NCBI RefSeq assembly: GCF_027568515.1
Contig: NZ_JANKZF010000001.1
Span: forward strand, 1 to 64,000
Length of the DNA: 64,000 nt
Source: Arthrobacter sp. HY1533
GTDB taxonomy: Bacteria; Actinomycetota; Actinomycetes; Actinomycetales; Micrococcaceae
Direction: 5' to 3'
A model generated the notes under the pieces. The model saw nothing but the letters and a program-made list of their open reading frames with translations, did not search any database and had not been told where the DNA came from. Position 1 is the first letter of the stretch. Every line of letters begins with the position of its first letter. The translations under genes were made by a program, and so were the position numbers. Below, piece by piece: positions 1-64,000 of the stretch.

Positions 1-1
1 C

Positions 2-115
2 ACCAGCAACATCCAACGCACCCAAGCCCTTGACCCATGGCTCAACCACTACAACAATGAACGCATCCACACCAGCACCGGAACAACACCCATCAACCGA
101 GTGTCACCAACGTGA
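2..115 (+). pseudogene. IS481-type transposase, C-terminal remnant
   Basis: The reading frame is open from the left edge and ends at TGA 113-115. It encodes the tail of an integrase-core transposase, with the W-x-x-H-Y-N-x-E-R-I-H pattern followed by T-P-I-N-R-V-S-P-T that closes many actinobacterial IS481 elements. Another frame continues with T-N-V-M-A-R-Y-S and a stop at 130-132. That tail would follow naturally if one copy of a tandem CCAA had been lost near position 108, so the extreme C-terminus looks frameshifted. The start and most of the element lie outside the window. Family assignment rests on this short tail only. No terminal inverted repeat was recognised. Confidence 0.6.
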
Positions 116-128
116 TGGCCAGGTACAG

Positions 129-683
129 TTAGGATCCGAAGTCGACGTCCGCGGTGGCGGTGACGGCTGCAATGCGGCCGGGTGCCCGCTGGAACTGCCA
201 ATACAGGTTGGTGTGGGCAATGACCTGCTCCACGGGAGGCGCGCCCCAGTCGGTCTTGTCGCCGGCCGTGTGGGCATCCCCCACCAGCGTGACGTCGTAG
301 CCGCGGGTGAAGGCGCCATGGATCGTGGAGCGGATGCAGGCATCGGATTCCGCGCCTGCCACGATGAGCCGGCCCACGCCGGCGCCTGCCAGCACGTCCT
401 CCAGCTCAGTATCCTCGAAGGAGTCGCCGTACGTCTTGTGGATGAGCGGTTCGGTGTCCAGCCGGAGAAGTTCCGGGACGTATTCCCAGCCCTTGCTTCC
501 TTTTTCCAGGCCGGCGTCGGAGTGCTGGACCCAGACCACCTGCGTGCCGGCGGCACGCGCCTGCTCCACCAGCGAGGCGATGTTGGCAATGACAGGGCCT
601 GGTTGCGGAGCCTCCGCCATGACATCGTTTTGGACATCCACCACAACGAGGGCGGATTTTGTTCGGCCGTGAAGTGTTGTCAT
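129..683 (-). CDS. isochorismatase-family cysteine hydrolase
   Basis: This 184-residue cytoplasmic alpha/beta hydrolase belongs to the isochorismatase/nicotinamidase superfamily, which cleaves amides or isochorismate-like substrates through a Cys nucleophile. The expected triad is visible: Asp16 in VVVDVQND, Lys83 in IHKTYGDSF and Cys116 in AESDACIRST. Length is typical. Two in-frame ATGs compete. The one at 683 is preferred because AGGAG lies 9 nt upstream, whereas the same AGGAG directly abuts the ATG at 692. The substrate cannot be told from sequence. The IS remnant lies immediately downstream, and the next gene is separated by a terminator. The family call is secure, the specific reaction is not. 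Confidence 0.85.
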   Translation of the reverse strand: MTTLHGRTKSALVVVDVQNDVMAEAPQPGPVIANIASLVEQARAAGTQVVWVQHSDAGLEKGSKGWEYVPELLRLDTEPLIHKTYGDSFEDTELEDVLAGAGVGRLIVAGAESDACIRSTIHGAFTRGYDVTLVGDAHTAGDKTDWGAPPVEQVIAHTNLYWQFQRAPGRIAAVTATADVDFGS

Positions 684-753
684 GCGGTTCATCTCCTGCG
701 GGTGCGCTGTGGATCTACCGCAAATCACACTACGCCACTGCCGGTGGGCGCAA

Positions 754-789
754 AACACCCGCCGGGAACCGAAGTTCCGGGCGGGTGTT
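754..789 (-). terminator. intrinsic terminator of the metallophosphoesterase gene
   Basis: Two 16-nt arms (754-769 and 774-789) are complementary except at one position and enclose the loop CGAA. Read on the minus strand, the hairpin lies 8 nt past the stop of the gene at 798-2000 and is followed by TTTTGCG, a short U-tract. This is a standard rho-independent terminator for that gene. Confidence 0.8.
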
Positions 790-797
790 GTGGCGGC

Positions 798-2000
798 CTA
801 CTTCTTGCCGGGCTTGTTCTGGTTGATCGGCAGCGGCGGCACCGTGGTCTGGCGGTTGGCCGTCATGTCGATTCCGAAGTCCTTGGCGAAGACCAGGCGC
901 GTGTTCTTGTAGATGCCGGGGTGGTTTTCATCCATTTCGAAGACCCGGGCCCCGCGCAGGCGGTTGCGGTCGGCACCGGGCAGGCCGTAGGCACCGAAGC
1001 CGCTGCCGGGCGCGTAGCCCAGCTGGACGCCGTAGTAGTTGCCCACATAGGTGTTGACGTGGTCGTGGCCCACGAAGTAGCCCTTCACGTCGCCGCGCTC
1101 CAGGAAGGCGTTGAACAGGCCGGAGTTGATGGGGCCGGGGCATTCGTCTTCGTTGCGTTCGCCCACGATGCCGTGGCGGGTGACGGCTCGGGCGTGGTCG
1201 GCGCTGGTGCGCGAGTCAATGCTGGCGAACCACATGTTGCGGTGTTCGTGGAGGGCAATGTGGCCCCACATGAGCGAAGGCACCTTCTTGCCGTACTTCT
1301 TCTCTGTGGCCAAAGACTGTTCGCGGTACCAGCTGACCTGGTCCATGCGGACCCAGTCCCAGCCCGGGTAGCCGGAGAAGCCCTGGCCGTCGATGGCCGA
1401 AGGGGCGTAGCGGCCGGTGTCAATGAGCCAAAGGCCGAACGCCGGGTCCTTGCCGTTGGACTTCGAGGACTGGACCAGCAGCTGGGTGTTGGAGGTTCCG
1501 GTCAGTCCGGGGATGTTGTCGGCATTGACGTTGAAAGTGTAGGCCTGCAGGAAGTCCAGCATCTTGGCCTCGGTCATGCCGGTCGCCGCCACGGAGTCCT
1601 CGTCGTGGTTGCCGAACGTCACGGCCCACGGGATGCTGCGGCTTTCCATGGGGGCCACCACGTGGTTCAGTGCCTGCTTGACCTCCAGCTCATTCACGCA
1701 GCCGCCGTTGATGACGTCGCCGTTGATGACCACAAAGTCGGGCTTCTCCGAATCCAGGGTGCGTTCCATGAGCTCAATGGTGCGGCGGTCCGTCTGCTCG
1801 TCGTCCTGGGTGTCGTTGAACTGGACCACCTTGAATGTGCCGTCGGCCCGGAAAGCCAGTGTGGGCTTGGGCGCCTTTGCTCCCGGTGCGGCATTGCCGG
1901 CCGTGCCCGCAGCCACGGTCAGGCCCAGCGCACCCAGTGTCCCGGCTGCTGCCAGTGCTGCCCTGCGGCTGAGCTTGCCCGTGATGATGTTCTCGTTCAT
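798..2000 (-). CDS. Tat-exported calcineurin-like metallophosphoesterase
   Basis: This 400-residue protein carries an N-terminal twin-arginine signal (SRRAAL at 11-16, then an Ala/Gly-rich hydrophobic stretch to about 38), so it probably acts outside the membrane. The two-metal phosphoesterase motifs follow in order: FNDTQ (62-65 region), NGDVING (93-99), GNHDE (130-134), then GH-x-A-L-H-E-H and a C-terminal GHDHVN. The first motif is D-x-Q rather than the usual D-x-H, as in some Dcr2-like relatives. The start at 2000 is supported by GGAAAGG 5 nt upstream. A 7-bp perfect hairpin (2018-2036) lies just upstream in the leader. It is monocistronic, with its own terminator. The substrate is unknown, likely a phosphomonoester or diester. 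Confidence 0.85.
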   Translation of the reverse strand: MNENIITGKLSRRAALAAAGTLGALGLTVAAGTAGNAAPGAKAPKPTLAFRADGTFKVVQFNDTQDDEQTDRRTIELMERTLDSEKPDFVVINGDVINGGCVNELEVKQALNHVVAPMESRSIPWAVTFGNHDEDSVAATGMTEAKMLDFLQAYTFNVNADNIPGLTGTSNTQLLVQSSKSNGKDPAFGLWLIDTGRYAPSAIDGQGFSGYPGWDWVRMDQVSWYREQSLATEKKYGKKVPSLMWGHIALHEHRNMWFASIDSRTSADHARAVTRHGIVGERNEDECPGPINSGLFNAFLERGDVKGYFVGHDHVNTYVGNYYGVQLGYAPGSGFGAYGLPGADRNRLRGARVFEMDENHPGIYKNTRLVFAKDFGIDMTANRQTTVPPLPINQNKPGKK

Positions 2001-2119
2001 TGCTGCCTTTCCTTGCAGCGGCCCCTTGCGGGCCGCGATCCTCCATGAGGTTAGGGAGCGCATCTGGCCAGCGGGGCAATGCATGGGAACAGACAGGAAA
2101 ACTGTTGGCTAACGGGCGG

Positions 2120-2689
2120 CTACCCGTCGCCGCCGTGGAGGTGGGCCCGGCCGCCGTCGTGGTTCAGGATGCTGAGGATCTCCACGGGGCCCTCGTGGGC
2201 GCAGATGGCGTGCGGGACCATGGTGGAGAACTCGGCCACCTCGCCCGGGTGGACCAGGATGGTCCGCTCCCCCAGTTCCAGCCGGGCAATGCCGGACAGC
2301 ACAGTGAACCAGTCGCGGCCGGGGTGGGTGCCGGGCTGCTGCGGGCGGTCAGGGGTGATGCGCAGCTTGGCAACCGTCTTGCCGTACAGGCCGTCTTCAC
2401 TGGAGAGGATCCAGGTCGTCAGGCCCGGCGAATGTCCGGGCTGGGGACGGATGACGACGTCTTCGTCGCCCGCCGTTTCGACCAGCGCGTCCAGCGTGGT
2501 GCCGAAGGCACGTGCAATGGGCACCAGCTGGTCCAGCGCTATCCGGCGGTGGCCAGTCTCAATGCGGCTGAGCGTCGAGGGGCTGAGGTTGCACCGTGTG
2601 GCCAGGCTGTCGAGGGACCAGCCGCGTGCCACGCGCAGGGTGCGGATGCGCTGGCGAATTACGGCGTCAACATCGGATTCTTGCGTCAT
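2120..2689 (-). CDS. XRE-family regulator with C-terminal cupin domain
   Basis: This 189-residue protein has an N-terminal Cro/cI helix-turn-helix (about 10-65, containing LATRCNLSPSTLSRIE) and a C-terminal cupin (about 105-180, with W-F-T-V-L-S-G, L-E-L-G and V-H-P-G-E turns). Such two-domain proteins are one-component regulators in which the cupin senses a small ligand. It is divergent from the methyltransferase at 2737, and the 47-bp gap holds both promoters, so self-regulation and control of that neighbour are likely. ATG at 2689 is chosen over an in-frame TTG at 2695 because a -10 box (TAGACT on the minus strand, 2702-2697) sits 7 nt before it. Family call is secure, ligand unknown. Confidence 0.85.
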   Translation of the reverse strand: MTQESDVDAVIRQRIRTLRVARGWSLDSLATRCNLSPSTLSRIETGHRRIALDQLVPIARAFGTTLDALVETAGDEDVVIRPQPGHSPGLTTWILSSEDGLYGKTVAKLRITPDRPQQPGTHPGRDWFTVLSGIARLELGERTILVHPGEVAEFSTMVPHAICAHEGPVEILSILNHDGGRAHLHGGDG

Positions 2690-2736
2690 GCGCAATAGTC
2701 TATGCGCGTGACGCTACAAGTCGATACCGTGTAAGC
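2690..2736. promoter_or_regulatory. divergent leaderless promoter pair
   Basis: On the plus strand TACCGT (2725-2730) ends 6 nt before the methyltransferase ATG at 2737. On the minus strand TAGACT (2702-2697) ends 7 nt before the regulator ATG at 2689. Neither ATG has a Shine-Dalgarno sequence. Both genes are therefore probably transcribed from the first base of the start codon. No obvious -35 consensus was recognised. Confidence 0.5.
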
Positions 2737-3618
2737 ATGACTGCACACGGACATGACCACGGACACTCACACGGCAAGCACGGCGGCCACGGGCACGGCG
2801 GCCACAGCCACTCACACACGAGCGACGCGGAACTGGCGGAAATGCTGGACCTGGACGCACTCATCCTGGGTTCGTACCTGGAGGAAGCCACCGCATGGAC
2901 CGCTGAGTTGGCCCCGGCACCGGCCAGCATCATTGATGTTGGTGCCGGCTCGGGCGCAGGCACGCTGGCACTGGCCCGCCGATTCCCTGCTGCAAAGGTC
3001 ACTGCACTGGACAGGTCCCCCGGCATGCTGGCCCAGACGCTGGCTTCCGCAGAGGCCGCTGGCGTTGCTGCGCGGGTGGCCACACTCGAGGCGGACCTGA
3101 ATGAGGCATGGCCTGCGAGCGCATCGGCAGATCTCATGTGGGCGTCATCGTCCCTGCATGAGCTGGCAGATCCCGAGCGCACCATGGCGGAGATGTTCGC
3201 CGCGTTGAATCCGGGTGGCTTGCTCATGGTCGTTGAAATGGACAGCCTGCCCAGCTTCCTGCCCGAGTCGCTGCCTGGGGGCGGTGCCATTGAACCCGGC
3301 CTGGAGGCGCGCCTGCACAAGGCCCTTGCCGGCAGTGGCTGGAACCAATACCCCGAATGGACGGCAGGGCTGGAACGTGCCGGGTTCGCCGTCGAACGCC
3401 GCCACTTCCCCACCGAGGGAAGCGCGACGCCGGAACTCGCCGCCCGCTATGCCCGCACCTTCCTGCGCCGCATGGCTTCGGCGCTCGCAGGCACGGCAGC
3501 CCCCGCCGACCTGGCCTCTCTCGAGGTTCTCCTGGGTGACGGCCCGGACTCCCTGGAACGCCGCGCGGACTTGGTGGTGCGCGGACACCGGACGGCCTGG
3601 GCCGCCCGCAAGCCGTAG
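2737..3618 (+). CDS. SAM-dependent methyltransferase with His-rich N-terminus
   Basis: This 293-residue class I methyltransferase has the glycine-rich SAM loop IDVGAGSGAGTLALA at about 68-82, the acidic end of strand 2 (V-T-A-L-D near 95) and a motif IV region LMWASSSLHEL near 137-147. The N-terminus is unusual: residues 3-28 are almost entirely His and Gly, with 12 His, resembling metal-binding tails. The rest is a normal small-molecule methyltransferase of unknown substrate. The XRE-cupin gene is divergent. Start ATG 2737 follows a -10 box by 6 nt and has no ribosome binding site, so a leaderless mRNA is inferred. Confidence 0.8.
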   Translation: MTAHGHDHGHSHGKHGGHGHGGHSHSHTSDAELAEMLDLDALILGSYLEEATAWTAELAPAPASIIDVGAGSGAGTLALARRFPAAKVTALDRSPGMLAQTLASAEAAGVAARVATLEADLNEAWPASASADLMWASSSLHELADPERTMAEMFAALNPGGLLMVVEMDSLPSFLPESLPGGGAIEPGLEARLHKALAGSGWNQYPEWTAGLERAGFAVERRHFPTEGSATPELAARYARTFLRRMASALAGTAAPADLASLEVLLGDGPDSLERRADLVVRGHRTAWAARKP

Positions 3619-3664
3619 CTTCCCGTTCACAGGGAAGCGGGAGCCTGCGCGCTAGGCTGGCCCC

Positions 3665-4789
3665 ATGTCTCCCCTACTCCAGGCCTTGACGCCAGAGGCC
3701 CTTCTCGGCGGACCGCGCGGCAGGCGACTGTGCCTGGAAGTCGCCAGCCGGTTGGCAGCGGATTCGCCCATGGTCGATGCGGCGAGAGCATTTGGCCATG
3801 CCCGGTTTTACGCAGCCAACGGGCTGGGCCGTGGTGAGTCAACGGTATATTTCAGCCCCACGGCGAAAGTTGAGCCGCCCCGGCCCACGGCTGCCGAGGT
3901 GGCTGCCCTGCTGGATGCAGTGCCCCTGTCCAGCCCCTCGGCGGACGCAGTCTTGCACTCATTGGTCGATACCGTAGGTGCAGCGCGCTATTGGCAGGAG
4001 CCGGACGGCGATGACGACCTCGCGGCCACGCCCGAGATGCGCCGGGCCCTCCAGTGCGTTGCCCGGGCGGTGGTGGATTCGCCCCACACACAGTGGTGGA
4101 CTGCCCCCATTGCGGCGGACGCACAGTGGAGCGTTCAGTTCCTGGATGGAACGGGCCGTCCGTTGCCGAAGGGACGGCCTGCCGCACAGGCCTTCGTGCA
4201 GGGCCGGCTTGACGCGATCCTTGATGAATTCAATGCCGCCCGCGACCGCCCTGCCGACCCAGCCGCGAATTGGGGCGGAATCTGGTGGTCCCGCCCGGAC
4301 GGTCTTTCAGGCAGCACACGTGCCATGCCGGGTTTGGGGCCCGTGGGGCTGTGGCTGGTTGAGGACGGCTTTGGCGAGCGGGAGGCTGTGGTGGAACAGC
4401 TGGCCCTGCCTCCCACGCTGCGCATCCATGAGATCGACTCCCCCGAGGCGTGGGCGCGGCTGTGCCGGGAGCATTCCCTGGACGTGACAGCATCCAGGCG
4501 CCACGACTGGTACAGCACCACGGGCCGCAATGGACCGTGGCTCATACCTGACTGGGCGCGCCTGCAGGAAGCGTACGACGGCGTCCACCTCACCATGGGC
4601 GGGTACCTGTCAACGGCGGGCCTTGCCATCCCGCTGGATGGCGGCTTTGCCACAGTATTGGCCGGATGGGAGCCCGACACCACGTATTGGCTGCGGGGCA
4701 TGCCTCCGGTTGCAGGCACGCGGCAGCAGTGGGCGCAGGAGGGGAACAGCCAGTTTTGGCAGCATGCCTCGCCGGGGGTCGGCTCATGA
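3665..4789 (+). CDS. hypothetical protein
   Basis: This 374-residue soluble protein is not recognised. There is no signal peptide, membrane segment or familiar catalytic motif. It is rich in Trp (W-W-T-A-P, W-G-G-I-W-W, W-A-R-L) and aromatic residues, suggesting a compact enzyme or ligand-binding fold. It overlaps the downstream DUF1990 gene by ATGA, so the two are translationally coupled and probably co-functional. TAGGCT (3653-3658) ends 6 nt before the ATG and no ribosome binding site is visible, indicating leaderless transcription. Codon use matches neighbouring genes, which supports it as real. Confidence 0.75.
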   Translation: MSPLLQALTPEALLGGPRGRRLCLEVASRLAADSPMVDAARAFGHARFYAANGLGRGESTVYFSPTAKVEPPRPTAAEVAALLDAVPLSSPSADAVLHSLVDTVGAARYWQEPDGDDDLAATPEMRRALQCVARAVVDSPHTQWWTAPIAADAQWSVQFLDGTGRPLPKGRPAAQAFVQGRLDAILDEFNAARDRPADPAANWGGIWWSRPDGLSGSTRAMPGLGPVGLWLVEDGFGEREAVVEQLALPPTLRIHEIDSPEAWARLCREHSLDVTASRRHDWYSTTGRNGPWLIPDWARLQEAYDGVHLTMGGYLSTAGLAIPLDGGFATVLAGWEPDTTYWLRGMPPVAGTRQQWAQEGNSQFWQHASPGVGS

Positions 4790-5259
4790 CCGAGCCTGCC
4801 AGCCACGGCTGGGCCCCTCGCGACACCGGATTCCGGTCCTTTACGGCAACTGCCCTGGTGGGGCGCGGGGACGAGGCCTGGAATCGTGCCTCCGCGGATG
4901 TCCTGCTCTGGAAGGTCAAGACCCGCAGCGGCTTCTGGGTGGAATCCACTGGCCCTGTGGAGTCCGGCCAGCGAACCACTGTAACGGTCAAGGCGCTTGG
5001 CGTCACAGTGGTGGAACCTGTGGAAGTGGTCTCGGTGGTTCAGGAAATCAATCGGGTGGGCTTTGCCTACCGCACGCTACCGGGCCATCCCGTCAGCGGC
5101 GAGGAGGCATTCATCGTGCACAGGGATGGTGAGAACGTGTGGCTGACACTGCGCTCCCTCACCCGTGCAGCCCCACAGCAACCGTGGCGTGCTCTCTTTC
5201 CCCTGCTGTTGGTGGCCCAGCGGATCGTGCGCAGGCGCTACCTGCGCTCGCTCCGCTGA
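4786..5259 (+). CDS. DUF1990-family protein
   Basis: This 157-residue protein matches the DUF1990 pattern of actinobacteria: an N-terminal F-R-S-F segment, a central R-T-T-V-T-V-K-A-L region, then G-F-A-Y-R-T-L-P-G-H-P-V-S-G-E-E-A-F and a Leu/Arg-rich C-terminal helix ending R-R-Y-L-R-S-L. The family is thought to have a lipocalin- or SRPBCC-like beta-barrel and has no established reaction. The start is set by the ATGA overlap with the preceding hypothetical gene. It is a two-gene operon, convergent with 5308-6386. The 48-bp gap downstream holds a short AT-rich stretch (5282-5302) of unknown meaning. Confidence 0.75.
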   Translation: MTEPASHGWAPRDTGFRSFTATALVGRGDEAWNRASADVLLWKVKTRSGFWVESTGPVESGQRTTVTVKALGVTVVEPVEVVSVVQEINRVGFAYRTLPGHPVSGEEAFIVHRDGENVWLTLRSLTRAAPQQPWRALFPLLLVAQRIVRRRYLRSLR

Positions 5260-5307
5260 CGCCGCGGGGTAGCCATGGACAAGTTCGAATTTATATTCTA
5301 ACGAGTC

Positions 5308-5931
5308 TCACCAGGGAGCCAATGACGTCGCCGGATCCAACGGACCGCGTCCGGCCAGCCAGGCCATGAACTCCCTGCGGGCACGTGGGGAGTCCAGCCG
5401 CCCGGCGGCGCTGGCAAGCAGGACCGGCAAGTCCCAGGCCACGTATTCCTCCGGCCAGTCGAGGTGGGAATAGCCCAGGCCCAGGTCCACATGGTGCATC
5501 TCCACTTCGCGAAGCCTGTGGGCCGGGCATCCGGCAGCACCGTAATCGCCGCCGCCGAGAAAATGCCCGTTGGGCCAGCTGGCTTCCCCGCATTGGTCCA
5601 GGAGCTCCTCGAGAGTCACCTGGCTGGCGTGCAGGTCGGCGATGATCTCCGCGGCAGCGCGCCCGGCGCCTTCCTCAATCTCCTGGCTGCGCTGCTCCTG
5701 GCCGTCACGGTACTTTGGCACGTCCTCGCCGCGCAACGCCCCGGCCAATCGCCGCGAATGGGCATCCGCGTTGCGGGCAAGGTGGGTCAGCACGTGGCCC
5801 ACAGACCATCCCGGCAGACGGCTCGGGGCGCGCATGGCGCCGTCGTCCAGCCCTGCCACGCGCAGCAACAGGCGTTCCTGCGCCTCGCGGCACAGTTGGG
5901 AGGCCAAGTCCGGATCATTTTCCAGGTTCAT
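5308..5931 (-). CDS. mycothiol-dependent maleylpyruvate isomerase-family protein
   Basis: This 207-residue protein has the DinB/MDMPI four-helix fold. The N-terminal block LPGWSVGHVLTHLARNADAH carries the first metal-ligand His, and E-V-E-M-H-H-V-D-L-G supplies the Glu and His that complete the site. The C-terminal R-R-E-F-M-A-W-L-A-G-R helix is also characteristic. Family members use mycothiol as cofactor or act as mycothiol S-transferases, consistent with an actinobacterium. It is co-transcribed with the SRPBCC gene upstream: the ATG overlaps that gene's TGA as ATGA (5928-5931). The exact substrate is not predictable. Confidence 0.8.
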   Translation of the reverse strand: MNLENDPDLASQLCREAQERLLLRVAGLDDGAMRAPSRLPGWSVGHVLTHLARNADAHSRRLAGALRGEDVPKYRDGQEQRSQEIEEGAGRAAAEIIADLHASQVTLEELLDQCGEASWPNGHFLGGGDYGAAGCPAHRLREVEMHHVDLGLGYSHLDWPEEYVAWDLPVLLASAAGRLDSPRARREFMAWLAGRGPLDPATSLAPW

Positions 5932-6386
5932 GGAATCTCCACATCGGAGCCCACAAGGTGGCGGTTCCGCGATTCAATGAGCCGCTTCATGTACCGGGCC
6001 AAAAACATCTTCTCGGCAAGCAGCCCCAGCGGGCCCATCGGTGCCGCAAACTCGATGCGGTCCACCATGGTGGTGACTCCGCCGGACTCGCTGAATTCAT
6101 GGACGTGCCGGAAGAACTTGAACGGGCCGCTGACTTGTTCATCCGTGAAGCTGTCGGGAGGCGCCATGCGGGAGATCCGGCTTGTCATGCGCAAGGGCAA
6201 ACCGAAGTGCCACGCACGCCAGGTGACCTGTTCCCCCAGGGAAATGAGACCCGAGGTCACGCCCGCTATGGCCTGCTCGCGGGAGTTCGCCATGGATTCC
6301 CGGTGGGCGTCGATGCTGCGGGCAAGGTCAAACAGCCTGGCTTGCGGGGTGCTGGTCCGGGTGGTGCATTCAAAGGAGACGGCCAT
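5928..6386 (-). CDS. SRPBCC-family ligand-binding protein
   Basis: The protein is 152 residues with the START/Bet v1-like (polyketide cyclase) pattern: an opening beta-strand with S-F-E-C-T-T, an R-S-I-D-A-H helix, then F-K-F-F-R-H-V-H-E-F, V-D-R-I-E-F and a long C-terminal helix containing R-Y-M-K-R-L-I. These proteins bind hydrophobic ligands. ATG 6386 is chosen over an upstream ATG at 6440 because the fold begins there and CATACT lies exactly 6 nt upstream (leaderless promoter). It is first gene of an operon with the MDMPI-like gene (ATGA overlap). It is divergent from 6462. Confidence 0.75.
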   Translation of the reverse strand: MAVSFECTTRTSTPQARLFDLARSIDAHRESMANSREQAIAGVTSGLISLGEQVTWRAWHFGLPLRMTSRISRMAPPDSFTDEQVSGPFKFFRHVHEFSESGGVTTMVDRIEFAAPMGPLGLLAEKMFLARYMKRLIESRNRHLVGSDVEIP

Positions 6387-6461
6387 GGTCAGAGTATGCC
6401 AGTACAAGAACGGCTGCCGGAATTCCGCCAGCACAGCCAACCTTGCCGCTAGGGTCTAGTC

Positions 6462-7043
6462 ATGGGATTCAAACCATGCATGGACGCCGCGGCCGCAGAC
6501 TGGATCGCCACTTCAAGCGTGCCATGGGACAAGCTGGTGGGCTTTGGCCCGGCCGGGTTCGAATCCCATGGCAGGCTGCGCTTCATCCCCGATCCCGCCT
6601 ATCCGGGCCAGGGTGAAAACGAGGCGGCACCAGGCTCCGGGCAACTATCCGAGACCGAACAGCTGGAAATCGCGCTCAGCATACTGTGCCGTCACACCAC
6701 GACCCCGGACGAACTGTTCATGGCGTTCTGGGACGGATTCGGCTTCGCCATGCCGGCAGCCGGCTTCGATGTCCCCAACCGCTCCTACTTTCTCTACCGG
6801 GGCCGGGCATCAGCCGCAGGGGCGTGGGAAATTGCTCCCGAGGACCAGGCCGCGGGGCAGCGCTGGATGCCGGCGCCCGCATTTATCTGGCCTGCCGACC
6901 ATGCATGGTGCCTGGCCAAGGATGTGGATCCGCATTGGGCCGGCATCGGCGCCAGTGGACATGCAGTGGCGGACCTCCTGGCGGAGGAGCGACTGGACGT
7001 GGTGGCCGCCAACCCGCTGGAACGCCAGCCCTGGTACAGCTAG
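6462..7043 (+). CDS. hypothetical protein
   Basis: This 193-residue soluble protein is not recognised. It contains C-R-H-T-T-T-P-D-E-L-F-M-A-F-W-D-G-F-G, R-S-Y-F-L-Y-R-G and a C-terminal block W-P-A-D-H-A-W-C-L-A-K-D-V-D-P-H-W-A-G-I-G, a pattern I have seen only in unannotated actinobacterial proteins. No signal peptide or membrane helix. TAGGGT (6450-6455) ends 6 nt before the ATG and there is no ribosome binding site, so it is likely leaderless. It is divergent from the SRPBCC operon and followed after 50 bp by the YbaK-type gene. Codon usage supports translation. Confidence 0.7.
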   Translation: MGFKPCMDAAAADWIATSSVPWDKLVGFGPAGFESHGRLRFIPDPAYPGQGENEAAPGSGQLSETEQLEIALSILCRHTTTPDELFMAFWDGFGFAMPAAGFDVPNRSYFLYRGRASAAGAWEIAPEDQAAGQRWMPAPAFIWPADHAWCLAKDVDPHWAGIGASGHAVADLLAEERLDVVAANPLERQPWYS

Positions 7044-7093
7044 ATGTTGGCAGTTGGCCCAGTCTTGCATGGAACAACTGGCAGGATGGCCCC

Positions 7094-7630
7094 ATGACCA
7101 ACCACGACACCGAACTATTGCTGATGCCGGAAGTCCGCAATGCCCTGGAAACCCACGGCATTGACCATGAGGTGCTCCCCTGCCCCGACGAGCTCTCCGA
7201 CACGGCTGCCTTTTGCGACCACTACGGCGTCCCGCTGAACCAGGCTGCCAACACCATCGTGGTGACGTCCAGGAAGACCGAGCCCGCTGTCCAGGCAATC
7301 TGCGTTGTGCTGGGCACCTCCCGCCTTGACGTCAACAAGAAGGTGCGCGAACTGCTCGGTGCCAAAAAGGCCTCCTTCGCCGACGCCGAACTGACAATGC
7401 AACTCACGGGCATGCAGATTGGCGGCGTCACCCCCTTCGGCGTGCGCTCCGGTGAATCCGGGGAGCTGCCCGTCTACGTGGACACCGCAGTGCTGGGCCA
7501 GGATCACGTCATCATGGGCGGCGGCAACCGCACCAGCAAGCTTCGGCTGGCGCCAACTGAACTGCGCAAGCTGCCCGGCGTCGTTGTGGTTGAGGGACTC
7601 GCCGCGCTGCGCGGGCCGGAACCGGCGTGA
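7094..7630 (+). CDS. YbaK/EbsC-family aminoacyl-tRNA deacylase
   Basis: This 178-residue protein has the YbaK/ProX editing-domain signature: A-N-T-I-V-V-T near 54-60, the catalytic-region lysine in L-D-V-N-K-K-V-R-E-L-L-G, and G-V-T-P-F-G-V and M-G-G-G-N-R-T-S-K-L-R further on. These trans-editing enzymes hydrolyse mischarged aminoacyl-tRNAs, most often Cys- or Ala-tRNA(Pro). An upstream extension of the frame is rejected because the domain starts at ATG 7094, with GCAGGA 9 nt upstream. It is convergent with the VOC gene. Which tRNA is edited is not evident. Confidence 0.85.
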   Translation: MTNHDTELLLMPEVRNALETHGIDHEVLPCPDELSDTAAFCDHYGVPLNQAANTIVVTSRKTEPAVQAICVVLGTSRLDVNKKVRELLGAKKASFADAELTMQLTGMQIGGVTPFGVRSGESGELPVYVDTAVLGQDHVIMGGGNRTSKLRLAPTELRKLPGVVVVEGLAALRGPEPA

Positions 7631-7666
7631 TGTGTGGCCAGGCCCCGTGCGCTTCCTGAAGAACGA

Positions 7667-8152
7667 CTAGCCGTCGTGGGCGGCCTGCAGGTCCGCAATC
7701 ACGAGCCGGCGCATGCCCAGCATGGCCGCCATGGCACGCTGGGAGCCCTCGGCATCGGGCCCGTTGAGTACCTGGGTCAGCATGTTGGGCACAAGCTGCC
7801 AGGAGACGCCGAACCTGTCCTTCAGCCAGCCGCACTGGCTTTCCTCGCCGCCGTCGGCCGTGAGCGCGTCCCACTTTTCATCCAGTTCTTCCTGGGTGTC
7901 GAAGAAGAGCTCGAAGGAGATGGCCTCGGTGAACTTGAACTCGGGCCCGCCGTTCAGGCCCCTGAAGCTGCGCCCGTCCAGCTCGAAGGCGATGGTCAGG
8001 ACGGAGCCGGGAACGCCTGGCCCGTCATCACCCCAGCGGGCAACCTCGCCAATGCTGGAGTTGGGGAACAGCCCCACATAAAAGTTGGCTGCTTCCTCTG
8101 CCTGGCCGTCAAACCACAGGCATGTTCCAATTCCTGACACGATGCACCACAT
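7667..8152 (-). CDS. VOC-family protein, PhnB-like
   Basis: This 161-residue protein belongs to the PhnB/3-demethylubiquinone methyltransferase-like branch of the vicinal oxygen chelate superfamily. Markers are C-L-W-F-D-G-Q-A-E-E-A-A-N-F-Y at the N-terminus, F-E-L-D-G-R-S-F-R-G-L-N-G-G-P, then G-W-L-K-D-R-F-G-V-S-W-Q-L-V-P. The central motif has ECGW changed to Q-C-G-W. ATG 8152 has AAGAGG directly adjacent, so GTG at 8140 is a credible alternative start. Despite the historical family name, such proteins are not methyltransferases. The function is unknown. Confidence 0.75.
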   Translation of the reverse strand: MWCIVSGIGTCLWFDGQAEEAANFYVGLFPNSSIGEVARWGDDGPGVPGSVLTIAFELDGRSFRGLNGGPEFKFTEAISFELFFDTQEELDEKWDALTADGGEESQCGWLKDRFGVSWQLVPNMLTQVLNGPDAEGSQRAMAAMLGMRRLVIADLQAAHDG

Positions 8153-8266
8153 CCTCTTGCTGGGACAGGCCAAGCACCTTGGCCTGTGAAGAATGCTAGA
8201 TGGGCCGCGCGCCACCTAACAATGGTTACCGGCCGGTAGCTTGGCTGCCTCGGACAATCCTCCCCG

Positions 8267-8491
8267 TCAGCGGGGGCGTTTGCGGCGCCGGGCCCGGACG
8301 GAGTCCGAGCGCACAAGGTGCACCACAAAGCCACCCATGGCCAGGGCGCCGCCGCCAACAATGGCAACGGCGGGCGGCAGCGCCCCGAGGAGCGTGCGGC
8401 CGCCCGTGAGGGAAACCGTCCCGGCAAGGAACAGCAGGGCGCCGCCCCAGCCCAGGACGGCGATGGCGGTGCGGAACAGAAATTCGCGCAT
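8267..8491 (-). CDS. small two-helix membrane protein
   Basis: This 74-residue protein has two hydrophobic segments (about 5-25 and 36-56) and a strongly basic C-terminus R-A-R-R-R-K-R-P-R, predicting a hairpin in the membrane with its tail in the cytoplasm. It begins 5 nt after the hrpB stop, so it is the last gene of that operon. No family was recognised. The start ATG at 8491 is the only reasonable one for the hydrophobic region. Confidence 0.6.
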   Translation of the reverse strand: MREFLFRTAIAVLGWGGALLFLAGTVSLTGGRTLLGALPPAVAIVGGGALAMGGFVVHLVRSDSVRARRRKRPR

Positions 8492-8496
8492 GGTGC

Positions 8497-11115
8497 CTAC
8501 ATCCTCTTCTTGACCTTGGCGGTGGCCGGTGCCGTCCACGGATCCTCGGGCCACGGGTGCTTGGGGTAGCGGCCGCGCATTTCGGCACGCACCTGGGAGT
8601 AGGGTCCGCTCCAGAAGGAGGCGAGGTCGTCGGTGACGGCCAGCGGCCGGCGGGCAGGTGACAGCAGGTGGAACAGCACGCGCACCCGGCCCTGGACCAG
8701 GAGGGGCGAATCGGCCAGCCCAAAGCACTCCTGGAGCTTGACGGCGGCAACGGGAGGGCCGCCGTCGTGCACGTCAGGGTAGTCGATGCGGATCTGCGAG
8801 CCGCTCGGGACGGCCAGTGTCTCCGGGGCCAGCTCGGCCAGCCGCGACGCCTCTGGCCACGGCAGCAGCCGCCGCAGCGGATCGGTCAGCGACAGGGCGG
8901 AGAGGGCCCGGCCGGCAGCCACAGACTCCAACTCCGGGCCCAGCCATTCGGGCAGCCGCTGCAGCAGCGCCGCATCGCCCACGTCCGGCCACGGCTCCCC
9001 CAGCTCGCGGTGCAGCAGCGCCATCCGCCGGCGCAGGGAATCCGCCGCTCCGGACCAGGGCAGCATGCCCATCCCGTCCTTGGCCAGCGCGGCGGCCACG
9101 GCGTCCCTGCCTTGCGCCGGTGTTGCCTTCACGGGCGTCGAGGCCAGGACAATGGCACCGAGCCGACGTTCCCGGCGCGCGGAAACCTTGCCGTTGGCAA
9201 ACTGTGCGGCGACGGAGTCCTGTACAAGGTGCGCGGCAACAGTTTCCGCGGCGGATTGGCCCAGGGGTGCCGCGGCCCGGATCACCGCACCGGTTCCGGC
9301 GGCATCGCGGCCGTCGGCTCGTGCCACCTCGGCCACGGCCAACCATTCGTGCCCGGCCAGCAGGCTGCCGGCGGGAAGGCCGGCGCGGGTTCCCGAGGAC
9401 AGCAGGTACTGTTGGCCCGCGGCGCCGGGCACGAGCCGGGCAACCCGGTCGGGGAAGGCAAGCCCGACGACGAACCCCACCACGTCCTCCGGCTCCACCG
9501 CGCCCCCGGCCGGACCGGAAGTTGAGGATTGCCGGGCAAGGTTTTCCAGCCGCCGCACTTCCTGCGACCAGCGGCGCGCTGCCGGGTCGCGGCCGGCACG
9601 CATGGCCTTGAGCAGGCCAGGGAGGTCGGCGCCGGTTGCCCTGGAGTCGCCGGAAACGAGGGCAACGATCTCAGCGGCCGCCTTGGCTCCCACGGAAGGC
9701 GCACCGTCCAGGAGTGCACGGGCCAGGCGGGGATCTGCGGGGACGGAGGCGAGCGTGCGCCCCAGGGCTGTGGCGTGCCCGGCGGCGTCAATCGCGCCCA
9801 GGCCGGACAGCACCTCGACTGCTGCGGCCATCGCCTGGGCCGGCGGCGGGTCCGGCAGCACGAGCCCGGCCCCTTCCGGGGAGCCCCAGCAGGCCAGGGT
9901 CAGGGCAGCCGAGCTGAGATCCGCCACGGCAATCTCGGGCATGGGGTGTGCCGGTGCCGCGGCAAAAGTCTTCTGGTCGTAACAGCGCACCACGGTGCCT
10001 GGCCCCAGGCGGGCGGCACGGCCGGCGCGCTGCTCGGCCGACGCCCGGGACGTGGACACCGTCACCAGGCCTGTCATGCCGCGGGCGGCGTCACGCCGGG
10101 GCTCGCGGGACAGGCCGGAGTCGATGACGAGCCGCACGCCCGGAACCGTCAGCGAGGACTCGGCCAGCGACGTGGAAACAATGATGCGGGGCGCGCCGCC
10201 GGGTTCGCGGGCCGAGACGGCGCGGTCCTGTTCGCGGGCCGGCACCTGGCCGTGCAGCTCCAACACCTCCACATTGTTTGTGGACGCGCGCAGCCGGGTG
10301 GCAATGTGCCCCACTTCCCAGGCGCCCGGGGCAAAGACGAGCGCGTCAACGCCGGGGTCTGCGGCCACAGCAACGGCCTGCGCCGCGGCAGCGGTGTCGG
10401 CAACGTGGTCAAGGAACGCCCGGGTGATGCCGCGCTGGTCGGTGCGGGCCACAGGGGCCGGCACCCACTTCACCTCAAGGGGGTGCAGCGCGGAGGGGCA
10501 GTCGACCACGGGCGCCGGGGACGCGCCGTCGTCCGAGCCCAGAAGCGACGCGAAGCGGGCGGCGTCCAGGGTGGCGGACATGGCGATGAGTGTGAGGTCG
10601 CTGCGGAGCTGGCGGACCTCGCCCAGCAGGCCCAGGAGGAGGTCGGTGTCGAGGCCGCGTTCGTGGACCTCGTCAAGCACGACGGCGGCCACCCCTTCCA
10701 GCCCCGGGTCGCGCAGGAGGCGGCGCAGCAGGATGCCGGGGGTCAGGAATTCGACGACAGTTTCCTGGCCGCTGTGGCTTTCGCCGCGCACCGTGTACCC
10801 CACAGTGGTGCCCAGCGGCGAGCCCGCAAGGGACGCGAGCCGGCGGGCGGCAGAGCGGACGGCCACGCGGCGCGGCTGGGTGACAAGGATCCGGTTGGCG
10901 GCAGTTGCCCCGAGCGCGTTGGCAACCAGGGGCGGGACCAGCGTGGTCTTGCCTGTGCCGGGCGGGGCCTGGACCACGGCGGCGGCACCGTCGGGTGCGG
11001 CGCGGCCAAGAATACCGGCCAGTTCAGGCAGGAACTGGGCAAAGACCAGCCCCTGCCCGAGCACGGCAAGGTTGAACGGGCCGCCGGGGAGGACGCCCGC
11101 GGGGTGATGGGACAA
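8497..11115 (-). CDS. hrpB: ATP-dependent helicase HrpB
   Basis: This DEAH-box RNA helicase-like protein is about 872 residues. Walker A is QAPPGTGKTT (49-58), motif Ia L-V-T-Q-P-R-R-V-A near 78-86, motif II DEVH (148-151), motif III SAT (180-182), with motif VI R-A-S-A-E-Q-R-A-G-R-A-A-R further on and the HrpB-specific C-terminal domain. The frame is open to 11337, but that part overlaps the upstream monooxygenase gene, so the start must lie near 11115 (TTG, 5 nt after that gene's stop) or at GTG 11064. The HrpB-like F-N-L-A-V-L-G-Q-G-L block favours one of these. Its physiological role is poorly known in the family. Confidence 0.9.
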   Translation of the reverse strand: MSHHPAGVLPGGPFNLAVLGQGLVFAQFLPELAGILGRAAPDGAAAVVQAPPGTGKTTLVPPLVANALGATAANRILVTQPRRVAVRSAARRLASLAGSPLGTTVGYTVRGESHSGQETVVEFLTPGILLRRLLRDPGLEGVAAVVLDEVHERGLDTDLLLGLLGEVRQLRSDLTLIAMSATLDAARFASLLGSDDGASPAPVVDCPSALHPLEVKWVPAPVARTDQRGITRAFLDHVADTAAAAQAVAVAADPGVDALVFAPGAWEVGHIATRLRASTNNVEVLELHGQVPAREQDRAVSAREPGGAPRIIVSTSLAESSLTVPGVRLVIDSGLSREPRRDAARGMTGLVTVSTSRASAEQRAGRAARLGPGTVVRCYDQKTFAAAPAHPMPEIAVADLSSAALTLACWGSPEGAGLVLPDPPPAQAMAAAVEVLSGLGAIDAAGHATALGRTLASVPADPRLARALLDGAPSVGAKAAAEIVALVSGDSRATGADLPGLLKAMRAGRDPAARRWSQEVRRLENLARQSSTSGPAGGAVEPEDVVGFVVGLAFPDRVARLVPGAAGQQYLLSSGTRAGLPAGSLLAGHEWLAVAEVARADGRDAAGTGAVIRAAAPLGQSAAETVAAHLVQDSVAAQFANGKVSARRERRLGAIVLASTPVKATPAQGRDAVAAALAKDGMGMLPWSGAADSLRRRMALLHRELGEPWPDVGDAALLQRLPEWLGPELESVAAGRALSALSLTDPLRRLLPWPEASRLAELAPETLAVPSGSQIRIDYPDVHDGGPPVAAVKLQECFGLADSPLLVQGRVRVLFHLLSPARRPLAVTDDLASFWSGPYSQVRAEMRGRYPKHPWPEDPWTAPATAKVKKRM

Positions 11116-11120
11116 GCGGG

Positions 11121-11444
11121 TCAGCCGATCTGCAGTTCGCCCATGCTGTCCCAACCGCTGCCGTCCACCTTGCGGGAGACAATCTTGGGCGTGGCTGCCA
11201 GCACCGGGCGGATGGCGTCCAGGCCGGCCTTGAAGTGGTCGCTGGAGACGTGGGCACCGGCCGCGTCGTCGTCCAGGAAGGCCTCTACAAGGACGAATTC
11301 GTTGGGATCCTCGACGCTGCGCGACCAGTCGAACCACAGGTTGCCCGGCTCGGCGCGGGTGCCTTCGGTGAACTGGGCCACCCGTTCCATGAATGTTTCC
11401 GTGTATTCGGGCTTGACTGGGAATTTAACAACGATGAAGTACAT
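11121..11444 (-). CDS. antibiotic biosynthesis monooxygenase (ABM)-domain protein
   Basis: This 107-residue protein has the ferredoxin-like ABM/YgiN fold: M-Y-F-I-V-V-K-F-P-V at the start, P-G-N-L-W-F-D-W-S-R-S and E-F-V-L-V-E-A-F in the centre. Relatives are quinol monooxygenases or heme-degrading enzymes. The start at 11444 is supported by TAGAGT ending 7 nt upstream on the minus strand, a leaderless arrangement. It is first in an operon with hrpB and the small membrane protein, with only 5 nt between its stop and the hrpB TTG. The link with an RNA helicase has no clear functional logic. Confidence 0.8.
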   Translation of the reverse strand: MYFIVVKFPVKPEYTETFMERVAQFTEGTRAEPGNLWFDWSRSVEDPNEFVLVEAFLDDDAAGAHVSSDHFKAGLDAIRPVLAATPKIVSRKVDGSGWDSMGELQIG

Positions 11445-11626
11445 GCCCACAACTCTATCGGAGGGCCCGGTGCCCGCTGCGTCTGCCGGGACCACCAACG
11501 GATTCCACCATGCGGCATTCGGGCCGGGGCGCTCGACGGCGGCCAGGCTGCCGCCCTACGCTGGGGATGGCCCGGGGCATCCCTCGCGGCCATGCCACTT
11601 TTGCCGTCCCGTGAGGATTCCCAGCC

Positions 11627-12559
11627 ATGATCACCCGTGCCGATGTTGACCAGGCCGCCGCCCGGATTGAAGGGCGGGTTCGCCGAACCCCCGTGTTGAA
11701 ACTGGATGCAGCGAACTCCCCCGGCGAAGTCTGGCTCAAGTGTGAGTTCATGCAGCTCACCGGGACGTTCAAGGCCAGGGGCGCCTTCAACCGCATCCTC
11801 GGCTGCCAGGAACGCGGTGAATTGGATCCGGCCGTGGGCATTGTGGTGGCCTCGGGCGGCAACGCCGGACTGGCCAATGCGCACGCCGCCACTGCCGCAG
11901 GGGTCCCTGCCACCGTGTTTGTCCCACTCAGTTCACCGCAGGTCAAGGTGGACAAGCTGCGCAAGGCCGGTGCCGCCGTCGTGCAGGAGGGCGCCGAATA
12001 TGCCGATGCCTATGGGCTGGCCGTGGCCTACGCCGAGGAAAAGGGCGCCGTCTACTGCCACGCCTACGACCAGCCGGACATTGCGGCCGGGGCAGGAACC
12101 ATTGGGCTGGAGCTCTTGGAACAGCTCGACGGCGTGGACACGGTCCTGGTGGCTGTTGGCGGCGGCGGGCTCATGGCCGGCGTGGCCGCAGCGCTTGAGG
12201 GGCATGCCACGGTGATTGCCGTGGAGCCGGAGAATGCGCCCAGCCTGCACGCTGCCCTGGCTGCGGGGGAACCCGTGGATGTAGCCATCTCCGGGATCGC
12301 GGCGGATTCCCTCGGTGCCCGGCGCATTGGCTCCATTGGCTTTGACGTGGCCGTGCGGACGGGCGTGCAGAGTGTCCTGGTCAGCGATGAAGCAATCGCT
12401 GCGGCCCGCACGTTCCTGTGGGAGAACTACCGGATCGTGCTGGAAAACGGCGCCGCCGCGGCCTACGCCGCCCTGCAGTGTGGTGCCTATGTGCCCCGCA
12501 CGGATGAGCGCGTGGCGGTCATCCTGTGCGGGGCAAACACCGACCCTGCGGGGCTGTAG
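11627..12559 (+). CDS. threonine/serine dehydratase-like PLP enzyme
   Basis: This 310-residue fold-type II PLP enzyme has the Schiff-base lysine in L-T-G-T-F-K-A-R-G-A (about Lys48), the substrate loop S-G-G-N-A-G-L-A (about 80-87, with S-G-G-N in place of the common S-S-G-N), and the glycine-rich phosphate cup V-G-G-G-G-L-M-A-G. The length fits catabolic threonine ammonia-lyases without a regulatory ACT domain. It would convert Thr or Ser to a 2-oxoacid plus ammonia, although serine racemase-like activity is possible. GAGGA lies 7 nt before the ATG. Convergent with the flotillin gene, 17 bp apart. Confidence 0.85.
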   Translation: MITRADVDQAAARIEGRVRRTPVLKLDAANSPGEVWLKCEFMQLTGTFKARGAFNRILGCQERGELDPAVGIVVASGGNAGLANAHAATAAGVPATVFVPLSSPQVKVDKLRKAGAAVVQEGAEYADAYGLAVAYAEEKGAVYCHAYDQPDIAAGAGTIGLELLEQLDGVDTVLVAVGGGGLMAGVAAALEGHATVIAVEPENAPSLHAALAAGEPVDVAISGIAADSLGARRIGSIGFDVAVRTGVQSVLVSDEAIAAARTFLWENYRIVLENGAAAAYAALQCGAYVPRTDERVAVILCGANTDPAGL

Positions 12560-12576
12560 GCCGCGGCGGCGGCTCG

Positions 12577-14121
12577 CTAGCTCTTCGCTTCCTCGGAATC
12601 CAGTTCCGGGCGGAGCTGGTGGTTTGAGCCGTTGGTGCCCGTGGCCCCCGTGGCGGACTGTCCGGTCCCGGCACCTGACATCATGCCCTGCAACAGGCCA
12701 ATGATGTCCAGTCCCGTGGAGTCCTTGATGAGCTGCGTGGTCTGCTGGACACCGTTGGAGACGTTCCTGCTCAGCTGGCTGGCGCCGTCGTTGGAGATGA
12801 CTGTCATGTCCTTGATGGCCGCCATGGGGGCTGCCACCTCGCGGGCCATGGCCGGCAGGACCTCCAGGACCTTGCTGAGAATGGCGGCCTCATTGAACTT
12901 CTCGTAAGCCTCGGCCTGGGCTGCGATGCCGGCTGCCTCCGCGACACCCTTGGCCTCGGTGGATTCGGCCTGTGCCTGGCCCATGGACTTGATGACATTG
13001 GCGTCGGCCTGGCCGCGGGCCTGGACCACGGCGGCCTCGGCGTTGCCCCTGGCCGTGGCTGCCGCCGCGTCTGCCTCGGCGGCAACCCTGTCGCCCTCGG
13101 CAGTGAGCTTGCGCTTGGCGAGTTCCACTGTGGCCTCGATTTCCGCGGCCTCGGAGGCCCGGCGTCGTTCCTCGAGCTTGGCGTCTGCCTGCTGGATGAG
13201 GCGGTACTTCTCGGCGTCCGCGGGCTTGCGGACCTCGGTGTCAAGCTCGCGTTCACGCAACTCGGCGCGGCGCAGGGCCACCTGCTGGTCGCGGATGATG
13301 ACCTGCTCGTTTTGTTCCGCAGCGGCCAGCGGACCGGCGGCATCTGCGCGGGCCTGGCGGGCGTCGGCTTCTTCCTTGAGTTCGGCGCGCTTGATGATCA
13401 GCTGCTGCTGGGCCAGCGCCACCTGCTCGTCGGCGAGGGCCTTGGCCTGCTCGGCCTCCTGGAGGAACTGGGCCTCGGCAATCTTGGCGTTCTTCTCGGC
13501 CAGGGCAGCCTCCGGGCGGCCCAGGTTGATGAGGTAGCCGGAATCATCGTCCACTGACTGGATCTGGAAGGTGTCAATCTCCAGGCCCTGGTTGTGCATG
13601 GAGTGCTCGGCCTCCTCCTTGACGCTCTTGGCGAAGGTGGCGCGGTCCTTGATGATGGACTCCACCGTCAGCGTTCCCACGATGGAGCGCAGTGAACCGG
13701 ACAGGGTTTCCTGCGTGTAGTGGTCAATGGCGTCCTGCTGGTTCAGGAAGCGCTGGGCAGCCTTGCGCACGGAATCGGCGTCGCCGCCCACCTTCACCTG
13801 GGCCACGCCCGTGAGGTGCAGCTTGATGCCGTTCTGCGAGATGGCCTCGATCTTCAGGGCCACCTGGCGCGAGGCGAGGGACAGCGGGTACGCGCGCTGC
13901 GTGAATGGGTTGATGAAGATCCGGCCGAACACCACGCGCTGGCTGTTGGGGTCCGGCTGGGACTTGTTGTCCTTGGAGGAGATGACCAGGGCCTGGTCGG
14001 GGCTGGCTATGTGCAGGGCCATGCGGGAGATGACGGCCACGATGATGACCAGCACCACCAGGACCCCCAACCCGACGAAGAGGGGTATGAGTTGCAAGAG
14101 TGACAAGGAGAGACCTTTCAT
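12577..14121 (-). CDS. flotillin/SPFH-domain membrane protein
   Basis: This 514-residue protein has one N-terminal transmembrane helix (about 10-32), an SPFH/band-7 domain (about 35-220) and a long Ala/Glu-rich coiled-coil region (about 225-430) with repeated E-A-x-A patterns typical of flotillins, then a Gly/Asn-rich tail. Flotillins scaffold ordered membrane microdomains. ATG 14121 has no ribosome binding site. An in-frame TTG five codons later (14106) has AAAGG 7 nt upstream, so initiation there is quite possible and would only shorten the cytoplasmic stub. It is divergent from the amber-interrupted membrane gene. Confidence 0.9.
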   Translation of the reverse strand: MKGLSLSLLQLIPLFVGLGVLVVLVIIVAVISRMALHIASPDQALVISSKDNKSQPDPNSQRVVFGRIFINPFTQRAYPLSLASRQVALKIEAISQNGIKLHLTGVAQVKVGGDADSVRKAAQRFLNQQDAIDHYTQETLSGSLRSIVGTLTVESIIKDRATFAKSVKEEAEHSMHNQGLEIDTFQIQSVDDDSGYLINLGRPEAALAEKNAKIAEAQFLQEAEQAKALADEQVALAQQQLIIKRAELKEEADARQARADAAGPLAAAEQNEQVIIRDQQVALRRAELRERELDTEVRKPADAEKYRLIQQADAKLEERRRASEAAEIEATVELAKRKLTAEGDRVAAEADAAAATARGNAEAAVVQARGQADANVIKSMGQAQAESTEAKGVAEAAGIAAQAEAYEKFNEAAILSKVLEVLPAMAREVAAPMAAIKDMTVISNDGASQLSRNVSNGVQQTTQLIKDSTGLDIIGLLQGMMSGAGTGQSATGATGTNGSNHQLRPELDSEEAKS

Positions 14122-14311
14122 TTGTGTCGGCAGTCCGTTGGCTGTCCGGCCTGCCTCCTGACAACGATCCTACGGAAGCCCCGTGGAATATCCACATGAT
14201 GGAGTAACCTCGCGGCGTTTTGGCCCGTGGCCGGCAGCCGGGCGGTAGCCTGAGTTCCCTGGATCAGCGCGGCGGCACCCGGATGGGCGCTCAGTGAGGC
14301 AAGGACAGGTT

Positions 14312-15361
14312 ATGGCTGATACAACCGAGGCAACAATCGTGCTGGAGGGCGACTAGCCTGTCTTCATCATCATCTTCCTGGTGCCGGCACTCATAACCAT
14401 CTCGGTGCTGAGCCTGGAGAACGGCATCCAGCGCAGAAAGCTTGTGGTGGCACCCGGCGCCAACCAGGAATTGCGCCAGCGCGGCAGGCTGTTTATTTAC
14501 ACGGCCCTGATCCTGGGCGTCCTGACCCTGCTGGTCAACTACGTCCTGGGGATCACGGCCAGCATGGCCGCCGCGCACATTGAGGAGGTCCATGACCCCG
14601 TCAGCCTGCTGTCGCTGCCCGGGATCGGGTTCACTGTGCTGATCCTGATCATCTATGTGGCCGCCATCCTGGTCATCGCGGCACTTTACCTGCGGAATGA
14701 ACGCATAGAGCTTCCCGAGTTACTTGCAGACCTGCACGATGCCAGAAAGTACGGCGCCCTGGACAGCCCGCGCCAGATTGCCCACTACACGGCCGAACTC
14801 GAAGCCTTGTGCCGCAGGCGCGACGCCGCACGGGAGCGCCAACACACTTCCGGCGAGTTTGCCGCCCTGTTTACCGGGCAGGAATCGACGGCGCGTCCTG
14901 GCCCGCGTGAACAGCTCCGCCACCTGCGTGCCGATCCGCAGCAGCGTGCCCGCAGGCGCCACTTCCACCGGCGGATCCTGCTCAACTACCGGGTTGCGGC
15001 CGGGAAGTGGCTGCTGCTGCTGGCACTCACCGCCGCGGTGTCACTCTGGTGTGCGATCCAGGAATGGCTTGCGCCGCAGAATGGAACGGCAGATCCGGAA
15101 CTGGCCGCCTTATGGGGCGTTGCCTTCATTTTGGCGGTGGCCGCCACGGCAGGCCAGTACCGCTGCGAGGTGGGCAAGTTGCTGTTGAGATCACGCAAGG
15201 AGTTCATTGCCAACCAGACCGAGGCCGAGTGCCGCGCCATCCTTGCCGATGCCGCCGTCGTGCCTGCAAATGCGAACGCCCGCGCCGCCGGGGATGGCGA
15301 CACGGGCGTGCTGCTTCGGATCGGGCGTTGGGAAATGCGGCGCCGCCCCCGGGAAGGCTAG
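14312..15361 (+). pseudogene. multi-pass membrane protein interrupted by an in-frame amber codon
   Basis: ATG 14312, preceded by AAGGACAGG, opens a frame of 14 codons that reaches TAG at 14354-14356. The same frame then continues without another stop to 15361. Codons right after the TAG encode P-V-F-I-I-I-F-L-V-P-A-L, the missing first half of the first membrane helix. The intact protein would be about 349 residues with five hydrophobic segments (two pairs and one internal) and an Arg-rich cytoplasmic loop. Family not recognised. Readings: a recent Trp- or Gln-codon nonsense change, a sequencing error, or reinitiation at GTG 14381, which would lose half of helix 1. It ends in a 4-nt CTAG overlap with the convergent gene. 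Confidence 0.6.
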
Positions 15362-15621
15362 GGGGCCATGCCGGACTCGACCGGCACGTACTCCACGGCG
15401 TTCCTGCGGTGGATGTTCTTGGCGTGGCGGTCGAAGCCCTTGGCATCGAGGTTGTTGCCCAGCCGGTAGGCGGCAAGCGCGGCGTCGTATAGCCCGTTCA
15501 TGCGCAGGCCGGTGTACTCGCCCACCGTACCGTCGTTGAACGTGATCTCGATGACCGTCCTGGCCGGGTAGTGCTGCTTCATGCGGACGTAGCCGTCGGC
15601 GTCTTGCTTTAGTTGGATCAT
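15358..15621 (-). CDS. small hypothetical protein
   Basis: This 87-residue soluble protein is not recognised. It reads as mixed alpha/beta, with I-E-I-T-F-N-D-G-T-V-G-E-Y-T-G-L, a Leu/Ala helix and a His/Arg-rich stretch F-D-R-H-A-K-N-I-H-R-R-N. The start has no convincing ribosome binding site. Its stop shares the palindrome CTAG with the stop of the convergent membrane-protein gene. It is upstream of nothing on its own strand within 14 kb that suggests an operon role. It is retained because codon bias is consistent and no better frame covers this stretch. Confidence 0.55.
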   Translation of the reverse strand: MIQLKQDADGYVRMKQHYPARTVIEITFNDGTVGEYTGLRMNGLYDAALAAYRLGNNLDAKGFDRHAKNIHRRNAVEYVPVESGMAP

Positions 15622-15660
15622 TGTTCCGCCCTTAAAGTGTGTTGTGGATGGTGGCCGGTG

Positions 15661-16125
15661 CTACTGGAGGCGCTTGCGGACCATTTCGGAAACGGCCTTG
15701 CCGTCAAAGCGGCCGGCGATTTCCGCCGTTATGGGCTTCATGGCGATGCCCATCTGGCGCATGGACAGCTCACCCTGCTCGGCCTCGAGGGCCGTGATGA
15801 TGCGGTCCACAATGGCCGCGGCCTCATCTGCGTCCAGCGGCTGGGGCAGGTACGCCTCGATGACCTCTGCCTCGGCAATTTCCGCGGCTGCGCGGTCGTT
15901 TTCGCCGGCCTCGGTGTAGATGGCGGCGGTGTCGCGGCGCTTGGCTGCTTCCTTCTGGAGCAGCGCGGTGACTTGGGCGTCGTCGAACTCAACGGGGGTC
16001 TTGCCGCCCTTTTCGCGTGTCTCAATCTCGCCGAGGACGTTGCGGACCGTGGTCAGCGCGGTCTTGTTGCCGGCCTTCATGTGCACGACGACGTCGTTCT
16101 TGAGTGTTTCCTTGAGCGTGGACAT
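15661..16125 (-). CDS. GatB/YqeY-domain protein
   Basis: This 154-residue protein is a full-length YqeY: L-K-x-x-M-K-A-G-N-K-T-A-L-T-T-V-R at the N-terminus, a Glu/Ala-rich middle, then E-A-Y-L-P-Q-P-L, M-G-x-A-M-K-P and the C-terminal G-R-F-D-G-K-A-V-S-E-M-V-R. The family shares the tRNA-binding tail of the GatB amidotransferase subunit, and its role is thought to involve tRNA, but it is not established. GGGGAG lies 6 nt before ATG 16125, which sets the start. It is divergent from a small membrane protein gene. Confidence 0.9.
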   Translation of the reverse strand: MSTLKETLKNDVVVHMKAGNKTALTTVRNVLGEIETREKGGKTPVEFDDAQVTALLQKEAAKRRDTAAIYTEAGENDRAAAEIAEAEVIEAYLPQPLDADEAAAIVDRIITALEAEQGELSMRQMGIAMKPITAEIAGRFDGKAVSEMVRKRLQ

Positions 16126-16267
16126 GTGCTCCCCTAAAAGTCTTGTGGTGGTGCCAGCCTTCCGGCCGCCAGTGGCAATTATCCCACCCCGTGGCACGCC
16201 TCCGGTGCGGGCTGCCCTTGCGCACTCCCCCGATTCGGCTAGGCTGGCGAAAAGGGGGTGCTTGGCC

Positions 16268-16588
16268 ATGGCGAAGAAGCAATCGTGGTTGGTGCGGAGT
16301 GTGTGGATAGTGGCGGGGACTGGGGCGGCCGGCGGGGCGGTGTTCCTGCTGGCAACCGAACCCGGGGCATTGGCAGCATTCCTGGCGCTGGGGCTCGCGG
16401 TGGCCATTGCGGCCGGCGTCGCGGTCCGGCTGGTCCGGGCGCCCAAGGGCAGGAGGCTGCGGCAGGGATTTGGGCCGCTCGGCGACGCCGCGGAGCAGTA
16501 CCAGCAGTTGCTGACTGGCCGCGAGCCGACCGCCGTGGTCATCGAGCGCGCATTTCCGGAGCACGACGACAAGGCCAGCAGCATCTAA
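16268..16588 (+). CDS. small membrane protein
   Basis: This 106-residue protein has two hydrophobic segments (about 10-30 and 36-56) separated by a short turn, then a basic stretch P-K-G-R-R-L-R-Q-G and a soluble tail. It has no recognised family. GGGGG lies about 8 nt before ATG 16268. Its TAA overlaps the left arm of the hairpin at 16587-16654. The copper-type promoter for the next operon starts 65 nt further on, so it belongs to a separate transcript. Confidence 0.6.
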   Translation: MAKKQSWLVRSVWIVAGTGAAGGAVFLLATEPGALAAFLALGLAVAIAAGVAVRLVRAPKGRRLRQGFGPLGDAAEQYQQLLTGREPTAVVIERAFPEHDDKASSI

Positions 16589-16654
16589 GCGCCGAGACCG
16601 CAGCAATTGACGCTTTGGCGGCGCTAAACGACATCTGCTGCGGACTCGGCGCTT
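16587..16654. repeat. long imperfect hairpin (REP-like)
   Basis: Arms at 16587-16605 and 16636-16654 pair through AAGCGCCGAG with CTCGGCGCTT, and CGCAGCA with TGCTGCG, broken by a 2-nt mismatch. The 30-nt loop carries the internal echo GGCGGCGCTAAACG. There is no T-tract. It may end the preceding gene's transcript or be a dispersed palindromic element. Its right end touches the -35 of the copper-type promoter. Confidence 0.6.
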
Positions 16655-16681
16655 GCCGCTGATACCCCTGGAGGGTATTCT
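16653..16681 (+). promoter_or_regulatory. CsoR-type copper operator within a sigma-70 promoter
   Basis: TTGCCG (16653-16658), a 17-bp spacer and TATTCT (16676-16681) form a good vegetative promoter. Most of the spacer and the start of the -10 are covered by the palindrome ATACCCCTGGAGGGTAT (16662-16678), which matches the ATACCC-n-GGGTAT type of site bound by copper-sensing CsoR repressors. It lies upstream of the DUF6153 and multicopper oxidase genes, which makes copper control coherent. No csoR gene is in the window. Confidence 0.75.
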
Positions 16682-16803
16682 TTCCCTGTTGCCAGTGCAG
16701 CTGCCTGTCGCGGCCAGAATGAACCGACCGCCACCGCAGCTCGTCCCCCAACGCATCCTTCATCCCTTCCGCCCATGGAAGATGACATGCATTGGAGCGG
16801 ACA

Positions 16804-17184
16804 GTGAGGCATTCGAACCCGGGACTGGCATTGCGCCGGGCCTCGTTGATGTTTGTGCTGTTGGGCATCATGGCAGGGATCCTGGGCATGCACGCGCTGG
16901 CCGCAGGTGGCATGCCGCCTGCGAGCGCAGGGAGTTCCCATTCCCAACATGACGGTTCCTCCCCCGACCTCGACCCTGATTGCTTGGCATTCGGGCAGGG
17001 CGGCCACGCCTCCATGCATGTGGGCTGCGACCCTGCGCCCCCTGCCCCCGGCCTGCAGCTTGGGTCCATTGACGGGCAAGGCGGGGCGGCGCCGGCTCAC
17101 GCGGCTGCCTCCCCGGTTCCCCGAGACCGTGGCAGGATTCCCGCGGCGCCCACCCTTGAGCAACTTTCCGTGAACCGCAGATAA
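16804..17184 (+). CDS. DUF6153-family membrane protein
   Basis: This 126-residue protein has an N-terminal hydrophobic segment F-V-L-L-G-I-M-A-G-I-L-G-M-H-A-L-A-A-G followed by a His/Asp/Cys-bearing exterior region (S-H-S-Q-H-D, D-C-L-A-F, H-A-S-M-H-V-G-C), matching actinobacterial DUF6153 proteins that often sit beside copper-handling genes. The His, Met and Cys residues could bind copper outside the membrane. GTG 16804 is chosen because GGAG lies 6 nt upstream. A TTG at 16792 would overlap that site. The gene lies between the CsoR-type promoter and the multicopper oxidase, so it is probably copper-induced. Confidence 0.7.
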   Translation: MRHSNPGLALRRASLMFVLLGIMAGILGMHALAAGGMPPASAGSSHSQHDGSSPDLDPDCLAFGQGGHASMHVGCDPAPPAPGLQLGSIDGQGGAAPAHAAASPVPRDRGRIPAAPTLEQLSVNRR

Positions 17185-17221
17185 GACACCGGCCCCTCCA
17201 GCCCCGCGCTTTTGCGCCCCT

Positions 17222-17238
17222 GGCGGCACTGTGCCGCC
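17222..17238. repeat. perfect 17-bp palindrome before the multicopper oxidase
   Basis: GGCGGCAC and GTGCCGCC flank a single T, between the DUF6153 stop and the oxidase ATG. A 1-nt loop makes it a poor RNA hairpin, so it could be a protein-binding dyad or an attenuating stem after breathing. There is no T-tract. Confidence 0.4.
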
Positions 17239-17266
17239 GCACGCCACCATTTAGACGGAGAGTCCC

Positions 17267-18829
17267 ATGCACAACAACAACCCCTTGAACCGCCGTGCTT
17301 TCCTTGGCCTGTCCCTGGCCGGCACCGCTGCGGCAGCCCTGGCCGCCTGCTCACCCGCCGCCCCGGATGCCGCGCGCATCCTGCCCGGAGATCCGCTCAT
17401 CGCGGAATACGAGTCCCGGCGGGTCTCCTCCGGCAAGGTCGTCAACCAATCCCTGGATGCCGCGCCCGTCGCGGCCGCGCTCAACGGACGAGCCATCACG
17501 ACGTGGGGCTACAACGGCGCCCTGCAGGCCCCCACCATCCGGGCCAGTGTGGGTGACCAGCTCAAGGCCACCATCAAGAACGGGCTCGGCGAGGCCACCA
17601 GCATCCACTGGCACGGCCTGGCCCTGCGCAACAACGCCGACGGCGTCCACGGCCTCACCGAGGACGGGACCCCAGCGGGAGGTGAACACCTCTACGATTT
17701 CAAGCTGCCGCACCCCGGCACCTACTGGTACCACTCGCATGTGGAGATGCAGCGTGAACGTGCCCTGTACGGCGCCCTCATCATCGAGGACCCCCAGGAA
17801 CCCCTTGACTACCACAGGGACTGGGTCATTGTCCTGGACGACTGGATCGACGGCGTCGCCACCAAGGACGGCGCGGCAACCACCCCGGACGAGGTCATGA
17901 AGGAGCTGTCCGGCGGCATGGGCGGCATGGACCACGGCTCAATGGGACATGGAAGCACGGGAAGCGGCCCCATGCCCATGGGCAACACGCTCATGGGTGC
18001 TGTGAGCGAGTACCTGGGCGGGGATGCCGGCGACGTGGCCACGCCCTTTCACCTTTTCAACGGCGCCACCTCCGAGGACCCGGCTGTCTTTGTGGCAAAG
18101 GCCGGCGAGCGCATCCGCCTGCGCATCATCAACGCCGCAGGTGACACCGCCTACCGTGTTGGGCTGCCGGGACAGCGGATCACCCTGACCCACAGCGATG
18201 GCTTCCCGGTCAAGCATGAGGAGGTTGACGCCGTCGTGCTGGGCATGGGCGAACGCATTGACGCCCTGGTCACAGTCCAGGAGGGGACGACGCCGGTGCT
18301 GGCGCTCGCGGAGGGCAAGCGGCAGCTGGTCCACGGCCTCATCAGCACGGGGACGGGGACGGGGACGGGGACTCCCCCGCTGCCGGCGTCGCTGCCCATG
18401 GAGCTTGGCGGCACCGTGCTCGACGGCGGCAAGCTCACCGCAGATCCCGCCGTGGTGCTTGCCGCCAGGACGCCGGACCGGGTGCATGAAATGCGGCTCA
18501 CGGGCGGCATGGAAAAGTACGACTGGGGCATCAATGGCCATCGCTTCGACATGGCCAAACCGTTCGAACGTACGTTCGATATTCGTGCGGGTGAGCGCGT
18601 GCAGCTGGCATTCATCAATGACACGGACATGTGGCACCCCATGCACCTGCACGGGCACACCTTCCAGATTGGCGAGGCAGGGGCACGCAAGGACGCAGTG
18701 ATCGTGCGTCCCGGCGAAACTGTCACGGTGCAGTTCGACGCCGACAATCCGGGACAGTGGCTCACCCACTGCCACAACGCCTACCATGCGGAGCGAGGCA
18801 TGATGGCGGTGGTTTCCTACATCGCCTAG
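17267..18829 (+). CDS. Tat-exported multicopper oxidase
   Basis: This 520-residue three-cupredoxin oxidase resembles CueO/CumA-type copper-detoxifying enzymes. It has a twin-arginine signal (NRRAFLG, 8-14) with a possible lipobox L-A-A-C at 25-28. Copper ligands are complete: HWHG (114-117), HSH (156-158), HPMHLHGH (457-464) and HCHNAYH (501-507) with axial Met512. A Met/His-rich loop near 213-245 recalls the CueO methionine-rich copper-binding insert. GGAG lies 6 nt before the ATG. It follows the DUF6153 gene under a CsoR-type promoter, implying Cu(I) oxidation outside the membrane. A hexanucleotide tandem repeat at 18347-18370 codes for alternating Gly and Thr. Confidence 0.92.
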   Translation: MHNNNPLNRRAFLGLSLAGTAAAALAACSPAAPDAARILPGDPLIAEYESRRVSSGKVVNQSLDAAPVAAALNGRAITTWGYNGALQAPTIRASVGDQLKATIKNGLGEATSIHWHGLALRNNADGVHGLTEDGTPAGGEHLYDFKLPHPGTYWYHSHVEMQRERALYGALIIEDPQEPLDYHRDWVIVLDDWIDGVATKDGAATTPDEVMKELSGGMGGMDHGSMGHGSTGSGPMPMGNTLMGAVSEYLGGDAGDVATPFHLFNGATSEDPAVFVAKAGERIRLRIINAAGDTAYRVGLPGQRITLTHSDGFPVKHEEVDAVVLGMGERIDALVTVQEGTTPVLALAEGKRQLVHGLISTGTGTGTGTPPLPASLPMELGGTVLDGGKLTADPAVVLAARTPDRVHEMRLTGGMEKYDWGINGHRFDMAKPFERTFDIRAGERVQLAFINDTDMWHPMHLHGHTFQIGEAGARKDAVIVRPGETVTVQFDADNPGQWLTHCHNAYHAERGMMAVVSYIA

Positions 18830-18925
18830 GCGGCGGCGCTGGCGGGTGCGCGGACGCCCGTGCCCGCCAGCCGGCTGCGGCGTAGACTTTCCCCACCGCT
18901 TCCAAAAAGAAACCAGGTGGTCCTG

Positions 18926-19693
18926 ATGCGGGTTGAAATCAGCGACAAATGGGTGCGTGCCATGGTGGACGGCACGGCCGTGGTGGACAGCCGGGCGCCC
19001 ATGCTGTTCTGGGAGCCAGAGTTCCCCGTTCCCTCCTACGCCTTCGATCCGGCGGACGTCCGCACCGACCTCCTGACGCCGTCGACGGCGGGACCGGACG
19101 GGCCGCCGTCGTTCTTCTCCCCCAAGGGGCCTGTGGCCAGGTGGTTCGACCTGCAAGTCGGGGACCGGGTGATTCCCCATGCCGCCTGGACGCGGGACGA
19201 TCCCGCCCTGGAAGGCCGCATCACCTTCAGCTGGGCGCCAGGGGCCATGGACCGTTGGCTCGAGGAGGAAGAGGAGGTCCACAGCCACCCCCGCGACCCC
19301 CACAAGCGCGTTGAGGCACTCCCCAGCTCCCGGCACATCACCGTTTCACTGGACGGGGTGCTGCTTGCGGACAGCAAGGACCCCGTGCTCCTGTTCGAAA
19401 CGTACCTGCCCACCCGCTACTACCTTCCGCGGGAAGATGTGCGGCTGGAACAGCTGCACGAAGGCAGCAACCACAGCCACTGCCCCTACAAGGGCTTCGC
19501 CTCGGACTACTGGGACGCTCCGGGCAGCCCGTCAGTGGCGTGGTCCTACCCGGACCCCTACCCGGCCGTGGCCCGCATCAAGGGCCGGATCGCGTTCTAC
19601 AACGAATCCGTTGACCTCACCGTGGACGGCGAGCCTGCACCGCGGCCCCACTCCATCTTCTCCAACACCCGGAACCGGCCCGGCGGGGAATAG
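18926..19693 (+). CDS. DUF427-domain protein (tandem)
   Basis: This 255-residue protein contains two DUF427 units. The first (about 1-115) starts V-R-A-M-V-D-G-T-A-V-V-D-S-R-A-P and the second (about 150-250) has the full signature I-T-V-S-L-D-G-V-L-L-A-D-S, L-P-T-R-Y-Y-L-P-R-E-D-V and C-P-Y-K-G-F-A-S-D-Y-W. The second carries the conserved C-P-Y-K-G motif and the first does not, so one domain may be structural. The biochemical role of the family is not established. AGGTGG lies 5 nt before ATG 18926. It is 96 bp after the oxidase gene and may form its own unit. Confidence 0.8.
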   Translation: MRVEISDKWVRAMVDGTAVVDSRAPMLFWEPEFPVPSYAFDPADVRTDLLTPSTAGPDGPPSFFSPKGPVARWFDLQVGDRVIPHAAWTRDDPALEGRITFSWAPGAMDRWLEEEEEVHSHPRDPHKRVEALPSSRHITVSLDGVLLADSKDPVLLFETYLPTRYYLPREDVRLEQLHEGSNHSHCPYKGFASDYWDAPGSPSVAWSYPDPYPAVARIKGRIAFYNESVDLTVDGEPAPRPHSIFSNTRNRPGGE

Positions 19694-19725
19694 TCGGCTC
19701 CCGTTTCGTGGAGAACAATGGTCCC

Positions 19726-20037
19726 ATGGACTTTGAGCTGCTCACGATTGCCGACTGCCCCAACGACGCCCCCGCAGAGACCCTGTTTGCCCAGGCCCTG
19801 GCACTTGAAGGATTCGACGCTGCCGCGCTGTCCGTCAGGGAAGTCCGCAACGACGACGAGGCAGCCGCCCTGCGCTTCCACGGTTCACCCAGCTTCACAG
19901 CCAACGGCGTTGACCTGTTCCCCACGGACGCTGAGCCGGCGGTCTCCTGCCGCGTCTATGCAGTGTCCGGCGGGCTGGCAGGGACGCCGGAACTCGAATC
20001 CCTGCGCAGCGCCATCAGGACGGCCGCCACACTTTAG
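19726..20037 (+). CDS. thioredoxin-like fold protein, possible alkylmercury lyase relative
   Basis: This 103-residue protein has a thioredoxin-type layout: strand F-E-L-L-T-I-A-D-C-P-N, where the active-site CxxC is reduced to C-P-N-D, then L-R-F-H-G-S-P-S-F-T-A-N-G-V-D and a terminal S-C-R-V-Y. This pattern recurs in small actinobacterial proteins labelled thioredoxin-like or alkylmercury-lyase-like. The second active-site Cys is missing, so simple disulfide reductase activity is doubtful. AACAAT ends 6 nt before ATG 19726, suggesting a leaderless start. Its TAG overlaps the convergent HD-GYP gene's TAA by 4 nt. Confidence 0.65.
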   Translation: MDFELLTIADCPNDAPAETLFAQALALEGFDAAALSVREVRNDDEAAALRFHGSPSFTANGVDLFPTDAEPAVSCRVYAVSGGLAGTPELESLRSAIRTAATL

Positions 20038-21653
20038 GCGCCGGCGCCCCTGTCCCACAGCCCCTTGTCCAGGGCAAAGAGCGTTGCGGTGACCCTGTTG
20101 GAGGACCCCGTCTTTTCATAGATGTGCTCCACATGGTTGCGCGCGGTCTTCGGTGCGATGAACAGTGCCTGTGCAATGGCCTTGTTGTCCATCCCCCGGC
20201 ACAGCAGCCGAAGCACCTCAAGTTCCCTGGCCGTGAGCCCGGCAGCCGTGTCACGCCGCGGAGCCTGCTTCTGGCCGGCCGCAGCGAGAACGGCATCCAC
20301 GCTGGCCTGGTCCAGCCTGCCCGCAGCAACCTCCGACTGCAGCCGGGCAGCCGCCTCCCCCGGCGACATGGCCGCACGGTGCGGCCTGGGCTCAAGCCAG
20401 CTTTGGCACGCGTCGGCCGCGGCAAGGATCCGCTGCAAGGCATCCAGCCCCTCCGCGGTGCGCCCGCGAGGGTAGCCCGAGCCGTCCAGCCGCTCACGGT
20501 GGGCACCTGCCACCTCGGCAACGCGGCGCATTCCCGGCACGCGGCCCAGGATGCGCTCGCTCAGGAACGGGTACATGGCCAGGTGCTCCCGTTCCATGGA
20601 CGTCAGCGGACCGGCCTTGTCCCACAGGCCGTTGGAGACGCCCATGCGCCCAAGGTCGTGGACCCAGCCGGCGCGGCGCACCGTAGCAACCTCCGGCGCC
20701 GCGCAGCCCAGCTGCTGGGCGGCGCCGGCTGCGAGAGCCGCAACCTGGCGTGAATGCCCGGCAGTCCACGGCGACTTCAGGTCGGCAAAGTCGCCCAGGG
20801 CGGCCAGCACGCCATCCAGCGCTTCCTGCCCCAGCCCGGCTTCAACTGGTGCCGCGGCCAGGGCGGCAGGCCACGGGTCAAGCTCCAGCAGCCCATCCGT
20901 CAGCTCCGCCGCCCGGGCACAGAACACGTCAGCCAGCACCGGGTCAAACTGCGTCCCGCGGCGCTCGCCGACGGTCGCCACGGCAGCATCGAGACCGGCG
21001 GTGCGCAGGAACACCTCAGCGGTGTCGGCCAGCTGGGCAATGCGCATTTCGAGGGGAATCTCGGCCCCTTTCCGTCCCGCCGGCAGCCCCAACCCGTCCC
21101 AGCGCTCAAAGGTGTTGCTGAGGATGGCCGGCATGTCCCCGTCAAGCCCCACCCGGCAGGCGAGCCGCCCGGCCGAGGTGCAATGGGAACGGATGAGTTC
21201 CCGCACGGCGGTGTGGGCCGTGGCCGTGAAACGGGCCTGGCCCAGGGTGCGGGTCACGCGCGGCAATCCGGTTCCTGTGTGCCGGAGCATGAGGGAGAGC
21301 ATGGGCAGGCCGTGGGCGTCGATGAAGTAGTAGTCGGCGCGGAAGGAAATGTCGTCCCCAAACAACGCCGCCAGTTCGTGGGAGTCTGCATGGCAGCCAA
21401 TCCACGCGATCAGGTTGGCGTAGTAGATGCGCCCGCGCCCGGACTGGTCAATGCCAAGCGCCTCCGCCATGCGCAGTCCCAACAGCGTGGCCCGCAGCAT
21501 GTGTTCCATGGGCTGTCCCAGCCCGAGGTCGATGGCCAGGGACAGGGCGGCCAGGATTTCACTGCGCCGCGGGGCTTCCTCCCGCAGGCGGGCCCCTTCC
21601 GGCGCGGGTCCGGAAGCTGCCCGACTGGTGCTGCCCGAACCGTGCTCAGCCAC
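20034..21653 (-). CDS. HD-GYP domain protein with LuxR-type DNA-binding domain
   Basis: This protein is about 539 residues with a GTG start. The central region (about 285-430) has the HD-GYP pattern: T-A-G-H-S-R-Q-V, W-V-H-D-L-G-R-M-G, H-R-E-R-L-D-G-S-G-Y-P and A-A-D. These are cyclic-di-GMP phosphodiesterase residues, here joined to a C-terminal LuxR helix-turn-helix (about 475-539, L-T-A-R-E-L-E-V-L-R-L-L, N-K-A-I-A-Q-A-L-F-I, K-T-A-R-N-H-V). The N-terminal half is an additional helical domain of unknown type. It lies at the end of an operon with an AhpD-like and a hypothetical gene. GGGAGG abuts the GTG, so the exact start is uncertain. Confidence 0.8.
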   Translation of the reverse strand: MAEHGSGSTSRAASGPAPEGARLREEAPRRSEILAALSLAIDLGLGQPMEHMLRATLLGLRMAEALGIDQSGRGRIYYANLIAWIGCHADSHELAALFGDDISFRADYYFIDAHGLPMLSLMLRHTGTGLPRVTRTLGQARFTATAHTAVRELIRSHCTSAGRLACRVGLDGDMPAILSNTFERWDGLGLPAGRKGAEIPLEMRIAQLADTAEVFLRTAGLDAAVATVGERRGTQFDPVLADVFCARAAELTDGLLELDPWPAALAAAPVEAGLGQEALDGVLAALGDFADLKSPWTAGHSRQVAALAAGAAQQLGCAAPEVATVRRAGWVHDLGRMGVSNGLWDKAGPLTSMEREHLAMYPFLSERILGRVPGMRRVAEVAGAHRERLDGSGYPRGRTAEGLDALQRILAAADACQSWLEPRPHRAAMSPGEAAARLQSEVAAGRLDQASVDAVLAAAGQKQAPRRDTAAGLTARELEVLRLLCRGMDNKAIAQALFIAPKTARNHVEHIYEKTGSSNRVTATLFALDKGLWDRGAGA

Positions 21654-21696
21654 CCTCCCATTGTAGGTCCGGGAGCGGCCCTGCGGCCGGGGCTCT

Positions 21697-22275
21697 TCAT
21701 CCGGTGGCGGGCCAGGCCAGCAGTGCCTCGCGCAGCTCGTCGTCCAGTTCGGGCGGGACGTCCGGCTCCACGGCCAGGGCGTGCAGGGCCCGGCTGAAGT
21801 AGTTGCGCGCCGCGGCGGCCAGGGTGATGTCCACAATCTCCGTGTCGCTGAAGCCGGCGTCGCGCAGTGTCCGGGAGTCGGCGTCGTCCATGGCGGCGGA
21901 ATCCTGGCACAGCCGGGCCGCGTAGACCATCATGGCCTGCTCCGCCGGGGACAGGCCCGGGTAGCCGGGGCCGCTGAGCAGCCGGAGCAGCTCCGTGCGG
22001 TCCATGACGGCCAGCGCCTTCTTCCCATGGGCCAGAAGGCAGGCTTCGGAGCCGAGCGAACGGGCCGCCGCAAGGGTCACGAGCTCGTAGCGGCGAAGAC
22101 CCAGGGACGCCGCGATGGCCTGCTGCAGCGCCCGCCATGCCGCATAGGCCCCGGGGTTCAGGGCCAGCACGAGCGTGTGGCTGGGCACGTAGCCCAGGGC
22201 CCGGGCGTCGTCGGCATACAGGGATTCCATGAGCCCGTCGGCGGCACCCACGGGCACTGTGTCCACGATGCTCAT
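21697..22275 (-). CDS. AhpD-like carboxymuconolactone decarboxylase-family protein
   Basis: This 192-residue protein has the peroxidase-related AhpD layout E-x11-[C]-x2-C-x3-H, with Glu64, Cys79 and His83 correctly spaced, but the first Cys of the CxxC pair is Ser76 (G-S-E-A-C-L-L-A-H). A normal disulfide-forming AhpD mechanism is therefore unlikely in this copy. AGGAGG lies 7 nt before the ATG. Its ATG overlaps the stop of the gene at 22272-23054 (ATGA), and the HD-GYP/LuxR gene follows 43 nt later, so the three are probably co-transcribed. The reaction is unknown. Confidence 0.8.
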   Translation of the reverse strand: MSIVDTVPVGAADGLMESLYADDARALGYVPSHTLVLALNPGAYAAWRALQQAIAASLGLRRYELVTLAAARSLGSEACLLAHGKKALAVMDRTELLRLLSGPGYPGLSPAEQAMMVYAARLCQDSAAMDDADSRTLRDAGFSDTEIVDITLAAAARNYFSRALHALAVEPDVPPELDDELREALLAWPATG

Positions 22276-23054
22276 GACAGGCCTCCTGCGAGTGGGGACC
22301 CTTCGGCGGCTGATTCATGCCGACTGCCCGGCAGGAGTGCCGGCTGCGGGGCCGTGGAGGGGAAGGAAATGGCAAGGTCGGCGAGAAAGAGCCCCCGCTG
22401 GGGCAGCCAAAAGTCGGCGAGCCGCTCCTGCCGTGGCAGTGGCTGCGGTGTGCCGGCATCCTCGCCGTTGACCATGGCGCGGCCGCCCTTGACGGCCCAC
22501 ACCCGCAGCGGCCTGGCCCGGAACGACTGGCCATTGGGGACCGCACCGGCCATGGCCATGCGTCCCGTCCGGAGCATGGGCCCCATGGCCGCCCCCATTG
22601 CGTTCAGCAGGCTGTCGCTGCGCCACAGTGCCGCCGGCATGCGCCGGGCCATCGCGGTTGCCGCGCCGGTTGTCGATGTGGCGGCGAGTTCCACTTCCCA
22701 CTGCACGACGCCGGGCACCTCCACCTCGAACCGCCACGGGTCCGACCAGCGGATGGAGACTGCCGAGCGGTGGACCTCGCTGAAGGCAGCACCGAAATAG
22801 CGGGCGCAGCTGTGCTCGGCCGGTTGGTCGGCGTGGAACGTCCACCGTCCGTCAGGGTGGCGCAGCCACACTGCGCGGTAACCAGGACCCACGGAGCTGG
22901 CCGGGAAACGGCGGAGGGCCAGATAGTGGCCTGAACTGAACGGCATGCCCATGAGGGCATAGCCGGCAAAGCGCTCGCAGTTGCCGGTGGGCAGGAGCTG
23001 TGCCGGATCGGCAAGTTCGGACAAGGTTGCGGATTGTTGCGGGGTGGTTCCCAT
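22272..23054 (-). CDS. hypothetical protein, possible lipocalin-like fold
   Basis: The protein is 260 residues with no signal peptide or membrane helix. It is beta-rich with many Trp residues: R-A-V-W-L-R-H-P-D-G-R-W-T-F-H, I-R-W-S-D-P-W-R-F-E-V and V-V-Q-W-E-V-E-L, followed by an Ala/Met-rich helix. The pattern suggests an AttH/lipocalin-like ligand-binding barrel, but no family is certain. ATG 23054 has AAGGAG 6 nt upstream, which rules out the upstream ATG at 23069. It is the first gene of the operon with the AhpD-like protein (ATGA overlap) and HD-GYP/LuxR regulator. Confidence 0.65.
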   Translation of the reverse strand: MGTTPQQSATLSELADPAQLLPTGNCERFAGYALMGMPFSSGHYLALRRFPASSVGPGYRAVWLRHPDGRWTFHADQPAEHSCARYFGAAFSEVHRSAVSIRWSDPWRFEVEVPGVVQWEVELAATSTTGAATAMARRMPAALWRSDSLLNAMGAAMGPMLRTGRMAMAGAVPNGQSFRARPLRVWAVKGGRAMVNGEDAGTPQPLPRQERLADFWLPQRGLFLADLAISFPSTAPQPALLPGSRHESAAEGSPLAGGLS

Positions 23055-23141
23055 GGCGGACTCCTTCATCTGATGCAAGGAGCCTAGGCGCGGGCGGCCC
23101 GTGGCACATGGGGCAAATGACCCATATTCGGGCGGCAATCC

Positions 23142-23333
23142 TCAGGCCATGGGGCCGGGCGGAAATCCGGGGTCAGGACCGGGTGCGGGGCCAGGAAAAG
23201 GTCCCGGATCCGGCGGGGGTGGCGGGAACGGCGGGGGCGGGAAGGGGCTGTCCGGGTCCGGCGGCTGGGTCGGATCGGGGTGGACGGGAGGCCGTTCCGG
23301 GTCAGGGATGGAGTCTGCTGCTTCTTTGCCCAT
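23142..23333 (-). CDS. small proline-rich protein
   Basis: This 63-residue protein is composed almost wholly of Pro, Gly, Asp and Phe after residue 12, in runs such as P-F-P-P-P-P-F-P-P-P-P-P-D-P-G-P. It would be extended and disordered. The acidic N-terminus is M-G-K-E-A-A-D-S-I-P. Support for translation is a TACGGT box ending exactly 6 nt before the ATG, the same leaderless arrangement seen at about ten other starts here. No family is recognised, and low-complexity GC-rich DNA can mimic such frames, so confidence is limited. Confidence 0.4.
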   Translation of the reverse strand: MGKEAADSIPDPERPPVHPDPTQPPDPDSPFPPPPFPPPPPDPGPFPGPAPGPDPGFPPGPMA

Positions 23334-23489
23334 GGTCCTACCGTACGCCGGGCCCCACGGCGGCGAAAGGGTGGCCCGTGCAAGACTGTCAGCGAAGGCA
23401 CAGCGGCATGCTGTTGGGTTCACAGCGTTCGCACAGCGGGCGCTGAAAATATTTCAACAACTTGCAAAAACAATCGAGGGGCCAAGCAC

Positions 23490-24203
23490 ATGCGCAAGAA
23501 ATGGATCATCATCGGGGCATCGCTGCTCGTGCTCATCGCGGCAGTTTGGGGCGGCAGCGCCATCTACGCCAACGTTGAAAACGGCAGGGCCCTTGACGAG
23601 CTTGCCCTGTCCACCCCGGCCACCACGTCCGCTGCGCCGGCAACGGCAGGCGCTGCGGCCACGGATGCCCCGGCCACCACCGCCGATGCCACGGACCTCG
23701 CCGGCACGTGGACGGTCGCAGACGGCTCGCAGGCCGGATACCGCGTCAAGGAAGTCCTCAATGGCCAGGACGTCACAGTGGTGGGCCGCACCACCGGCGT
23801 CACCGGCACGGCAACCGTGGAGGGAACCAGCCTCACCGCCGCCACCGTGACCGTGGACATGAAGAACGTAACCACTGACAACAGCAGCAGGGACGGGCAG
23901 TTCCTGGGCATCCTGAAGACCTCCGAGTTCCCCACCTCCACCTTCACCCTCACCGGGCCCGTGGACATTGGCGCCATCTCCAACGGCGTGGCCACCGTCC
24001 AGGCCCCCGGCGAATTGACCGTGGCCGGCGTGACGCAGAAGGTCACCGCAACGCTTTCCGCGCAGGTGACGGCCGACGGCGTCGAGGTGCAGGGATCCAT
24101 TCCCGTCACCTTCAAGGACTACGGCATTGACGCCCCCAACCTCGGCTTTGTGAAGGTCGAAAACACCGGCACGATTGAGATGCTGCTCAAGCTGGGCCGC
24201 TGA
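23490..24203 (+). CDS. YceI-family protein with N-terminal membrane anchor
   Basis: This 237-residue protein has an N-terminal hydrophobic helix after basic residues (K-K-W-I-I-I-G-A-S-L-L-V-L-I-A-A), an Ala/Thr linker (about 40-70) and a C-terminal YceI lipocalin-like barrel (about 72-237) with W-T-V-A-D-G-S-Q-A-G-Y-R-V, F-P-T-S-T-F-T and the final G-T-I-E-M-L-L-K. YceI proteins bind polyisoprenoids or similar lipids. The barrel would face the cell exterior. GAGGGG is 8 nt before the ATG. It is monocistronic by spacing and convergent with the HhH gene 9 bp away. Confidence 0.9.
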   Translation: MRKKWIIIGASLLVLIAAVWGGSAIYANVENGRALDELALSTPATTSAAPATAGAAATDAPATTADATDLAGTWTVADGSQAGYRVKEVLNGQDVTVVGRTTGVTGTATVEGTSLTAATVTVDMKNVTTDNSSRDGQFLGILKTSEFPTSTFTLTGPVDIGAISNGVATVQAPGELTVAGVTQKVTATLSAQVTADGVEVQGSIPVTFKDYGIDAPNLGFVKVENTGTIEMLLKLGR

Positions 24204-24211
24204 TTTCCTGG

Positions 24212-24448
24212 CTAGCTGCCTTCGTCGGCTGACTCCCCGGCGAAGGCAGTGCCCCGTGCGGCCAGTTCGCCGCGCAGGATGCGAATGGACTTCGGACCCA
24301 CGCCGTGAATCTTCAGCAGCTCAGCGGCGGTGACGTGTTCGAGCTGCTCGAAACGTGTGTAGCCTTCCAATGCCAGGGCCCCCGTGGCCGGCCGGCCAAT
24401 GGAGCGTGGGAATTCTGTTTCGGGGCCGTCGGGCCGGGCGCTGTTCAT
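24212..24448 (-). CDS. helix-hairpin-helix DNA-binding protein
   Basis: This 78-residue protein is built round one HhH motif: L-E-H-V-T-A-A-E-L-L-K-I-H-G-V-G-P-K-S-I-R-I-L, similar to the RNA polymerase alpha C-terminal or PolX-type HhH. It likely binds DNA without sequence specificity. AGGGAG lies 5 nt before ATG 24448 (a TTG one codon earlier also exists). It starts 9 nt after the stop of the AAA ATPase gene, so the two form an operon. Confidence 0.75.
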   Translation of the reverse strand: MNSARPDGPETEFPRSIGRPATGALALEGYTRFEQLEHVTAAELLKIHGVGPKSIRILRGELAARGTAFAGESADEGS

Positions 24449-24457
24449 CAAGTCTCC

Positions 24458-25177
24458 CTAAAGGTGTCGGAGGAAGCGTTCAGGGGTTTCCAGAAACCTC
24501 TTCAAGTTTCCCACCAGGTCCAGGTCTTCCCACAGTTGCGGGCGCAGGCCCCAGGGCCCGACTTCCAGGATTTGCGCTCCCGGCAGGGCCGCGAGAACGG
24601 GCGAGTGGGTGGACAGAATGACCTGTGAACGGCCATCGGCAAGGATGTCCTTCAGGACGCCGAGGAGGGCCAGGCATCCGGAGAACGACAATGCCGACTC
24701 CGGCTCATCCAGCACCCACAGTCCCGGGCCCCGGAATCGATCCACAGCCAGCTGCAGGAACGACTCGCCATGTGACATCTCATGGAACGGAATGTCACCA
24801 TTTCTGCCAGGGTTCTCCTCCAGATAGGTGTAGAAGCCATGCATGGTTTCTGCGCGCAGAAAGTATCCGCGCCGCGATGTGCCCGCGTTTCTGGTCAGCT
24901 GCAGGTGGTCGGCCAGCACCGACTCGGTGGACCTGGTGGCGTGCCGGGCTCCCGTTGAACCACCTTCGGGTGATAGTCCATAAGCCATGGCGATTGCCTC
25001 CACGAGGGTGGACTTGCCAGAACCGTTCTCACCAACAAAGACTGTCGCCGGCGACAAGGTCAGGCCTTGGTCCAACACCTGGGCCACGGGCGGCAGCGTG
25101 GCCGGCCAGCGGGCACGGTCCATGGCGTTGGCGCGATGCTCGGACAAGCCCTGGACCGGGTAGTTGGAGAACGACAT
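24458..25177 (-). CDS. AAA-family ATPase (ABC-like, ATP/GTP-binding)
   Basis: This 239-residue protein is a compact ABC-type ATPase: Walker A VGENGSGKST at about 47-56, a Q/D-loop, the S-H-G-E-S signature region, Walker B W-V-L-D-E-P-E-S-A-L and a switch S-T-H-S-P-V. It resembles the predicted ATP-binding proteins related to the RecF/SMC-like AAA_21 family, and has no membrane partner here. AATAAT ends 6 nt before ATG 25177, consistent with a leaderless start. It is followed after 9 nt by an HhH DNA-binding gene, hinting at a DNA-related role, which is inference only. Confidence 0.75.
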   Translation of the reverse strand: MSFSNYPVQGLSEHRANAMDRARWPATLPPVAQVLDQGLTLSPATVFVGENGSGKSTLVEAIAMAYGLSPEGGSTGARHATRSTESVLADHLQLTRNAGTSRRGYFLRAETMHGFYTYLEENPGRNGDIPFHEMSHGESFLQLAVDRFRGPGLWVLDEPESALSFSGCLALLGVLKDILADGRSQVILSTHSPVLAALPGAQILEVGPWGLRPQLWEDLDLVGNLKRFLETPERFLRHL

Positions 25178-25344
25178 GTGCCCATTATTGCAATCAGGCG
25201 GCAGTGCCGCGGATGGGCGGGCCTTGCTGTCACCGCACGGCCCGTCCGAGGCCCTGGGCATGGACCAGCAAACGGTTCTTTACACCGCGTTTCGCCAGGA
25301 CTTAGCCTGAAGTTCCGGGAGCGGCTGAGGGAAGGCACGGCGCG

Positions 25345-25908
25345 ATGCGGAAACTGGTCTACGGAATGAATGTGTCCCTGGATGGCTACATCGCCGCGGC
25401 CGGCGACGACATCGGGTGGAGCGAGCCGAACGGGGAGCTGTTTCAGTGGTGGCTCGAGCAGGAGCAGGCCATCGACTTGCTGCTGTACGGGCGCAAGCTG
25501 TGGGAAACCATGAGTTCCCATTGGCCCACCGGCGACCAGCTGCCCAACGCCACCCCGACGGACATTGAGTTTGCGCGGAACTGGCGGGACACCCCGAAGG
25601 TGGTGTTCTCCTCGGTGCTGGAAAAGGTCGACTGGAACGCCCGCCTTTTCACTGGCGACGCCGTCGCGGAAATCACCCGGCTGAAGGACGGGGAGGGCGG
25701 GCCCATGAGGGTTGCCGGGGCAACCCTTGCCGGCGCGGCCATGCGGGCCGGACTGGTCGACGAATACACCGTCGTGACCCATCCGGTCCTGGTGGGAGGC
25801 GGCACGCCGTTCTACAGCCTTCTTGACAGCTGGAGCCGGCTGAATTTGCTGGAGACACGGACGTTTGCCGGCGGCGTGGTCCTGGCCAGGTACGAGGCGA
25901 GGCACTAG
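25345..25908 (+). CDS. dihydrofolate reductase-family (RibD C-terminal-like) protein
   Basis: This 187-residue protein has the RibD_C/DHFR fold: L-V-Y-G-M-N-V-S-L-D-G-Y-I at the start, a L-L-L-Y-G-R-K-L-W-E-T-M strand, K-V-V-F-S-S-V-L, and D-E-Y-T-V-V-T-H-P-V-L-V-G-G-G-T-P-F. Members reduce pteridine- or riboflavin-related substrates with NADPH. No riboflavin genes are nearby. A GGGAAGG lies about 9 nt before the ATG. Its stop forms a CTAG overlap with the convergent phosphotransferase gene. Confidence 0.8.
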   Translation: MRKLVYGMNVSLDGYIAAAGDDIGWSEPNGELFQWWLEQEQAIDLLLYGRKLWETMSSHWPTGDQLPNATPTDIEFARNWRDTPKVVFSSVLEKVDWNARLFTGDAVAEITRLKDGEGGPMRVAGATLAGAAMRAGLVDEYTVVTHPVLVGGGTPFYSLLDSWSRLNLLETRTFAGGVVLARYEARH

Positions 25909-27086
25909 TCCGTGGCGGCCAAAAGCTCCAGCAGGTACCCTCCCATCTCCAAGCGGCCAGCCATGTACGCCCTGAGTTCCGCGGAGTCGGGCTCCTGAAG
26001 CCTGGGGCTGGCAACGGCAGTCAAGCCGGTGAAAAGCGCCATGGACAGGGCATGGCCGCGCCGCACCACCGACTCCGGCACCGGGGTGCCGGAGTCCGCC
26101 AGGCCCTCGGTGTAGGCAGCCACGCAGGCAGGGCCCAGCCGCCCCAACTCCGTGCCACCCATGACGCCGTCGTTCACCAGGCCCGAGAGAAGCTGGCTCA
26201 GGTCAAAGCCCGGGCAGGCTCCCCTGAACATGCCCCAGTCGATGACGGCGAAGGTCTGTCCGCCCGGCTGGAGCATGAAGTTCTGGGGTCCCGCGTCGCC
26301 ATGGGCAGGCAACTGGTCCATGGCCACCATCTCCTCCACCAGGCCATAGGCGCGCCCCGCAACGGCCCGCAGTCCCGCCACGAGCTCCGGTGTCGCAGCG
26401 GCGGCCACGGCGGGCACGCGCCACAACTCCTCGCCCCGAAGTGCGGGAATCAAGACCATGGTCCCGACACCCTCCACGAAGAAGCGCAGCTTTTCCGCAT
26501 CCCGCCCGGCGTCCAGGGCAGGGGCCGCGTCCCGGACGGCCGAGCTGCCCGCCAGCCGGCCCAGCCAGTTGGCCGCGGCGGCAAACGTTTCCTCTGCCCA
26601 TGGCGCGGAGGTCCCGGACACGTCCTCCATCCAGATGGCCGTGCGCTGCTCGTCCAGCTCGTGGATCGCGTAGACCTGCGGCAGCCGACCGCCGTCGGGG
26701 AGGGCCCCCGCCAACTCCGAGGCATAGACCAGGGCCTCGGTGCGCCATGGGTACTGGCGGACCAAGTCGTCGCGCATGTGTGGGGGCACCTGGCCTATGC
26801 CCGGCCAGAGCAGCGGCGACTGGATGACCTTGACCACTGTGCTGAAGGGAAGCGCCGCAGCGCCTGCCGGGGAATCCGCCGAGCCCGACGGCAGGGCCGT
26901 CCCCTGCACCCGCCACAGCCCGCCGGTTGTCATGTTCAGCTGCGGCAGGGGCAAGGCCCCGGCGTGCGCCGATTCGACGACGGCGCTGGGCCGGCCCAGC
27001 GCGGCTGCGGCAATCCCTGACAGGGCAGTGGTGGTGGGGGCGGCGTCGCCCAGCGCCTGCAGTCCATCGGATTCGGTGCTTGTCAT
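25905..27086 (-). CDS. aminoglycoside phosphotransferase-like kinase
   Basis: This 393-residue protein has the APH/choline-kinase fold. The catalytic loop is L-P-A-H-G-D-A-G-P-Q-N-F (Brenner motif HGDxxxxN) and the metal-binding segment is V-I-D-W-G. The N-terminal lobe has V-V-K-V for the ATP-binding lysine. The substrate is unknown: such proteins phosphorylate aminoglycosides, macrolides, sugars or homoserine. GAGGGAGAG lies about 3-8 nt before the ATG. It is divergent from a membrane protein gene and convergent (CTAG) with the DHFR-like gene. Resistance function should not be assumed. Confidence 0.8.
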   Translation of the reverse strand: MTSTESDGLQALGDAAPTTTALSGIAAAALGRPSAVVESAHAGALPLPQLNMTTGGLWRVQGTALPSGSADSPAGAAALPFSTVVKVIQSPLLWPGIGQVPPHMRDDLVRQYPWRTEALVYASELAGALPDGGRLPQVYAIHELDEQRTAIWMEDVSGTSAPWAEETFAAAANWLGRLAGSSAVRDAAPALDAGRDAEKLRFFVEGVGTMVLIPALRGEELWRVPAVAAAATPELVAGLRAVAGRAYGLVEEMVAMDQLPAHGDAGPQNFMLQPGGQTFAVIDWGMFRGACPGFDLSQLLSGLVNDGVMGGTELGRLGPACVAAYTEGLADSGTPVPESVVRRGHALSMALFTGLTAVASPRLQEPDSAELRAYMAGRLEMGGYLLELLAATD

Positions 27087-27297
27087 GGCTCTCCCTCACG
27101 CCGGGGGCGGCGGCCGGCGCACCGCCCTGCCACAATCGTGTGCCCGTGCACGGTCCGCGTCAATGGTTCAGGTGAGCGACGCCGCACGCCGGCCCGCACC
27201 GGCATGTCGGTGGCTGGGCATACGCTTGTGGGAGCAGGTTTTGTCCACGTATTGCGGGATCAGAACGAAGAACCCGAGAATGCAAGGACGTGCCCTC

Positions 27298-28107
27298 ATG
27301 ATGGGAGCCCACCACGCCGCCAGCGGCGCCGCCGTATGGCTGGCAATGACCACCCAGTTCGACGTCGGCCTCAGCGGCCTTGCCCGGGTTGTCCCGGCAT
27401 TGCCGGAGTCGGTGACAGTTGGCATGGGCCTGTTTGACCTGACTCCCACCGCTGTGGTGGCCGGGGCGATGGTGACCGCCGGTGCCGCCCTGGTGCCCGA
27501 CGCCGACCACCGCAACGCCACGATTGCCCACTCGCTGCCGCCGCTGTCCAACATGATGTGCATCCAGGTGGGAAAGATGTCCGGCGGACACCGGCACGGC
27601 ACGCACTCCATCCTGGGCCTGGCCATGTTCGTGGCCATCGCTGCCCTGGCCGGCATGTGGACCGTGCAGCTGCCGGGCTACGGCACCATCTTCCCCGGAG
27701 CGGGGATTCTGGCAGTGCTGCTGGCGTCCTTCGCCGCCAAGGCGCTGAAGTTCATTCCCGACACCATGCAGAAGTTCCCGTGGATAGTCGGCATTGCCGT
27801 GGGCGCCTTTGTGACCATGTTCGCCCCGCAGGAAGAGTACTGGTTCCCGCTGGCCATGGGCCTGGGCGTGGCCGCCCACATTGCCGGGGACATGCTGACC
27901 ACCGGCGGCTGCAACCTGCTGTGGCCGTTCCGCATCCGGCCCCCGCGCTGCCTGCGGCGCGTGCCGCTGGTGAAGAACATCTGGCGGCCCAGCGGCAACA
28001 TTGCCATCCCGGTGCTGGGAAATGCCGGGTCGGTGCGCGAATGGCTGGTCTTGGTGCCCGTGAGCGGATACGTCATCTGGGCCATGGCCGACGCCGTCTT
28101 CGCCTAG
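27298..28107 (+). CDS. YdjM-like membrane-bound metal-dependent hydrolase
   Basis: This 269-residue protein has the YdjM/LexA-regulated membrane hydrolase pattern: M-M-G-A-H-H-A-A-S-G near the start, a D-A-D-H motif, the H-R-H-G-T-H-S metal-binding cluster, and A-H-I-A-G-D-M-L-T-T-G-G-C, with about five membrane helices. The start is ATG 27298, because relatives begin with the M-M-G-x-H motif. An in-frame ATG six codons earlier is less likely. AAGGA lies 10 nt upstream. The physiological substrate is unknown, probably membrane lipid. It is divergent from the phosphotransferase gene. Confidence 0.8.
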   Translation: MMGAHHAASGAAVWLAMTTQFDVGLSGLARVVPALPESVTVGMGLFDLTPTAVVAGAMVTAGAALVPDADHRNATIAHSLPPLSNMMCIQVGKMSGGHRHGTHSILGLAMFVAIAALAGMWTVQLPGYGTIFPGAGILAVLLASFAAKALKFIPDTMQKFPWIVGIAVGAFVTMFAPQEEYWFPLAMGLGVAAHIAGDMLTTGGCNLLWPFRIRPPRCLRRVPLVKNIWRPSGNIAIPVLGNAGSVREWLVLVPVSGYVIWAMADAVFA

Positions 28108-28194
28108 GGCACACTGCCGCTGTTAACATGGCAGAAGGCCCGGAAGCCGCATGGGGCCCGGGCAACTCGCCACCACCAGGAGTGAAAGCCAGGC

Positions 28195-28824
28195 ATGTAC
28201 GTCAAGATTTGTGGATTGCAGACACCCGAAACCGTCTCGGCGGCAGTTGAGGCAGGCGCAGATGCCATCGGCTTCGTCTTTGCCCCTGGCAGCCCGCGCA
28301 CCATCAGCGCCGGGCTGGCCGCCAACCTCGGCCACTGCGTCCCGGAGGGCATTGAGACCGTGGGCGTTTTCCGCAACCAGTCCATTGAGGACGTGGTGGA
28401 CATGGCCCGGCGCGCATCCGTGACCACCGTCCAGCTGCACGGCGATGAAAGCCTGGCGGATATGGGCCGGCTGCACGAGGAAGGATTCCGCACCCTGCGT
28501 GCCTTCTCGGTGAACGCCTACAACGCCCTCAGCGTTGAGGAGAAGCTGGCGTGGCAATCCGAGCGGATCCTGCTGGACGCAGTGGAACCCGGTGCGGGCG
28601 TCACCTTTGACGCGTCCGTCCTGGCCGACGGCGCGCCCCACGGCTTTTGGCTGCTGGCCGGAGGCCTGAACCCGGGCAACGTCTCCGCATTGGCGGCAGC
28701 GCTCCGTCCCTCGGGCGTGGACGTCTCCAGCGGCGTTGAATCCAGCCGTGGCGTCAAGGACATTGCCCTCATTCGCAGCTTCATTGAGGCCGCCCGGGCC
28801 GGCCAGCCCCGACACGCTCAGTAA
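28195..28824 (+). CDS. trpF: phosphoribosylanthranilate isomerase
   Basis: This 209-residue TIM barrel catalyses the third step of tryptophan synthesis, converting phosphoribosylanthranilate to CdRP. Diagnostic motifs are V-K-I-C-G-L (3-8, catalytic Cys6), G-F-V-F-A-P-G-S-P-R, V-Q-L-H-G, L-L-D-A-V and D-V-S-S-G-V-E at the C-terminus. The catalytic Asp in the L-L-D segment is present. It stands alone, with no other trp genes in the window. AGGAG lies about 13 nt upstream, a long spacing, so the start is the best available rather than certain. Confidence 0.92.
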   Translation: MYVKICGLQTPETVSAAVEAGADAIGFVFAPGSPRTISAGLAANLGHCVPEGIETVGVFRNQSIEDVVDMARRASVTTVQLHGDESLADMGRLHEEGFRTLRAFSVNAYNALSVEEKLAWQSERILLDAVEPGAGVTFDASVLADGAPHGFWLLAGGLNPGNVSALAAALRPSGVDVSSGVESSRGVKDIALIRSFIEAARAGQPRHAQ

Positions 28825-28835
28825 AGGCAAGAGAC

Positions 28836-28866
28836 TTTACATAAACATTGCCCACTGCTGCATAAT
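28836..28866 (+). promoter_or_regulatory. promoter and candidate operator of the ROK gene
   Basis: TTTACATAA (28836-28844) overlaps a -35-like TTTACA or TTACAT, 18-19 bp before CATAAT (28861-28866). The same 9-mer occurs in reverse orientation at 30211-30219, just before the transporter operon's -35 box. Both sites flank the ROK gene, which is the expected layout for a repressor controlling itself and its target operon. Confidence 0.5.
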
Positions 28867-28923
28867 GGTGACATCCGGGGCGATTCCATGCCGCCCCTCC
28901 ATTTGAGACGAAAGGTTGGGGCT

Positions 28924-30090
28924 GTGCTCACACCCGACGACAGCGCCCTGCAGGCAGTCCGGCGCAGGCACGAACTGCGCGTGTTGGACTCGGTCGTGGC
29001 ACATGGCAGCCGGACGCGGCGGGAGCTTGAGGAAGACACCAAGCTATCCCGCACCACGCTCTCGGCAATTGTCGGAGACCTGCGCCTGCGCGGCGTGCTG
29101 ACGGAGCACAGCCAGGAATTCCACGCCGCCGGGCGCAATGGGCGCCCCACCAAGGCCCTTTCACTGAACCCGACTGCGGGTGCCGCGGTTGGCATTGAAC
29201 TTGGCCGGCGCAGGATCAGCATCTCCGTGCTCGGCTTCGACGGCACAGCCGTGGCCCATGAGCGAAGCGATGTTTCCAGTTCCGTGCCGCTGGACGGGAA
29301 GATCGCGCTGGCAGCAGACATGGTGGCCAACCTCATCCGGGACGGCCGCATCAACCCTGAAACCGTCATTGGCACCGGTGTTGGAATTGCCTCCCGCCAC
29401 GCAAACCCCGCATCGCTTTCCGACGGCATCGACCATCAAAGCGAACCCCGGGGCGCCACGCTGGATCCGCTGCGACAGGTGCTGCCGGCCCCGCTGCTCT
29501 GGGACAACAACATTCGCCTGGCCGCCATGGCCTACGAGCGGGACAATGACGACCTGCTGTATGTGGTGCTGTCGGCGGGCGTCAGCTCCGCCATGGTTAC
29601 CGGCGGGAAACTCCTGCGCGGCGGCAACGGCATTGCCGGCGAGCTGGGCCACATCAGCGTCGACTTCGCCGGCCCTGCCTGCTGGTGTGGGCGGCACGGA
29701 TGCCTGGAAAGCTTCGTCAATGAAGCCAACATCCTCATGGAGGTGGCCCGCCGCGGCCAGCCCCTTGCCTCCATTGCAGATATGGCAGTGGCTGCGGAGC
29801 AGGGCGACGGCATTGCCACCAATGTGGTGTCCTGGGCAGGCGAGCTGCTGGCACGGGCCGTCGTGGGCGCCTGCGTGCTGTTGGACCCCAGCCGCGTGGT
29901 CATCGCCGGGGAGCTCTCCCAGTTTGGCGAGCCGCTGCTGGAGCCCGTCCGGCACGCACTCGCCGAGCAGAATTTGGACCTTGGCCCACGGGCCACCGAG
30001 GTCACCACGGCACCCTTTGCGCCGAACGCAGGCAGCGACGGTGCCGCCCGGATGGCCCTGAAGCATTGGGCGCTGGCCGCCACCAGCTGA
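28924..30090 (+). CDS. ROK-family transcriptional regulator
   Basis: This 388-residue NagC/Mlc-type protein has an N-terminal winged helix (about 18-75, L-S-R-T-T-L-S-A-I-V-G-D-L) and a ROK sugar-kinase-like domain with I-E-L-G-R-R-R, the G-N-G-I-A-G-E-L-G-H-I loop and the zinc motif C-W-C-G-R-H-G-C-L-E-S. Such repressors sense sugars or sugar phosphates, often GlcNAc derivatives. GTG 28924 is chosen because AAAGG lies 9 nt upstream. ATG 28888 would need only a weak site. It precedes the SsuABC-like/sulfatase/hexosaminidase operon and probably regulates it through the shared TTTACATAA element. A repressor of amino-sugar sulfate use is inferred. Confidence 0.85.
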   Translation: MLTPDDSALQAVRRRHELRVLDSVVAHGSRTRRELEEDTKLSRTTLSAIVGDLRLRGVLTEHSQEFHAAGRNGRPTKALSLNPTAGAAVGIELGRRRISISVLGFDGTAVAHERSDVSSSVPLDGKIALAADMVANLIRDGRINPETVIGTGVGIASRHANPASLSDGIDHQSEPRGATLDPLRQVLPAPLLWDNNIRLAAMAYERDNDDLLYVVLSAGVSSAMVTGGKLLRGGNGIAGELGHISVDFAGPACWCGRHGCLESFVNEANILMEVARRGQPLASIADMAVAAEQGDGIATNVVSWAGELLARAVVGACVLLDPSRVVIAGELSQFGEPLLEPVRHALAEQNLDLGPRATEVTTAPFAPNAGSDGAARMALKHWALAATS

Positions 30091-30210
30091 GGCAAAGGTC
30101 AGGACCGCCCGCTGTTATCGATACCACCCGGCGGTCCCGATCCCCCGTCCAGCGACTGGCATGCTGCCGGCATCGCCCGGTATTTCGGCCTCGTTGCCTA
30201 ATATGTCGAC

Positions 30211-30259
30211 TTATGTAAATAGCCTTGACATCATGTGATCCGTGCCATAACTTTGACCC
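30211..30259 (+). promoter_or_regulatory. consensus leaderless promoter with ROK-type operator
   Basis: TTGACA (30225-30230), a 17-bp spacer and TAACTT (30248-30253) form the clearest vegetative promoter in the window. It ends 6 nt before ATG 30260, so the transcript should start at or next to the initiation codon. TTATGTAAA (30211-30219), the reverse complement of the 9-mer at 28836, lies 5 nt before the -35 and is the candidate operator. Confidence 0.7.
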
Positions 30260-31138
30260 ATGGCACCAACAGACTCCACCACCACGGCGTACACACCGCC
30301 TGCCGCAACCGGCAGCCCGAGGCGTGGCAACGCGCAGCAAGACTCGTCCCCCACATCGAAAAAGGCCCCGAAGCCGGCCCGCGGCAAGATGAACCGCAAG
30401 GCGCTTCTGGCCATCAATGTTGCCTCCGTTGCAGCCGGCCTGGCCGCCTGGGGCATTTGCTCGGCCGCCGGCATTGTGGGGCTCCCCGGCCCCGGCGAGG
30501 TCCTGGTCCGCGGCGGCGAGCTGCTTGCCGACGGCACCCTCGCCGAGGACACCGGCGCATCCCTGGCCCGCGTGCTCAGCGGCTTCCTCATTGGCTCCCT
30601 GCTGGCAATCCCCGTGGGCTTCCTCATGGGCTGGTACCAGGTGGGCCGGGCCATCATCGAACCCTGGGTGCAGTTCTTCCGCACCATTCCCCCGCTGGCC
30701 CTGCTCCCCCTCGTTCTGGTCACCATGGGCATCGGCGAAGCTCCCAAGATCTTCGTGATTTTCCTGGCCGCCTTCCTTTCCTGCGTCATTTCCACCTACC
30801 AGGGGGTGGTCAGCGTGGACAAGACGCTCATCAACGCGGCCCGTGTACTTGGTGCCAACAGCTTCACCATCTTCCGCCGCGTGGTGGTGCCGGCCTCCTC
30901 GCCGTTCATCCTGGTCGGCATGCGCATCGGCCTCGGCGCCGGCTGGGCCACCGTGGTGGCAGCCGAGCTACTCGCGGCTCCCAGCGGACTGGGCTACCGC
31001 ATGCAGCAGGCGCAGCAGTTCTACGACATGCCCACCATCCTGGTGAACGTGCTCGTCATCGGCATCCTGGGGCTCCTCATGGACCGCCTGCTGCTGATGA
31101 TCGAGGCCCACCTGACCCGCTGGCAAGAACGCCGCTAA
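30260..31138 (+). CDS. SsuC/TauC-type ABC transporter permease
   Basis: This 292-residue integral membrane protein belongs to the sulfonate/taurine/nitrate importer class. After a Pro/Lys-rich cytoplasmic N-terminus of about 45 residues it has six membrane helices, with the EAA loop [17 protein letters not shown] between helices. It is the first gene of the operon, with a leaderless promoter directly before ATG 30260. It pairs with the ATPase 10 nt downstream. The SsuC/TauC class also imports sulfate esters, which fits the sulfatase in the operon. Confidence 0.88.
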
Positions 31139-31148
31139 GGACATCTTC

Positions 31149-31946
31149 ATGACAACCACAACACAGAACGCCATGATCCGCTTCCAGGACCTGCGCCAGG
31201 AATTCACGCTCACCGGCCAAACCTTTACCGCACTGGACGGCGTCAACCTTGACATTGCCGACGGCGAATTCGTCACCGTCGTGGGCCCCTCCGGCTGCGG
31301 CAAGTCCACCATGCTCAACGCCGCTGCCGGACTGCTGGAACCCACCAGCGGCCGGGTCTTGGTGGATGACCGCGAAGTTGACGGACCCAGCACCCGCACA
31401 GGCGTCATCTTCCAGCAGTACGCACTGTTCCCCTGGCTCACGGTTCGCAAAAACGTGGAGTTCGGGCTGGAACTGAAAAAGGTGCCGGCCAAGGAACGCC
31501 GCGCCATCGTTGATCACTACCTTGAGCTTGTTGGGCTCGCCCGCTTTGCCGAGGCACTGCCCAAGGAACTCTCCGGCGGCATGAAGCAGCGCTGCGCCAT
31601 TGCCCGCGCCTACGCCGTCAACCCGGAAATCCTGCTCATGGACGAGCCCTTCGGCGCCCTTGATGCCCTGACCCGCGTCCACATGCAGGAACAGCTCCTG
31701 GAAACCTGGACCAAGGAACGGCGCACAGTCATGTTCGTGACCCACGACGTGGATGAATCAGTCTTCCTGGCCTCCCGCGTTATCGTCATGGCGGCCCGTC
31801 CCGGACGCATCTACAAGGAAATCAAGATCGACCTCCCCTACCCACGGACTGAGGAAATGCGGCTCTCAGATGAGTTCGCCCGCCTCCGTGCCCAGGTCTG
31901 GGAGGCCGTCTACCACCAGCCCGGTGTCGCCGAGGCGCACCAGTAA
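31149..31946 (+). CDS. SsuB/TauB-type ABC transporter ATPase
   Basis: This 265-residue ATP-binding subunit has Walker A GPSGCGKST (about 46-54), signature L-S-G-G-M-K-Q-R, Walker B and D-loop L-L-M-D-E-P-F-G-A-L-D and a switch V-T-H-D-V-D-E. It energises import with the permease and binding protein on either side. AAGGA is 8 nt before the ATG and the gene is 10 nt after the permease stop. It is typical of the nitrate/sulfonate/taurine family in length and order. Confidence 0.9.
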   Translation: MTTTTQNAMIRFQDLRQEFTLTGQTFTALDGVNLDIADGEFVTVVGPSGCGKSTMLNAAAGLLEPTSGRVLVDDREVDGPSTRTGVIFQQYALFPWLTVRKNVEFGLELKKVPAKERRAIVDHYLELVGLARFAEALPKELSGGMKQRCAIARAYAVNPEILLMDEPFGALDALTRVHMQEQLLETWTKERRTVMFVTHDVDESVFLASRVIVMAARPGRIYKEIKIDLPYPRTEEMRLSDEFARLRAQVWEAVYHQPGVAEAHQ

Positions 31947-32017
31947 CCACCGCTGAATCGCACCATTTCCCTCGTACCCCCTGCCCAAATTCGGGCAAGA
32001 ACCCTTCAGGAGAAGCC

Positions 32018-33040
32018 ATGACCAGTAATATTTCACGCCGCAATGTCCTCCAGCTGTCCATGGGTGCCGCCGCCATTTCGCTGTTGGCCGCCTGCGGTGC
32101 CAAGTCGGAAGATGCGGGAGCCACGGCAGGCGCCAAGGAAGCCGTGGAAATCAAGGTGGGCTACATTGCCGACTACAACGGCGCGGCCCTCATGGCCGTC
32201 GCCGACCAGGAAGGCTACTGGGCCAAGGCCGGACTCAAGCCCAAGTACCTGCCGTTCACCAACGGCCCGCTCGCCATCCAGGCGCTGGGCACCAACAACG
32301 TCGACGTCGCCTACATCGGTTCCGGCGCCCTGTGGCTGCCCGCCTCCGGCAAGGCCGAAATTTGGGCCGTCAATTCCGTCTCCAACGCGGACCGCATCAT
32401 CGCCCAGCCCGGCATCAAGTCCCTGGCCGACTTGAAGGGCAAGAAGGTGGCAGTGCCCACCGGCACCTCCGGCGACCAGCTCTTCAGCCTGGCCCTGGCC
32501 AAGGAAGGCCTCAAGCGCGAGGACTTCCAGGTCACCGCCATGGAGCCGCCTGCCATCGTGGCCGCCTTTGCCTCCAAGCAGGTGGACGGTGCAGCACTCT
32601 GGTACCCGCTGATCGACAGCGCCAAGAAGGGCCAGCCCGATCTCGTCGAGCTGTTCTCCAACGAGGACTTCATTGACACGCTGACGTTCCCCTCCAGCTT
32701 TGTTGCGGCCCCCGGCCGCGGCGCCAAGGACAAGGACCTGGCCAGCAGCTTCATCTCCGTGGTCAAGAGCGCCAACGACTACCGCCACGGCAACCAGGAG
32801 AGCACTATCGCCCTGACCGCCAAGTTCCTCAAGCTCAAGGAGGAAGACATGAAGGCGCAGGCCAGCGTGGCCAAGCTGTTCACGTCCAAGGAACTTGACG
32901 CCCTGTCCTCCGAGGGCACCGTCTACACCTGGCTTGACGGCCTGCAGGAGCAGTTCAAGAAGGACGGCAAGATCCCGGCCGTCACCGACCCCAAGACGTT
33001 CTACAACTCAGAGCTGTTCGTCAGCACCGCGGCGGTCTAG
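32018..33040 (+). CDS. SsuA/TauA-type substrate-binding lipoprotein
   Basis: This 340-residue protein has a Tat-type lipoprotein signal: S-R-R-N-V-L-Q-L (5-12), then L-L-A-A-C with lipidated Cys26. The mature part has the NMT1/THI5-like periplasmic-binding fold, with I-K-V-G-Y-I-A-D-Y-N-G-A-A, G-T-N-N-V-D-V-A-Y-I-G-S-G and K-K-V-A-V-P-T-G-T. It should present an anionic sulfur compound to the permease. AGGAG is 6 nt before the ATG. Preceding genes in this family more often encode the binding protein first, so the permease-ATPase-receptor order is somewhat unusual. Confidence 0.88.
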   Translation: MTSNISRRNVLQLSMGAAAISLLAACGAKSEDAGATAGAKEAVEIKVGYIADYNGAALMAVADQEGYWAKAGLKPKYLPFTNGPLAIQALGTNNVDVAYIGSGALWLPASGKAEIWAVNSVSNADRIIAQPGIKSLADLKGKKVAVPTGTSGDQLFSLALAKEGLKREDFQVTAMEPPAIVAAFASKQVDGAALWYPLIDSAKKGQPDLVELFSNEDFIDTLTFPSSFVAAPGRGAKDKDLASSFISVVKSANDYRHGNQESTIALTAKFLKLKEEDMKAQASVAKLFTSKELDALSSEGTVYTWLDGLQEQFKKDGKIPAVTDPKTFYNSELFVSTAAV

Positions 33041-33046
33041 CCCTCA

Positions 33047-34561
33047 ATGACCACCCCGAACCACACGGCCAAGCGCCAGAACATGCTGTTCCTCATGACG
33101 GACCAACAGCGCATCGACACCCTTGGCTGCTACGGCAACACCTCACAACACACGCCCAACCTTGACCGGCTGGCCGCGCGCGGCACCACCTTTGACCGGG
33201 CCTACACGCCCACCGCCATCTGCACGCCGGCACGTGCCAGCCTGCTCACGGGCCTGCAGCCCTTTGAACACGGGCTGCTGGCCAACTACGAATGGAACTC
33301 CGGGCACCGCGAGGAGCTGCCGGACGGCCTGCCCACCTTTTCCGCTGCCTTGCTGGGGCAGGGCTACCGTCTGGGCCATGTGGGCAAGTGGCACGTGGGA
33401 AAGGACAGGGGCCCGGAGCACTACGGCTTCGAGGGCATCCACCTGCCCGGCGCCCTGAACGTCTTTGACGATCCCGGCTACGAGGACTGGCTCAAGGCCA
33501 ACGACTTCCCGGACTTCCACATCTCCTCCCCCGTCTACACCACGCGGGCCGACGGCAGCCAGGGCCACCTGATTGCCGGTGTCACCGACCAGCCCACGGA
33601 AGCCACCTTCGAGGCCTTCCTTGCAGACCAAACCATCGCGAAACTGCGGGAGTTTGCCGACGGCGCGCTGGCACAGGAGGACGGCCAGCCGTTCTTCCTG
33701 TCCTGCCACATCTTTGGCCCGCACCTGCCCTACCTGATCCCGCAGAAGTGGTACGACATGGTGGACCCCTCCACCATCGAGCTGCCCGGTTCCTTCGCCG
33801 AGACGTTCCACGGCAAGCCAATGGTGCAGCAGGCCTACGCCGAGTACTGGTCCACGGACTGCTTCACGGTGGAGGAATGGAAAAAACTCACGGCGGTCTA
33901 CTGGGGCTACGTGGCCATGATCGACCACGAGATCGGCCGCATCCTGGCCGTCCTGGACGAGTTGGGGCTCACCGACAGCACCGCCGTCATGTTCACGGCC
34001 GACCACGGTGAGTTCACCGGCGCTCACAGGCTCAATGACAAGGGCCCGGCCATGTATGAGGACATCTACCGCATCCCGGCCATCCTTGCCCTGCCCGGGG
34101 AGGTGGAGCGCCGCGAGGACCGCTTCATCAGCCTCCTGGACTTCACCGCCACCTTCCATGAGATTGCCGGAGCCGACCCTTCCGGCGTCAACGGCCGGAG
34201 CCTGCTGCCCCTGGCCACCGGCGCAGAGGTGGAGGGCTGGCGCGAGGACATCCTGTGCGAGTTCCACGGCCACCACTTCCCCTATGCCCAGCGCATGATC
34301 CGCAACAAGGAAGTGAAGTACATCGCCAACCCCGAGGGCATCGACGAGTTCTACGACATGATCGCGGACCCCGACGAACTGACCAACGTGATCGACGTCC
34401 CTGTCTACCGCGAACGCGTCAGCGCCATGCGCCGGGAGATGTACCGGCAGCTCGTTGAGCGCGGCGACAAGTTTGCCCAGTGGCTGGCCTTTGCCGGCGA
34501 CATCCCCAGCCACGAGCGGGTCCGGCCGGACACCGCCGTCGAACGCTTCATCACCCAATAG
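33047..34561 (+). CDS. Cys-type sulfatase (cytoplasmic)
   Basis: This 504-residue type I sulfatase hydrolyses a sulfate ester through a formylglycine residue. The activation motif C-T-P-A-R is at 59-63 (A-I-C-T-P-A-R-A-S-L-L-T-G). Metal ligands are expected at D19-Q20 and in F-T-A-D-H-G-E-F-T-G. H-V-G-K-W-H-V-G-K is the second family signature. There is no signal peptide, so desulfation takes place in the cytoplasm after import. It starts 6 nt after the binding-protein stop, without a clear ribosome binding site. No formylglycine-generating enzyme is in the window, so a maturase elsewhere is required. The substrate is inferred only from neighbours: a sulfated amino sugar or another sulfate ester. 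Confidence 0.9.
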   Translation: MTTPNHTAKRQNMLFLMTDQQRIDTLGCYGNTSQHTPNLDRLAARGTTFDRAYTPTAICTPARASLLTGLQPFEHGLLANYEWNSGHREELPDGLPTFSAALLGQGYRLGHVGKWHVGKDRGPEHYGFEGIHLPGALNVFDDPGYEDWLKANDFPDFHISSPVYTTRADGSQGHLIAGVTDQPTEATFEAFLADQTIAKLREFADGALAQEDGQPFFLSCHIFGPHLPYLIPQKWYDMVDPSTIELPGSFAETFHGKPMVQQAYAEYWSTDCFTVEEWKKLTAVYWGYVAMIDHEIGRILAVLDELGLTDSTAVMFTADHGEFTGAHRLNDKGPAMYEDIYRIPAILALPGEVERREDRFISLLDFTATFHEIAGADPSGVNGRSLLPLATGAEVEGWREDILCEFHGHHFPYAQRMIRNKEVKYIANPEGIDEFYDMIADPDELTNVIDVPVYRERVSAMRREMYRQLVERGDKFAQWLAFAGDIPSHERVRPDTAVERFITQ

Positions 34562-34604
34562 CTCCACCCGATCCGGATGCCTCTTGCGGTCCCAAGAGAA
34601 GTAA

Positions 34605-37403
34605 GTGAGTAATCGATTGAAAGCACTGAAAAGAACGACGACGGCCGGGCTCGCCTGCGCCGCCGCGCTCGGCTTGTTTGCTGCGGTCCTTCCCACGGCA
34701 TTTTCAGCTCCGCCGGCACAGGCAGCCCCCATTGTGGTGCCGCCTGCCATCCCCGTCCCGTTGCCCGTCAACCTGGCCCTGACCGGAACCGCCACTGCCT
34801 CAAGCGTCGAGTCGGCGCTGCCGGGCAACACGGCGGCCATGGCCATCGACGGCAACAGCGGGACGCGATGGTCCTCGAACTATGTGGATGCCAGCTGGCT
34901 CCAGGTGGAACTGGCCGCGGCCGGTCCCATCCACCACGTGAAGCTCACCTGGCCCAACGCCGCCGCCCGGGAGTACAAGCTGCAGACCTCCATGGATGGG
35001 CTGGCCTGGACTGACGCCAAGTCCATGGCGGGCACCACCGGACCGGGCCGCGTCGACGAGGTGCAGCTGGATGTGGCCAACGCCAAGTTCATCCGCATGC
35101 TCGGCGCCAAGCGCTGGTCCACCTTCGGATACTCGATCTCGGAGTTCGAGATTTACGACAAGGCAACCCCCGTGGCCCCGGACAAACTGGCCCTGGTGCC
35201 CCTGCCGGCGTCCATGGCTGAGACCGCTGACGGCACCTTCCGCCTGCTCCCCTCCAGCCGCATCGTGGCGACGGGCGACGCCGTCGCCCCCGCCAACTAC
35301 TTTGCGCAAAAGGCCCGGAAAAGCACGGGCTTTGCCCTGCCGGTGGTTTCCGGAACGGCCACGTCCAGCGACATTGCCGTGACAGTTGCCCCCGGATCCT
35401 CCGCCGACAAGCCCGAGAGCTACGCCCTGCAGGCCGACGCCGCCGGCGCCCGCGTGGAAGCCAACACGGCCGCCGGAGCCCTCAATGGCGTGCAGACCCT
35501 GCGCCAGCTGTTCCCGCAATGGATTGAATCCGACTCCGTGGTGGCCACACCCTGGACCGTGGCTGGAGTAGTGGTCAGCGACTACCCCCGTTACGAGTAC
35601 CGCGGCATCCAGATCGACGTGGCACGCTCCTTTTACACAGTTGAGGAGATGAAGGAACACATCGACAACGCGGCGCAGTTCAAGTTCAACCGCCTGCACC
35701 TGCACCTCACCGACGACCAAGGCTGGCGCATTGCCATGGACCAGCCAGCCGTGAACCCCTCCGGCATCAAGTACACGGACCTGACGGACATCTCCGGCAA
35801 GACGGCCATGACCTACAACGACGCCGGTGACCTCATGGGCACCGAGCTGGGCCACACGGGCTTCTACACCAAGGCCGACTACCAGGAGATTGTCCGCTAC
35901 GCCGGTGAAAACGGGATGGTGGTGGTGCCCGAGATCGACGTCCCAGGGCACACCACTGCCGCCCTGCACGCCATACCGCAGCTGAACTCGGCCGGCTCCG
36001 CGCCGAAGCCGCTGGCGGGACAAACCACGGCACCGCACCAGGGTTCCGGCAACGTGGGCGGCTCCACCTTTGATGCCGACAACCCCGCCACATACGAGTT
36101 CACCAAGGAGGTCCTGACGCAGCTGGCCGCCATGACCCCCGGACCCTATGTGCACATTGGCGGCGACGAATCCCACGTGACCCCGCACGATAAATACGTG
36201 ACCATGGTGGACCGCTTCACCAAGCAGGTCACTGACCTGAACAAGCAGGTCATCGGCTGGAATGAGTACACCTCGGCCAACCTGCCGGCCGGCGCCATTG
36301 TGCAGTTCTGGAACGGGAACAAGCAGGCCACGGCGGACAAGATCCTTGCCAACAACCTCAAAGCGATCCTCTCCCCCGCAGAAAAGACGTACATCCCGCA
36401 GAAGCAGGACGCCAGCCAAACCGCGGGCGGCACCTGGGCCTGCGGCGGTGGCGGCTGCACACTGCAGAACCACTACGACTGGAATCCAGGCACCTACCTC
36501 CCCGGTGTTGGCGACGACCGGGTCCTGGGCGTGGAGACCGTGCAGTGGGGCGAATGGATTCGCGGCATGGACCAGACGGAAACCTACCAGTACCCGCGCA
36601 CCCTGGCCACGGCCGAGGTGGGATGGTCCCAGCAGGGCGACCGCAACTACACCGACTTCACCAAGCGCACGGCAGCCCTGGGCGGGCGCCTGGCCGTTCA
36701 AGACATTGCGCACTTCAAGACTGCGGGCCTGAACTGGACCACCGCACCCGGTGCCCCGGCCCAGACGCCTGCGGCCATTGACCCGGCCACGCTGCCGGCG
36801 GTCTCCCCGGTTGACCTTGGTGTCCCTTCGAGCGAATTCAGCGGCGGCGGCTTCGTCACGATGAAGAACCTCCCGGCCAAGGCGTGGCTGCTGCTGAACA
36901 TCAACAGCTCAAGTGTTGCCCGGGCTGCATTCGGCGAACCGCAGTGGATACTCAGCAATGCCAACGGCGAGGCGCCGTTGAACCTGCCCGCCGGGCTCGC
37001 CGCCGGTGGGCACGTTGTGAGTGTCCAGTCCGCGGGCGGAGCGCTCGTTGGCTTCGCCGCCGTCGCCGTTGCCGAGGAGCCGGAACCGACTGTGGAGCCC
37101 ACGGTTGAACCGACTGTGGAGCCCACCACTGAACCCACGGTGGAGCCCACGGTGGACCCCACCACGGAGGCCACGGTTGACCCGACGGTTGAGCCCACGG
37201 TTGACCCCACCACGGAGGCCACTCCTGGCGGGGCGCAGACGCAGGGAACGGCGTCGCCCACGGCTTCGTCACAGGGAAACAGCTCAGATGACCTGGCAAG
37301 CACTGGAGCCGCGTCATCCCTTCTGGCCGGTGGTGCATTGCTGGTCCTGACCATGGGACTGCTTCTGTTGCTGGGGGCGCGCCCACGCCCAAGCCAACAC
37401 TAG
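34605..37403 (+). CDS. cell-wall-anchored GH20 beta-N-acetylhexosaminidase with CBM32
   Basis: The protein has 932 residues: signal peptide (1-40), an F5/8-type C (CBM32) carbohydrate-binding domain (about 57-184), a GH20b domain (about 193-330) and a GH20 catalytic barrel (about 340-700) with the catalytic D-E pair in H-I-G-G-D-E (about 522-523). The C-terminus has an E-P-T-V/D-P-T-T repeat stalk (about 826-870), then LASTG (897-901), a hydrophobic helix and a basic tail, a class E-type sortase anchor. It would release terminal GlcNAc or GalNAc, possibly sulfated, at the cell surface for the importer and sulfatase upstream. Start is GTG 34605, with only a weak purine-rich site upstream. Confidence 0.9.
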   Translation: MSNRLKALKRTTTAGLACAAALGLFAAVLPTAFSAPPAQAAPIVVPPAIPVPLPVNLALTGTATASSVESALPGNTAAMAIDGNSGTRWSSNYVDASWLQVELAAAGPIHHVKLTWPNAAAREYKLQTSMDGLAWTDAKSMAGTTGPGRVDEVQLDVANAKFIRMLGAKRWSTFGYSISEFEIYDKATPVAPDKLALVPLPASMAETADGTFRLLPSSRIVATGDAVAPANYFAQKARKSTGFALPVVSGTATSSDIAVTVAPGSSADKPESYALQADAAGARVEANTAAGALNGVQTLRQLFPQWIESDSVVATPWTVAGVVVSDYPRYEYRGIQIDVARSFYTVEEMKEHIDNAAQFKFNRLHLHLTDDQGWRIAMDQPAVNPSGIKYTDLTDISGKTAMTYNDAGDLMGTELGHTGFYTKADYQEIVRYAGENGMVVVPEIDVPGHTTAALHAIPQLNSAGSAPKPLAGQTTAPHQGSGNVGGSTFDADNPATYEFTKEVLTQLAAMTPGPYVHIGGDESHVTPHDKYVTMVDRFTKQVTDLNKQVIGWNEYTSANLPAGAIVQFWNGNKQATADKILANNLKAILSPAEKTYIPQKQDASQTAGGTWACGGGGCTLQNHYDWNPGTYLPGVGDDRVLGVETVQWGEWIRGMDQTETYQYPRTLATAEVGWSQQGDRNYTDFTKRTAALGGRLAVQDIAHFKTAGLNWTTAPGAPAQTPAAIDPATLPAVSPVDLGVPSSEFSGGGFVTMKNLPAKAWLLLNINSSSVARAAFGEPQWILSNANGEAPLNLPAGLAAGGHVVSVQSAGGALVGFAAVAVAEEPEPTVEPTVEPTVEPTTEPTVEPTVDPTTEATVDPTVEPTVDPTTEATPGGAQTQGTASPTASSQGNSSDDLASTGAASSLLAGGALLVLTMGLLLLLGARPRPSQH

Positions 37404-37414
37404 GCACCACCTCG

Positions 37415-37469
37415 AGAGGGGTCATGCGGCCCGGACAGCCTTCCGTCCGGACCGCATGACCCCTCTTTT
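37415..37469 (+). terminator. intrinsic terminator of sulfate-ester operon A
   Basis: Two 22-nt arms (37415-37436 and 37445-37466) pair with a single mismatch around an 8-nt loop. The right arm runs into TTTT at 37466-37469. It begins 12 nt after the hexosaminidase stop and is the strongest terminator in the window. Confidence 0.9.
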
Positions 37470-37480
37470 GCATTCCCGCC

Positions 37481-37543
37481 CCGTCAACTCGCACTCCTTG
37501 CCCATTCCGGGGCCGGATTTGGGCAAGGAGTGCGAGTTGACGG
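37481..37543. repeat. palindromic repeat, copy 1 (perfect 23-bp arms)
   Basis: Arms at 37481-37503 and 37521-37543 are perfect reverse complements over 23 nt, separated by 17 nt, and there is no T-tract. The right arm begins GGGCAAGGAGTGCGAG, which is shared with the element at 38676-38738 (21 of 23 bases identical). The two elements bracket the nuclease-fold gene at 37673-38665. Confidence 0.85.
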
Positions 37544-37672
37544 GCGGGGAACGGCGATCAGGTGGCCGCTGGATCCGCTGCGGCTCCTCCACAGGGCGCC
37601 TCAGCGCTCAACTTGCCCACAAATACCGCTACCGGACCGCCGGTCAGCGGTCAATGGTGGCTGGATGGACAT

Positions 37673-38665
37673 ATGAGAAACCCTTCACCCCTCCCCTGGC
37701 AACTTGGCTGGCGTTCCTTCACCGTGGAGGAGGCACGCACGGCAGGACTTTCGCCCAAGCGTGTGCGGGCCCAGGATCTTCAGTCACCGGGTCGGGGCGT
37801 CCGGACACCTCGGCAGGCTCCGCCAAACCTGCTGGAAGAATGCCGGGCATTTACCACTGTGGTGCCCAACGGCGTCGTCAGCCATGCAACGGCCGCCCGC
37901 CTCCACGGGCTCTTCCTTCCCCCGCGACTGGAAGGGATGACCGGGCTGGACCTGGCCCGCAGGATCGGGGAACCGAAGCCCCGGCGCGCCGGCATGCGGG
38001 GCCATCTATTGCTTTTTGGTGCCGGCGACATCGTGATGCTCCAGGGCGTCCCGGTCACCTCGGTGCAGCGGACGCTTGAGGACCTGGCACCGCTGCTGGG
38101 CATCGACGAGCTCGTGGACATGGCCGACCAAATCGTGTGTGAACACCACCGATCCTTTGGGCCGCCCAAAGAAGCCATGGTGCCCCTGCCGCGGCTGCAA
38201 ACCTACGTTGCCTTGCACGCGGGTTCCCGTGGCATGAGGCGGCTCCGCGCGGCCCTGGAGCTGGTGCGCGTTGGATCGGATTCGCCTCCCGAAACCAGGC
38301 TGCGCCTGATCATCATGAGGTCGCCGCTGCCCGAATTTGAAACCAATGTTGAAATCCTGGACGAATCCGGCCGAGGAATAGTGGCCCCAGACCTGGCCTG
38401 CAGGAAGTATCGGACCTGTGCCGAGTATGACGGCGGCCACCACTTCACGCCCGGGCAGCAATCAAGGGACCACGACCGCGACTACATCACGCGGTCCGTG
38501 GGCTGGCACCAGGTGCCCATCAACAAGGACGACATGAAGGCCGGGGAACGGGTGGTGGTCAGCAAGATTGCCCGCATGCTCGTGGTTGCGGGATGGCCCG
38601 ATCCGCAGGGCCTGGCCGGGCGCTCGCTCGAAGGCCTGTTGAACACGCGCAAGGACCACTGCTAG
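37673..38665 (+). CDS. DUF559-type nuclease-fold protein
   Basis: This 330-residue protein combines an N-terminal winged-helix-like region (F-T-V-E-E-A-R-T-A-G-L-S-P-K-R-V-R, followed by V-S-H-A-T-A-A-R-L-H-G-L) with a C-terminal PD-(D/E)xK-like domain. There A-P-D-L-A-C-R-K-Y supplies the Asp and A-E-Y-D-G-G-H-H the Glu and Asp of a Vsr/DUF559-type nuclease core. This architecture is common in actinobacteria, sometimes labelled AbiEi-like. ATG 37673 has no strong ribosome binding site and marks where the fold starts. Two copies of a palindromic repeat bracket it. Catalytic activity and target are unknown. Confidence 0.75.
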   Translation: MRNPSPLPWQLGWRSFTVEEARTAGLSPKRVRAQDLQSPGRGVRTPRQAPPNLLEECRAFTTVVPNGVVSHATAARLHGLFLPPRLEGMTGLDLARRIGEPKPRRAGMRGHLLLFGAGDIVMLQGVPVTSVQRTLEDLAPLLGIDELVDMADQIVCEHHRSFGPPKEAMVPLPRLQTYVALHAGSRGMRRLRAALELVRVGSDSPPETRLRLIIMRSPLPEFETNVEILDESGRGIVAPDLACRKYRTCAEYDGGHHFTPGQQSRDHDRDYITRSVGWHQVPINKDDMKAGERVVVSKIARMLVVAGWPDPQGLAGRSLEGLLNTRKDHC

Positions 38666-38675
38666 TCCCCTGCAT

Positions 38676-38738
38676 CCGTGACGTCGCACTTTTCGCCCAC
38701 TCCGCATCGGCGAAGGGGCAAGGAGTGCGAGGTCACGG
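38676..38738. repeat. palindromic repeat, copy 2 (imperfect)
   Basis: Arms at 38676-38698 and 38716-38738 pair at 19 of 23 positions with a 17-nt spacer, the same geometry as copy 1. The right arm matches copy 1's right arm at 21 of 23 bases, while the left arm has drifted. It starts 10 nt after the stop of the nuclease-fold gene. No T-tract. Confidence 0.75.
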
Positions 38739-38874
38739 GGCCGCGGGTCGCCTGAGGGGGAATAATTTGCGGCGGGCTGCCCTTACACTTGGTGGTCAGC
38801 CTGCCGCTGCGGCACCCGTCACGAACGGGCCGCCCGGCACGGCAATTTTCATCCTCAACGGATTTGGGATTCTT

Positions 38875-40356
38875 ATGCAGTCAGATAAAAGCACGGAAGT
38901 GCAGGACAAAATGTCCGCCAGGGACCGCACCACCATTACGGTCCTGATCGTGTCGGCCTTCGTCGTGATCCTGAACGAGACCATCATGAACGTGGCGCTG
39001 CCGAAGTTGATGCATGAATTCCAGGTGACGCCGTCGGCCATCCAGTGGCTGGCCACCGCTTTCATGCTGACCATGTCCGTGGTCATTCCCACCACTGGCT
39101 TCCTGCTGAACCGGCTGCCCATTCGCACCGTGTTCATGCTGGCGATGGGCCTGTTCTCCGCCGGCACGCTGCTGGCCGGCCTGGCCCCGGGCTTTGAGGT
39201 TCTCCTGGCCGCACGCGTGGTCCAGGCGTCTGGAACGGCCATCATGATGCCGCTGCTCATGACCACCATCTTGGACCTGGTGCCTTCGCACCGCCGCGGC
39301 GCCGTCATGGGCAATGTCTCCATTGTCATCTCCGTGGCACCCGCCATTGGCCCCACACTTTCGGGCCTGATCCTGCACTCGCTGTCCTGGCGCTTCATGT
39401 TCCTGCTGGTGCTGCCCGTGGCCATCATTGCGCTCATCATTGGCTCGCGCCTACTGCCCACCGACGGCGAACGCAGCAAGTCCCGGCTCTCCGTTCCCTC
39501 GCTGTTGATCTCCATCCCGGCGTTCGGTGGCCTGGTCTACGGCCTCAGCGGCATCGGCTCCCCGGACGCGCGCACCCACACCGTGGCCATGATCGCCCTG
39601 GGTGTCTCGATCGTCTTCCTGGTGGGCTTCGTGCTCCTGCAGCTGCGACTCCAGCGCACCGACAGTGCCCTGCTGGACATGCGCCCGTTCCTGCAGCGCC
39701 AGTTCACGCTTGCCCTGGCCCTGATGGTCATGGCCATGCTGGCCCTGTTCGGCGTCATCATCCTGCTGCCCATGTACCTGCAGAACGTGCGCGGCCTGGA
39801 CGTGCTCACCACGGGCCTGCTCCTGCTCCCGGGCGGACTGCTCATGGGCCTGCTGGCGCCGTGGGTGGGCAAGCTGTTCGACAAGGTGGGCGCACGCCCC
39901 CTGCTGATGCCCGGTGGCTTGCTCCTTGCGGCTGTCCTGTTCGGTTACACGCAGCTGAATGAAACCACTCCGCTGCTGCTCATCATTGGCCTGCACCTGC
40001 TCATGTCGATCGCCCTGGCGTTCATCTTCACCCCCGCCTTCACGGCCGGCCTGAACCCGCTGCCGCACTCCCTGCACTCGCATGGCTCTGCTCTGCTGTC
40101 CACGCTGCAGCAGCTCGGTGGCGCGGCCGGAACGGCGTTGCTCGTCGGCGTCATGTCGGCCGGAACCGTGGCTGCCGCTGCCGCCGGCAAGGGCGACATC
40201 GAGGCCCAGGCCAGCGGCTTCAGCAGCGGCTTCATGGTGGCCGCTGTGGTCTCCCTGGGCATCGTTGTCATCGCAGCCTTCATGGGCAAGTCCGACGCCG
40301 GAGCCTCCTCCGCGCCTGAGCCCGCCGAGGCGGAACTCACCAGCGAAGCGCACTGA
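38875..40356 (+). CDS. DHA2-family MFS multidrug transporter
   Basis: This 493-residue protein has the 14-helix drug:H+ antiporter (DHA2) layout. Helix 1 contains V-L-N-E-T-I-M-N-V-A-L-P, followed by Q-W-L-A-T-A-F-M-L-T, and motif C is recognisable as S-V-A-P-A-I-G-P-T-L-S-G. It would export hydrophobic compounds. ATG 38875 is the likely start because the protein should begin shortly before helix 1. The frame is open upstream to 38593, but that part overlaps the repeat and nuclease gene and lacks character. No strong ribosome binding site. Substrate unknown. Confidence 0.88.
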   Translation: MQSDKSTEVQDKMSARDRTTITVLIVSAFVVILNETIMNVALPKLMHEFQVTPSAIQWLATAFMLTMSVVIPTTGFLLNRLPIRTVFMLAMGLFSAGTLLAGLAPGFEVLLAARVVQASGTAIMMPLLMTTILDLVPSHRRGAVMGNVSIVISVAPAIGPTLSGLILHSLSWRFMFLLVLPVAIIALIIGSRLLPTDGERSKSRLSVPSLLISIPAFGGLVYGLSGIGSPDARTHTVAMIALGVSIVFLVGFVLLQLRLQRTDSALLDMRPFLQRQFTLALALMVMAMLALFGVIILLPMYLQNVRGLDVLTTGLLLLPGGLLMGLLAPWVGKLFDKVGARPLLMPGGLLLAAVLFGYTQLNETTPLLLIIGLHLLMSIALAFIFTPAFTAGLNPLPHSLHSHGSALLSTLQQLGGAAGTALLVGVMSAGTVAAAAAGKGDIEAQASGFSSGFMVAAVVSLGIVVIAAFMGKSDAGASSAPEPAEAELTSEAH

Positions 40357-40365
40357 CACCATAAG

Positions 40366-40414
40366 AAGGGCCAGGCCCGCCACCAGATTCAGGGGTGGCG
40401 GGCCTGGCCCTTTT
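40366..40414. terminator. bidirectional intrinsic terminator
   Basis: Perfect 18-nt arms (40366-40383 and 40395-40412) enclose an 11-nt loop and run into TTTT (40411-40414). Read on the other strand the hairpin is followed by CTTAT. It lies between the stops of the convergent transporter and quinone oxidoreductase-like genes and can serve both. Confidence 0.88.
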
Positions 40415-40425
40415 GTGCGCCTGGA

Positions 40426-41454
40426 TCAAAGCGTGATGGCCACCTTGCCGCGGACGCTCCCGGATTCCAGGTGGCGCATGGCCTGCGCCACCAGCGCCAG
40501 CGGATAGCTGCGCTCGAGGCATGGGGTCAGGTGGCCGTCGGCAATGAATCCGCTGAGCTGCTCAAGGTCCGGACCGCGCTCGGCGGCGATCAGCATGAGG
40601 AATCTCTGGGGCACAAAGGGAGAAACGGCCAGGGCGCGAAGCTGCCGGCCCAGTCCCGTGAAGTTCCCGCCCTGCTCGCTGCCCCCAATGACGGCGGTGC
40701 CGGTGGGTACCAGCGCCCGGCGCAGGCGGGACAGTGTCGGGGAACCCGCGAAGTCGAGGATGAGGTCGTACTTGGGGCCGCCGTCGGCAAAGTCTTCGCG
40801 CGTGTAGTCAACGACATGATCGGCCCCCAACGAGCGGACCAATTCCATTTTTGCTGTACTGCACACGCCCGTGACGGTGGCGCCGAAGGCCTTGGCCAGT
40901 TGGACCGCGTAGCTGCCCACGCCACCGCCGGCCCCTGTGATGAGTACATTCTGCCCGGCTTGGATTCGCCCGGCATCGCGCAATGCCTGCAGGGCGGTGG
41001 CCCCTGAAACCGGTACCACGGCAGCCTGGGCGAAGGACAGCCCGGCCGGCATGGGTGCCAGCTTCCGCTCCTTCGCGACGGTGTACTCCGCGAACGATCC
41101 CTGGCCGAAGCCAAAAACCTCATCCCCTTCCCGGAACAGGGTCACAGCCGCCCCCACCGCCGCCACCGTGCCTGCCACATCGAGGCCAAGCACCTGGTTG
41201 CGTGGCCGGCGCAGCCCGGTTGCAGCGCGCATGGCATAGGGCTTGCCGGTCATCATGTGCCAGGTCCCCCGGTCCAGTCCTGCGGCACCAACCCGGATGA
41301 GCACCTCATCGGCCTTGATGCGTGGCCGGGCCCGCCGGGACTCGTGAATGACATCTGCCGGGCCATAAACTTCCCGCACGGCGGCGCGCATGGAATCTGT
41401 TTCGCCCGCTGCCCTCCCATCCGCCTGTGCACCGGCCTGAACCTTGTTTTTCAT
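40426..41454 (-). CDS. zinc-independent MDR-family NAD(P)-dependent oxidoreductase
   Basis: This 342-residue quinone-reductase-like medium-chain dehydrogenase has the N-terminal GroES-like fold (E-V-L-I-R-V-G-A-A-G-L-D, G-L-D-V-A-G-T-V-A-A-V-G) and the Rossmann motif I-T-G-A-G-G-G-V-G-S-Y-A-V-Q. It has no zinc-ligand Cys cluster, as in the QOR subgroup. ATG 41454 is supported by GAGGGAAAG 3-8 nt upstream. It is divergent from a TetR-type regulator with a palindromic operator in the 94-bp gap, and is presumably induced by the regulator's ligand, such as an electrophilic quinone. Substrate not determined. Confidence 0.85.
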   Translation of the reverse strand: MKNKVQAGAQADGRAAGETDSMRAAVREVYGPADVIHESRRARPRIKADEVLIRVGAAGLDRGTWHMMTGKPYAMRAATGLRRPRNQVLGLDVAGTVAAVGAAVTLFREGDEVFGFGQGSFAEYTVAKERKLAPMPAGLSFAQAAVVPVSGATALQALRDAGRIQAGQNVLITGAGGGVGSYAVQLAKAFGATVTGVCSTAKMELVRSLGADHVVDYTREDFADGGPKYDLILDFAGSPTLSRLRRALVPTGTAVIGGSEQGGNFTGLGRQLRALAVSPFVPQRFLMLIAAERGPDLEQLSGFIADGHLTPCLERSYPLALVAQAMRHLESGSVRGKVAITL

Positions 41455-41492
41455 GGCTTTCCCTCTCAGTGGTTGCCGCTGGAACACTTCAC

Positions 41493-41505
41493 CTTACTTA
41501 GTAAG
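41493..41505. promoter_or_regulatory. palindromic operator between oxidoreductase and TetR genes
   Basis: CTTACTTAGTAAG (41493-41505) is a perfect 6-bp inverted repeat about a central T. It sits in the 94-bp divergent region between the quinone-reductase-like gene and the TetR gene, and is the most likely operator. TAGCCT (41537-41542) ends 6 nt before the TetR ATG. Confidence 0.6.
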
Positions 41506-41548
41506 AAATCGTATCTTACGGTGTACGAAAATGCGATAGCCTAGGTGG

Positions 41549-42232
41549 ATGGAAACGGCAGAAGTGGGCGCAGCCGCCCCGGAACGCAACCCCCTGAGCC
41601 GTGGGCGGGTGCTCGGAATGGCCGTGGCAATCGCCGACAACTCGGGAATTGCTGCGCTGACCATGCGCTCGCTCGCGCAGGAACTCGGCGTCAAGCCAAT
41701 GTCGCTCTACTACTACTTTCCCAACAAGGGCGCCATTTTGGACGCCCTCGTGGAACTTGTGTTCAGCGAGGTTTCCCTGCCGTCCGAGGCGGGGTCGTGG
41801 CAATCCGAGATGCGGAGCCGGGCAGTTTCGGTCCGCGACGCGCTGCGCCGCCATCCATGGGCCACCGGCTTGCTGGAGTCCAGGACCTCACCCGGGCCGG
41901 CGACCCTGCGCCACCACGAGGCAACCTTGGGGGTGCTGCGGCGTGCGGGTTTTTCCGTGGCCCTCACGGCACATGCCTATGCCCTCCTGGACAGTTACAT
42001 CTATGGCTTCGCCCTCCAGGAGGCGGCGTTGCCCTTCAGGGGAAAGGACACGGCCGCGTCAGTCACGGCTCCCATCGTGGAGCTGTTTTCCACGGGCGAG
42101 TATCCATACATGGTGGAGATCGCCACCGAACATGTGCTCAAGCCCGGCTATGACTTCGGGGACGAGTTTGAAATTGGCCTGTCGGCCATTCTTGATGCCT
42201 TGTCGCGCTGGCTTCCGGAACCCGCCGGCTGA
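41549..42232 (+). CDS. TetR/AcrR-family transcriptional regulator
   Basis: This 227-residue protein has a typical TetR helix-turn-helix (about 20-70: A-L-T-M-R-S-L-A-Q-E-L-G-V-K-P-M-S-L-Y-Y). The C-terminal all-helical ligand-binding domain has L-L-D-S-Y-I-Y-G-F-A and belongs to the TetR_C_1 type. TAGCCT lies 6 nt before ATG 41549, a leaderless arrangement, although AGG is also near. It is divergent from the quinone-reductase-like gene and likely represses it. Convergent with the P-loop kinase gene 10 bp away. Confidence 0.85.
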   Translation: METAEVGAAAPERNPLSRGRVLGMAVAIADNSGIAALTMRSLAQELGVKPMSLYYYFPNKGAILDALVELVFSEVSLPSEAGSWQSEMRSRAVSVRDALRRHPWATGLLESRTSPGPATLRHHEATLGVLRRAGFSVALTAHAYALLDSYIYGFALQEAALPFRGKDTAASVTAPIVELFSTGEYPYMVEIATEHVLKPGYDFGDEFEIGLSAILDALSRWLPEPAG

Positions 42233-42242
42233 AACGGCGCGG

Positions 42243-42806
42243 TCAGTGCGGCCGGGCATGGTTGAGCAGCGCGAGTACGGCTTCCGCCATTTCGGTGGTT
42301 GACTCCTTCTCGCCGGCGCGGGAGGTGTCCACGAGCGGGCATTCGTTCGCCGCGGCGATGGCTTTGTATCTGGCTATGTAGTGCCGATGCCAGTCGACGG
42401 ATTCGGCAGCTTCATCCCGCGTGGCCAGCCGGTCCAGGGTAGTGGGAAGGTCCGCCCAGCACAGGACGGTGGGGATCCACAACGTCCATCGGGCCTGGAA
42501 AACGGCGTCATCCACCAGGGACGCCACCGTCAGCCAGGACCTGTCCAGGATGGTTGGTCCCGTGCCGGCCGCGGACTGGAGGGCGTGCTCCAGAGCCGAT
42601 GCGCCAATGCGAAGGACCGACTCGGTGTCCCCCTCCGCACTGGCCCGGCTCAGGTCCTGCCCGCGGCTGCCACCAAAGGGCCGCAGGTACAACATGCCCA
42701 ATTGGGCTGCGACGTTGACGGCGATCGTGGTCTTGCCGGTGCCGTCGTGGCCGTCGATGCCGACCACGCCGTCAAACCGCGGCAACGCCTTGCGCGTTAC
42801 TCCCAC
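42243..42806 (-). CDS. thymidylate-kinase-like P-loop protein
   Basis: This 187-residue protein has a nucleoside-kinase-type P-loop, G-I-D-G-H-D-G-T-G-K-T-T (16-27), and an L-D-R-S-W segment (88-91) that corresponds to the D-R motif of dTMP kinases, followed by A-T-R-D-E-A. It would transfer phosphate from ATP to a nucleotide-like acceptor, but is not an ordinary Tmk by overall sequence. GTG 42806 overlaps the end of the AbrB-like gene by 10 nt, so the two are coupled. It is the last gene in the four-gene PurC-like operon. The substrate is unknown and may be the product of that pathway. Confidence 0.7.
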   Translation of the reverse strand: MGVTRKALPRFDGVVGIDGHDGTGKTTIAVNVAAQLGMLYLRPFGGSRGQDLSRASAEGDTESVLRIGASALEHALQSAAGTGPTILDRSWLTVASLVDDAVFQARWTLWIPTVLCWADLPTTLDRLATRDEAAESVDWHRHYIARYKAIAAANECPLVDTSRAGEKESTTEMAEAVLALLNHARPH

Positions 42807-43105
42807 GGGTGCAGGGCAACCGTGTGCGATTCGTCGTCGAGTTCAAGGTAGAAGTGGCGCGCCTTGCCTCCCTCGAGAACCTTCAGGGCATCGCCACGGA
42901 CCTCCATTTGGCCAGCGGGGGAAACCCGGAATCCGCCGTCCTTCGTGGCGGGTGCCAGCAGCACGGCATTGCCCTTGACCGCCACGGTCACGCGCGAGCC
43001 GGTCTTGGGCTCCATGCCCAGGGCCTTTCGAGCGGACACCGGCAAGGTGATGACACCCCCGGGCGAAACCTTCGTGCGGGTGTTCTTGATGGTCATGGTG
43101 CTCAT
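42797..43105 (-). CDS. AbrB/MazE/SpoVT-family DNA-binding protein
   Basis: This 102-residue protein has an N-terminal swapped-hairpin AbrB domain (about 8-52): T-K-V-S-P-G-G-V-I-T-L-P-V-S-A-R-K-A-L-G-M and G-S-R-V-T-V-A-V-K-G-N-A-V-L-L-A-P. The C-terminal part is unassigned (K-V-L-E-G-G-K-A-R-H-F-Y-L-E-L-D). It could regulate its own operon or be an antitoxin-like partner, though no toxin is adjacent. AAGGAG lies 8 nt before ATG 43105. It follows the PurC-like gene by 15 nt. Confidence 0.8.
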   Translation of the reverse strand: MSTMTIKNTRTKVSPGGVITLPVSARKALGMEPKTGSRVTVAVKGNAVLLAPATKDGGFRVSPAGQMEVRGDALKVLEGGKARHFYLELDDESHTVALHPWE

Positions 43106-43120
43106 GATGGCATCTCCTTT

Positions 43121-44125
43121 TCACTGTTTCGGGTTGACGGGAAGTGATGGCCCAAACAACATGGTGTGGAGCCGGGCGTAGCGTTCAAGAATGGAATCGG
43201 GCCCGCCGCCGCTGCGCCACTGGTCCTTGTCGAGGGCCTCTGCATCATCGGCGGCATGGGTGCGCACCCGCATGCAGTCGGGGCTGATTTCCCCGTAGAC
43301 GGTGCCGCTGTCCTGGTCGATGAAGAAGCAGATGTCGATGAGCTTCAGTCCCCCGGCGGTGAAGAATTCCTCCAGCCAGGCAAAGGTGTCCCGGGCCAGG
43401 CGCTTGGCCAGCTGCACATCGCGGGTCCACAGGGCGGCGTAGTCGTCGGGCAGGGGCTCGTCGGCCAGCCGGTTGCCTTCCCGGTCTGTCAGCGGGTGCC
43501 GCCAGTCGAAGCAGACAACGGGTTCCGCAAACCGTTCCCAGCGCTGCAGCGCGGGTCCGGCGACGGTTGGGTGCTCCTCGGTGAAGAGGTAGCGGTGGAT
43601 GGGTGAACCAATGTGGTATCGCTTGACCCGGGTCTCCAGGTTGCACACCTGCACCCTGCGCTCGGCCAGCAGGGGCCCCTGCGGCGATTCCACCAGTGAC
43701 AGGAAAGCCGAGGAGAGACGGAAGTTTCCCGGGGCCACCGCCATGGACCTGAAGATTTCGGCCGAGAACCTGGCCCGGATGGCCTCCGTCCCCTCCACCA
43801 CCCCGTACCTGTTGTTGGTGAACGAGTACAGGGTGGGCAGGAGCCGGGCCAGGGCGATCTTGGGTGTCAACAGGCGGATCTCCTTGCTGTCGCCCAGAAC
43901 GAGAAGCGGCAGCTGGGTGAAATCAAAATGGACCTGCTGCAGTACCTGGTCCATGAAGGAATGCCGCTGGTGGTCCAGGCCAACATGCAGCGGCTCGCCG
44001 CTTGGCCCGCTCAGGGTGACCAGTTCCGGTGTGCTGGCCACCAGCTGCACGTCCAGTTCCAGGTCGTGGCATTGGTCAAGGATGAGGCTGGCGGCCGGAT
44101 TCCTGTGAAGCGTCGATGTGGGCAT
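43121..44125 (-). CDS. divergent PurC (SAICAR synthetase)-like enzyme
   Basis: This 334-residue protein has the SAICAR synthetase fold by motif order: V-C-N-L-E-T-R-V-K-R-Y-H-I-G-S-P (160-174) corresponds to the PurC M-V-P-I-E-V-V-V-R-N-x-A-A-G-S region; E-P-V-V-C-F-D-W-R-H-P-L-T-D (201-214) to E-P-I-x-E-F-x-x-K-x-D; G-L-K-L-I-D-I-C-F-F-I-D (259-270) and G-E-I-S-P-D-C-M-R (278-286) to G-L-x-L-V-D-x-K-x-E-F and D-E-I-S-P-D-x-x-R. PurC ligates an amino acid to a carboxylate with ATP. The N-terminus differs strongly and no purine genes are near, so a different ligase reaction is likely. AGGAG lies 6 nt before ATG 44125, which lies inside the upstream gene by 50 nt. Confidence 0.75.
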   Translation of the reverse strand: MPTSTLHRNPAASLILDQCHDLELDVQLVASTPELVTLSGPSGEPLHVGLDHQRHSFMDQVLQQVHFDFTQLPLLVLGDSKEIRLLTPKIALARLLPTLYSFTNNRYGVVEGTEAIRARFSAEIFRSMAVAPGNFRLSSAFLSLVESPQGPLLAERRVQVCNLETRVKRYHIGSPIHRYLFTEEHPTVAGPALQRWERFAEPVVCFDWRHPLTDREGNRLADEPLPDDYAALWTRDVQLAKRLARDTFAWLEEFFTAGGLKLIDICFFIDQDSGTVYGEISPDCMRVRTHAADDAEALDKDQWRSGGGPDSILERYARLHTMLFGPSLPVNPKQ

Positions 44126-45464
44126 GGGGTTCTCCTGTCTCAGTGCACAATTGCGGGCCGACAATTCCGAAGAGCTGGTTCAGGGCGCGGAGTGCAGCTC
44201 CGGTGGCCACTGCGGATTGCGCCAGGGCACGCCCGGGATCGCCATCGCGTGCCAGTTGCTGCGCCTCAGTGGTGCGGAATCCGCAGATTGATTCCAGCCA
44301 GTCATGCACCTGGTTCTTGCTGAGCCGCTGGTTCGCGGCCCCAAAGGTGCCCTTGGCGATGTTGGCCGGAATCTTCACAAAGTATTCGAACAAGTTGTTC
44401 AGCCCGTCCGCGGCGTCCGGCCGGTGGGCCAGGGCGGCACCCACCATTCCTAGTTGCTGCCTTTGGCGCACCATGCCGAAGCTGAGGTTTCGCATCATCA
44501 GGTCCGCCGTGGCCTTTGCCGGCACGCGCGCCTCTCCGTAGATGCACAGGCCGTAGTCGGCCAGGTTGTCCCCCGACAGGCACTGCATGCGCCACAGTTC
44601 CTGGGCAGAGTAGACACCCACGTTGAGCTCCTTCCCGGCAAAGCTGGGAGAAGTGCCATGGAGTTTCCGCAGGACCGATTCGGCATCCCTGACCACCAGG
44701 ACCAGGTCGTAGTCGGCAAAGTTGTCGCTGTTGATGCTGGATCCGTACACCACAACGCATTCGAGCTCGGGGCCGATCCGCTCCTTCAGCTCCGGCAGGA
44801 AGGCGAAACGGGGCCGCAGTCCCGCCGGCACTTCGCCCTGGGTCAGGTGAACCTCGGTGACCTCGCCGGGGCCGTCAAAATGGCTGATGACTTCTTCAAA
44901 GCAGCGGCGGATGGCCAGCAGCCTGTCCAGCTCGCCCAGGCTGATCCCGTGGGCCAGGGTTTGCACCTGGTCCATGATGTCCTGCCCGTCCACGCCGGGA
45001 ATCAGCCCCATCGCCGCGTACTTTCCGGCCTGCCAGAGACGGTCGTACTTGCTGGCCAGCGTTCCGGCGCTGTAGCGCTTCTGGACCACGGCTGCCGAAA
45101 GGGTGACCGAGGCCAGAAACATCACCGATTCGAGCCACAGGCGCTCCAGCTCTGCCTGGCCGGTCCCAAAATGAAGTGGCGCGAGTGCCGTCCCGGAGGG
45201 CGCCCCCAAACGAACGGCAGTCCGGTAAAAGCGCGGGTGGAAAACCGACGACCAGTCCAGCACGAAGGGCGATATGATCCGCGGGTTTTCAATCCGCTCC
45301 GCCGCAGCCCACTTGTGGATGTCCAGCAGTTCAGCCCCGGAAACTTCACGGTCGGTGTAGACATAGTTGAGGTGAAATGGCGTCCCCCGCCACGTGGGTG
45401 GCCGCACAACGGAAACCACCTCGCGGACCGCGCCCGCAACGACATCCGCCACCCCAGCAGACAT
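44076..45464 (-). CDS. nucleotidyltransferase-fold protein
   Basis: This 462-residue protein has an N-terminal part without recognised domain (H-L-N-Y-V-Y-T-D-R-E near 31-40) and a pol-beta type nucleotidyltransferase core at about 230-300, with G-S-S-I-N-S-D-N-F-A-D-Y-D (241-253), giving the G-S and D-x-D metal residues Asp251 and Asp253. A helical C-terminal region follows, with F-V-K-I-P-A-N-I-A-K-G. The fold transfers NMP to hydroxyl, amine or protein acceptors. AGGGGG lies 5 nt before ATG 45464. It is the first gene of the operon with a PurC-like ligase, an AbrB-type protein and a kinase-like protein. Its product is unknown. Confidence 0.72.
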   Translation of the reverse strand: MSAGVADVVAGAVREVVSVVRPPTWRGTPFHLNYVYTDREVSGAELLDIHKWAAAERIENPRIISPFVLDWSSVFHPRFYRTAVRLGAPSGTALAPLHFGTGQAELERLWLESVMFLASVTLSAAVVQKRYSAGTLASKYDRLWQAGKYAAMGLIPGVDGQDIMDQVQTLAHGISLGELDRLLAIRRCFEEVISHFDGPGEVTEVHLTQGEVPAGLRPRFAFLPELKERIGPELECVVVYGSSINSDNFADYDLVLVVRDAESVLRKLHGTSPSFAGKELNVGVYSAQELWRMQCLSGDNLADYGLCIYGEARVPAKATADLMMRNLSFGMVRQRQQLGMVGAALAHRPDAADGLNNLFEYFVKIPANIAKGTFGAANQRLSKNQVHDWLESICGFRTTEAQQLARDGDPGRALAQSAVATGAALRALNQLFGIVGPQLCTETGEPHAHIDASQESGRQPHP

Positions 45465-45530
45465 CACTTCCCCCTGCCCCCGGTGGCCCAACGCTCCCCA
45501 GCGCCCAATGCCACCTTGCTGTTGATACCC

Positions 45531-45571
45531 CAAGTTTCCGTCCGGCCGAACTTGCTGTCAATCGTCAAGTT
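45531..45571. promoter_or_regulatory. AACTTG repeats upstream of the PurC-like operon
   Basis: AACTTG (45549-45554) and CAAGTT (45566-45571) form an inverted repeat with an 11-bp spacer, and a third CAAGTT is at 45531-45536. All lie in the 130-bp gap before the nucleotidyltransferase gene. TTGACA on the minus strand (45563-45558) could be a -35, but no well-spaced -10 was found. Confidence 0.4.
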
Positions 45572-45594
45572 GCAGTGGTGAAAACAGGAGTTCT

Positions 45595-47004
45595 TCAGCC
45601 GTGTTGACCGAGCACCTGCCCGAGGATGCGTGCCCCCTCCGGGAAGGCCCCCGGGTTGGGCCCGGAGAAGTTGAGCCGGAGGTAGGGTCCGGCAGGCTCG
45701 GCCGGGAACCATTCGGTGCCGGCGGCGACAAAGACCCCTGCCCGTTCGCAATCTTCACTCACGCGATCCAGGTCGGTGCCATCGGGCAGACGTAGCCAAA
45801 GGTTGAGCCCGCCCCGGGGGATTCGGTTAAGATGTGCCTGTGGTGCATGTTCGCGGATGCCGGTGACCAGAAGATCCCGACGCGCCTGGAGCTGCTGCCG
45901 GAGGCCCCTGAGGTGGGTTTGCCAACCGGGCTGGGTGACAACATCGAGGGCTGCAGCTTGCAGCAGTCCGCTGACGTACATGGTTTCGGCGCCCCGCTGG
46001 GCCAAGATGCGGTCGCGGGCAGGGCCTCGCGCAATGACGGCGGCAACACGGATGGCCGGGGACACGCTCTTGGTCAGGGAGCGCAGGTAGATGACGTGAC
46101 CGGCGTCGTCCCGGGCGGCAATGGGAACGGGAGTGCTTTCGATGCCAAAGTCGTGGGCCCAGTCGTCCTCGATCAGGAACGCACCGTTGCGGCGCACAAT
46201 TTCCAGCACCTCTTCGCACCGGGCAGGCGACCACTGCGCGCCCGTGGGGTTGGCATAGTGGGGTTGCGCGTAGAACATCCGGGCGCCGGTGCGGGCAAAC
46301 GCCCTGGACAGCTCCTCGGGGTCCGGGCCGTCGGGGCCACTGGGCACGGGGACGAGCACGACGCCGGCGTTCCGGGCCGCCAGCATGGCACCCCAGTAGG
46401 AGGGCGATTCAATGAGCAGCGGCTGACCGCGGCCCACCAGGCCGCTGAAGATTGAGCTGAGCCCGCTTTGGCTTCCCGGCAGAACAATCACGTCGCTGGG
46501 GCTTGGCGGGTTGATTCCTGCCGGCGTGGCGGTGCCCAGTTCCCGTGCAAACCAAGATTGCAGCTCGGGCATCCCGGCCACGGGTGGGCGTGACAGGGCA
46601 GCGTCGCTTCGGGAGGCCCGGGCCAGCGCCGCCCGGACAAGACGTTCCGGCAGCAGTTCCCGGTCCGGGTACCCCGAGTGGAAGGAGATGGCCTCGTTGG
46701 AAACGCTGCGCATGGTGGTCGAGGCGGATGAGGGCAGCGCACTGGGTGAACCCAGTGCGGCGCTTTGCCACCCGTAGTCCGAAGGGCGGGCCTTCCGGAC
46801 AGCGCGCACAAAGGTTCCCACGCCGGGGCGGCTCTCGAGCAGCCCCTGGGCGGCCAAAGTAGCCAGGGCCTTCTGCACCGTGACCGGGCTCGCCTGAAAT
46901 TCGGCAACGAGTGCCCTGGTTGAAGGAAGCTTGGAGCCTGGCGCCTGGGTGGAGATGATTTCCCGCAGTCGTGCCACAATGCGGGAGCTGCTATCGTTGT
47001 CCAT
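45595..47004 (-). CDS. MocR-type GntR regulator with aminotransferase domain
   Basis: This 469-residue protein has a GntR winged helix (about 8-70: G-S-K-L-P-S-T-R-A-L-V-A-E-F, V-T-V-Q-K-A-L-A-T-L) fused to a fold-type I PLP aminotransferase-like domain. The PLP lysine is in R-S-L-T-K-S-V-S-P, with Y-A-N-P-T-G as substrate loop and E-D-D-W in the cofactor site. MocR proteins use PLP and an amino compound as effector. The ATG at 47004 overlaps the start codon of the divergent EamA gene, with TATCAT ending 8 nt upstream. It probably regulates the adjacent exporter and PaiB-like genes. Confidence 0.88.
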   Translation of the reverse strand: MDNDSSSRIVARLREIISTQAPGSKLPSTRALVAEFQASPVTVQKALATLAAQGLLESRPGVGTFVRAVRKARPSDYGWQSAALGSPSALPSSASTTMRSVSNEAISFHSGYPDRELLPERLVRAALARASRSDAALSRPPVAGMPELQSWFARELGTATPAGINPPSPSDVIVLPGSQSGLSSIFSGLVGRGQPLLIESPSYWGAMLAARNAGVVLVPVPSGPDGPDPEELSRAFARTGARMFYAQPHYANPTGAQWSPARCEEVLEIVRRNGAFLIEDDWAHDFGIESTPVPIAARDDAGHVIYLRSLTKSVSPAIRVAAVIARGPARDRILAQRGAETMYVSGLLQAAALDVVTQPGWQTHLRGLRQQLQARRDLLVTGIREHAPQAHLNRIPRGGLNLWLRLPDGTDLDRVSEDCERAGVFVAAGTEWFPAEPAGPYLRLNFSGPNPGAFPEGARILGQVLGQHG

Positions 47005-47020
47005 GAGACTCAATGATAGC
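46990..47020. promoter_or_regulatory. 31-bp palindrome carrying both divergent promoters and both start codons
   Basis: GCTATCGTTG (46990-46999) and CAATGATAGC (47011-47020) form a 10-bp inverted repeat with one mismatch, centred at 47005. The central CATG holds the MocR ATG (47004-47002, minus) and the EamA ATG (47003-47005, plus). Each arm holds a -10-like box: TATCGT for EamA, ending 5 nt before its ATG, and TATCAT for MocR, ending 8 nt before. Binding here would block both transcripts. Confidence 0.6.
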
Positions 47021-47923
47021 GCTACTGTCAATCGCAGCGCAGTGATACCGGACCGCAGCCGCAATGGAATCCTCTGGGGCCTGCTCGGTGTGGCGGCCTT
47101 CTCCCTCACAGTTCCCTTGACCCGACTGGCCGTTGGCGGGCTGTCACCCCTGTTTGTTGGTTCCGGACGCGCCGTGCTCGCCGCCATCCTGGCCGCCCTG
47201 GCCCTCACGCTTGCCAGGCAGCCACTGCCCCAGGGGAAGCAGTGGCTGCGGTTGGGCGTCATCGCCGCCGGCATTGTTTTCGGGTTCCCCTTGCTCAGCT
47301 CAATGGCGCTTGCATCCGTTCCGGCCAGCCACGCAGCGGTTGTCATTGCACTGCTGCCTGCGGCCACGGCAACAGCAGCTGTGCTGCGCGGTCACGAACG
47401 CCCGTCGAGGGCCTTTTGGCGGGCCACCGCCGCTGGTGCCGTGGCCGCCGTCGGCTTCGCCTTGCTGCAGCCGGGAGGAATGGGCTCCGTTGGCGGGGCG
47501 GACTTGCTGTTGTTCGGGGCCGTCCTGGCCGGCGCGATCGGCTATGCGGAAGGCGGCCTGTTGGCCCGCGAACTCGGCGCCTGGCAGACGGTTTCCTGGG
47601 CCTTGGTCATCGCAGCACCCCTCATGACAGTCCTGATGCTGGTGTCCGTGGCCCAGGCGCCGCCGTCAGCCACTGCGTTGCAATGGGCTTCCTTTGCCTA
47701 CCTGGGCGTGGTGAGCATGTTTCTGGGATTCTTTGCCTGGTACCGCGGGCTGGCGATTGGTCCCATGGCCCAGGTCAGCCAGATCCAGCTTGTCCAGCCG
47801 GTCCTGAGCATCATCGCGGCTTGGCTGATCCTCGGTGAGGCCCTGACCTTGAACACCACCCTTGGCGCAGTGGCCGTGATCCTGTGCGCCACCCTTGCCG
47901 TCCGCACCCGGGAAAGCAGCTGA
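47003..47923 (+). CDS. EamA-family (DMT) transporter
   Basis: This 306-residue protein has ten predicted membrane helices in two EamA repeats, beginning I-L-W-G-L-L-G-V-A-A-F-S and ending V-L-S-I-I-A-A-W-L-I-L-G-E-A-L. Such proteins export amino acids or other metabolites. ATG 47003 has no ribosome binding site, but TATCGT lies 5 nt upstream. GTG 47042, which would remove 13 residues before helix 1, is a real alternative. It is divergent from MocR, a common pairing with efflux genes, and followed 4 nt later by a PaiB-like gene. Confidence 0.85.
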   Translation: MRLNDSATVNRSAVIPDRSRNGILWGLLGVAAFSLTVPLTRLAVGGLSPLFVGSGRAVLAAILAALALTLARQPLPQGKQWLRLGVIAAGIVFGFPLLSSMALASVPASHAAVVIALLPAATATAAVLRGHERPSRAFWRATAAGAVAAVGFALLQPGGMGSVGGADLLLFGAVLAGAIGYAEGGLLARELGAWQTVSWALVIAAPLMTVLMLVSVAQAPPSATALQWASFAYLGVVSMFLGFFAWYRGLAIGPMAQVSQIQLVQPVLSIIAAWLILGEALTLNTTLGAVAVILCATLAVRTRESS

Positions 47924-47927
47924 ACCC

Positions 47928-48572
47928 ATGTACACCCCTGAACACTTCGCCGCCAGCCCCGCCGCCATCCAGGAACTCCTGGGCCGCCCGGGCGCAGCCA
48001 ACCTGGTCACCGCCACTGCCGGAGGCCTGCTGGCCACGCTGCTGCCGTTCACCCATGATCCATCCATTGGGGAGCACGGGGCCCTGCACATGCACGTGGC
48101 CAGGAACAACAGCCAATGGGCCGAAGCTGCGTTGGGCGAAGCCCTGGCCATCGTCCAGGGAGCGGATGCCTACATCTCGCCGTCCTGGTATGCGGCCAAG
48201 ACTGAGCACGGCCGCGTGGTTCCGACATGGAACTACCTGACTGCCCACGTGTACGGCGAGCTCGTCATCCACGAGGACCCGGACTGGCTCATGCAGCAGC
48301 TCAGGGCCCTGAGCAACTTGAACGAGGCGGACAAGGAGCGCCCCTGGACGGTGGAGGACGCCCCTGCCCGCTACGTGGCAGGCCAGCTGCGGGCCATTGT
48401 GGGCGTGGAGCTGGTCATCACCAGAATTGAAGCCAAGGCCAAGCTGAGCCAGAACCGGCCCGTCAACGACATTCCGGGCCTCGTGGAGGGATTGCATGGC
48501 CACGGAGAGCACGCCATGGCCGCCCTGGTGGCCAATGCCCGCAAAGGTGAGGTGCCCGGCGTCGTACTTTGA
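47928..48572 (+). CDS. PaiB-like FMN-binding protein
   Basis: This 214-residue protein matches the FMN-binding negative transcriptional regulator PaiB: M-Y-T-P-E-H-F-A at the N-terminus, L-L-A-T-L-L-P-F, H-M-H-V-A-R-N-N-S-Q-W and Y-I-S-P-S-W-Y. It is a split-barrel flavin-binding protein. PaiB of Bacillus affects sporulation and degradative enzymes, and its mode of action is not settled. It starts 4 nt after the EamA stop, so the two are one operon under MocR control. The start follows the family's invariant M-Y-x-P. Confidence 0.9.
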   Translation: MYTPEHFAASPAAIQELLGRPGAANLVTATAGGLLATLLPFTHDPSIGEHGALHMHVARNNSQWAEAALGEALAIVQGADAYISPSWYAAKTEHGRVVPTWNYLTAHVYGELVIHEDPDWLMQQLRALSNLNEADKERPWTVEDAPARYVAGQLRAIVGVELVITRIEAKAKLSQNRPVNDIPGLVEGLHGHGEHAMAALVANARKGEVPGVVL

Positions 48573-48656
48573 AATGGGGGTGTGCAAGCGGCCCGGACAG
48601 GACTACATTTGCCCTGCGGGCAGCCGTCCGCCAACACAATCCTGGAGGGACAAGCC

Positions 48657-49226
48657 ATGAGTTACAAGGTGGGCGTTTTCGTGGGGAGCCTGGCATCCGA
48701 TTCCATCAACCGCAAGCTGGCAAAGGCGCTGGTCAAGCTGGCCCCGCCGGAGCTGGAGCTGGTGGACATCCCGATCGGCGGGCTGCCACTGTACAGCCGC
48801 GACTACGACGCCGACTACCCGCCGGAAGGCCGTGCGTTCAAGGACGCCGTGGCCGCCGTGGACGCACTGCTGTTCGTGACCCCCGAGTACAACCGCAGCA
48901 TCCCGGGTGTCCTGAAGAACGCCATTGACTGGGGTTCGCGGCCCTGGGGGACCAACTCGTTTGCCAAGAAGCCCTCGGCCGTGACGGGAACCTCCCCCGG
49001 CAACGTAAGCACCGCCGTGGCCCAGCAGCACCTGCGCAGCATCCTCTCCTTTGTGAACTCGCCCGAGTTGGCCAACCCCGAGGCCTACATCCATTTCACG
49101 GAGGGGCTCATTGACGACGACGGCAACGTCACCGACGCTTCGAGCGAGGAGTTCCTGCGCAACTGGCTCAAGGAGTTCCACCTGTTCGTGGCCAAGGTGG
49201 TGGGTGCACAGCAGATCACGGTGTAG
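48657..49226 (+). CDS. NADPH-dependent FMN reductase
   Basis: This 189-residue flavodoxin-fold protein has the FMN phosphate-binding loop G-S-L-A-S-D-S-I-N-R-K-L-A, the flavin-contact T-P-E-Y-N-R-S-I-P-G-V-L-K-N-A-I-D-W and T-G-T-S-P-G-N. It reduces FMN, quinones or azo compounds with NAD(P)H, like ChrR/SsuE relatives. GGAGG lies 8 nt before the ATG. It overlaps the 3' end of the manganese permease gene on the opposite strand by 11 nt. Confidence 0.88.
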   Translation: MSYKVGVFVGSLASDSINRKLAKALVKLAPPELELVDIPIGGLPLYSRDYDADYPPEGRAFKDAVAAVDALLFVTPEYNRSIPGVLKNAIDWGSRPWGTNSFAKKPSAVTGTSPGNVSTAVAQQHLRSILSFVNSPELANPEAYIHFTEGLIDDDGNVTDASSEEFLRNWLKEFHLFVAKVVGAQQITV

Positions 49227-50106
49227 GCCGCAGCGCCGTTCCTGCCGCCACCCGCCTGCGCCGCGATGCGGCAAGGCGGGTGGCCACTAGGCCGTGTCGC
49301 GGGCTGAAAAGGTACACCACGGCAAAGGCCGTGCCCTGGGCCAGCACAACCATGCCGCCGGAGGCTGCATCAAGGTAGTAGCTGGCGTAAAGCCCGACGA
49401 CGGCGCACGCGGCGGATATTGCCGGCGCAAGCAGGAGCATCCTGCCAAAGCGGTCCGTGAGCAGGTACGCCGTGGCCCCGGGGATGATGAGCATGGCGAC
49501 CACAAGCACCACGCCCACGGCCTGCAGCGCCACCACCGAGGTCAGTGCCAGCAGTCCCAGCAGGAAAGCTCCCAGCAGGCGCGGGTTCAGGCCGATGGCG
49601 TGGGCGTGGGTGGGATCGAAGGCAAACAAGGTGAAATCGCGGCGCTTGAGCAGCAGGATGCCCAGCGTGAAGGCCCCGAGCACCAGGACCTGGACAAGGT
49701 CCTGGTGGCTGAGCCCCAGCAGATTGCCGAAGATGATGTGGGACAGGTCCGTCTGGCTGGGCGTGACCGAGATCAGGACCAGGCCCAGCGCAAAGAGGGT
49801 CGTGAAGACAATGCCTATGGCCGCGTCTTCCTTGACCCGGCTGGTGTCCCGCACGGCCCCGATCAAGCCCACGGCCAGGAAGCCGAACAGCACGGCCCCC
49901 ACGGCGAAGGGGATGCCCACAATGTAAGCCAGGACCACGCCGGGCAGCACGGCGTGCGAGACGGCGTCGCCCATGAGCGACCAGCCGATCAGGACCAGCC
50001 AGCAGGACAGCACGGCGCACACGACGGCGGCCACCACAGTGACGGCAAGCGCCCGCTGCATGAACACGAAGTCGAAGGGCTCCAGCAGGAATTCGAAGAT
50101 GCTCAC
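49216..50106 (-). CDS. mntC: manganese-type metal ABC transporter permease
   Basis: This 296-residue integral membrane protein of the ABC-3 family has 8-9 helices. Characteristic segments are L-I-G-W-S-L-M-G-D-A-V-S-H-A-V-L-P-G-V and V-K-E-D-A-A-I-G-I-V-F-T. It partners the ATPase (ATGA overlap at 50103-50106) and the binding protein upstream. The metal is assigned from the binding protein's H-H-E-D ligands. The naming follows mntABC use but is by context. The C-terminus is Arg-rich. Confidence 0.85.
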   Translation of the reverse strand: MSIFEFLLEPFDFVFMQRALAVTVVAAVVCAVLSCWLVLIGWSLMGDAVSHAVLPGVVLAYIVGIPFAVGAVLFGFLAVGLIGAVRDTSRVKEDAAIGIVFTTLFALGLVLISVTPSQTDLSHIIFGNLLGLSHQDLVQVLVLGAFTLGILLLKRRDFTLFAFDPTHAHAIGLNPRLLGAFLLGLLALTSVVALQAVGVVLVVAMLIIPGATAYLLTDRFGRMLLLAPAISAACAVVGLYASYYLDAASGGMVVLAQGTAFAVVYLFSPRHGLVATRLAASRRRRVAAGTALRPTP

Positions 50107-50846
50107 AGCGGGGATCCATTTCGGTTCATGACGTCAAGGCCAAAGGCCAGGGCAAGGTTTTCCGGTTGCAGGACCTTGGACGGCGCCCCGTGCATGAGGA
50201 CCCGGCGCATGAGCAGCACGGCTTCGTCGGCGAGATCCGGCAGGGCGTGCAGGTCGTGCGTGGAGACCAGGATGGTTGCCCCGTCCGCCGCCAATTCCTT
50301 AAGCAGCGTGCAAATGGTGGCTTCGGAGCGCTTGTCGACGCCGGCAAACGGCTCATCCAGCAGCAACGTGGTGGCGCCCTGGGCGATCCCGCGGGCCACG
50401 AAGGCGCGCTTGCGCTGGCCGCCTGAGAGCTGGCCGATCTGCCGCTGGGCGAAGTTGGTGAGCTCCACCCGCTCCAGCGCTTCGGCAACCGCCAGCCGGT
50501 CGGCCCGGCGGGGGCGGCGCGTAAAGCCCATGTGGCCATAGCGGCCCATCATGACTACGTCGTGGACCGACAGTGGGAACTGCCAATCCACGTCCTCGCT
50601 TTGCGGCACATAGCTGACGACGCCGGACTTCCGGGCTTTCGATGGCGGCCCGCCCGATATGGTGACCGTTCCGGCGTCGGGCTTAACCAGCCCCATGATC
50701 GCCTTGAACAGGGTTGACTTGCCCGAACCGTTCATGCCGACCAGGCCACAGATTTTGCCCTTGTCGAGCCGCAGGGTGGCCTGGTCCAGGGCCAGCACAT
50801 CCCCGTAGTGGACGCTGATGGAGTCGACGTCGATGGCGGCGGTCAT
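50103..50846 (-). CDS. mntA: manganese-type metal ABC transporter ATPase
   Basis: This 247-residue ATP-binding subunit has Walker A GMNGSGKST (37-45), signature L-S-G-G-Q-R-K-R, Walker B L-L-L-D-E-P-F-A-G-V-D and switch S-T-H-D-L-H. V-D-W-Q-F-P-L-S-V-H-D-V-V-M-M-G-R-Y-G matches MntB/SitB-type ATPases closely. Its ATG overlaps the stop of the binding-protein gene (50843-50846) and its own stop overlaps the permease ATG, giving a fully coupled three-gene operon. It provides energy for uptake. Confidence 0.9.
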   Translation of the reverse strand: MTAAIDVDSISVHYGDVLALDQATLRLDKGKICGLVGMNGSGKSTLFKAIMGLVKPDAGTVTISGGPPSKARKSGVVSYVPQSEDVDWQFPLSVHDVVMMGRYGHMGFTRRPRRADRLAVAEALERVELTNFAQRQIGQLSGGQRKRAFVARGIAQGATTLLLDEPFAGVDKRSEATICTLLKELAADGATILVSTHDLHALPDLADEAVLLMRRVLMHGAPSKVLQPENLALAFGLDVMNRNGSPL

Positions 50847-51805
50847 GGCTTCACTTCCTTGCTTGCGCCGGTCAGGCCCTCGGCAATGACCTTGGCATCG
50901 TGGCGGATCAACTCCAGGTAGGTGGGCACCGGGCCGTCGGGTTCCGACAGGGAGTCCACGTAGAGGGTCCCGCCGAACACGGCGTCCGTGGCTTCGACGA
51001 CGCGCTCCATGGGGGCCGCGGAAACGGTGGACTCACAGAAGACGGCAGGGACGTCGTTGGCGCGGACAAAGTCAATGGCCCCGGCGATTTGCTGCGGTGT
51101 GGCCTGCTGTTCGGCGTTGACGGCCCAAATGTACTTCTCGGTCAGGCCGGCATCGCGGGCCAGGTAGGAGAACGCGCCCTCACAGCTCACCAGGGCACGC
51201 TGGTTGGCGGGAAGGACCGACAAGTCCTTGAGGAGTTCGTCCTGGACTTCCTGCAGCTTCCCCTTGTACGCGGCGCCGTTGGCCTCGAAGTAGGCGGCGT
51301 TGGCCGGGTCCAGGTCCTTGAAGGCCTGCACCATGTTGTCAACGTAGATTTGGACGTTGGCCGGCGACATCCACGCGTGCGGATTGGGCAGGTCCTTGTA
51401 CTTGTCCTCGGCAATGTCAACCACCTCTATGCCGTCGGAAACCACCACATGGGGCGCGTCAAGGTCCTGCACGAATTTTTCAAACCACGCCTCCAGCCCC
51501 AGGCCGTTGTCCAGGATCAGGTCTGCCTTGCCGGCCCGGCGGATGTCGCCCGGGGTGGGTTCGTAGCCGTGGATCTCCGCCCCGGCCTTGGTGACAGACT
51601 CGACGGTCAGCTTGTCCCCCGCCACATTCTGGGCGATGTCGGCCAGCACGGTGAAGGTTGTCAACACCACCGGGCGGCTCCCGCCGTCGGCCCCGGCACC
51701 ATTGGCGGGGGCTCCGCAGGCCGCAAGGGCAAGGGCGCAGGCGGCAATGCCGGCTGCAAGTGAGAGGCGGAGGGGGCGGCGCTGCCCGAGGTGGTTGTGC
51801 GTCAT
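50843..51805 (-). CDS. manganese-binding lipoprotein of metal ABC transporter
   Basis: This 320-residue cluster A-I binding protein has lipobox A-L-A-A-C with Cys30. Metal ligands match the PsaA/MntC set: His79 in E-I-H-G-Y-E-P, His143 in N-P-H-A-W-M, Glu209 in S-C-E-G-A-F and Asp284 in L-Y-V-D-S. A Glu at the third position, rather than His, favours Mn(II) or Fe(II) over Zn(II). It is the first gene of the operon, under a promoter covered by a DtxR/MntR-like dyad. ATG 51805 lies 6 nt after the -10, so a leaderless transcript is inferred. Confidence 0.9.
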   Translation of the reverse strand: MTHNHLGQRRPLRLSLAAGIAACALALAACGAPANGAGADGGSRPVVLTTFTVLADIAQNVAGDKLTVESVTKAGAEIHGYEPTPGDIRRAGKADLILDNGLGLEAWFEKFVQDLDAPHVVVSDGIEVVDIAEDKYKDLPNPHAWMSPANVQIYVDNMVQAFKDLDPANAAYFEANGAAYKGKLQEVQDELLKDLSVLPANQRALVSCEGAFSYLARDAGLTEKYIWAVNAEQQATPQQIAGAIDFVRANDVPAVFCESTVSAAPMERVVEATDAVFGGTLYVDSLSEPDGPVPTYLELIRHDAKVIAEGLTGASKEVKP

Positions 51806-51811
51806 GCCATG

Positions 51812-51840
51812 AGAATAATTTAGGCAAGCCGAAACTTCAA
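51812..51840 (-). promoter_or_regulatory. MntR/DtxR-type operator within the mnt promoter
   Basis: On the minus strand TTGAAG (51840-51835), a 17-bp spacer and TATTCT (51817-51812) form a vegetative promoter ending 6 nt before the binding-protein ATG. The dyad TTTCGGCTTGCCTAAA (51834-51819) fills the spacer and matches the T-T-T-n-G-G-C-n-n-G-C-C-n-A-A-A form of DtxR-family operators. Repression by metal-bound MntR, when manganese is plentiful, is the natural reading. Confidence 0.75.
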
Positions 51841-51893
51841 ATGGTGGAATCCCGAAATGCGTAATGGTCCGGTTGCGGTGATGCCACCCGCCG

Positions 51894-52553
51894 CTAAGGG
51901 GTGTGCCACCCGCCCACACCCGCAGCCAAGGCGGCCAGGCCCAGCAGAACAACGGAGCCGTGGCCAACGCCGCCGGCCCAGCGACTGGCCCCGGAACCCA
52001 AGCGGCCGGAGAATAGTCCTCCAGCCAGGACGAGGCCCGACTGCCACGCAAGGGATGCCAGCGCCACACCTGCCGTGAAGGCGGCGGCCTGGCCCAGCGA
52101 ACCAGCGCGCCCGCCCAGGCCGGCGGTGAGGGCGATGAAGTACAGCAGCGTGGCGGGGTTGATCGCCGTCAGTGCCGCGAAGGCCAGGAACCGCCGTGTC
52201 CGGCCGGCTGCCTGCGGAGCCTTGCCACCGTTGGATGCCTGTGCGCCTTTGAATGTCCTAGCCAGTCCCAAGCCGCCGAGCACCAGAAGCACGGCCCCGC
52301 CCAACAAGGCCGGCCACGGGCCAAGGGCGGCAATGGCCGGCGCGGCTGCGGCCCCCAGGACCAGGGCAAGGATGCAGTACGCCGCGTCGACGGACGCCAC
52401 GGCAGCCGCAGCCGGGGCGGCCGCCCGGTAGCCCCATGCCATGCCTTCCTGCAGCAACAGGATGCCCACGGCCCCCAGCGGGGCAGCAACTCCCAGCCCC
52501 GCCACGATTCCTGCACCGAACGCCACAATTGTTTCCATCAAGCCAGCATGCAT
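51894..52553 (-). CDS. LysE-family amino acid exporter
   Basis: This 219-residue protein has the LysE/RhtB six-helix layout, with G-A-G-I-V-A-G-L-G-V-A-A-P-L-G-A-V-G-I near the N-terminus and the central T-A-I-N-P-A-T-L-L-Y-F. It exports basic or other amino acids. ATG 52553 is supported by GGAG 6 nt upstream and is preferred over ATG 52538. It is divergent from an Lrp-type gene 53 bp away, the usual arrangement of an exporter and its amino-acid-responsive activator. Confidence 0.85.
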   Translation of the reverse strand: MHAGLMETIVAFGAGIVAGLGVAAPLGAVGILLLQEGMAWGYRAAAPAAAAVASVDAAYCILALVLGAAAAPAIAALGPWPALLGGAVLLVLGGLGLARTFKGAQASNGGKAPQAAGRTRRFLAFAALTAINPATLLYFIALTAGLGGRAGSLGQAAAFTAGVALASLAWQSGLVLAGGLFSGRLGSGASRWAGGVGHGSVVLLGLAALAAGVGGWHTP

Positions 52554-52606
52554 GCCGAACTCCGCCGTGACAGCAACATCTGCTGTGCTGCCACTAGAAT
52601 CACTGC

Positions 52607-53026
52607 ATGGATGCCATAGACGAAACTATTCTCAGTATTCTGACCCACGATGCACGCATTTCATTCAGTGACTTGGGGCGGCGAATTGGGCTGAGCACCA
52701 ACGCGGCCGCCGCCCGCATGCGTCGCCTTGAGAACGACGGGGTCATTGTGGGCTACCAGGCCATCCTGGCCGCCGATCTCCCCGCTGCCGGCCCGGCGCT
52801 GGAGGCGTACATTGATGTGCGGCTGGGTGCCGAAGCCGACTCGCAAGCGTTCCTCGCCTGGACCCGGACGGTGTCCGCAGTGCGCGACGCCGTGCATGTC
52901 ACCGGACCCTATGACTACCTGGTGCACGCCGTGGTGCCCAGCACCAGGGCACTGGACCAGTTGTTGCGGCGGCTCAAGTCCGAGGGCGGCGCGGCACAAA
53001 CCCAGACCAGGCTCGCGCTGCGCTAG
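52607..53026 (+). CDS. Lrp/AsnC-family transcriptional regulator
   Basis: This 139-residue protein has an N-terminal helix-turn-helix (about 3-50: I-D-E-T-I-L-S-I-L, S-D-L-G-R-R-I-G-L-S) and a C-terminal RAM/AsnC ligand domain with G-P-Y-D-Y-L-V-H-A-V-V. It is slightly short for the family. TAGAAT ends 6 nt before the ATG and no ribosome binding site is visible, so it is probably leaderless. It is divergent from and probably controls the LysE exporter. Its stop overlaps the DedA gene's stop in CTAG. Confidence 0.88.
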   Translation: MDAIDETILSILTHDARISFSDLGRRIGLSTNAAAARMRRLENDGVIVGYQAILAADLPAAGPALEAYIDVRLGAEADSQAFLAWTRTVSAVRDAVHVTGPYDYLVHAVVPSTRALDQLLRRLKSEGGAAQTQTRLALR

Positions 53027-53658
53027 TTCCGGGCATCCTGAAGCTGCCTGGAAGGGGCAACCTGGCGCCGCCCGCGCCGACCCCGCAGGGCTGCAGCCAC
53101 CTTGTCGATGAACAATCCAAGTGCGCCAGCAACCACGATGGCGATGACCAGGCCCCACACGGGATACTCTTGCAGCCACGCCCCCGCCAAGGCACCAATG
53201 CCCACGGAATAGGCACCCCACAGCGTGGCTGACAGGGCCGAGACGGCCGCAAACCGGCGGTAGCGGTAGCCGGTTGCCCCGGCCGTGAGGTTGACGGCCA
53301 CTCTCGCCACGGGCACAAAGCGGGCCACCAGCAGCATGCTGACGGGCCTCAGTTTCAGTTCCCTGCCCGCCTGGGAGAAGGCGCGCTGCATGAGCGGGCG
53401 CCGCATCCACTTGAACCGCGCCGTGCCCATTCCGCGTCCCAGCAGGTACGCAAGGTTGTCGCCCGCGAAGGCTCCGAGCACGGCCGTCAGCAGAAGCAGC
53501 CACAGGCCGTGCCCGCCCTGTGATGCCCCGAGCGAGGCCAGGCCAACCACGATGGCCTCGCTGGGGATCGGGGGGAAAAAGCCGTCAATGAGGCAGGCCA
53601 GGGCAACGGCCGCGTAGATCCAGGGCTGTTCCGCCGCAGCCAGCAGCATCTCAGTCAT
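53023..53658 (-). CDS. DedA-family membrane protein
   Basis: This 211-residue protein is a VTT/DedA flippase-like protein: P-P-I-P-S-E-A-I-V-V near the N-terminus, G-A-F-A-G-D-N-L-A-Y-L-L-G-R, then A-R-F-V-P-V-A-R-V-A-V-N-L-T-A-G. These residues form the re-entrant loops typical of lipid scramblase/flippase family members, which handle undecaprenyl phosphate or phospholipid. ATG 53658 has no good ribosome binding site, but is the first Met before helix 1. A Gly-Arg-rich tail follows. It is convergent with Lrp (CTAG overlap). Confidence 0.85.
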   Translation of the reverse strand: MTEMLLAAAEQPWIYAAVALACLIDGFFPPIPSEAIVVGLASLGASQGGHGLWLLLLTAVLGAFAGDNLAYLLGRGMGTARFKWMRRPLMQRAFSQAGRELKLRPVSMLLVARFVPVARVAVNLTAGATGYRYRRFAAVSALSATLWGAYSVGIGALAGAWLQEYPVWGLVIAIVVAGALGLFIDKVAAALRGRRGRRQVAPSRQLQDARN

Positions 53659-53816
53659 GGTGGCGGCCCGCCGGCGTGAAGAATGAGGCTTTGAAGTCCA
53701 TAAAGACAACGCTACGGACGGGGCGCCCGTGCCGCCATGGGGGAATCCCCCCATTCTCCCCCGGGGAAACCCTGACCACAGGGCGTCCGGCTCGAGCAAT
53801 CGACGGCGGCGTGGGG

Positions 53817-55352
53817 CTATGCGGCGTGGACGAAGGTGGGCGATCCCCAGGCGTACTGGTCGTTGTGCTGGCGCACGCGGGCGTAGTACTGGTCACGCGG
53901 GGCGCCGGATCCGGCGTCGGCCAGTTCCAGTGCCACGTGCCGTGCCGCGTGGGGCACCGCACGGTGCATGAGCAGGGCTCCGGTGAGGAAACCGCCCAGG
54001 TATTCGGATGCGGGGCCGCGGAGCAGTTCGGCGACGGTCCGCTGGACCGTTTTGCCGTTGAACGTCACGGACAGGACCGTGTTGGCGTCGCCCACCACGT
54101 GCAGGGCCATTTGTTGGGTGGCGTCGGTGACCACGTTGGGGTTGCCGTTGGTCTCGGTGCCAAAGCTCAGGTGCTGGGCATCCTGCTGCTCCCAGCGGGA
54201 GAAGCTGAAGGACTCGGGCTCCTCGGAGCTGGGTTCCACAATGTCGTAGCCGTGGAAGCGCGGCTCCACGCCCTCGATGCGCCCGCCCCGGATTTCAAGC
54301 TGGACATCCCACTTGTTCAGCACACCCACCTCGCCCCAGCCGACGCTGACAGCGAGCATGCCGTCGAACTCGAAGGATTCCTTGGCCTGCGGGCCGGCCT
54401 TGGCGATGACCTCGTTGTTGCGCAGGACTTCCACATAGTCCACGGTGTCCCCGCCCAGCACCTCGACAGATATTGCCCTGGTTCCGGCGTTGCTGTATTC
54501 GGCGCCCATGGGGTGCCCGTCGATGCTGGTGGCCAGCATGATCCGGTCCCCCGTAACTGCGTAGCTGCGGCGGTTCTTGATGGCGTCCCAGATGCCCTCG
54601 CGCGTCAGTTCCTTGGCCCAGACCATGGCGCGGCCGTGGCCGTGGCTGCCGGGGTGGGCGCTGTGGTGGTCTGTGGAACCGATGAAGCCAAACGTGTTGC
54701 CGAGGTCCAGGCCGCGGTCCGCCATGCTGCCGGCGTCGCGCGGGCCCATGGTGTGCAGGTAGTTCCGGGGCGCGTCGGCGCTTTCGCCGCAGCCGTGCAT
54801 GGAGACCAGCTCCACCACGGGGGAAAGCTCGGGATCGTAGGTGCCCCAGTTGATGCCGCGCCGGTCGGCGCGGTAGCCGATGTGGTGCGGGATCACGAAT
54901 GCCTCCAGCCCGGCCGCGCAGAGGCCGCGAAGCACGTCCTTGAGTTCAGCCAGGCTCTGCGCCTGGGCCGGTTCCAGCGGTCCCGTGCCGGACTTGTAGT
55001 AGACGCAGTGGTCGCCGTACGTCATGCTGTGCCACTCAAAGGACAGCAGGGAGACAAACTGCCCGTCCACGTTGACCGCCTCGGTCATGCGCTGGACCTC
55101 AGGCCAGTGGCCGCGCAGCCGCTCAAAGCCTGCGCTGTGGTAGCCGCTGACGTGCGGTGGCTCGCTGGGCATGTCGTGCCAGGCGGCGTGGCCGGTGACG
55201 GTGCCGAAGTCCAGCTGCAGCTGCGCATTCGCGTAGGCATCGGCCAGGGTTCCGTGCCCGTAGCTGATGGCACAGTGGTTGTGCAGGTCCCCCGCGTAGG
55301 CGGCCATCCCGGAATAGGCAGCAAGGCCCGAGCGGGGTCGAATCAGTGTCAC
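53817..55352 (-). CDS. DUF3604/PHP-like metallohydrolase
   Basis: This 511-residue protein matches the DUF3604 pattern: Y-A-G-D-L-H-N-H-C-A-I-S-Y-G-H-G near the start (PHP motif D-L-H-N-H), V-I-P-H-H-I-G-Y-R, S-T-D-H-H-S-A-H and a C-terminal beta-rich part. The histidines form a PHP-type metal centre. Its reaction is unproven, but the family often sits in sulfatase loci, as here. GTG 55352 has GGAG 8-9 nt upstream. It is the last gene of the DeoR-LacI/ABC/sulfatase operon. The terminator region contains only a weak GC hairpin (53737-53754). Confidence 0.75.
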   Translation of the reverse strand: MTLIRPRSGLAAYSGMAAYAGDLHNHCAISYGHGTLADAYANAQLQLDFGTVTGHAAWHDMPSEPPHVSGYHSAGFERLRGHWPEVQRMTEAVNVDGQFVSLLSFEWHSMTYGDHCVYYKSGTGPLEPAQAQSLAELKDVLRGLCAAGLEAFVIPHHIGYRADRRGINWGTYDPELSPVVELVSMHGCGESADAPRNYLHTMGPRDAGSMADRGLDLGNTFGFIGSTDHHSAHPGSHGHGRAMVWAKELTREGIWDAIKNRRSYAVTGDRIMLATSIDGHPMGAEYSNAGTRAISVEVLGGDTVDYVEVLRNNEVIAKAGPQAKESFEFDGMLAVSVGWGEVGVLNKWDVQLEIRGGRIEGVEPRFHGYDIVEPSSEEPESFSFSRWEQQDAQHLSFGTETNGNPNVVTDATQQMALHVVGDANTVLSVTFNGKTVQRTVAELLRGPASEYLGGFLTGALLMHRAVPHAARHVALELADAGSGAPRDQYYARVRQHNDQYAWGSPTFVHAA

Positions 55353-55390
55353 AAGCAACGCTCCAAGTCTGTGTTTGGAAAAGTGAAATG

Positions 55391-56821
55391 CTAGAGGCCG
55401 GCGGGCTTGGCCTGGCTGTGGTGCGGCTCGTCGCCCACCTCGTGCTGGCGCAGCCAAAGCTTGCGTTCCATGTCCGCCCGGACCTCCGCGTAGGCGGGGT
55501 CGTGGTGGACGTTGTTGATCTCGTCGGGGTCCGCCAGGAGGTCGTACATTTCCCATTCGGGGTGGAACACTGCCCCGCTGGTGCCGGGCAGTCCCAGGCC
55601 ATCGTTGTAGAAGTAAATGATCTTGTAGCGCTCGGTGCGGTAACCGTAATGCGCGGGCGCACGGTGCGCGGCGTCGTCGTTCTCAAAATAGCGGTAGTAC
55701 ATGCCTTCCACCGGCTCGGCCTCGGGCCGTTCCCGCAGGTCCGGCCAGATGCTGCGCCCCTGCATGCGTTCGTGGTGCGGGACGTTGGCCGCATCCAGGA
55801 TCATCTGGGCCAGGTCAACGTTGGTGGTGATGCCGTGGAACGTCTTTCCGGGTGCCAGGGCGGCCGGGTAGCTGAGCACGAACGGCATGCGCAGAGCCTC
55901 CTCGTACATGAACCGCTTGTCGAACCAACCGTGGTCGCCCAGGAAAAAACCCTGGTCCGAGGTGTACATGAGCAGCGTGTCGTCGTACTGGCCCCTTTCC
56001 CGCAGCCAGTCGCTCACGCGGCCCACATTGTCATCCACCGAGGCCACGCACGCCAGGTAGTCCTCCATGTAGCGCTGGTACTTCCAGACGGCAAGCTCCT
56101 CGTAGCTGAGCCCCTCGGGCGGCAGCTCCTTCAGGTCGTCCATGTTCATGAAATCGGCCACACCCATGGTGGCCCGGTGGGTGGCCGCCGAACGCGTTGC
56201 GAGGTCGTCCGTAAACGTCCGCGGCACAGGAATCGGGTCCTTGTACATGCCCGCGTGCTTTTCATCCGGCTGCCACGGCCGGTGCGGGGCCTTGTGGTTG
56301 ATCAGGATGACCCAAGGCTCCTCCCCCTCCAGCCCCTCGGCCCAGCGCAACGCCAAGTCCGTGATGATGTCCGTAGCATAGCCCTTCTCTGTCCGCCGCC
56401 CCTGCACAGACAGGAACGTCGGGTCAAAGTATTCGCCCTGGTCAATGAGCACGTCCCAGTAGTCGAAGCCCCGGGGATCGTGTTCGGGCCCCTCCCCCAA
56501 ATGCCACTTGCCCACCACGGCGGTGCGGTACCCGGCGTCCTTGAGCAGCGAAATGAACGTGGGTTGCCCCGCATCCATGTGCGTGCTCAGCGTGGTCACG
56601 CCGTTGACGTGGCTGTAGGTGCCGGTCAGGATCGATGCCCGGCTGGGCGAGCACAGCGCATTGGTGGCGAAGCAGTTTGCCAGCACCCAGCCGTTCTGGG
56701 CAATTTCATCGATCCGCGGCGTCGTGTTGACCAGCGAGCCGTACGCCCCCACGGCGTGTGCCGCGTGGTCGTCGGTGAGGATCAGCACGATGTTGGGACG
56801 TTGGCGGGTCTGTGAGGTCAA
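55391..56821 (-). CDS. Cys-type sulfatase (cytoplasmic), locus B
   Basis: This is a 476-residue type I sulfatase. The formylglycine motif is C-S-P-S-R at 57-61 (A-L-C-S-P-S-R-A-S-I-L-T-G), metal residues D17-D18 in L-I-L-T-D-D-H and Y-T-S-D-Q-G-F-F-L-G-D-H-G, with V-V-G-K-W-H-L-G as second signature. It has no signal peptide. TTG 56821 is the plausible start because an upstream Arg/Pro-rich extension lacks character; a GAAAG lies about 9 nt upstream. It belongs to an operon with a sugar importer, so it desulfates an imported sugar or polyol sulfate. A maturase elsewhere is needed. Confidence 0.88.
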   Translation of the reverse strand: MTSQTRQRPNIVLILTDDHAAHAVGAYGSLVNTTPRIDEIAQNGWVLANCFATNALCSPSRASILTGTYSHVNGVTTLSTHMDAGQPTFISLLKDAGYRTAVVGKWHLGEGPEHDPRGFDYWDVLIDQGEYFDPTFLSVQGRRTEKGYATDIITDLALRWAEGLEGEEPWVILINHKAPHRPWQPDEKHAGMYKDPIPVPRTFTDDLATRSAATHRATMGVADFMNMDDLKELPPEGLSYEELAVWKYQRYMEDYLACVASVDDNVGRVSDWLRERGQYDDTLLMYTSDQGFFLGDHGWFDKRFMYEEALRMPFVLSYPAALAPGKTFHGITTNVDLAQMILDAANVPHHERMQGRSIWPDLRERPEAEPVEGMYYRYFENDDAAHRAPAHYGYRTERYKIIYFYNDGLGLPGTSGAVFHPEWEMYDLLADPDEINNVHHDPAYAEVRADMERKLWLRQHEVGDEPHHSQAKPAGL

Positions 56822-56885
56822 GGTGGCTGGCTTTCTGATTGGGTCCGGGGCAGGGCGGCAATGATGGACGACGGCGGCACTAGCC

Positions 56886-57893
56886 CTAGGCGGTGAGCTC
56901 GAGTTCCTCTGCGGGGAGCCGGAACGCAAGATCCTCGCCGCGGGACAGGCGGTGTACCTCGGCCACGGTGCTCATGGCCATGCGTTCAAGCTCCGTCCCG
57001 AGTGATCCTGCCATGTGAGGGGTCAACAGCACGTTGGGGTGGTCGAAAAGTCCCGAATCTGCCGGCAAATCCCACGGAGTGGTCACATCGAGCACGGCAA
57101 ACAGCGTGCCCGCCTGGATCCGGGCCAGCAACGCGTCCTGGTCCACGAGTTCCCCGCGGGCCGTGTTGATGAACGTGGCGCCGGACTTGAAGGAGGCGAT
57201 CAGCTCAGCGTTCACCAAGTTCCGGGTGGATGGCAGCGAGGGTGCATGCAGGCTCACCACGTCCGAGGTTGCGGCCAGTTCCTCAAGCGTCACCTTTGCC
57301 ACGCCCAGGGCCTTGGCCTCGGCGTCGGAGAGGAACGGGTCGGCCACCACGAGTTCCAGCTCGTAGGACTGCATCAGGCGGATGACGTGGCGGCCAATCT
57401 TGGACGCGCCAATGATGCCAACCCGCTTGTTGTAGTTGCCCAGCTCCGGGAACTGCGACTCGGCATGGATCATGTCCCGGAGCCTGTGGACGCTCCGGGC
57501 AACTTGCAGCACCCGCTTGTTGGCCAGCAGCACCATGGCCACTGTGTACTCGGCGACGGGAATGGAGTTGGCGTCGGCGGCCGTGCTGACCTGGATGCCG
57601 CGGGCCCAGGCGGAGCCGTCCATGTGGTTCTTGACTGTTCCGGCCGAGTGGAGGATGTAGCGGAGCCCAGGCGCCGAGTTGAGCACTGCGCCGTCGATCA
57701 TGGGACAGCCCCAGCCGGTGATGAGTGCATCGGCCTGGGCCAGCAGGGCAAGCGAACGGTCACTGGAGAACTCGGCCATGGGTTCGCGGCTGAGCAGGGT
57801 GGCACCGGACTCCAGGGCGTCCAGTACGTGCGGCGGGAAGATCCTGTGCGCCACGTCCTGGGGCATGGCCAGGGCCACCTTCAGGGCGTTCAC
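56886..57893 (-). CDS. D-isomer-specific 2-hydroxyacid dehydrogenase
   Basis: This 335-residue protein has the NAD-binding motif G-I-I-G-A-S-K-I-G (about 159-167), catalytic Arg in N-T-A-R-G-E-L-V-D and His in L-T-P-H-M-A-G. The Glu that normally follows D-V is replaced: L-D-V-T-T-P-W-D instead of D-V-x-E. Some sulfatase-linked relatives use Asp here, so catalysis may differ. GTG 57893 overlaps the permease TGA (GTGA), so it is translationally coupled with the importer. It likely oxidises or reduces an acid derived from the imported substrate. Confidence 0.82.
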   Translation of the reverse strand: MNALKVALAMPQDVAHRIFPPHVLDALESGATLLSREPMAEFSSDRSLALLAQADALITGWGCPMIDGAVLNSAPGLRYILHSAGTVKNHMDGSAWARGIQVSTAADANSIPVAEYTVAMVLLANKRVLQVARSVHRLRDMIHAESQFPELGNYNKRVGIIGASKIGRHVIRLMQSYELELVVADPFLSDAEAKALGVAKVTLEELAATSDVVSLHAPSLPSTRNLVNAELIASFKSGATFINTARGELVDQDALLARIQAGTLFAVLDVTTPWDLPADSGLFDHPNVLLTPHMAGSLGTELERMAMSTVAEVHRLSRGEDLAFRLPAEELELTA

Positions 57894-58804
57894 TTGACGC
57901 TTCCTGCCGTGAGCCCGGACTTCCAGAAGCGCTGCAGCATGATGAAGGCAATGAGCAGCGGGATGATGGAGAGGAAGGATCCGGTGATGACCAGCGGTGC
58001 GAAGTCCGGGAAGGCCACCGAGTGGCCCTGCCAGATGGAGATGCCCACACTGACGGGCAGCAGCTGCTGGTTTTGCAGCATGACCAGCGGCAGCATGAAG
58101 TTGTTCCACACGCCCACGAACTGGAACAGGCCAATCGTGACGAAGCCGGGCATCATCATGGGCAGGCCAATGGAGAAGAAGGAGCGGATGGGTCCGGCAC
58201 CGTCGACGCGGGCCGCCTCGAGTGTTTCCATGGGGATGTAGCCGGAGGCGTAGACCCGGGCAAGGTAGACGCCGAAGGGGTTGCACAGCACCGGAATCAG
58301 GACCGCCCACATGGTGTTGGTCAGGCCCACCTGTGAGGCCAGCAGGTACATGGGCAGCACCGTGGCGGTGTTGGGCACCAGGACGCCCACCAGGACGATG
58401 CCGAAGAAGGATTCCTTCCAGCGGAAGTTGAACTTGTCGAATGCGTAGCCTGCCATGACGGCGATGAGGCCGCCGAGGACCGCGCCGGCGCCGGCGTAGA
58501 TGATGGAGTTGGCCATCCAGCGGAAGAAGACGCCGCCGTCCTGGGCGGCCACGTTGCCGATGTTCTCGAACAGGGCGAACTTGCCGAAGGAGAAGGCGCT
58601 GGTGCCGTAGAGGTCGGCGGTGTCCTTGGTGGAGGCAAAAACCAGCCACAGCACGGGAATGACCATGTAGGCGCAGCCCAGGACCAGGAGTCCGTTGACG
58701 GTGAACTTGCTGGCGAAGCCGTCCTCGCGCCTGGACCGCTTCTGCTGCTGGGGTGCGGCCTGCCGGCGGGTCCGTTCCGGACGGGTCAGGGTTTGGGTGC
58801 TCAT
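57890..58804 (-). CDS. carbohydrate ABC transporter permease (MalG type)
   Basis: This 304-residue protein has a basic N-terminus of about 30 residues, six membrane helices and the EAA loop E-A-A-R-V-D-G-A-G-P-I-R-S-F-F-S-I. It forms a heterodimer with the MalF-type permease, whose stop overlaps its ATG (ATGA, 58801-58804). There is no ATPase gene in the operon, so a shared MsiK-like ATPase is expected. Substrate follows from the sulfatase neighbour. Confidence 0.9.
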   Translation of the reverse strand: MSTQTLTRPERTRRQAAPQQQKRSRREDGFASKFTVNGLLVLGCAYMVIPVLWLVFASTKDTADLYGTSAFSFGKFALFENIGNVAAQDGGVFFRWMANSIIYAGAGAVLGGLIAVMAGYAFDKFNFRWKESFFGIVLVGVLVPNTATVLPMYLLASQVGLTNTMWAVLIPVLCNPFGVYLARVYASGYIPMETLEAARVDGAGPIRSFFSIGLPMMMPGFVTIGLFQFVGVWNNFMLPLVMLQNQQLLPVSVGISIWQGHSVAFPDFAPLVITGSFLSIIPLLIAFIMLQRFWKSGLTAGSVK

Positions 58805-59730
58805 GATTTGTCCGCCTTGTTGCTGAAGCGTGTGACGACGAAGGAGAGAATGGCCGCCAGCAGCGCAATGATGATGGATGCCGCGGCGGCCTGGTTCAGG
58901 TTGTGCCGGTTGAAGGCGGCGTCGTAGGCCCACATGTTGGGCACCCAGGTGCTCGTGATGGAGGATGTGGCCTTGGACAGGATCATGGGTTCGGCGAAAA
59001 GCTGCAGTGTGCCGATCATGGTGAAGAGCATGATGACGCCCAGGGCCGGGAACACCAACGGGAACTTGATGGCCAGCGAGAGCCGCATTTCGCTGGCGCC
59101 GTCAACACGGGCGGCTTCAATGATTTCCCGGGGCACGGCCTGAAGTGCCGTGAAGAGGATGATGACGTTGTAGCCGGTCCACTCCCAGACGGCGATGTTC
59201 ACGATCGAGGGCAGGACCATGTGCGCATCGAGGAAGCCGATCTGGATGCCACCGCTTTCCAGGGCCTGCACGAGCGGGCTGATGCCAGGGGTGTACAGGT
59301 AGGCCCAGATGAGCGCCGCAATGACGCCGGGCACGGCGTGCGGCAGGAAGACCAGGAGCTGAAACATTTTGCGGGCGCGGGCCACTCCTGCGTCCAGGAG
59401 CAGGGCGAAGACAACGGCGCCGCCCACCATGGCCGGGATGTACATGGCGCAGTATCCGACCAGGCGCAAAAGGCCGCTGAGGAACGTCTCAGACTGGAGG
59501 ACCTGGACGTAGTTTTCCATGCCGACGAAGGTGGTCACGGGATTGCCGAAGCCGAGCCCGGACTTCCGCTCGCTGAAGAAGCTCAGCCAGATGGAGTAGA
59601 TAACCGGGGCCACCATGGCCACGGCAAAGAGGGCAAAGAAGGGGGTCAGGAACAGTGCGGCGGTACGCCCGCTGTTGCCCGTGGCTGTGCGCTTTCTGCG
59701 CACAGGTGCTGCTGGTGCCTGTATGGCCAT
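58801..59730 (-). CDS. carbohydrate ABC transporter permease (MalF type)
   Basis: This 309-residue protein has six membrane helices and the EAA loop E-A-A-R-V-D-G-A-S-E-M-R-L-S-L-A. The N-terminus R-R-K-R-T-A-T-G precedes helix 1. AGGAG lies 6 nt before ATG 59730. It is 57 nt after the binding protein gene and overlaps the MalG-type permease. Together they form the membrane channel of the importer. Confidence 0.9.
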   Translation of the reverse strand: MAIQAPAAPVRRKRTATGNSGRTAALFLTPFFALFAVAMVAPVIYSIWLSFFSERKSGLGFGNPVTTFVGMENYVQVLQSETFLSGLLRLVGYCAMYIPAMVGGAVVFALLLDAGVARARKMFQLLVFLPHAVPGVIAALIWAYLYTPGISPLVQALESGGIQIGFLDAHMVLPSIVNIAVWEWTGYNVIILFTALQAVPREIIEAARVDGASEMRLSLAIKFPLVFPALGVIMLFTMIGTLQLFAEPMILSKATSSITSTWVPNMWAYDAAFNRHNLNQAAAASIIIALLAAILSFVVTRFSNKADKS

Positions 59731-59786
59731 GGTGTTCTCCTAGTGTGGCCGGCTGCCCCGCAGCCGCGGTGCAGCCGGCCGAAGTG

Positions 59787-61100
59787 CTACTCGGTGACGG
59801 AAAGGCCGGTCTGCTTCAGGCCCTCGACGGTGGCCTTCTGCGCTGCAGTGATGGCCCCGCCCACTGTGCCGCCGGTGCCGAGCTTGCCGTAGGCGTCGCC
59901 AATGGCGGCCTTGGTGATTTCCCAGTTGGGGCCCCACTGCCAGCCCGGGGTGATGGTCTTGTACGCGGCATCGAAAACCGCGTAGATGTCGTTGCCGAAG
60001 AAGCTGGAATCGAAGGCCTTCTGTGCCACGGCGGTCAGGCCGGGGTAGGCGATGACAGCCGAGCCGCCGTTGCCGCGGGCCTCAATGGCCTTGGGGTCGG
60101 TGGTCAGGAAGGTGATGAACTTTGCCGCGGCCGCCGGGTTCTTGCTGCCCTTGGTCACGTTGAAGCTGGAGCCGCCGTAGAAGGCACCTGCCGGCTCGCC
60201 CCAGGTGGGCATTTCGGCGGCAATCCAGGCACCCTTCTGGTTGGCGTTCTCCACACGCTTCTGCAGGCTGCGGGCGCTCCAGCTGGCGCCGAGGACGCCG
60301 GCCACATTGCCCTGGGCCAGGTCCATGCCCCACTCGTCGCTGGCGGCCTGCTGGACCTTGACGATCTTCGCGTCGATCATCTTCTGCCAAAAGTCGGCGA
60401 CCTTCATGGTGGGCTGGTCGTTGATGCCGATCTTCCACTGATCACCTTCGGTGGTGAACCACTTGCCGCCGCCCTGCCAGGCGAGGGCGGCGGTGATGGG
60501 AACCTCGTTGGGGTTGAAGCTGGCGAGGTAGCGCTCGGGGTTGACGGCCTTGAGCTTCTTGCCCGCCTCCTCAAACTCGGCCCAGGTGGTGGGAACTGCA
60601 GCGCCGGCTTCCTCCAGGAGGTCCTTGCGCAACCAGAGGATCTGCGGTGCCGCATCGTAGGGCAGGCCGTAGATGCTGTCGCCGAACTGCACCTGGCCGC
60701 GGATCTGCTCGGACAGCTTGTCCACCGTGGCGGCCGTGTCAATCAAATCGTTGAGGGGAAGCAGGTGGCCGTCGCTGACAAACTGGGGCAGCTGCGGGTA
60801 TTCGACGGTGGAAACGTCCGGGCCGTCGCCGGCGGTGATGGCCGTGGCCAGCTTGGCGTAGCCGCCGTTGACGCCGTTGGGGATGGTCTCGAACGTGACC
60901 TTGATGTTGCTCTGGCTGGCGTTGAATGCCTCGGTGACCTTGTCCAGGCCGGCCAGGGAGGACCAGAAGGTGATTTCACCCTTGGGTTCCGTGGTGGGCT
61001 TGTTGGCGGCCGCGGGCTTCTCGGTGGTGCCGCAGGCGGTCACGAGCAGGCCGGTGCCGAACAGGCCTGCAGCCCCGAGGATGAATTGACGACGCTTCAT
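59787..61100 (-). CDS. extracellular solute-binding lipoprotein (carbohydrate ABC)
   Basis: This 437-residue protein is a family 1 extracellular solute-binding protein. It has a lipoprotein signal with lipobox L-V-T-A-C (Cys at about 23) after K-R-R-Q-F-I-L-G. The mature region has I-T-F-W-S-S-L-A-G-L-D, G-D-G-P-D-V-S-T-V-E-Y-P-Q-L and Y-G-L-P-Y-D. AGGGAG lies 7 nt before ATG 61100. It is the first gene after the DeoR-LacI regulator, with a promoter and TGAACA repeats in the gap. It delivers the operon's substrate, likely a sulfated saccharide. Confidence 0.9.
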   Translation of the reverse strand: MKRRQFILGAAGLFGTGLLVTACGTTEKPAAANKPTTEPKGEITFWSSLAGLDKVTEAFNASQSNIKVTFETIPNGVNGGYAKLATAITAGDGPDVSTVEYPQLPQFVSDGHLLPLNDLIDTAATVDKLSEQIRGQVQFGDSIYGLPYDAAPQILWLRKDLLEEAGAAVPTTWAEFEEAGKKLKAVNPERYLASFNPNEVPITAALAWQGGGKWFTTEGDQWKIGINDQPTMKVADFWQKMIDAKIVKVQQAASDEWGMDLAQGNVAGVLGASWSARSLQKRVENANQKGAWIAAEMPTWGEPAGAFYGGSSFNVTKGSKNPAAAAKFITFLTTDPKAIEARGNGGSAVIAYPGLTAVAQKAFDSSFFGNDIYAVFDAAYKTITPGWQWGPNWEITKAAIGDAYGKLGTGGTVGGAITAAQKATVEGLKQTGLSVTE

Positions 61101-61170
61101 GAGTGTTCTCCCTTGAATTCCAAAACGAAGTGTGATGGTCATGTGCGCTGTGCCACATGAGCTATGTCCA

Positions 61171-61220
61171 TGAAACACTCAAACATGAACAATGTCAGCG
61201 AAGTAAACACAACTGAACAT
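61171..61220. promoter_or_regulatory. TGAACA-type operator repeats before the importer operon
   Basis: TGAAACA (61171-61177), TGAACAA (61186-61192) and TGAACAT (61214-61220) are spaced by 15 and 28 bp in the 148-bp gap. The same half-site forms the palindrome GTTCACTATGAAC before the regulator gene, so it is a candidate binding motif for the DeoR-LacI protein. Confidence 0.5.
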
Positions 61221-61248
61221 CAAGGGATAACACTGCCGGCTGGGCGGC

Positions 61249-62397
61249 CTAGGGATGCCCGGAGGATTCCCTCACCACAAGTGCAGGCGACAGGCTGACC
61301 TGGCGCAGGGCGGTGGGCTTTCCTGCCGGAGAGTCAAGGCGGTCCAGGCACATCTGCAGGGCCTGGTAGCCGACGTCGAACTTGGGTGGCGCAATGGCGG
61401 TCAGGGGCACGGCGCCCATGGAGGCCACCTCGTCGTCGTAGGCCACGATGGCAAGGTCCTCCGGGATGCTGATCCCACGGGACTGGCAGCTGTCCACGAA
61501 GGTGAGTGCGTCCTGGTCGTTCAGCAGCAGCACCGCAGTCAACTCCCCCGCCATGATCTTCTCAAGCGCCTCCTCCAATTCCGCGCGAAGGGATTCGGGC
61601 TCCTCCTGTTTGCTCCCGAAGGAATGCTCATCGCCAGGGTTCCAGGGCAGCCCGGCACGTTCCAGGGCCCGGCGGTACCCGCTGCGCACTCCCGCCGTCG
61701 TGGGGCTGTTCCGCCGCGTGCAGAGTGCAATCCTGGTGTGCCCCAGGCCAATCAGGTGGTTGACGGCAACTTCGGCCCCGCGCACGTGGTCGCTGCGCAC
61801 TGATTCCAGCAGAAGGTCATCGCGGACATCGTCGATGGGACGTTCGGCAACAACTATGGGAATGTCTGCCGATGCCAGCAGTTCCAGGGTGCGTGAATTG
61901 GCCAGGGATTCGGCACTGAAGGTCACAATGAGCCCGTCCACCTTGTTGGCCAGCAGCCGCTCAATCTGCCTCTCCTCCTCCAGTTGCGAGTAGTTGGAAA
62001 CGGCCAGGACCAGGCGGGCCCCCATGTCCCGTGCCGCGGCTTCGGCACCCCTGACCACTGTTGCAAAGTAGTACCTGGCATTCGGCATGACCAGGCCGAT
62101 GGTCGGCACTGCCATTCGGCCGCCACGGGCACCTTGCGGGGCATGCGGGGCTGCGCCGGGCATGCGGCGAAGACCCGTTCCGGCGCCGGCGTGCTGCCGT
62201 CCCGCGGGCGCGGCAACTTGAACGGGGATGGCCCCGCCGTGGACGCGCTGGAGCAGGTTTTCGGCTTCCAGTGCGGCCAGGTCCCGCCGCACGGTCATGC
62301 CGGACACTCCGAGGTGTGCGGCAAAATCCGCAACACTGAAAGAGCCCTTGCGGTGCAGTTCGCGCAGGATCAGCGCACGGCGGTCATCGGTCAACAT
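61249..62397 (-). CDS. DeoR-type HTH fused to LacI-type sugar-binding domain
   Basis: This 382-residue regulator has a DeoR winged helix at the N-terminus (about 1-58: R-R-A-L-I-L-R-E-L, F-A-A-H-L-G-V-S-G-M-T-V-R-R-D-L, R-V-H-G-G-A), a Gly/Arg/Pro-rich linker, then a periplasmic-binding-protein-like domain (about 97-375: T-I-G-L-V-M-P-N-A-R-Y-Y-F, G-H-T-R-I-A-L-C-T, V-A-Y-D-D-E) as in LacI repressors. It thus senses free sugar rather than a sugar phosphate as DeoR does. It precedes the importer/sulfatase operon, and TGAACA half-sites occur before both. Confidence 0.88.
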   Translation of the reverse strand: MLTDDRRALILRELHRKGSFSVADFAAHLGVSGMTVRRDLAALEAENLLQRVHGGAIPVQVAAPAGRQHAGAGTGLRRMPGAAPHAPQGARGGRMAVPTIGLVMPNARYYFATVVRGAEAAARDMGARLVLAVSNYSQLEEERQIERLLANKVDGLIVTFSAESLANSRTLELLASADIPIVVAERPIDDVRDDLLLESVRSDHVRGAEVAVNHLIGLGHTRIALCTRRNSPTTAGVRSGYRRALERAGLPWNPGDEHSFGSKQEEPESLRAELEEALEKIMAGELTAVLLLNDQDALTFVDSCQSRGISIPEDLAIVAYDDEVASMGAVPLTAIAPPKFDVGYQALQMCLDRLDSPAGKPTALRQVSLSPALVVRESSGHP

Positions 62398-62433
62398 GCG
62401 GCCAGTCCCCTAGTTGTTTGTTTGTGTGCAGTT

Positions 62434-62446
62434 GTTCACTATGAAC
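62434..62446. promoter_or_regulatory. palindromic operator upstream of DeoR-LacI gene
   Basis: GTTCACTATGAAC (62434-62446) is a perfect 5-bp inverted repeat with a 3-bp centre, lying 37-49 bp upstream of the regulator start at 62397. The TGAAC half-site recurs before the importer operon. Autoregulation is inferred. Confidence 0.55.
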
Positions 62447-62525
62447 TACAGCGGACTGGCGGCAGGAAGTCAAGGATGTTCGGGAAACCACGCCCCCCGG
62501 GGGGGTTGGCGGAAAACCGCACAAA

Positions 62526-62566
62526 GCCGCGTCGTGTGCCTTCCTTCGGAGGGCACACGACGCGGC
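62526..62566 (-). terminator. intrinsic terminator of the beta-propeller gene
   Basis: Perfect 15-nt arms (62526-62540 and 62552-62566) enclose an 11-nt loop. On the minus strand it lies 13 nt after the stop at 62580 and is followed by TTTGTGC. It separates that gene from the DeoR-LacI transcription unit. Confidence 0.85.
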
Positions 62567-62579
62567 ATCTGGCGCGGGG

Positions 62580-64000
62580 TCAGACACTGGCGGTGTAGCC
62601 CACCACCTTCGTGCTCGACACTGCCTCGCCTGCCATGACTGCATTGGCACGTACGGTGACTTCCCCTGCGGGCAGCGCAGCGGAGTGCACCGTGAAGCGG
62701 TGAAATGCGCTGGTGCCGGGTTCGATGCCCGTGAACTTCCTGCTGCCAAAGGCGGTTGTCAGGTCAACATCGACAGGGACGGCTTCGGTGTTGCTGACCT
62801 CCACCTGTATCTGGGTGTTCCTTCCCACGGGGCGAGCTGTGACCTCAACGGCCACGGCCGGGCGGCCGGGCACCTCGATGCGGACCAAGTTGCGCCCGCG
62901 CAGGGAGTAGATGTTGCCGGCCTCGTCGTTGGTGAGGTGCGAGCCGCTATACCAGCCGCCCTTTGTGTCGGCCAGGACGGTTTCCACGGCAAAGTTGAAG
63001 GGGTCAAAGCGGAACACGTTCGTGTCGGAGACGCCGTAGACCACGCCGTTGTTGGTGACCATGGCACCGAAGCCGTAGGACAGGTTCTTGATGCTGGCCT
63101 GGTGGATGGGTAGCCGGGTGCGCACATCAATGACGGTGATGGTGCCCTTGCGGGAGAGCGCGTACAGATTGTGTCCCTGAATGGCCAGGGCCGCCGTGCC
63201 GGAGTCCTGAGGGGCAATGCGCCATAGCTCGGTTCCTGCGAGCGGGTCGAACGCAACGATGGTGCCGCCGTCGGGAATCTGCGGCCCTCCGCCGCCCAGG
63301 TAGGCCACACCGTCCTGGGCCACCACGGCCCGCAGCAACTGGGTGTTGTCGATGGGGTTGATGAAGTGCCTTGAGGCGCCCGTCGCCGGATCATGGGACC
63401 ACAGCGAACCGCCGGCCTCGGTGTCCGATTGTGCGCCGACCAGGACAAGTCCGTTCGTGGAGTCCCAGGTTACGTCAAGCGGCCGGTTCTGGGCCTTGGG
63501 AAAAGCTGCTGCCTGGGTGATCGGCAAGCCGTCGTCGGGGTTGTATTTCCAGATGCCCTGGCCGCTGTACATCCCCGCGTACAAGGTGTTGCCGACCATG
63601 ATGGCGTCCTTGGCCTCGCCGGGTGCGCGCAGGTAGGTGACCGGCTCACCCGTCATCGAATGCCGGGCAATGGAGCCGTTGCCGCCCACGTAGACGTAGC
63701 CGCCTCCGGCGGCCATGCCCATTGCGGTCTGTGCCTGGACGGGAGCGCCGGCCGCGGCAAGGTCGGTGACGGTGCAGCTGCCGGCCAGGGGGTCAATGGC
63801 CGCGACAAAGCCGTAGGCCGAGGTGACAATGACTTTCCCGTCCAAGGCGTCCACGCCCCAAATCTCGCCCAGTTCCGGCCCTTTGAAGGACACCGGGGTG
63901 ACGGCGTTGGTGGTCAGGTTGTACTGGAGCAGGCCAATCTCGTTGGCGAAGTAGACTACGTCACCGATGCGGGCGAAGGCCTTGGCTGTGATGCCGACGG
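62580..64000 (-). CDS. PQQ-like beta-propeller protein (partial)
   Basis: The frame is open from the right edge: codons 63894-63998 continue the same repeat pattern upstream of the GTG at 63893, so the true start is outside the window. The visible part (about 473 residues) has seven or so beta-propeller blades with W-G-V-D-A-L-D-G-K-V-I-V, G-G-G-Y-V-Y-V-G-G-N-G-S-I-A-R-H and I-V-A-F-D-P-L-A-G-T-E-L-W, then a C-terminal Ig-like beta domain (about residues 340 to the end of the visible part). PQQ-like propellers of this type act in protein-protein contacts or polysaccharide interaction at the cell surface. Function is unknown. The own terminator follows. Confidence 0.75.
   Translation of the reverse strand, partial: VGITAKAFARIGDVVYFANEIGLLQYNLTTNAVTPVSFKGPELGEIWGVDALDGKVIVTSAYGFVAAIDPLAGSCTVTDLAAAGAPVQAQTAMGMAAGGGYVYVGGNGSIARHSMTGEPVTYLRAPGEAKDAIMVGNTLYAGMYSGQGIWKYNPDDGLPITQAAAFPKAQNRPLDVTWDSTNGLVLVGAQSDTEAGGSLWSHDPATGASRHFINPIDNTQLLRAVVAQDGVAYLGGGGPQIPDGGTIVAFDPLAGTELWRIAPQDSGTAALAIQGHNLYALSRKGTITVIDVRTRLPIHQASIKNLSYGFGAMVTNNGVVYGVSDTNVFRFDPFNFAVETVLADTKGGWYSGSHLTNDEAGNIYSLRGRNLVRIEVPGRPAVAVEVTARPVGRNTQIQVEVSNTEAVPVDVDLTTAFGSRKFTGIEPGTSAFHRFTVHSAALPAGEVTVRANAVMAGEAVSSTKVVGYTASV

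Follow-up and report, generated by a model that had tools for sequence, protein, structure and literature searches.

On the minus strand of the window, the whole 64,000-nt stretch of DNA analysed here, we find a four-gene operon whose PurC-like protein is not an ordinary PurC. We tentatively propose, at a little under even confidence, that this operon is a compact mobile pathway that would turn the histidine-pathway intermediate PRFAR into a coformycin-like nucleotide, which would then be phosphorylated and nucleotidylated; we infer its substrate, product and role. PRFAR would be supplied from ATP and PRPP by HisG, HisIE and HisA, in most cases enzymes of the host itself. As in the ring expansion that leads to coformycin, the PurC-like enzyme would join C1 of the PRFAR ribulosyl group to the carboxamide carbon, expanding the base ring to give a 1,3-diazepine (8-ketocoformycin-like) 5'-phosphate or another PRFAR-derived base. 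The kinase would add a phosphate to the modified nucleotide, the AadA-fold nucleotidyltransferase (NT) would move an NMP to or from it, and the AbrB-like protein would probably act as a regulator; the end product may be an antimetabolite or a signal nucleotide. That the operon yields a nucleotide-like small molecule, as the initial annotation inferred, is most likely; this may be a natural product or serve in defence. If our proposal is true, it assigns a substrate to a group of proteins that lack annotation and provides a compact probe for mining genomes for new nucleotide antimetabolites. Our literature search recognised no publication describing the operon or the related run of HisG and PurC-like genes in Lak phages.

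The four genes occupy positions 42243–45464 and are coupled as originally described. The gene for NT (462 aa) lies at 44076..45464, and the gene for the PurC-like protein (334 aa; 43121..44125) starts 50 nt within it. The AbrB-like gene (102 aa; 42797..43105) comes after the PurC-like gene, as it does in 9/9 loci, and the gene for the P-loop NMP-kinase-like protein (187 aa; 42243..42806) begins with a GTG 10 nt within the AbrB-like gene. The same gene order recurs in 8 further loci from several phyla. Linkage of the set, on which the initial annotation depended, holds in 8/9 loci: all four genes are intact in seven of the nine, the window counted, and in an eighth the NT gene is split across two contig ends; in L009, neither NT nor the kinase is counted as present. 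Gene order and residue pattern are conserved across phyla, which rules out that the genes are neighbours by chance or that the PurC-like gene is a decayed copy. Membership of a purine operon is ruled out as well, since the canonical PurC of the same genome lies on another contig and the PurC-like protein has no match to the TIGR00081 equivalog. No cassette gene reaches any NCBIfam purine-pathway cut-off, and inspection of the neighbourhood by eye agreed with the earlier observation that purine genes are absent around the operon.

The resemblance to PurC that had been noted initially is borne out by a Pfam PF01259 match above the cut-off and by a SAICAR-synthetase fold, which the segment encoding residues 65–326 (43148..43933, minus strand) adopts in a VIA-align match to 2yzl over 230 residues (rmsd 2.4). 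Compared to SAICAR synthetase itself, the cassette protein differs at six positions, in the numbering of E. coli PurC: each of K11, R94, K123, K177, E179 and D191 stands in 11 or more of the 12 canonical PurC sequences, and 11/11 family members have exchanged it. The active-site exchanges K177C, R94K and K123R occur in 23/23 sequences of the family and of Streptomyces-like genomes and in 0/12 canonical sequences, and the same is true of a cysteine at C284 of the window's PurC-like protein (P0002). E179 and D191 are presumably Mg-ATP ligands; their loss may bear on the chemistry of the enzyme, and we count it against our own best explanation.

Phylogeny points the same way. We built a tree of 36 sequences (11 from the family, 12 PurC-like proteins from Streptomyces-like genomes, 12 canonical PurC and L058), in which the family and the Streptomyces-like proteins form one clade with 100% UFBoot support. 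Three alternative trees, joining the family to canonical PurC or to L058, were rejected (AU p 0.0006–0.0024); L058 was the only other PurC-like protein tested as a partner, and from its position it may be a formycin-type PurC. The tree omits the PurC of L034, which is 94% like that of L031, the fragments L053 and L056, the duplicates L054, L059–L062 and L065–L068 of sequences already included, and L057 and L063, which are extra copies of one genome missed by the phmmer step. Similarly, the family profile scores 69–98 bits on the 12 Streptomyces-like proteins and at most 34 on the 12 canonical PurC. No archaeal PurC is among the sequences of the tree, although that of M. jannaschii is matched at 3.5e-24 by one of the Streptomyces-like proteins.

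"Streptomyces-like" is a label we infer for the genomes L031–L042, which measure 7–11 Mb and whose class is the same as that of the window. Their reference clusters were recognised by gene content and not through alignment to the named proteins PenC, AdeA or Cof, and it is through this gene content that the PurC-like protein is probably linked to coformycin/pentostatin enzymes. A gene for an SDR lies near the PurC-like gene in 12/12 of these loci, matching the published PenC/PenB pair (PMC12648386). The same paper calls the function of PenC-type enzymes unclear; if our proposal is true, that function becomes testable in small, readily cloned operons. PMC13055916 describes a HisG homologue recruited to the pen cluster and homologues of HisG and HisA recruited beside a SAICAR-synthetase homologue in the ade cluster. 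The cassette has several likenesses to coformycin, pentostatin and adechlorin clusters: its PurC-like protein falls in the clade of SDR-bearing cluster proteins, its kinase family is common to 3/12 of them, and HisG and HisA adjoin it in L010, while HisG is also part of the Lak phage run. It departs from these clusters in lacking an SDR reductase, in encoding an AadA-fold NT and an AbrB-like protein besides, and in occurring in several phyla. The search that found the SDR genes returned none in L004–L013 or L015, and none was seen by eye among the ORFs of the window operon; the cassette therefore need not make coformycin. A second HisG was found in 0/12 of the Streptomyces-like genomes. Among plasmids, the L031 PurC-like protein matched ordinary purC-type genes in all of the 10 records listed out of 35 (27–31% identity; 4/10 so annotated), and L032 had no plasmid match. 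The label also draws on an IS630 element at L038, shared mainly with plasmids of Streptomyces (51/61 records).

A pointer to PRFAR comes from L010, a Bacteroidales MAG. Here HisG starts 4 nt within the kinase gene and is followed by HisA and HisIE, all above their NCBIfam cut-offs. This is the only linkage of his genes among the nine bacterial loci; in the window genome, the only HisG lies 335 kb from the cassette. The L010 genome has a single HisG and one strong match to the HisA/HisF family, compared to two in 3/3 other genomes searched. It has no detectable HisF, and no HisD, which is present in 7/7 others, although this is an absence from a MAG. Since neither HisF nor HisD is detectable in the genome, the his genes of L010 can lead to PRFAR only, and this apparent histidine auxotroph may be regarded as a natural experiment pointing at that substrate.

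The fold of the PurC-like protein would also suit an amide-ligase pathway, in which the enzyme would use ATP to couple the carboxylate of a nucleotide with an amine or amino acid, the role that PurC homologues have in C-nucleoside antibiotic pathways, and the other enzymes would activate or mask the product. We consider this unlikely. The trees joining the family to canonical PurC or to L058 (formycin-type, we presume) were rejected, K11, K177, E179 and D191 are lost in every family member, and inspection of the loci by eye showed no PurB-like gene beside them. An amino-acid partner is conceivable, given that the cassette of L011 begins 3 nt downstream of NRPS genes. Furthermore, the adeA-based tree in PMC13055916 groups pyrazomycin clusters with diazepine ones, and PrfC, a homologue from the pyrazomycin cluster, is described in PMC8724604 as amide-forming, amidating a pyrazofurin precursor; for both reasons, the PurC-like clade may not be ring-expanding only. 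Of the initial designation as a "PurC-like ligase", then, the PurC fold and match stand, and the sense of a C-nucleoside amide ligase is less well supported by the trees and residue exchanges. Neither the link to the histidine pathway nor the Lak phage relative featured in the initial annotation.

Turning back to the PRFAR proposal, a parallel is found in Prevotella Lak phages, in which genes for HisG, a P-loop kinase, Ham1, a CoaD-type adenylyltransferase and a PurC-like protein lie in a single run (gene order inspected in 5/15 records). The Lak PurC-like protein belongs to the cassette clade (36% identity, 96% support). In common with the cassette, the run has a PurC-like protein of this clade, a P-loop kinase and an enzyme that transfers nucleotidyl groups, but this enzyme is CoaD-type instead of the AadA-fold NT, no AbrB was seen in the run, and HisG and Ham1 are extra. 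The Lak kinase resembles that of the cassette only weakly (E about 1e-5), too little to show clear orthology of the two. In the excerpts of the literature available, coformycin-type chemistry is described from actinomycete antibiotic clusters, with fungi mentioned once; if our proposal is true, it also moves among other phyla as a four-gene cassette with a Lak phage relative. It is tempting to go further and suggest a mobile pathway in several phyla, paralleled in Lak megaphages, that converts PRFAR into ring-expanded nucleotides of a new class and then, by further phosphorylation and nucleotidylation, into a dinucleotide-like antimetabolite or signal, such that a phage coformycin-like deaminase inhibitor could blunt RADAR or Cad1, which reportedly are ATP-deaminating defences. 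We hold this extended version to be somewhat unlikely.

The cassette itself could instead be an anti-phage defence that makes a toxic or signal nucleotide upon infection, the Lak pathway being for the phage's own use or a counter-measure. Its rare and patchy distribution would fit, as would the similarity of the NT fold to HalB and MNT and the surroundings of some loci: the L005 contig carries an integrase, to which inspection by eye adds a recombinase and a gene resembling a transposase; L007 has Vsr and a DndH-like gene 6 kb away; and 3 kb past HisIE, L010 encodes a KAP ATPase with weak similarity to QatA. Nevertheless, we judge a defence role quite improbable. NT, PurC-like and AbrB-like proteins match 0 PADLOC families, and the best kinase match (0.0077) covers residues 15–41, a generic P-loop. 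No conserved effector gene was seen adjoining, and other loci have different neighbours: NRPS genes in L011 and, as judged by eye, ordinary chromosomal genes in the window, L004 and Collimonas.

Distribution also bears on whether the product might be a non-toxic, cofactor-like or regulatory nucleotide made for the host in a housekeeping side branch from histidine or purine intermediates. The his genes of L010 and the Ham1 and CoaD-type genes of Lak would fit such nucleotide housekeeping, and no transporter or self-resistance gene conserved with the cassette was seen by eye in the neighbourhoods of the loci. Yet the cassette was found in none of 22 other genomes of the same genus and in none of 57 relatives apart from the window's own genome, and its neighbours in gene content are antibiotic-type clusters, leaving this reading very improbable in our view. 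Horizontal spread belongs to our preferred PRFAR proposal and shares its tentative, slightly under even standing. Surveys of the presumed phyla of the window, the Bacteroidales MAG and Collimonas each recovered only the genome already known (1/296, 1/395 and 1/398, respectively); they score first-look candidates, so that a miss is no proof of absence, and the pattern scan for gene order requires an exact pattern and is non-exhaustive. P0002 had no match among plasmids. On viral contigs, searches with P0002, the NT profile and the Lak PurC gave no confirmed match, and L015 was the sole find of the PurC profile.

The remaining proteins are more distant from named families. Residues 209–437 of NT (44154..44840, minus strand; VIA-align rows 209–438) show the AadA/ANT(3'')(9) fold, with a nucleotidyltransferase and a helical domain, and share the GSS...DxD motif, whose acidic residues are catalytic. 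Unlike AadA/ANT(3'')(9), with which it is only 10–16% identical, NT has an additional N-terminal part of about 200 residues; for residues 1–200, no clear fold match was listed. The Pfam Adenyl_transf cut-off is not reached (11.1 bits against 22), and the nucleotidyltransferase carried by Streptomyces-like clusters is unrelated to it (hhalign probability 0.3).

The kinase is best described, on sequence grounds, as P-loop NMP-kinase-like with no closer class. Its matches to AAA_33 (6.2e-5) and Thymidylate_kin (0.0032) lie under the cut-offs, and it misses those for thymidylate kinase in both Pfam (17.6 vs 27 bits) and NCBIfam (14.5 vs 83.25 bits). The family profile aligns to thymidylate kinases over positions 7–161 (1.1e-5), and midasin P-loops outscore these over positions 9–68. 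Homologues in the three Streptomyces-like clusters match at E about 1e-39 to 1e-41; the 9/12 loci without a kinase match were viewed within 9.5–15.5 kb only. For the AbrB-like protein, a TIGR01439 match under the cut-off (1.6e-4; 21.4 bits against 28.3) suggests a distant AbrB relative. By eye, it resembles two AbrB-type hairpin repeats.

The four minus-strand genes that the initial annotation placed at 42243..45464 are all present as open reading frames: a nucleotidyltransferase gene (NT, 44076-45464), a PurC-like gene (43121-44125), an AbrB-like gene (42797-43105) and a kinase-like gene (42243-42806). Their packing is as tight as had been described, with overlaps of 50 nt and 10 nt and one 15-nt gap, and their third-position GC (0.77-0.83) is similar to that of their neighbours (0.76-0.87). 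The proposed PurC-like identity held up at 29.9 bits against a Pfam cut-off of 20, making this the sole cassette protein so recognised; the AbrB-like and kinase-like proteins gave weak profile matches, as did NT (Pfam, E 0.21), and PADLOC profiles yielded generic P-loop matches alone. A canonical PurC is encoded separately in the same genome, whose one HisG lies on the cassette contig, 335 kb off. The window also holds two sulfatase-like ORFs (33047-34561 and 55391-56929) near transporter-like genes, as judged by eye.

The PurC-like protein was absent from the 57 other genomes searched, 22 of them from the same genus (58 including the window's own). When 84,980 species genomes were scanned by pattern with PurC as query, eight loci came back, 50-81% identical, from Paeniglutamicibacter, Nitrotoga, Collimonas, Mesorhizobium, Nitrospirales, Cupriavidus, Bacteroidales and Eremiobacterota; judging from their names, these hosts presumably span five phyla. 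Although the query was PurC alone, the four families all come back in an unchanged order and on one strand, the neighbourhood conservation for which the initial annotation had proposed a check. With the window counted, PurC is followed by AbrB in all nine loci, and the kinase and NT each occur in eight of the nine. In Collimonas, the NT gene is split between two contig ends; in Cupriavidus, no NT or kinase was detected next to PurC. Spacing ranges from the 50-nt overlap in the window to a 75-nt gap in the Bacteroidales copy, with start codons set by us. Profile surveys were positive in 1/296, 1/395 and 1/398 genomes, always the one already known, and yielded no further loci. By eye, the cassette flanks of the window and Paeniglutamicibacter are unlike. 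This is the distribution of a rare, transferred cassette.

The Bacteroidales cassette is extended by HisG, HisA and HisIE, each exceeding its NCBIfam equivalog cut-off, with HisG starting 4 nt within the kinase gene. This HisG is the only one found in the genome. The HisA/HisF family gave one strong match there (241 bits) and four others of 22-36 bits, compared with two strong matches in all three other genomes of that search, and HisD had no match there but is present in all seven of the other locus genomes searched. Given the HisG/HisA/HisIE set, the missing HisD and the single strong HisA/HisF match, this host can therefore take ATP and PRPP only to PRFAR, which HisA produces. Most simply read, from one genome that is a MAG, the cassette depends on PRFAR and is accompanied by the enzymes for making it in hosts unable to provide it.

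PurC-like genes also occur in 12 Streptomyces-like loci, which we infer to be of coformycin/pentostatin type from gene content rather than alignment to named PenC, AdeA or Cof. One short-chain dehydrogenase (SDR; Pfam identification run on one of the 12) has a relative near the PurC-like gene in all 12, directly beside it in nine. The pair matches the PenC/PenB pairing of pentostatin-type clusters, where PenA is HisG-like, PenB an SDR and PenC SAICAR-synthase-like with a function called unclear (PMC12648386). Other papers use adeA, a SAICAR-synthetase gene, to unite the pentostatin, coformycin, pyrazomycin and adechlorin clusters, report HisG homologues in ade, pen and pyr and a HisA homologue in ade (PMC13055916), and liken early coformycin and pentostatin steps to histidine synthesis (PMC11592144). 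The idea that the clade is purely ring-expanding is weakened, because the pyrazomycin homologue is described as amide-forming (PMC8724604). No second HisG turned up in any of the 12 genomes, as would be expected if the housekeeping enzyme feeds the pathway, though this is not positive evidence for it. In three loci (L032 5069-6913, L037 5882-7720, L042 6185-8014) a long protein aligns end to end with the adenosine deaminase/PurC-like fusion of L042, identified there by Pfam and 85-87% identical in the others. Their SDR-adjacent kinase matches the cassette kinase family (about 1e-39 to 1e-41); a ParB-like gene (by eye) and an NT-fold gene unrelated to the cassette NT are also nearby.

In the phage collection, matches to the PurC-like protein came only from 15 Prevotella Lak records, at 36% identity. 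All five examined carry a run of RNA ligase-like, HisG, P-loop kinase, Ham1, CoaD-type adenylyltransferase and PurC-like genes (L012 4561-8786, also L013). In L012, NCBIfam cut-offs are exceeded for HisG, CoaD and Ham1 (TIGR00042) but not for PurC, and the kinase has no match; in a tree, Lak PurC groups with the cassette family (96% support). An IMG/VR contig from a second viral lineage (L015 9343-10007) encodes a C-terminal PurC-like fragment with 60% identity to the Lak protein, and immediately after it comes a Lak-kinase relative (34%); the N-terminal half of PurC has no counterpart among the matches listed. The Lak and cassette kinases are only weakly alike. From the cassette and viral runs, a PurC-like protein, a kinase and a nucleotidyl-transferring enzyme therefore recur together, with parts that are not homologous.

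Gene set, coupling, clade, residue pattern and, in the Bacteroidales copy, the histidine-gene extension are established for the cassette. Its substrate would be PRFAR, and C-C closure, modelled on coformycin ring-closure chemistry, would yield an 8-ketocoformycin-like nucleotide. Phosphorylation and then nucleotidylation may follow, steps that the recurring trio fits. In-vitro work on the ring expansion is mentioned in a review (PMC11188666). Because the SDR is absent, the product is probably other than coformycin itself. The operon is real and unusual, most likely a novel form of nucleotide biosynthesis of the coformycin type; that it was undescribed agrees with the open-access literature searched, which misses most subscription papers and in which no description of it was recognised.

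The surroundings differ among hosts. Mesorhizobium has Vsr and a DndH-like gene (L007 17585-20889) 6-9 kb downstream of the cassette, and the Nitrotoga contig has an integrase, with a recombinase and a transposase-like gene by eye. About 3 kb past HisIE, the Bacteroidales contig encodes a 1240-aa KAP P-loop ATPase with a weak QatA/PifA match (L010 16751-20473). These neighbours suit a mobile or defence setting. The Eremiobacterota MAG shows the cassette PurC and no canonical PurC, which may reflect incompleteness. There, condensation, adenylation and carrier NRPS genes (L011 129-8667) end just 3 nt ahead of the cassette, an arrangement suggestive of a natural product. Further upstream of these genes, L069 carries glycosyltransferase, methyltransferase and radical SAM domains.
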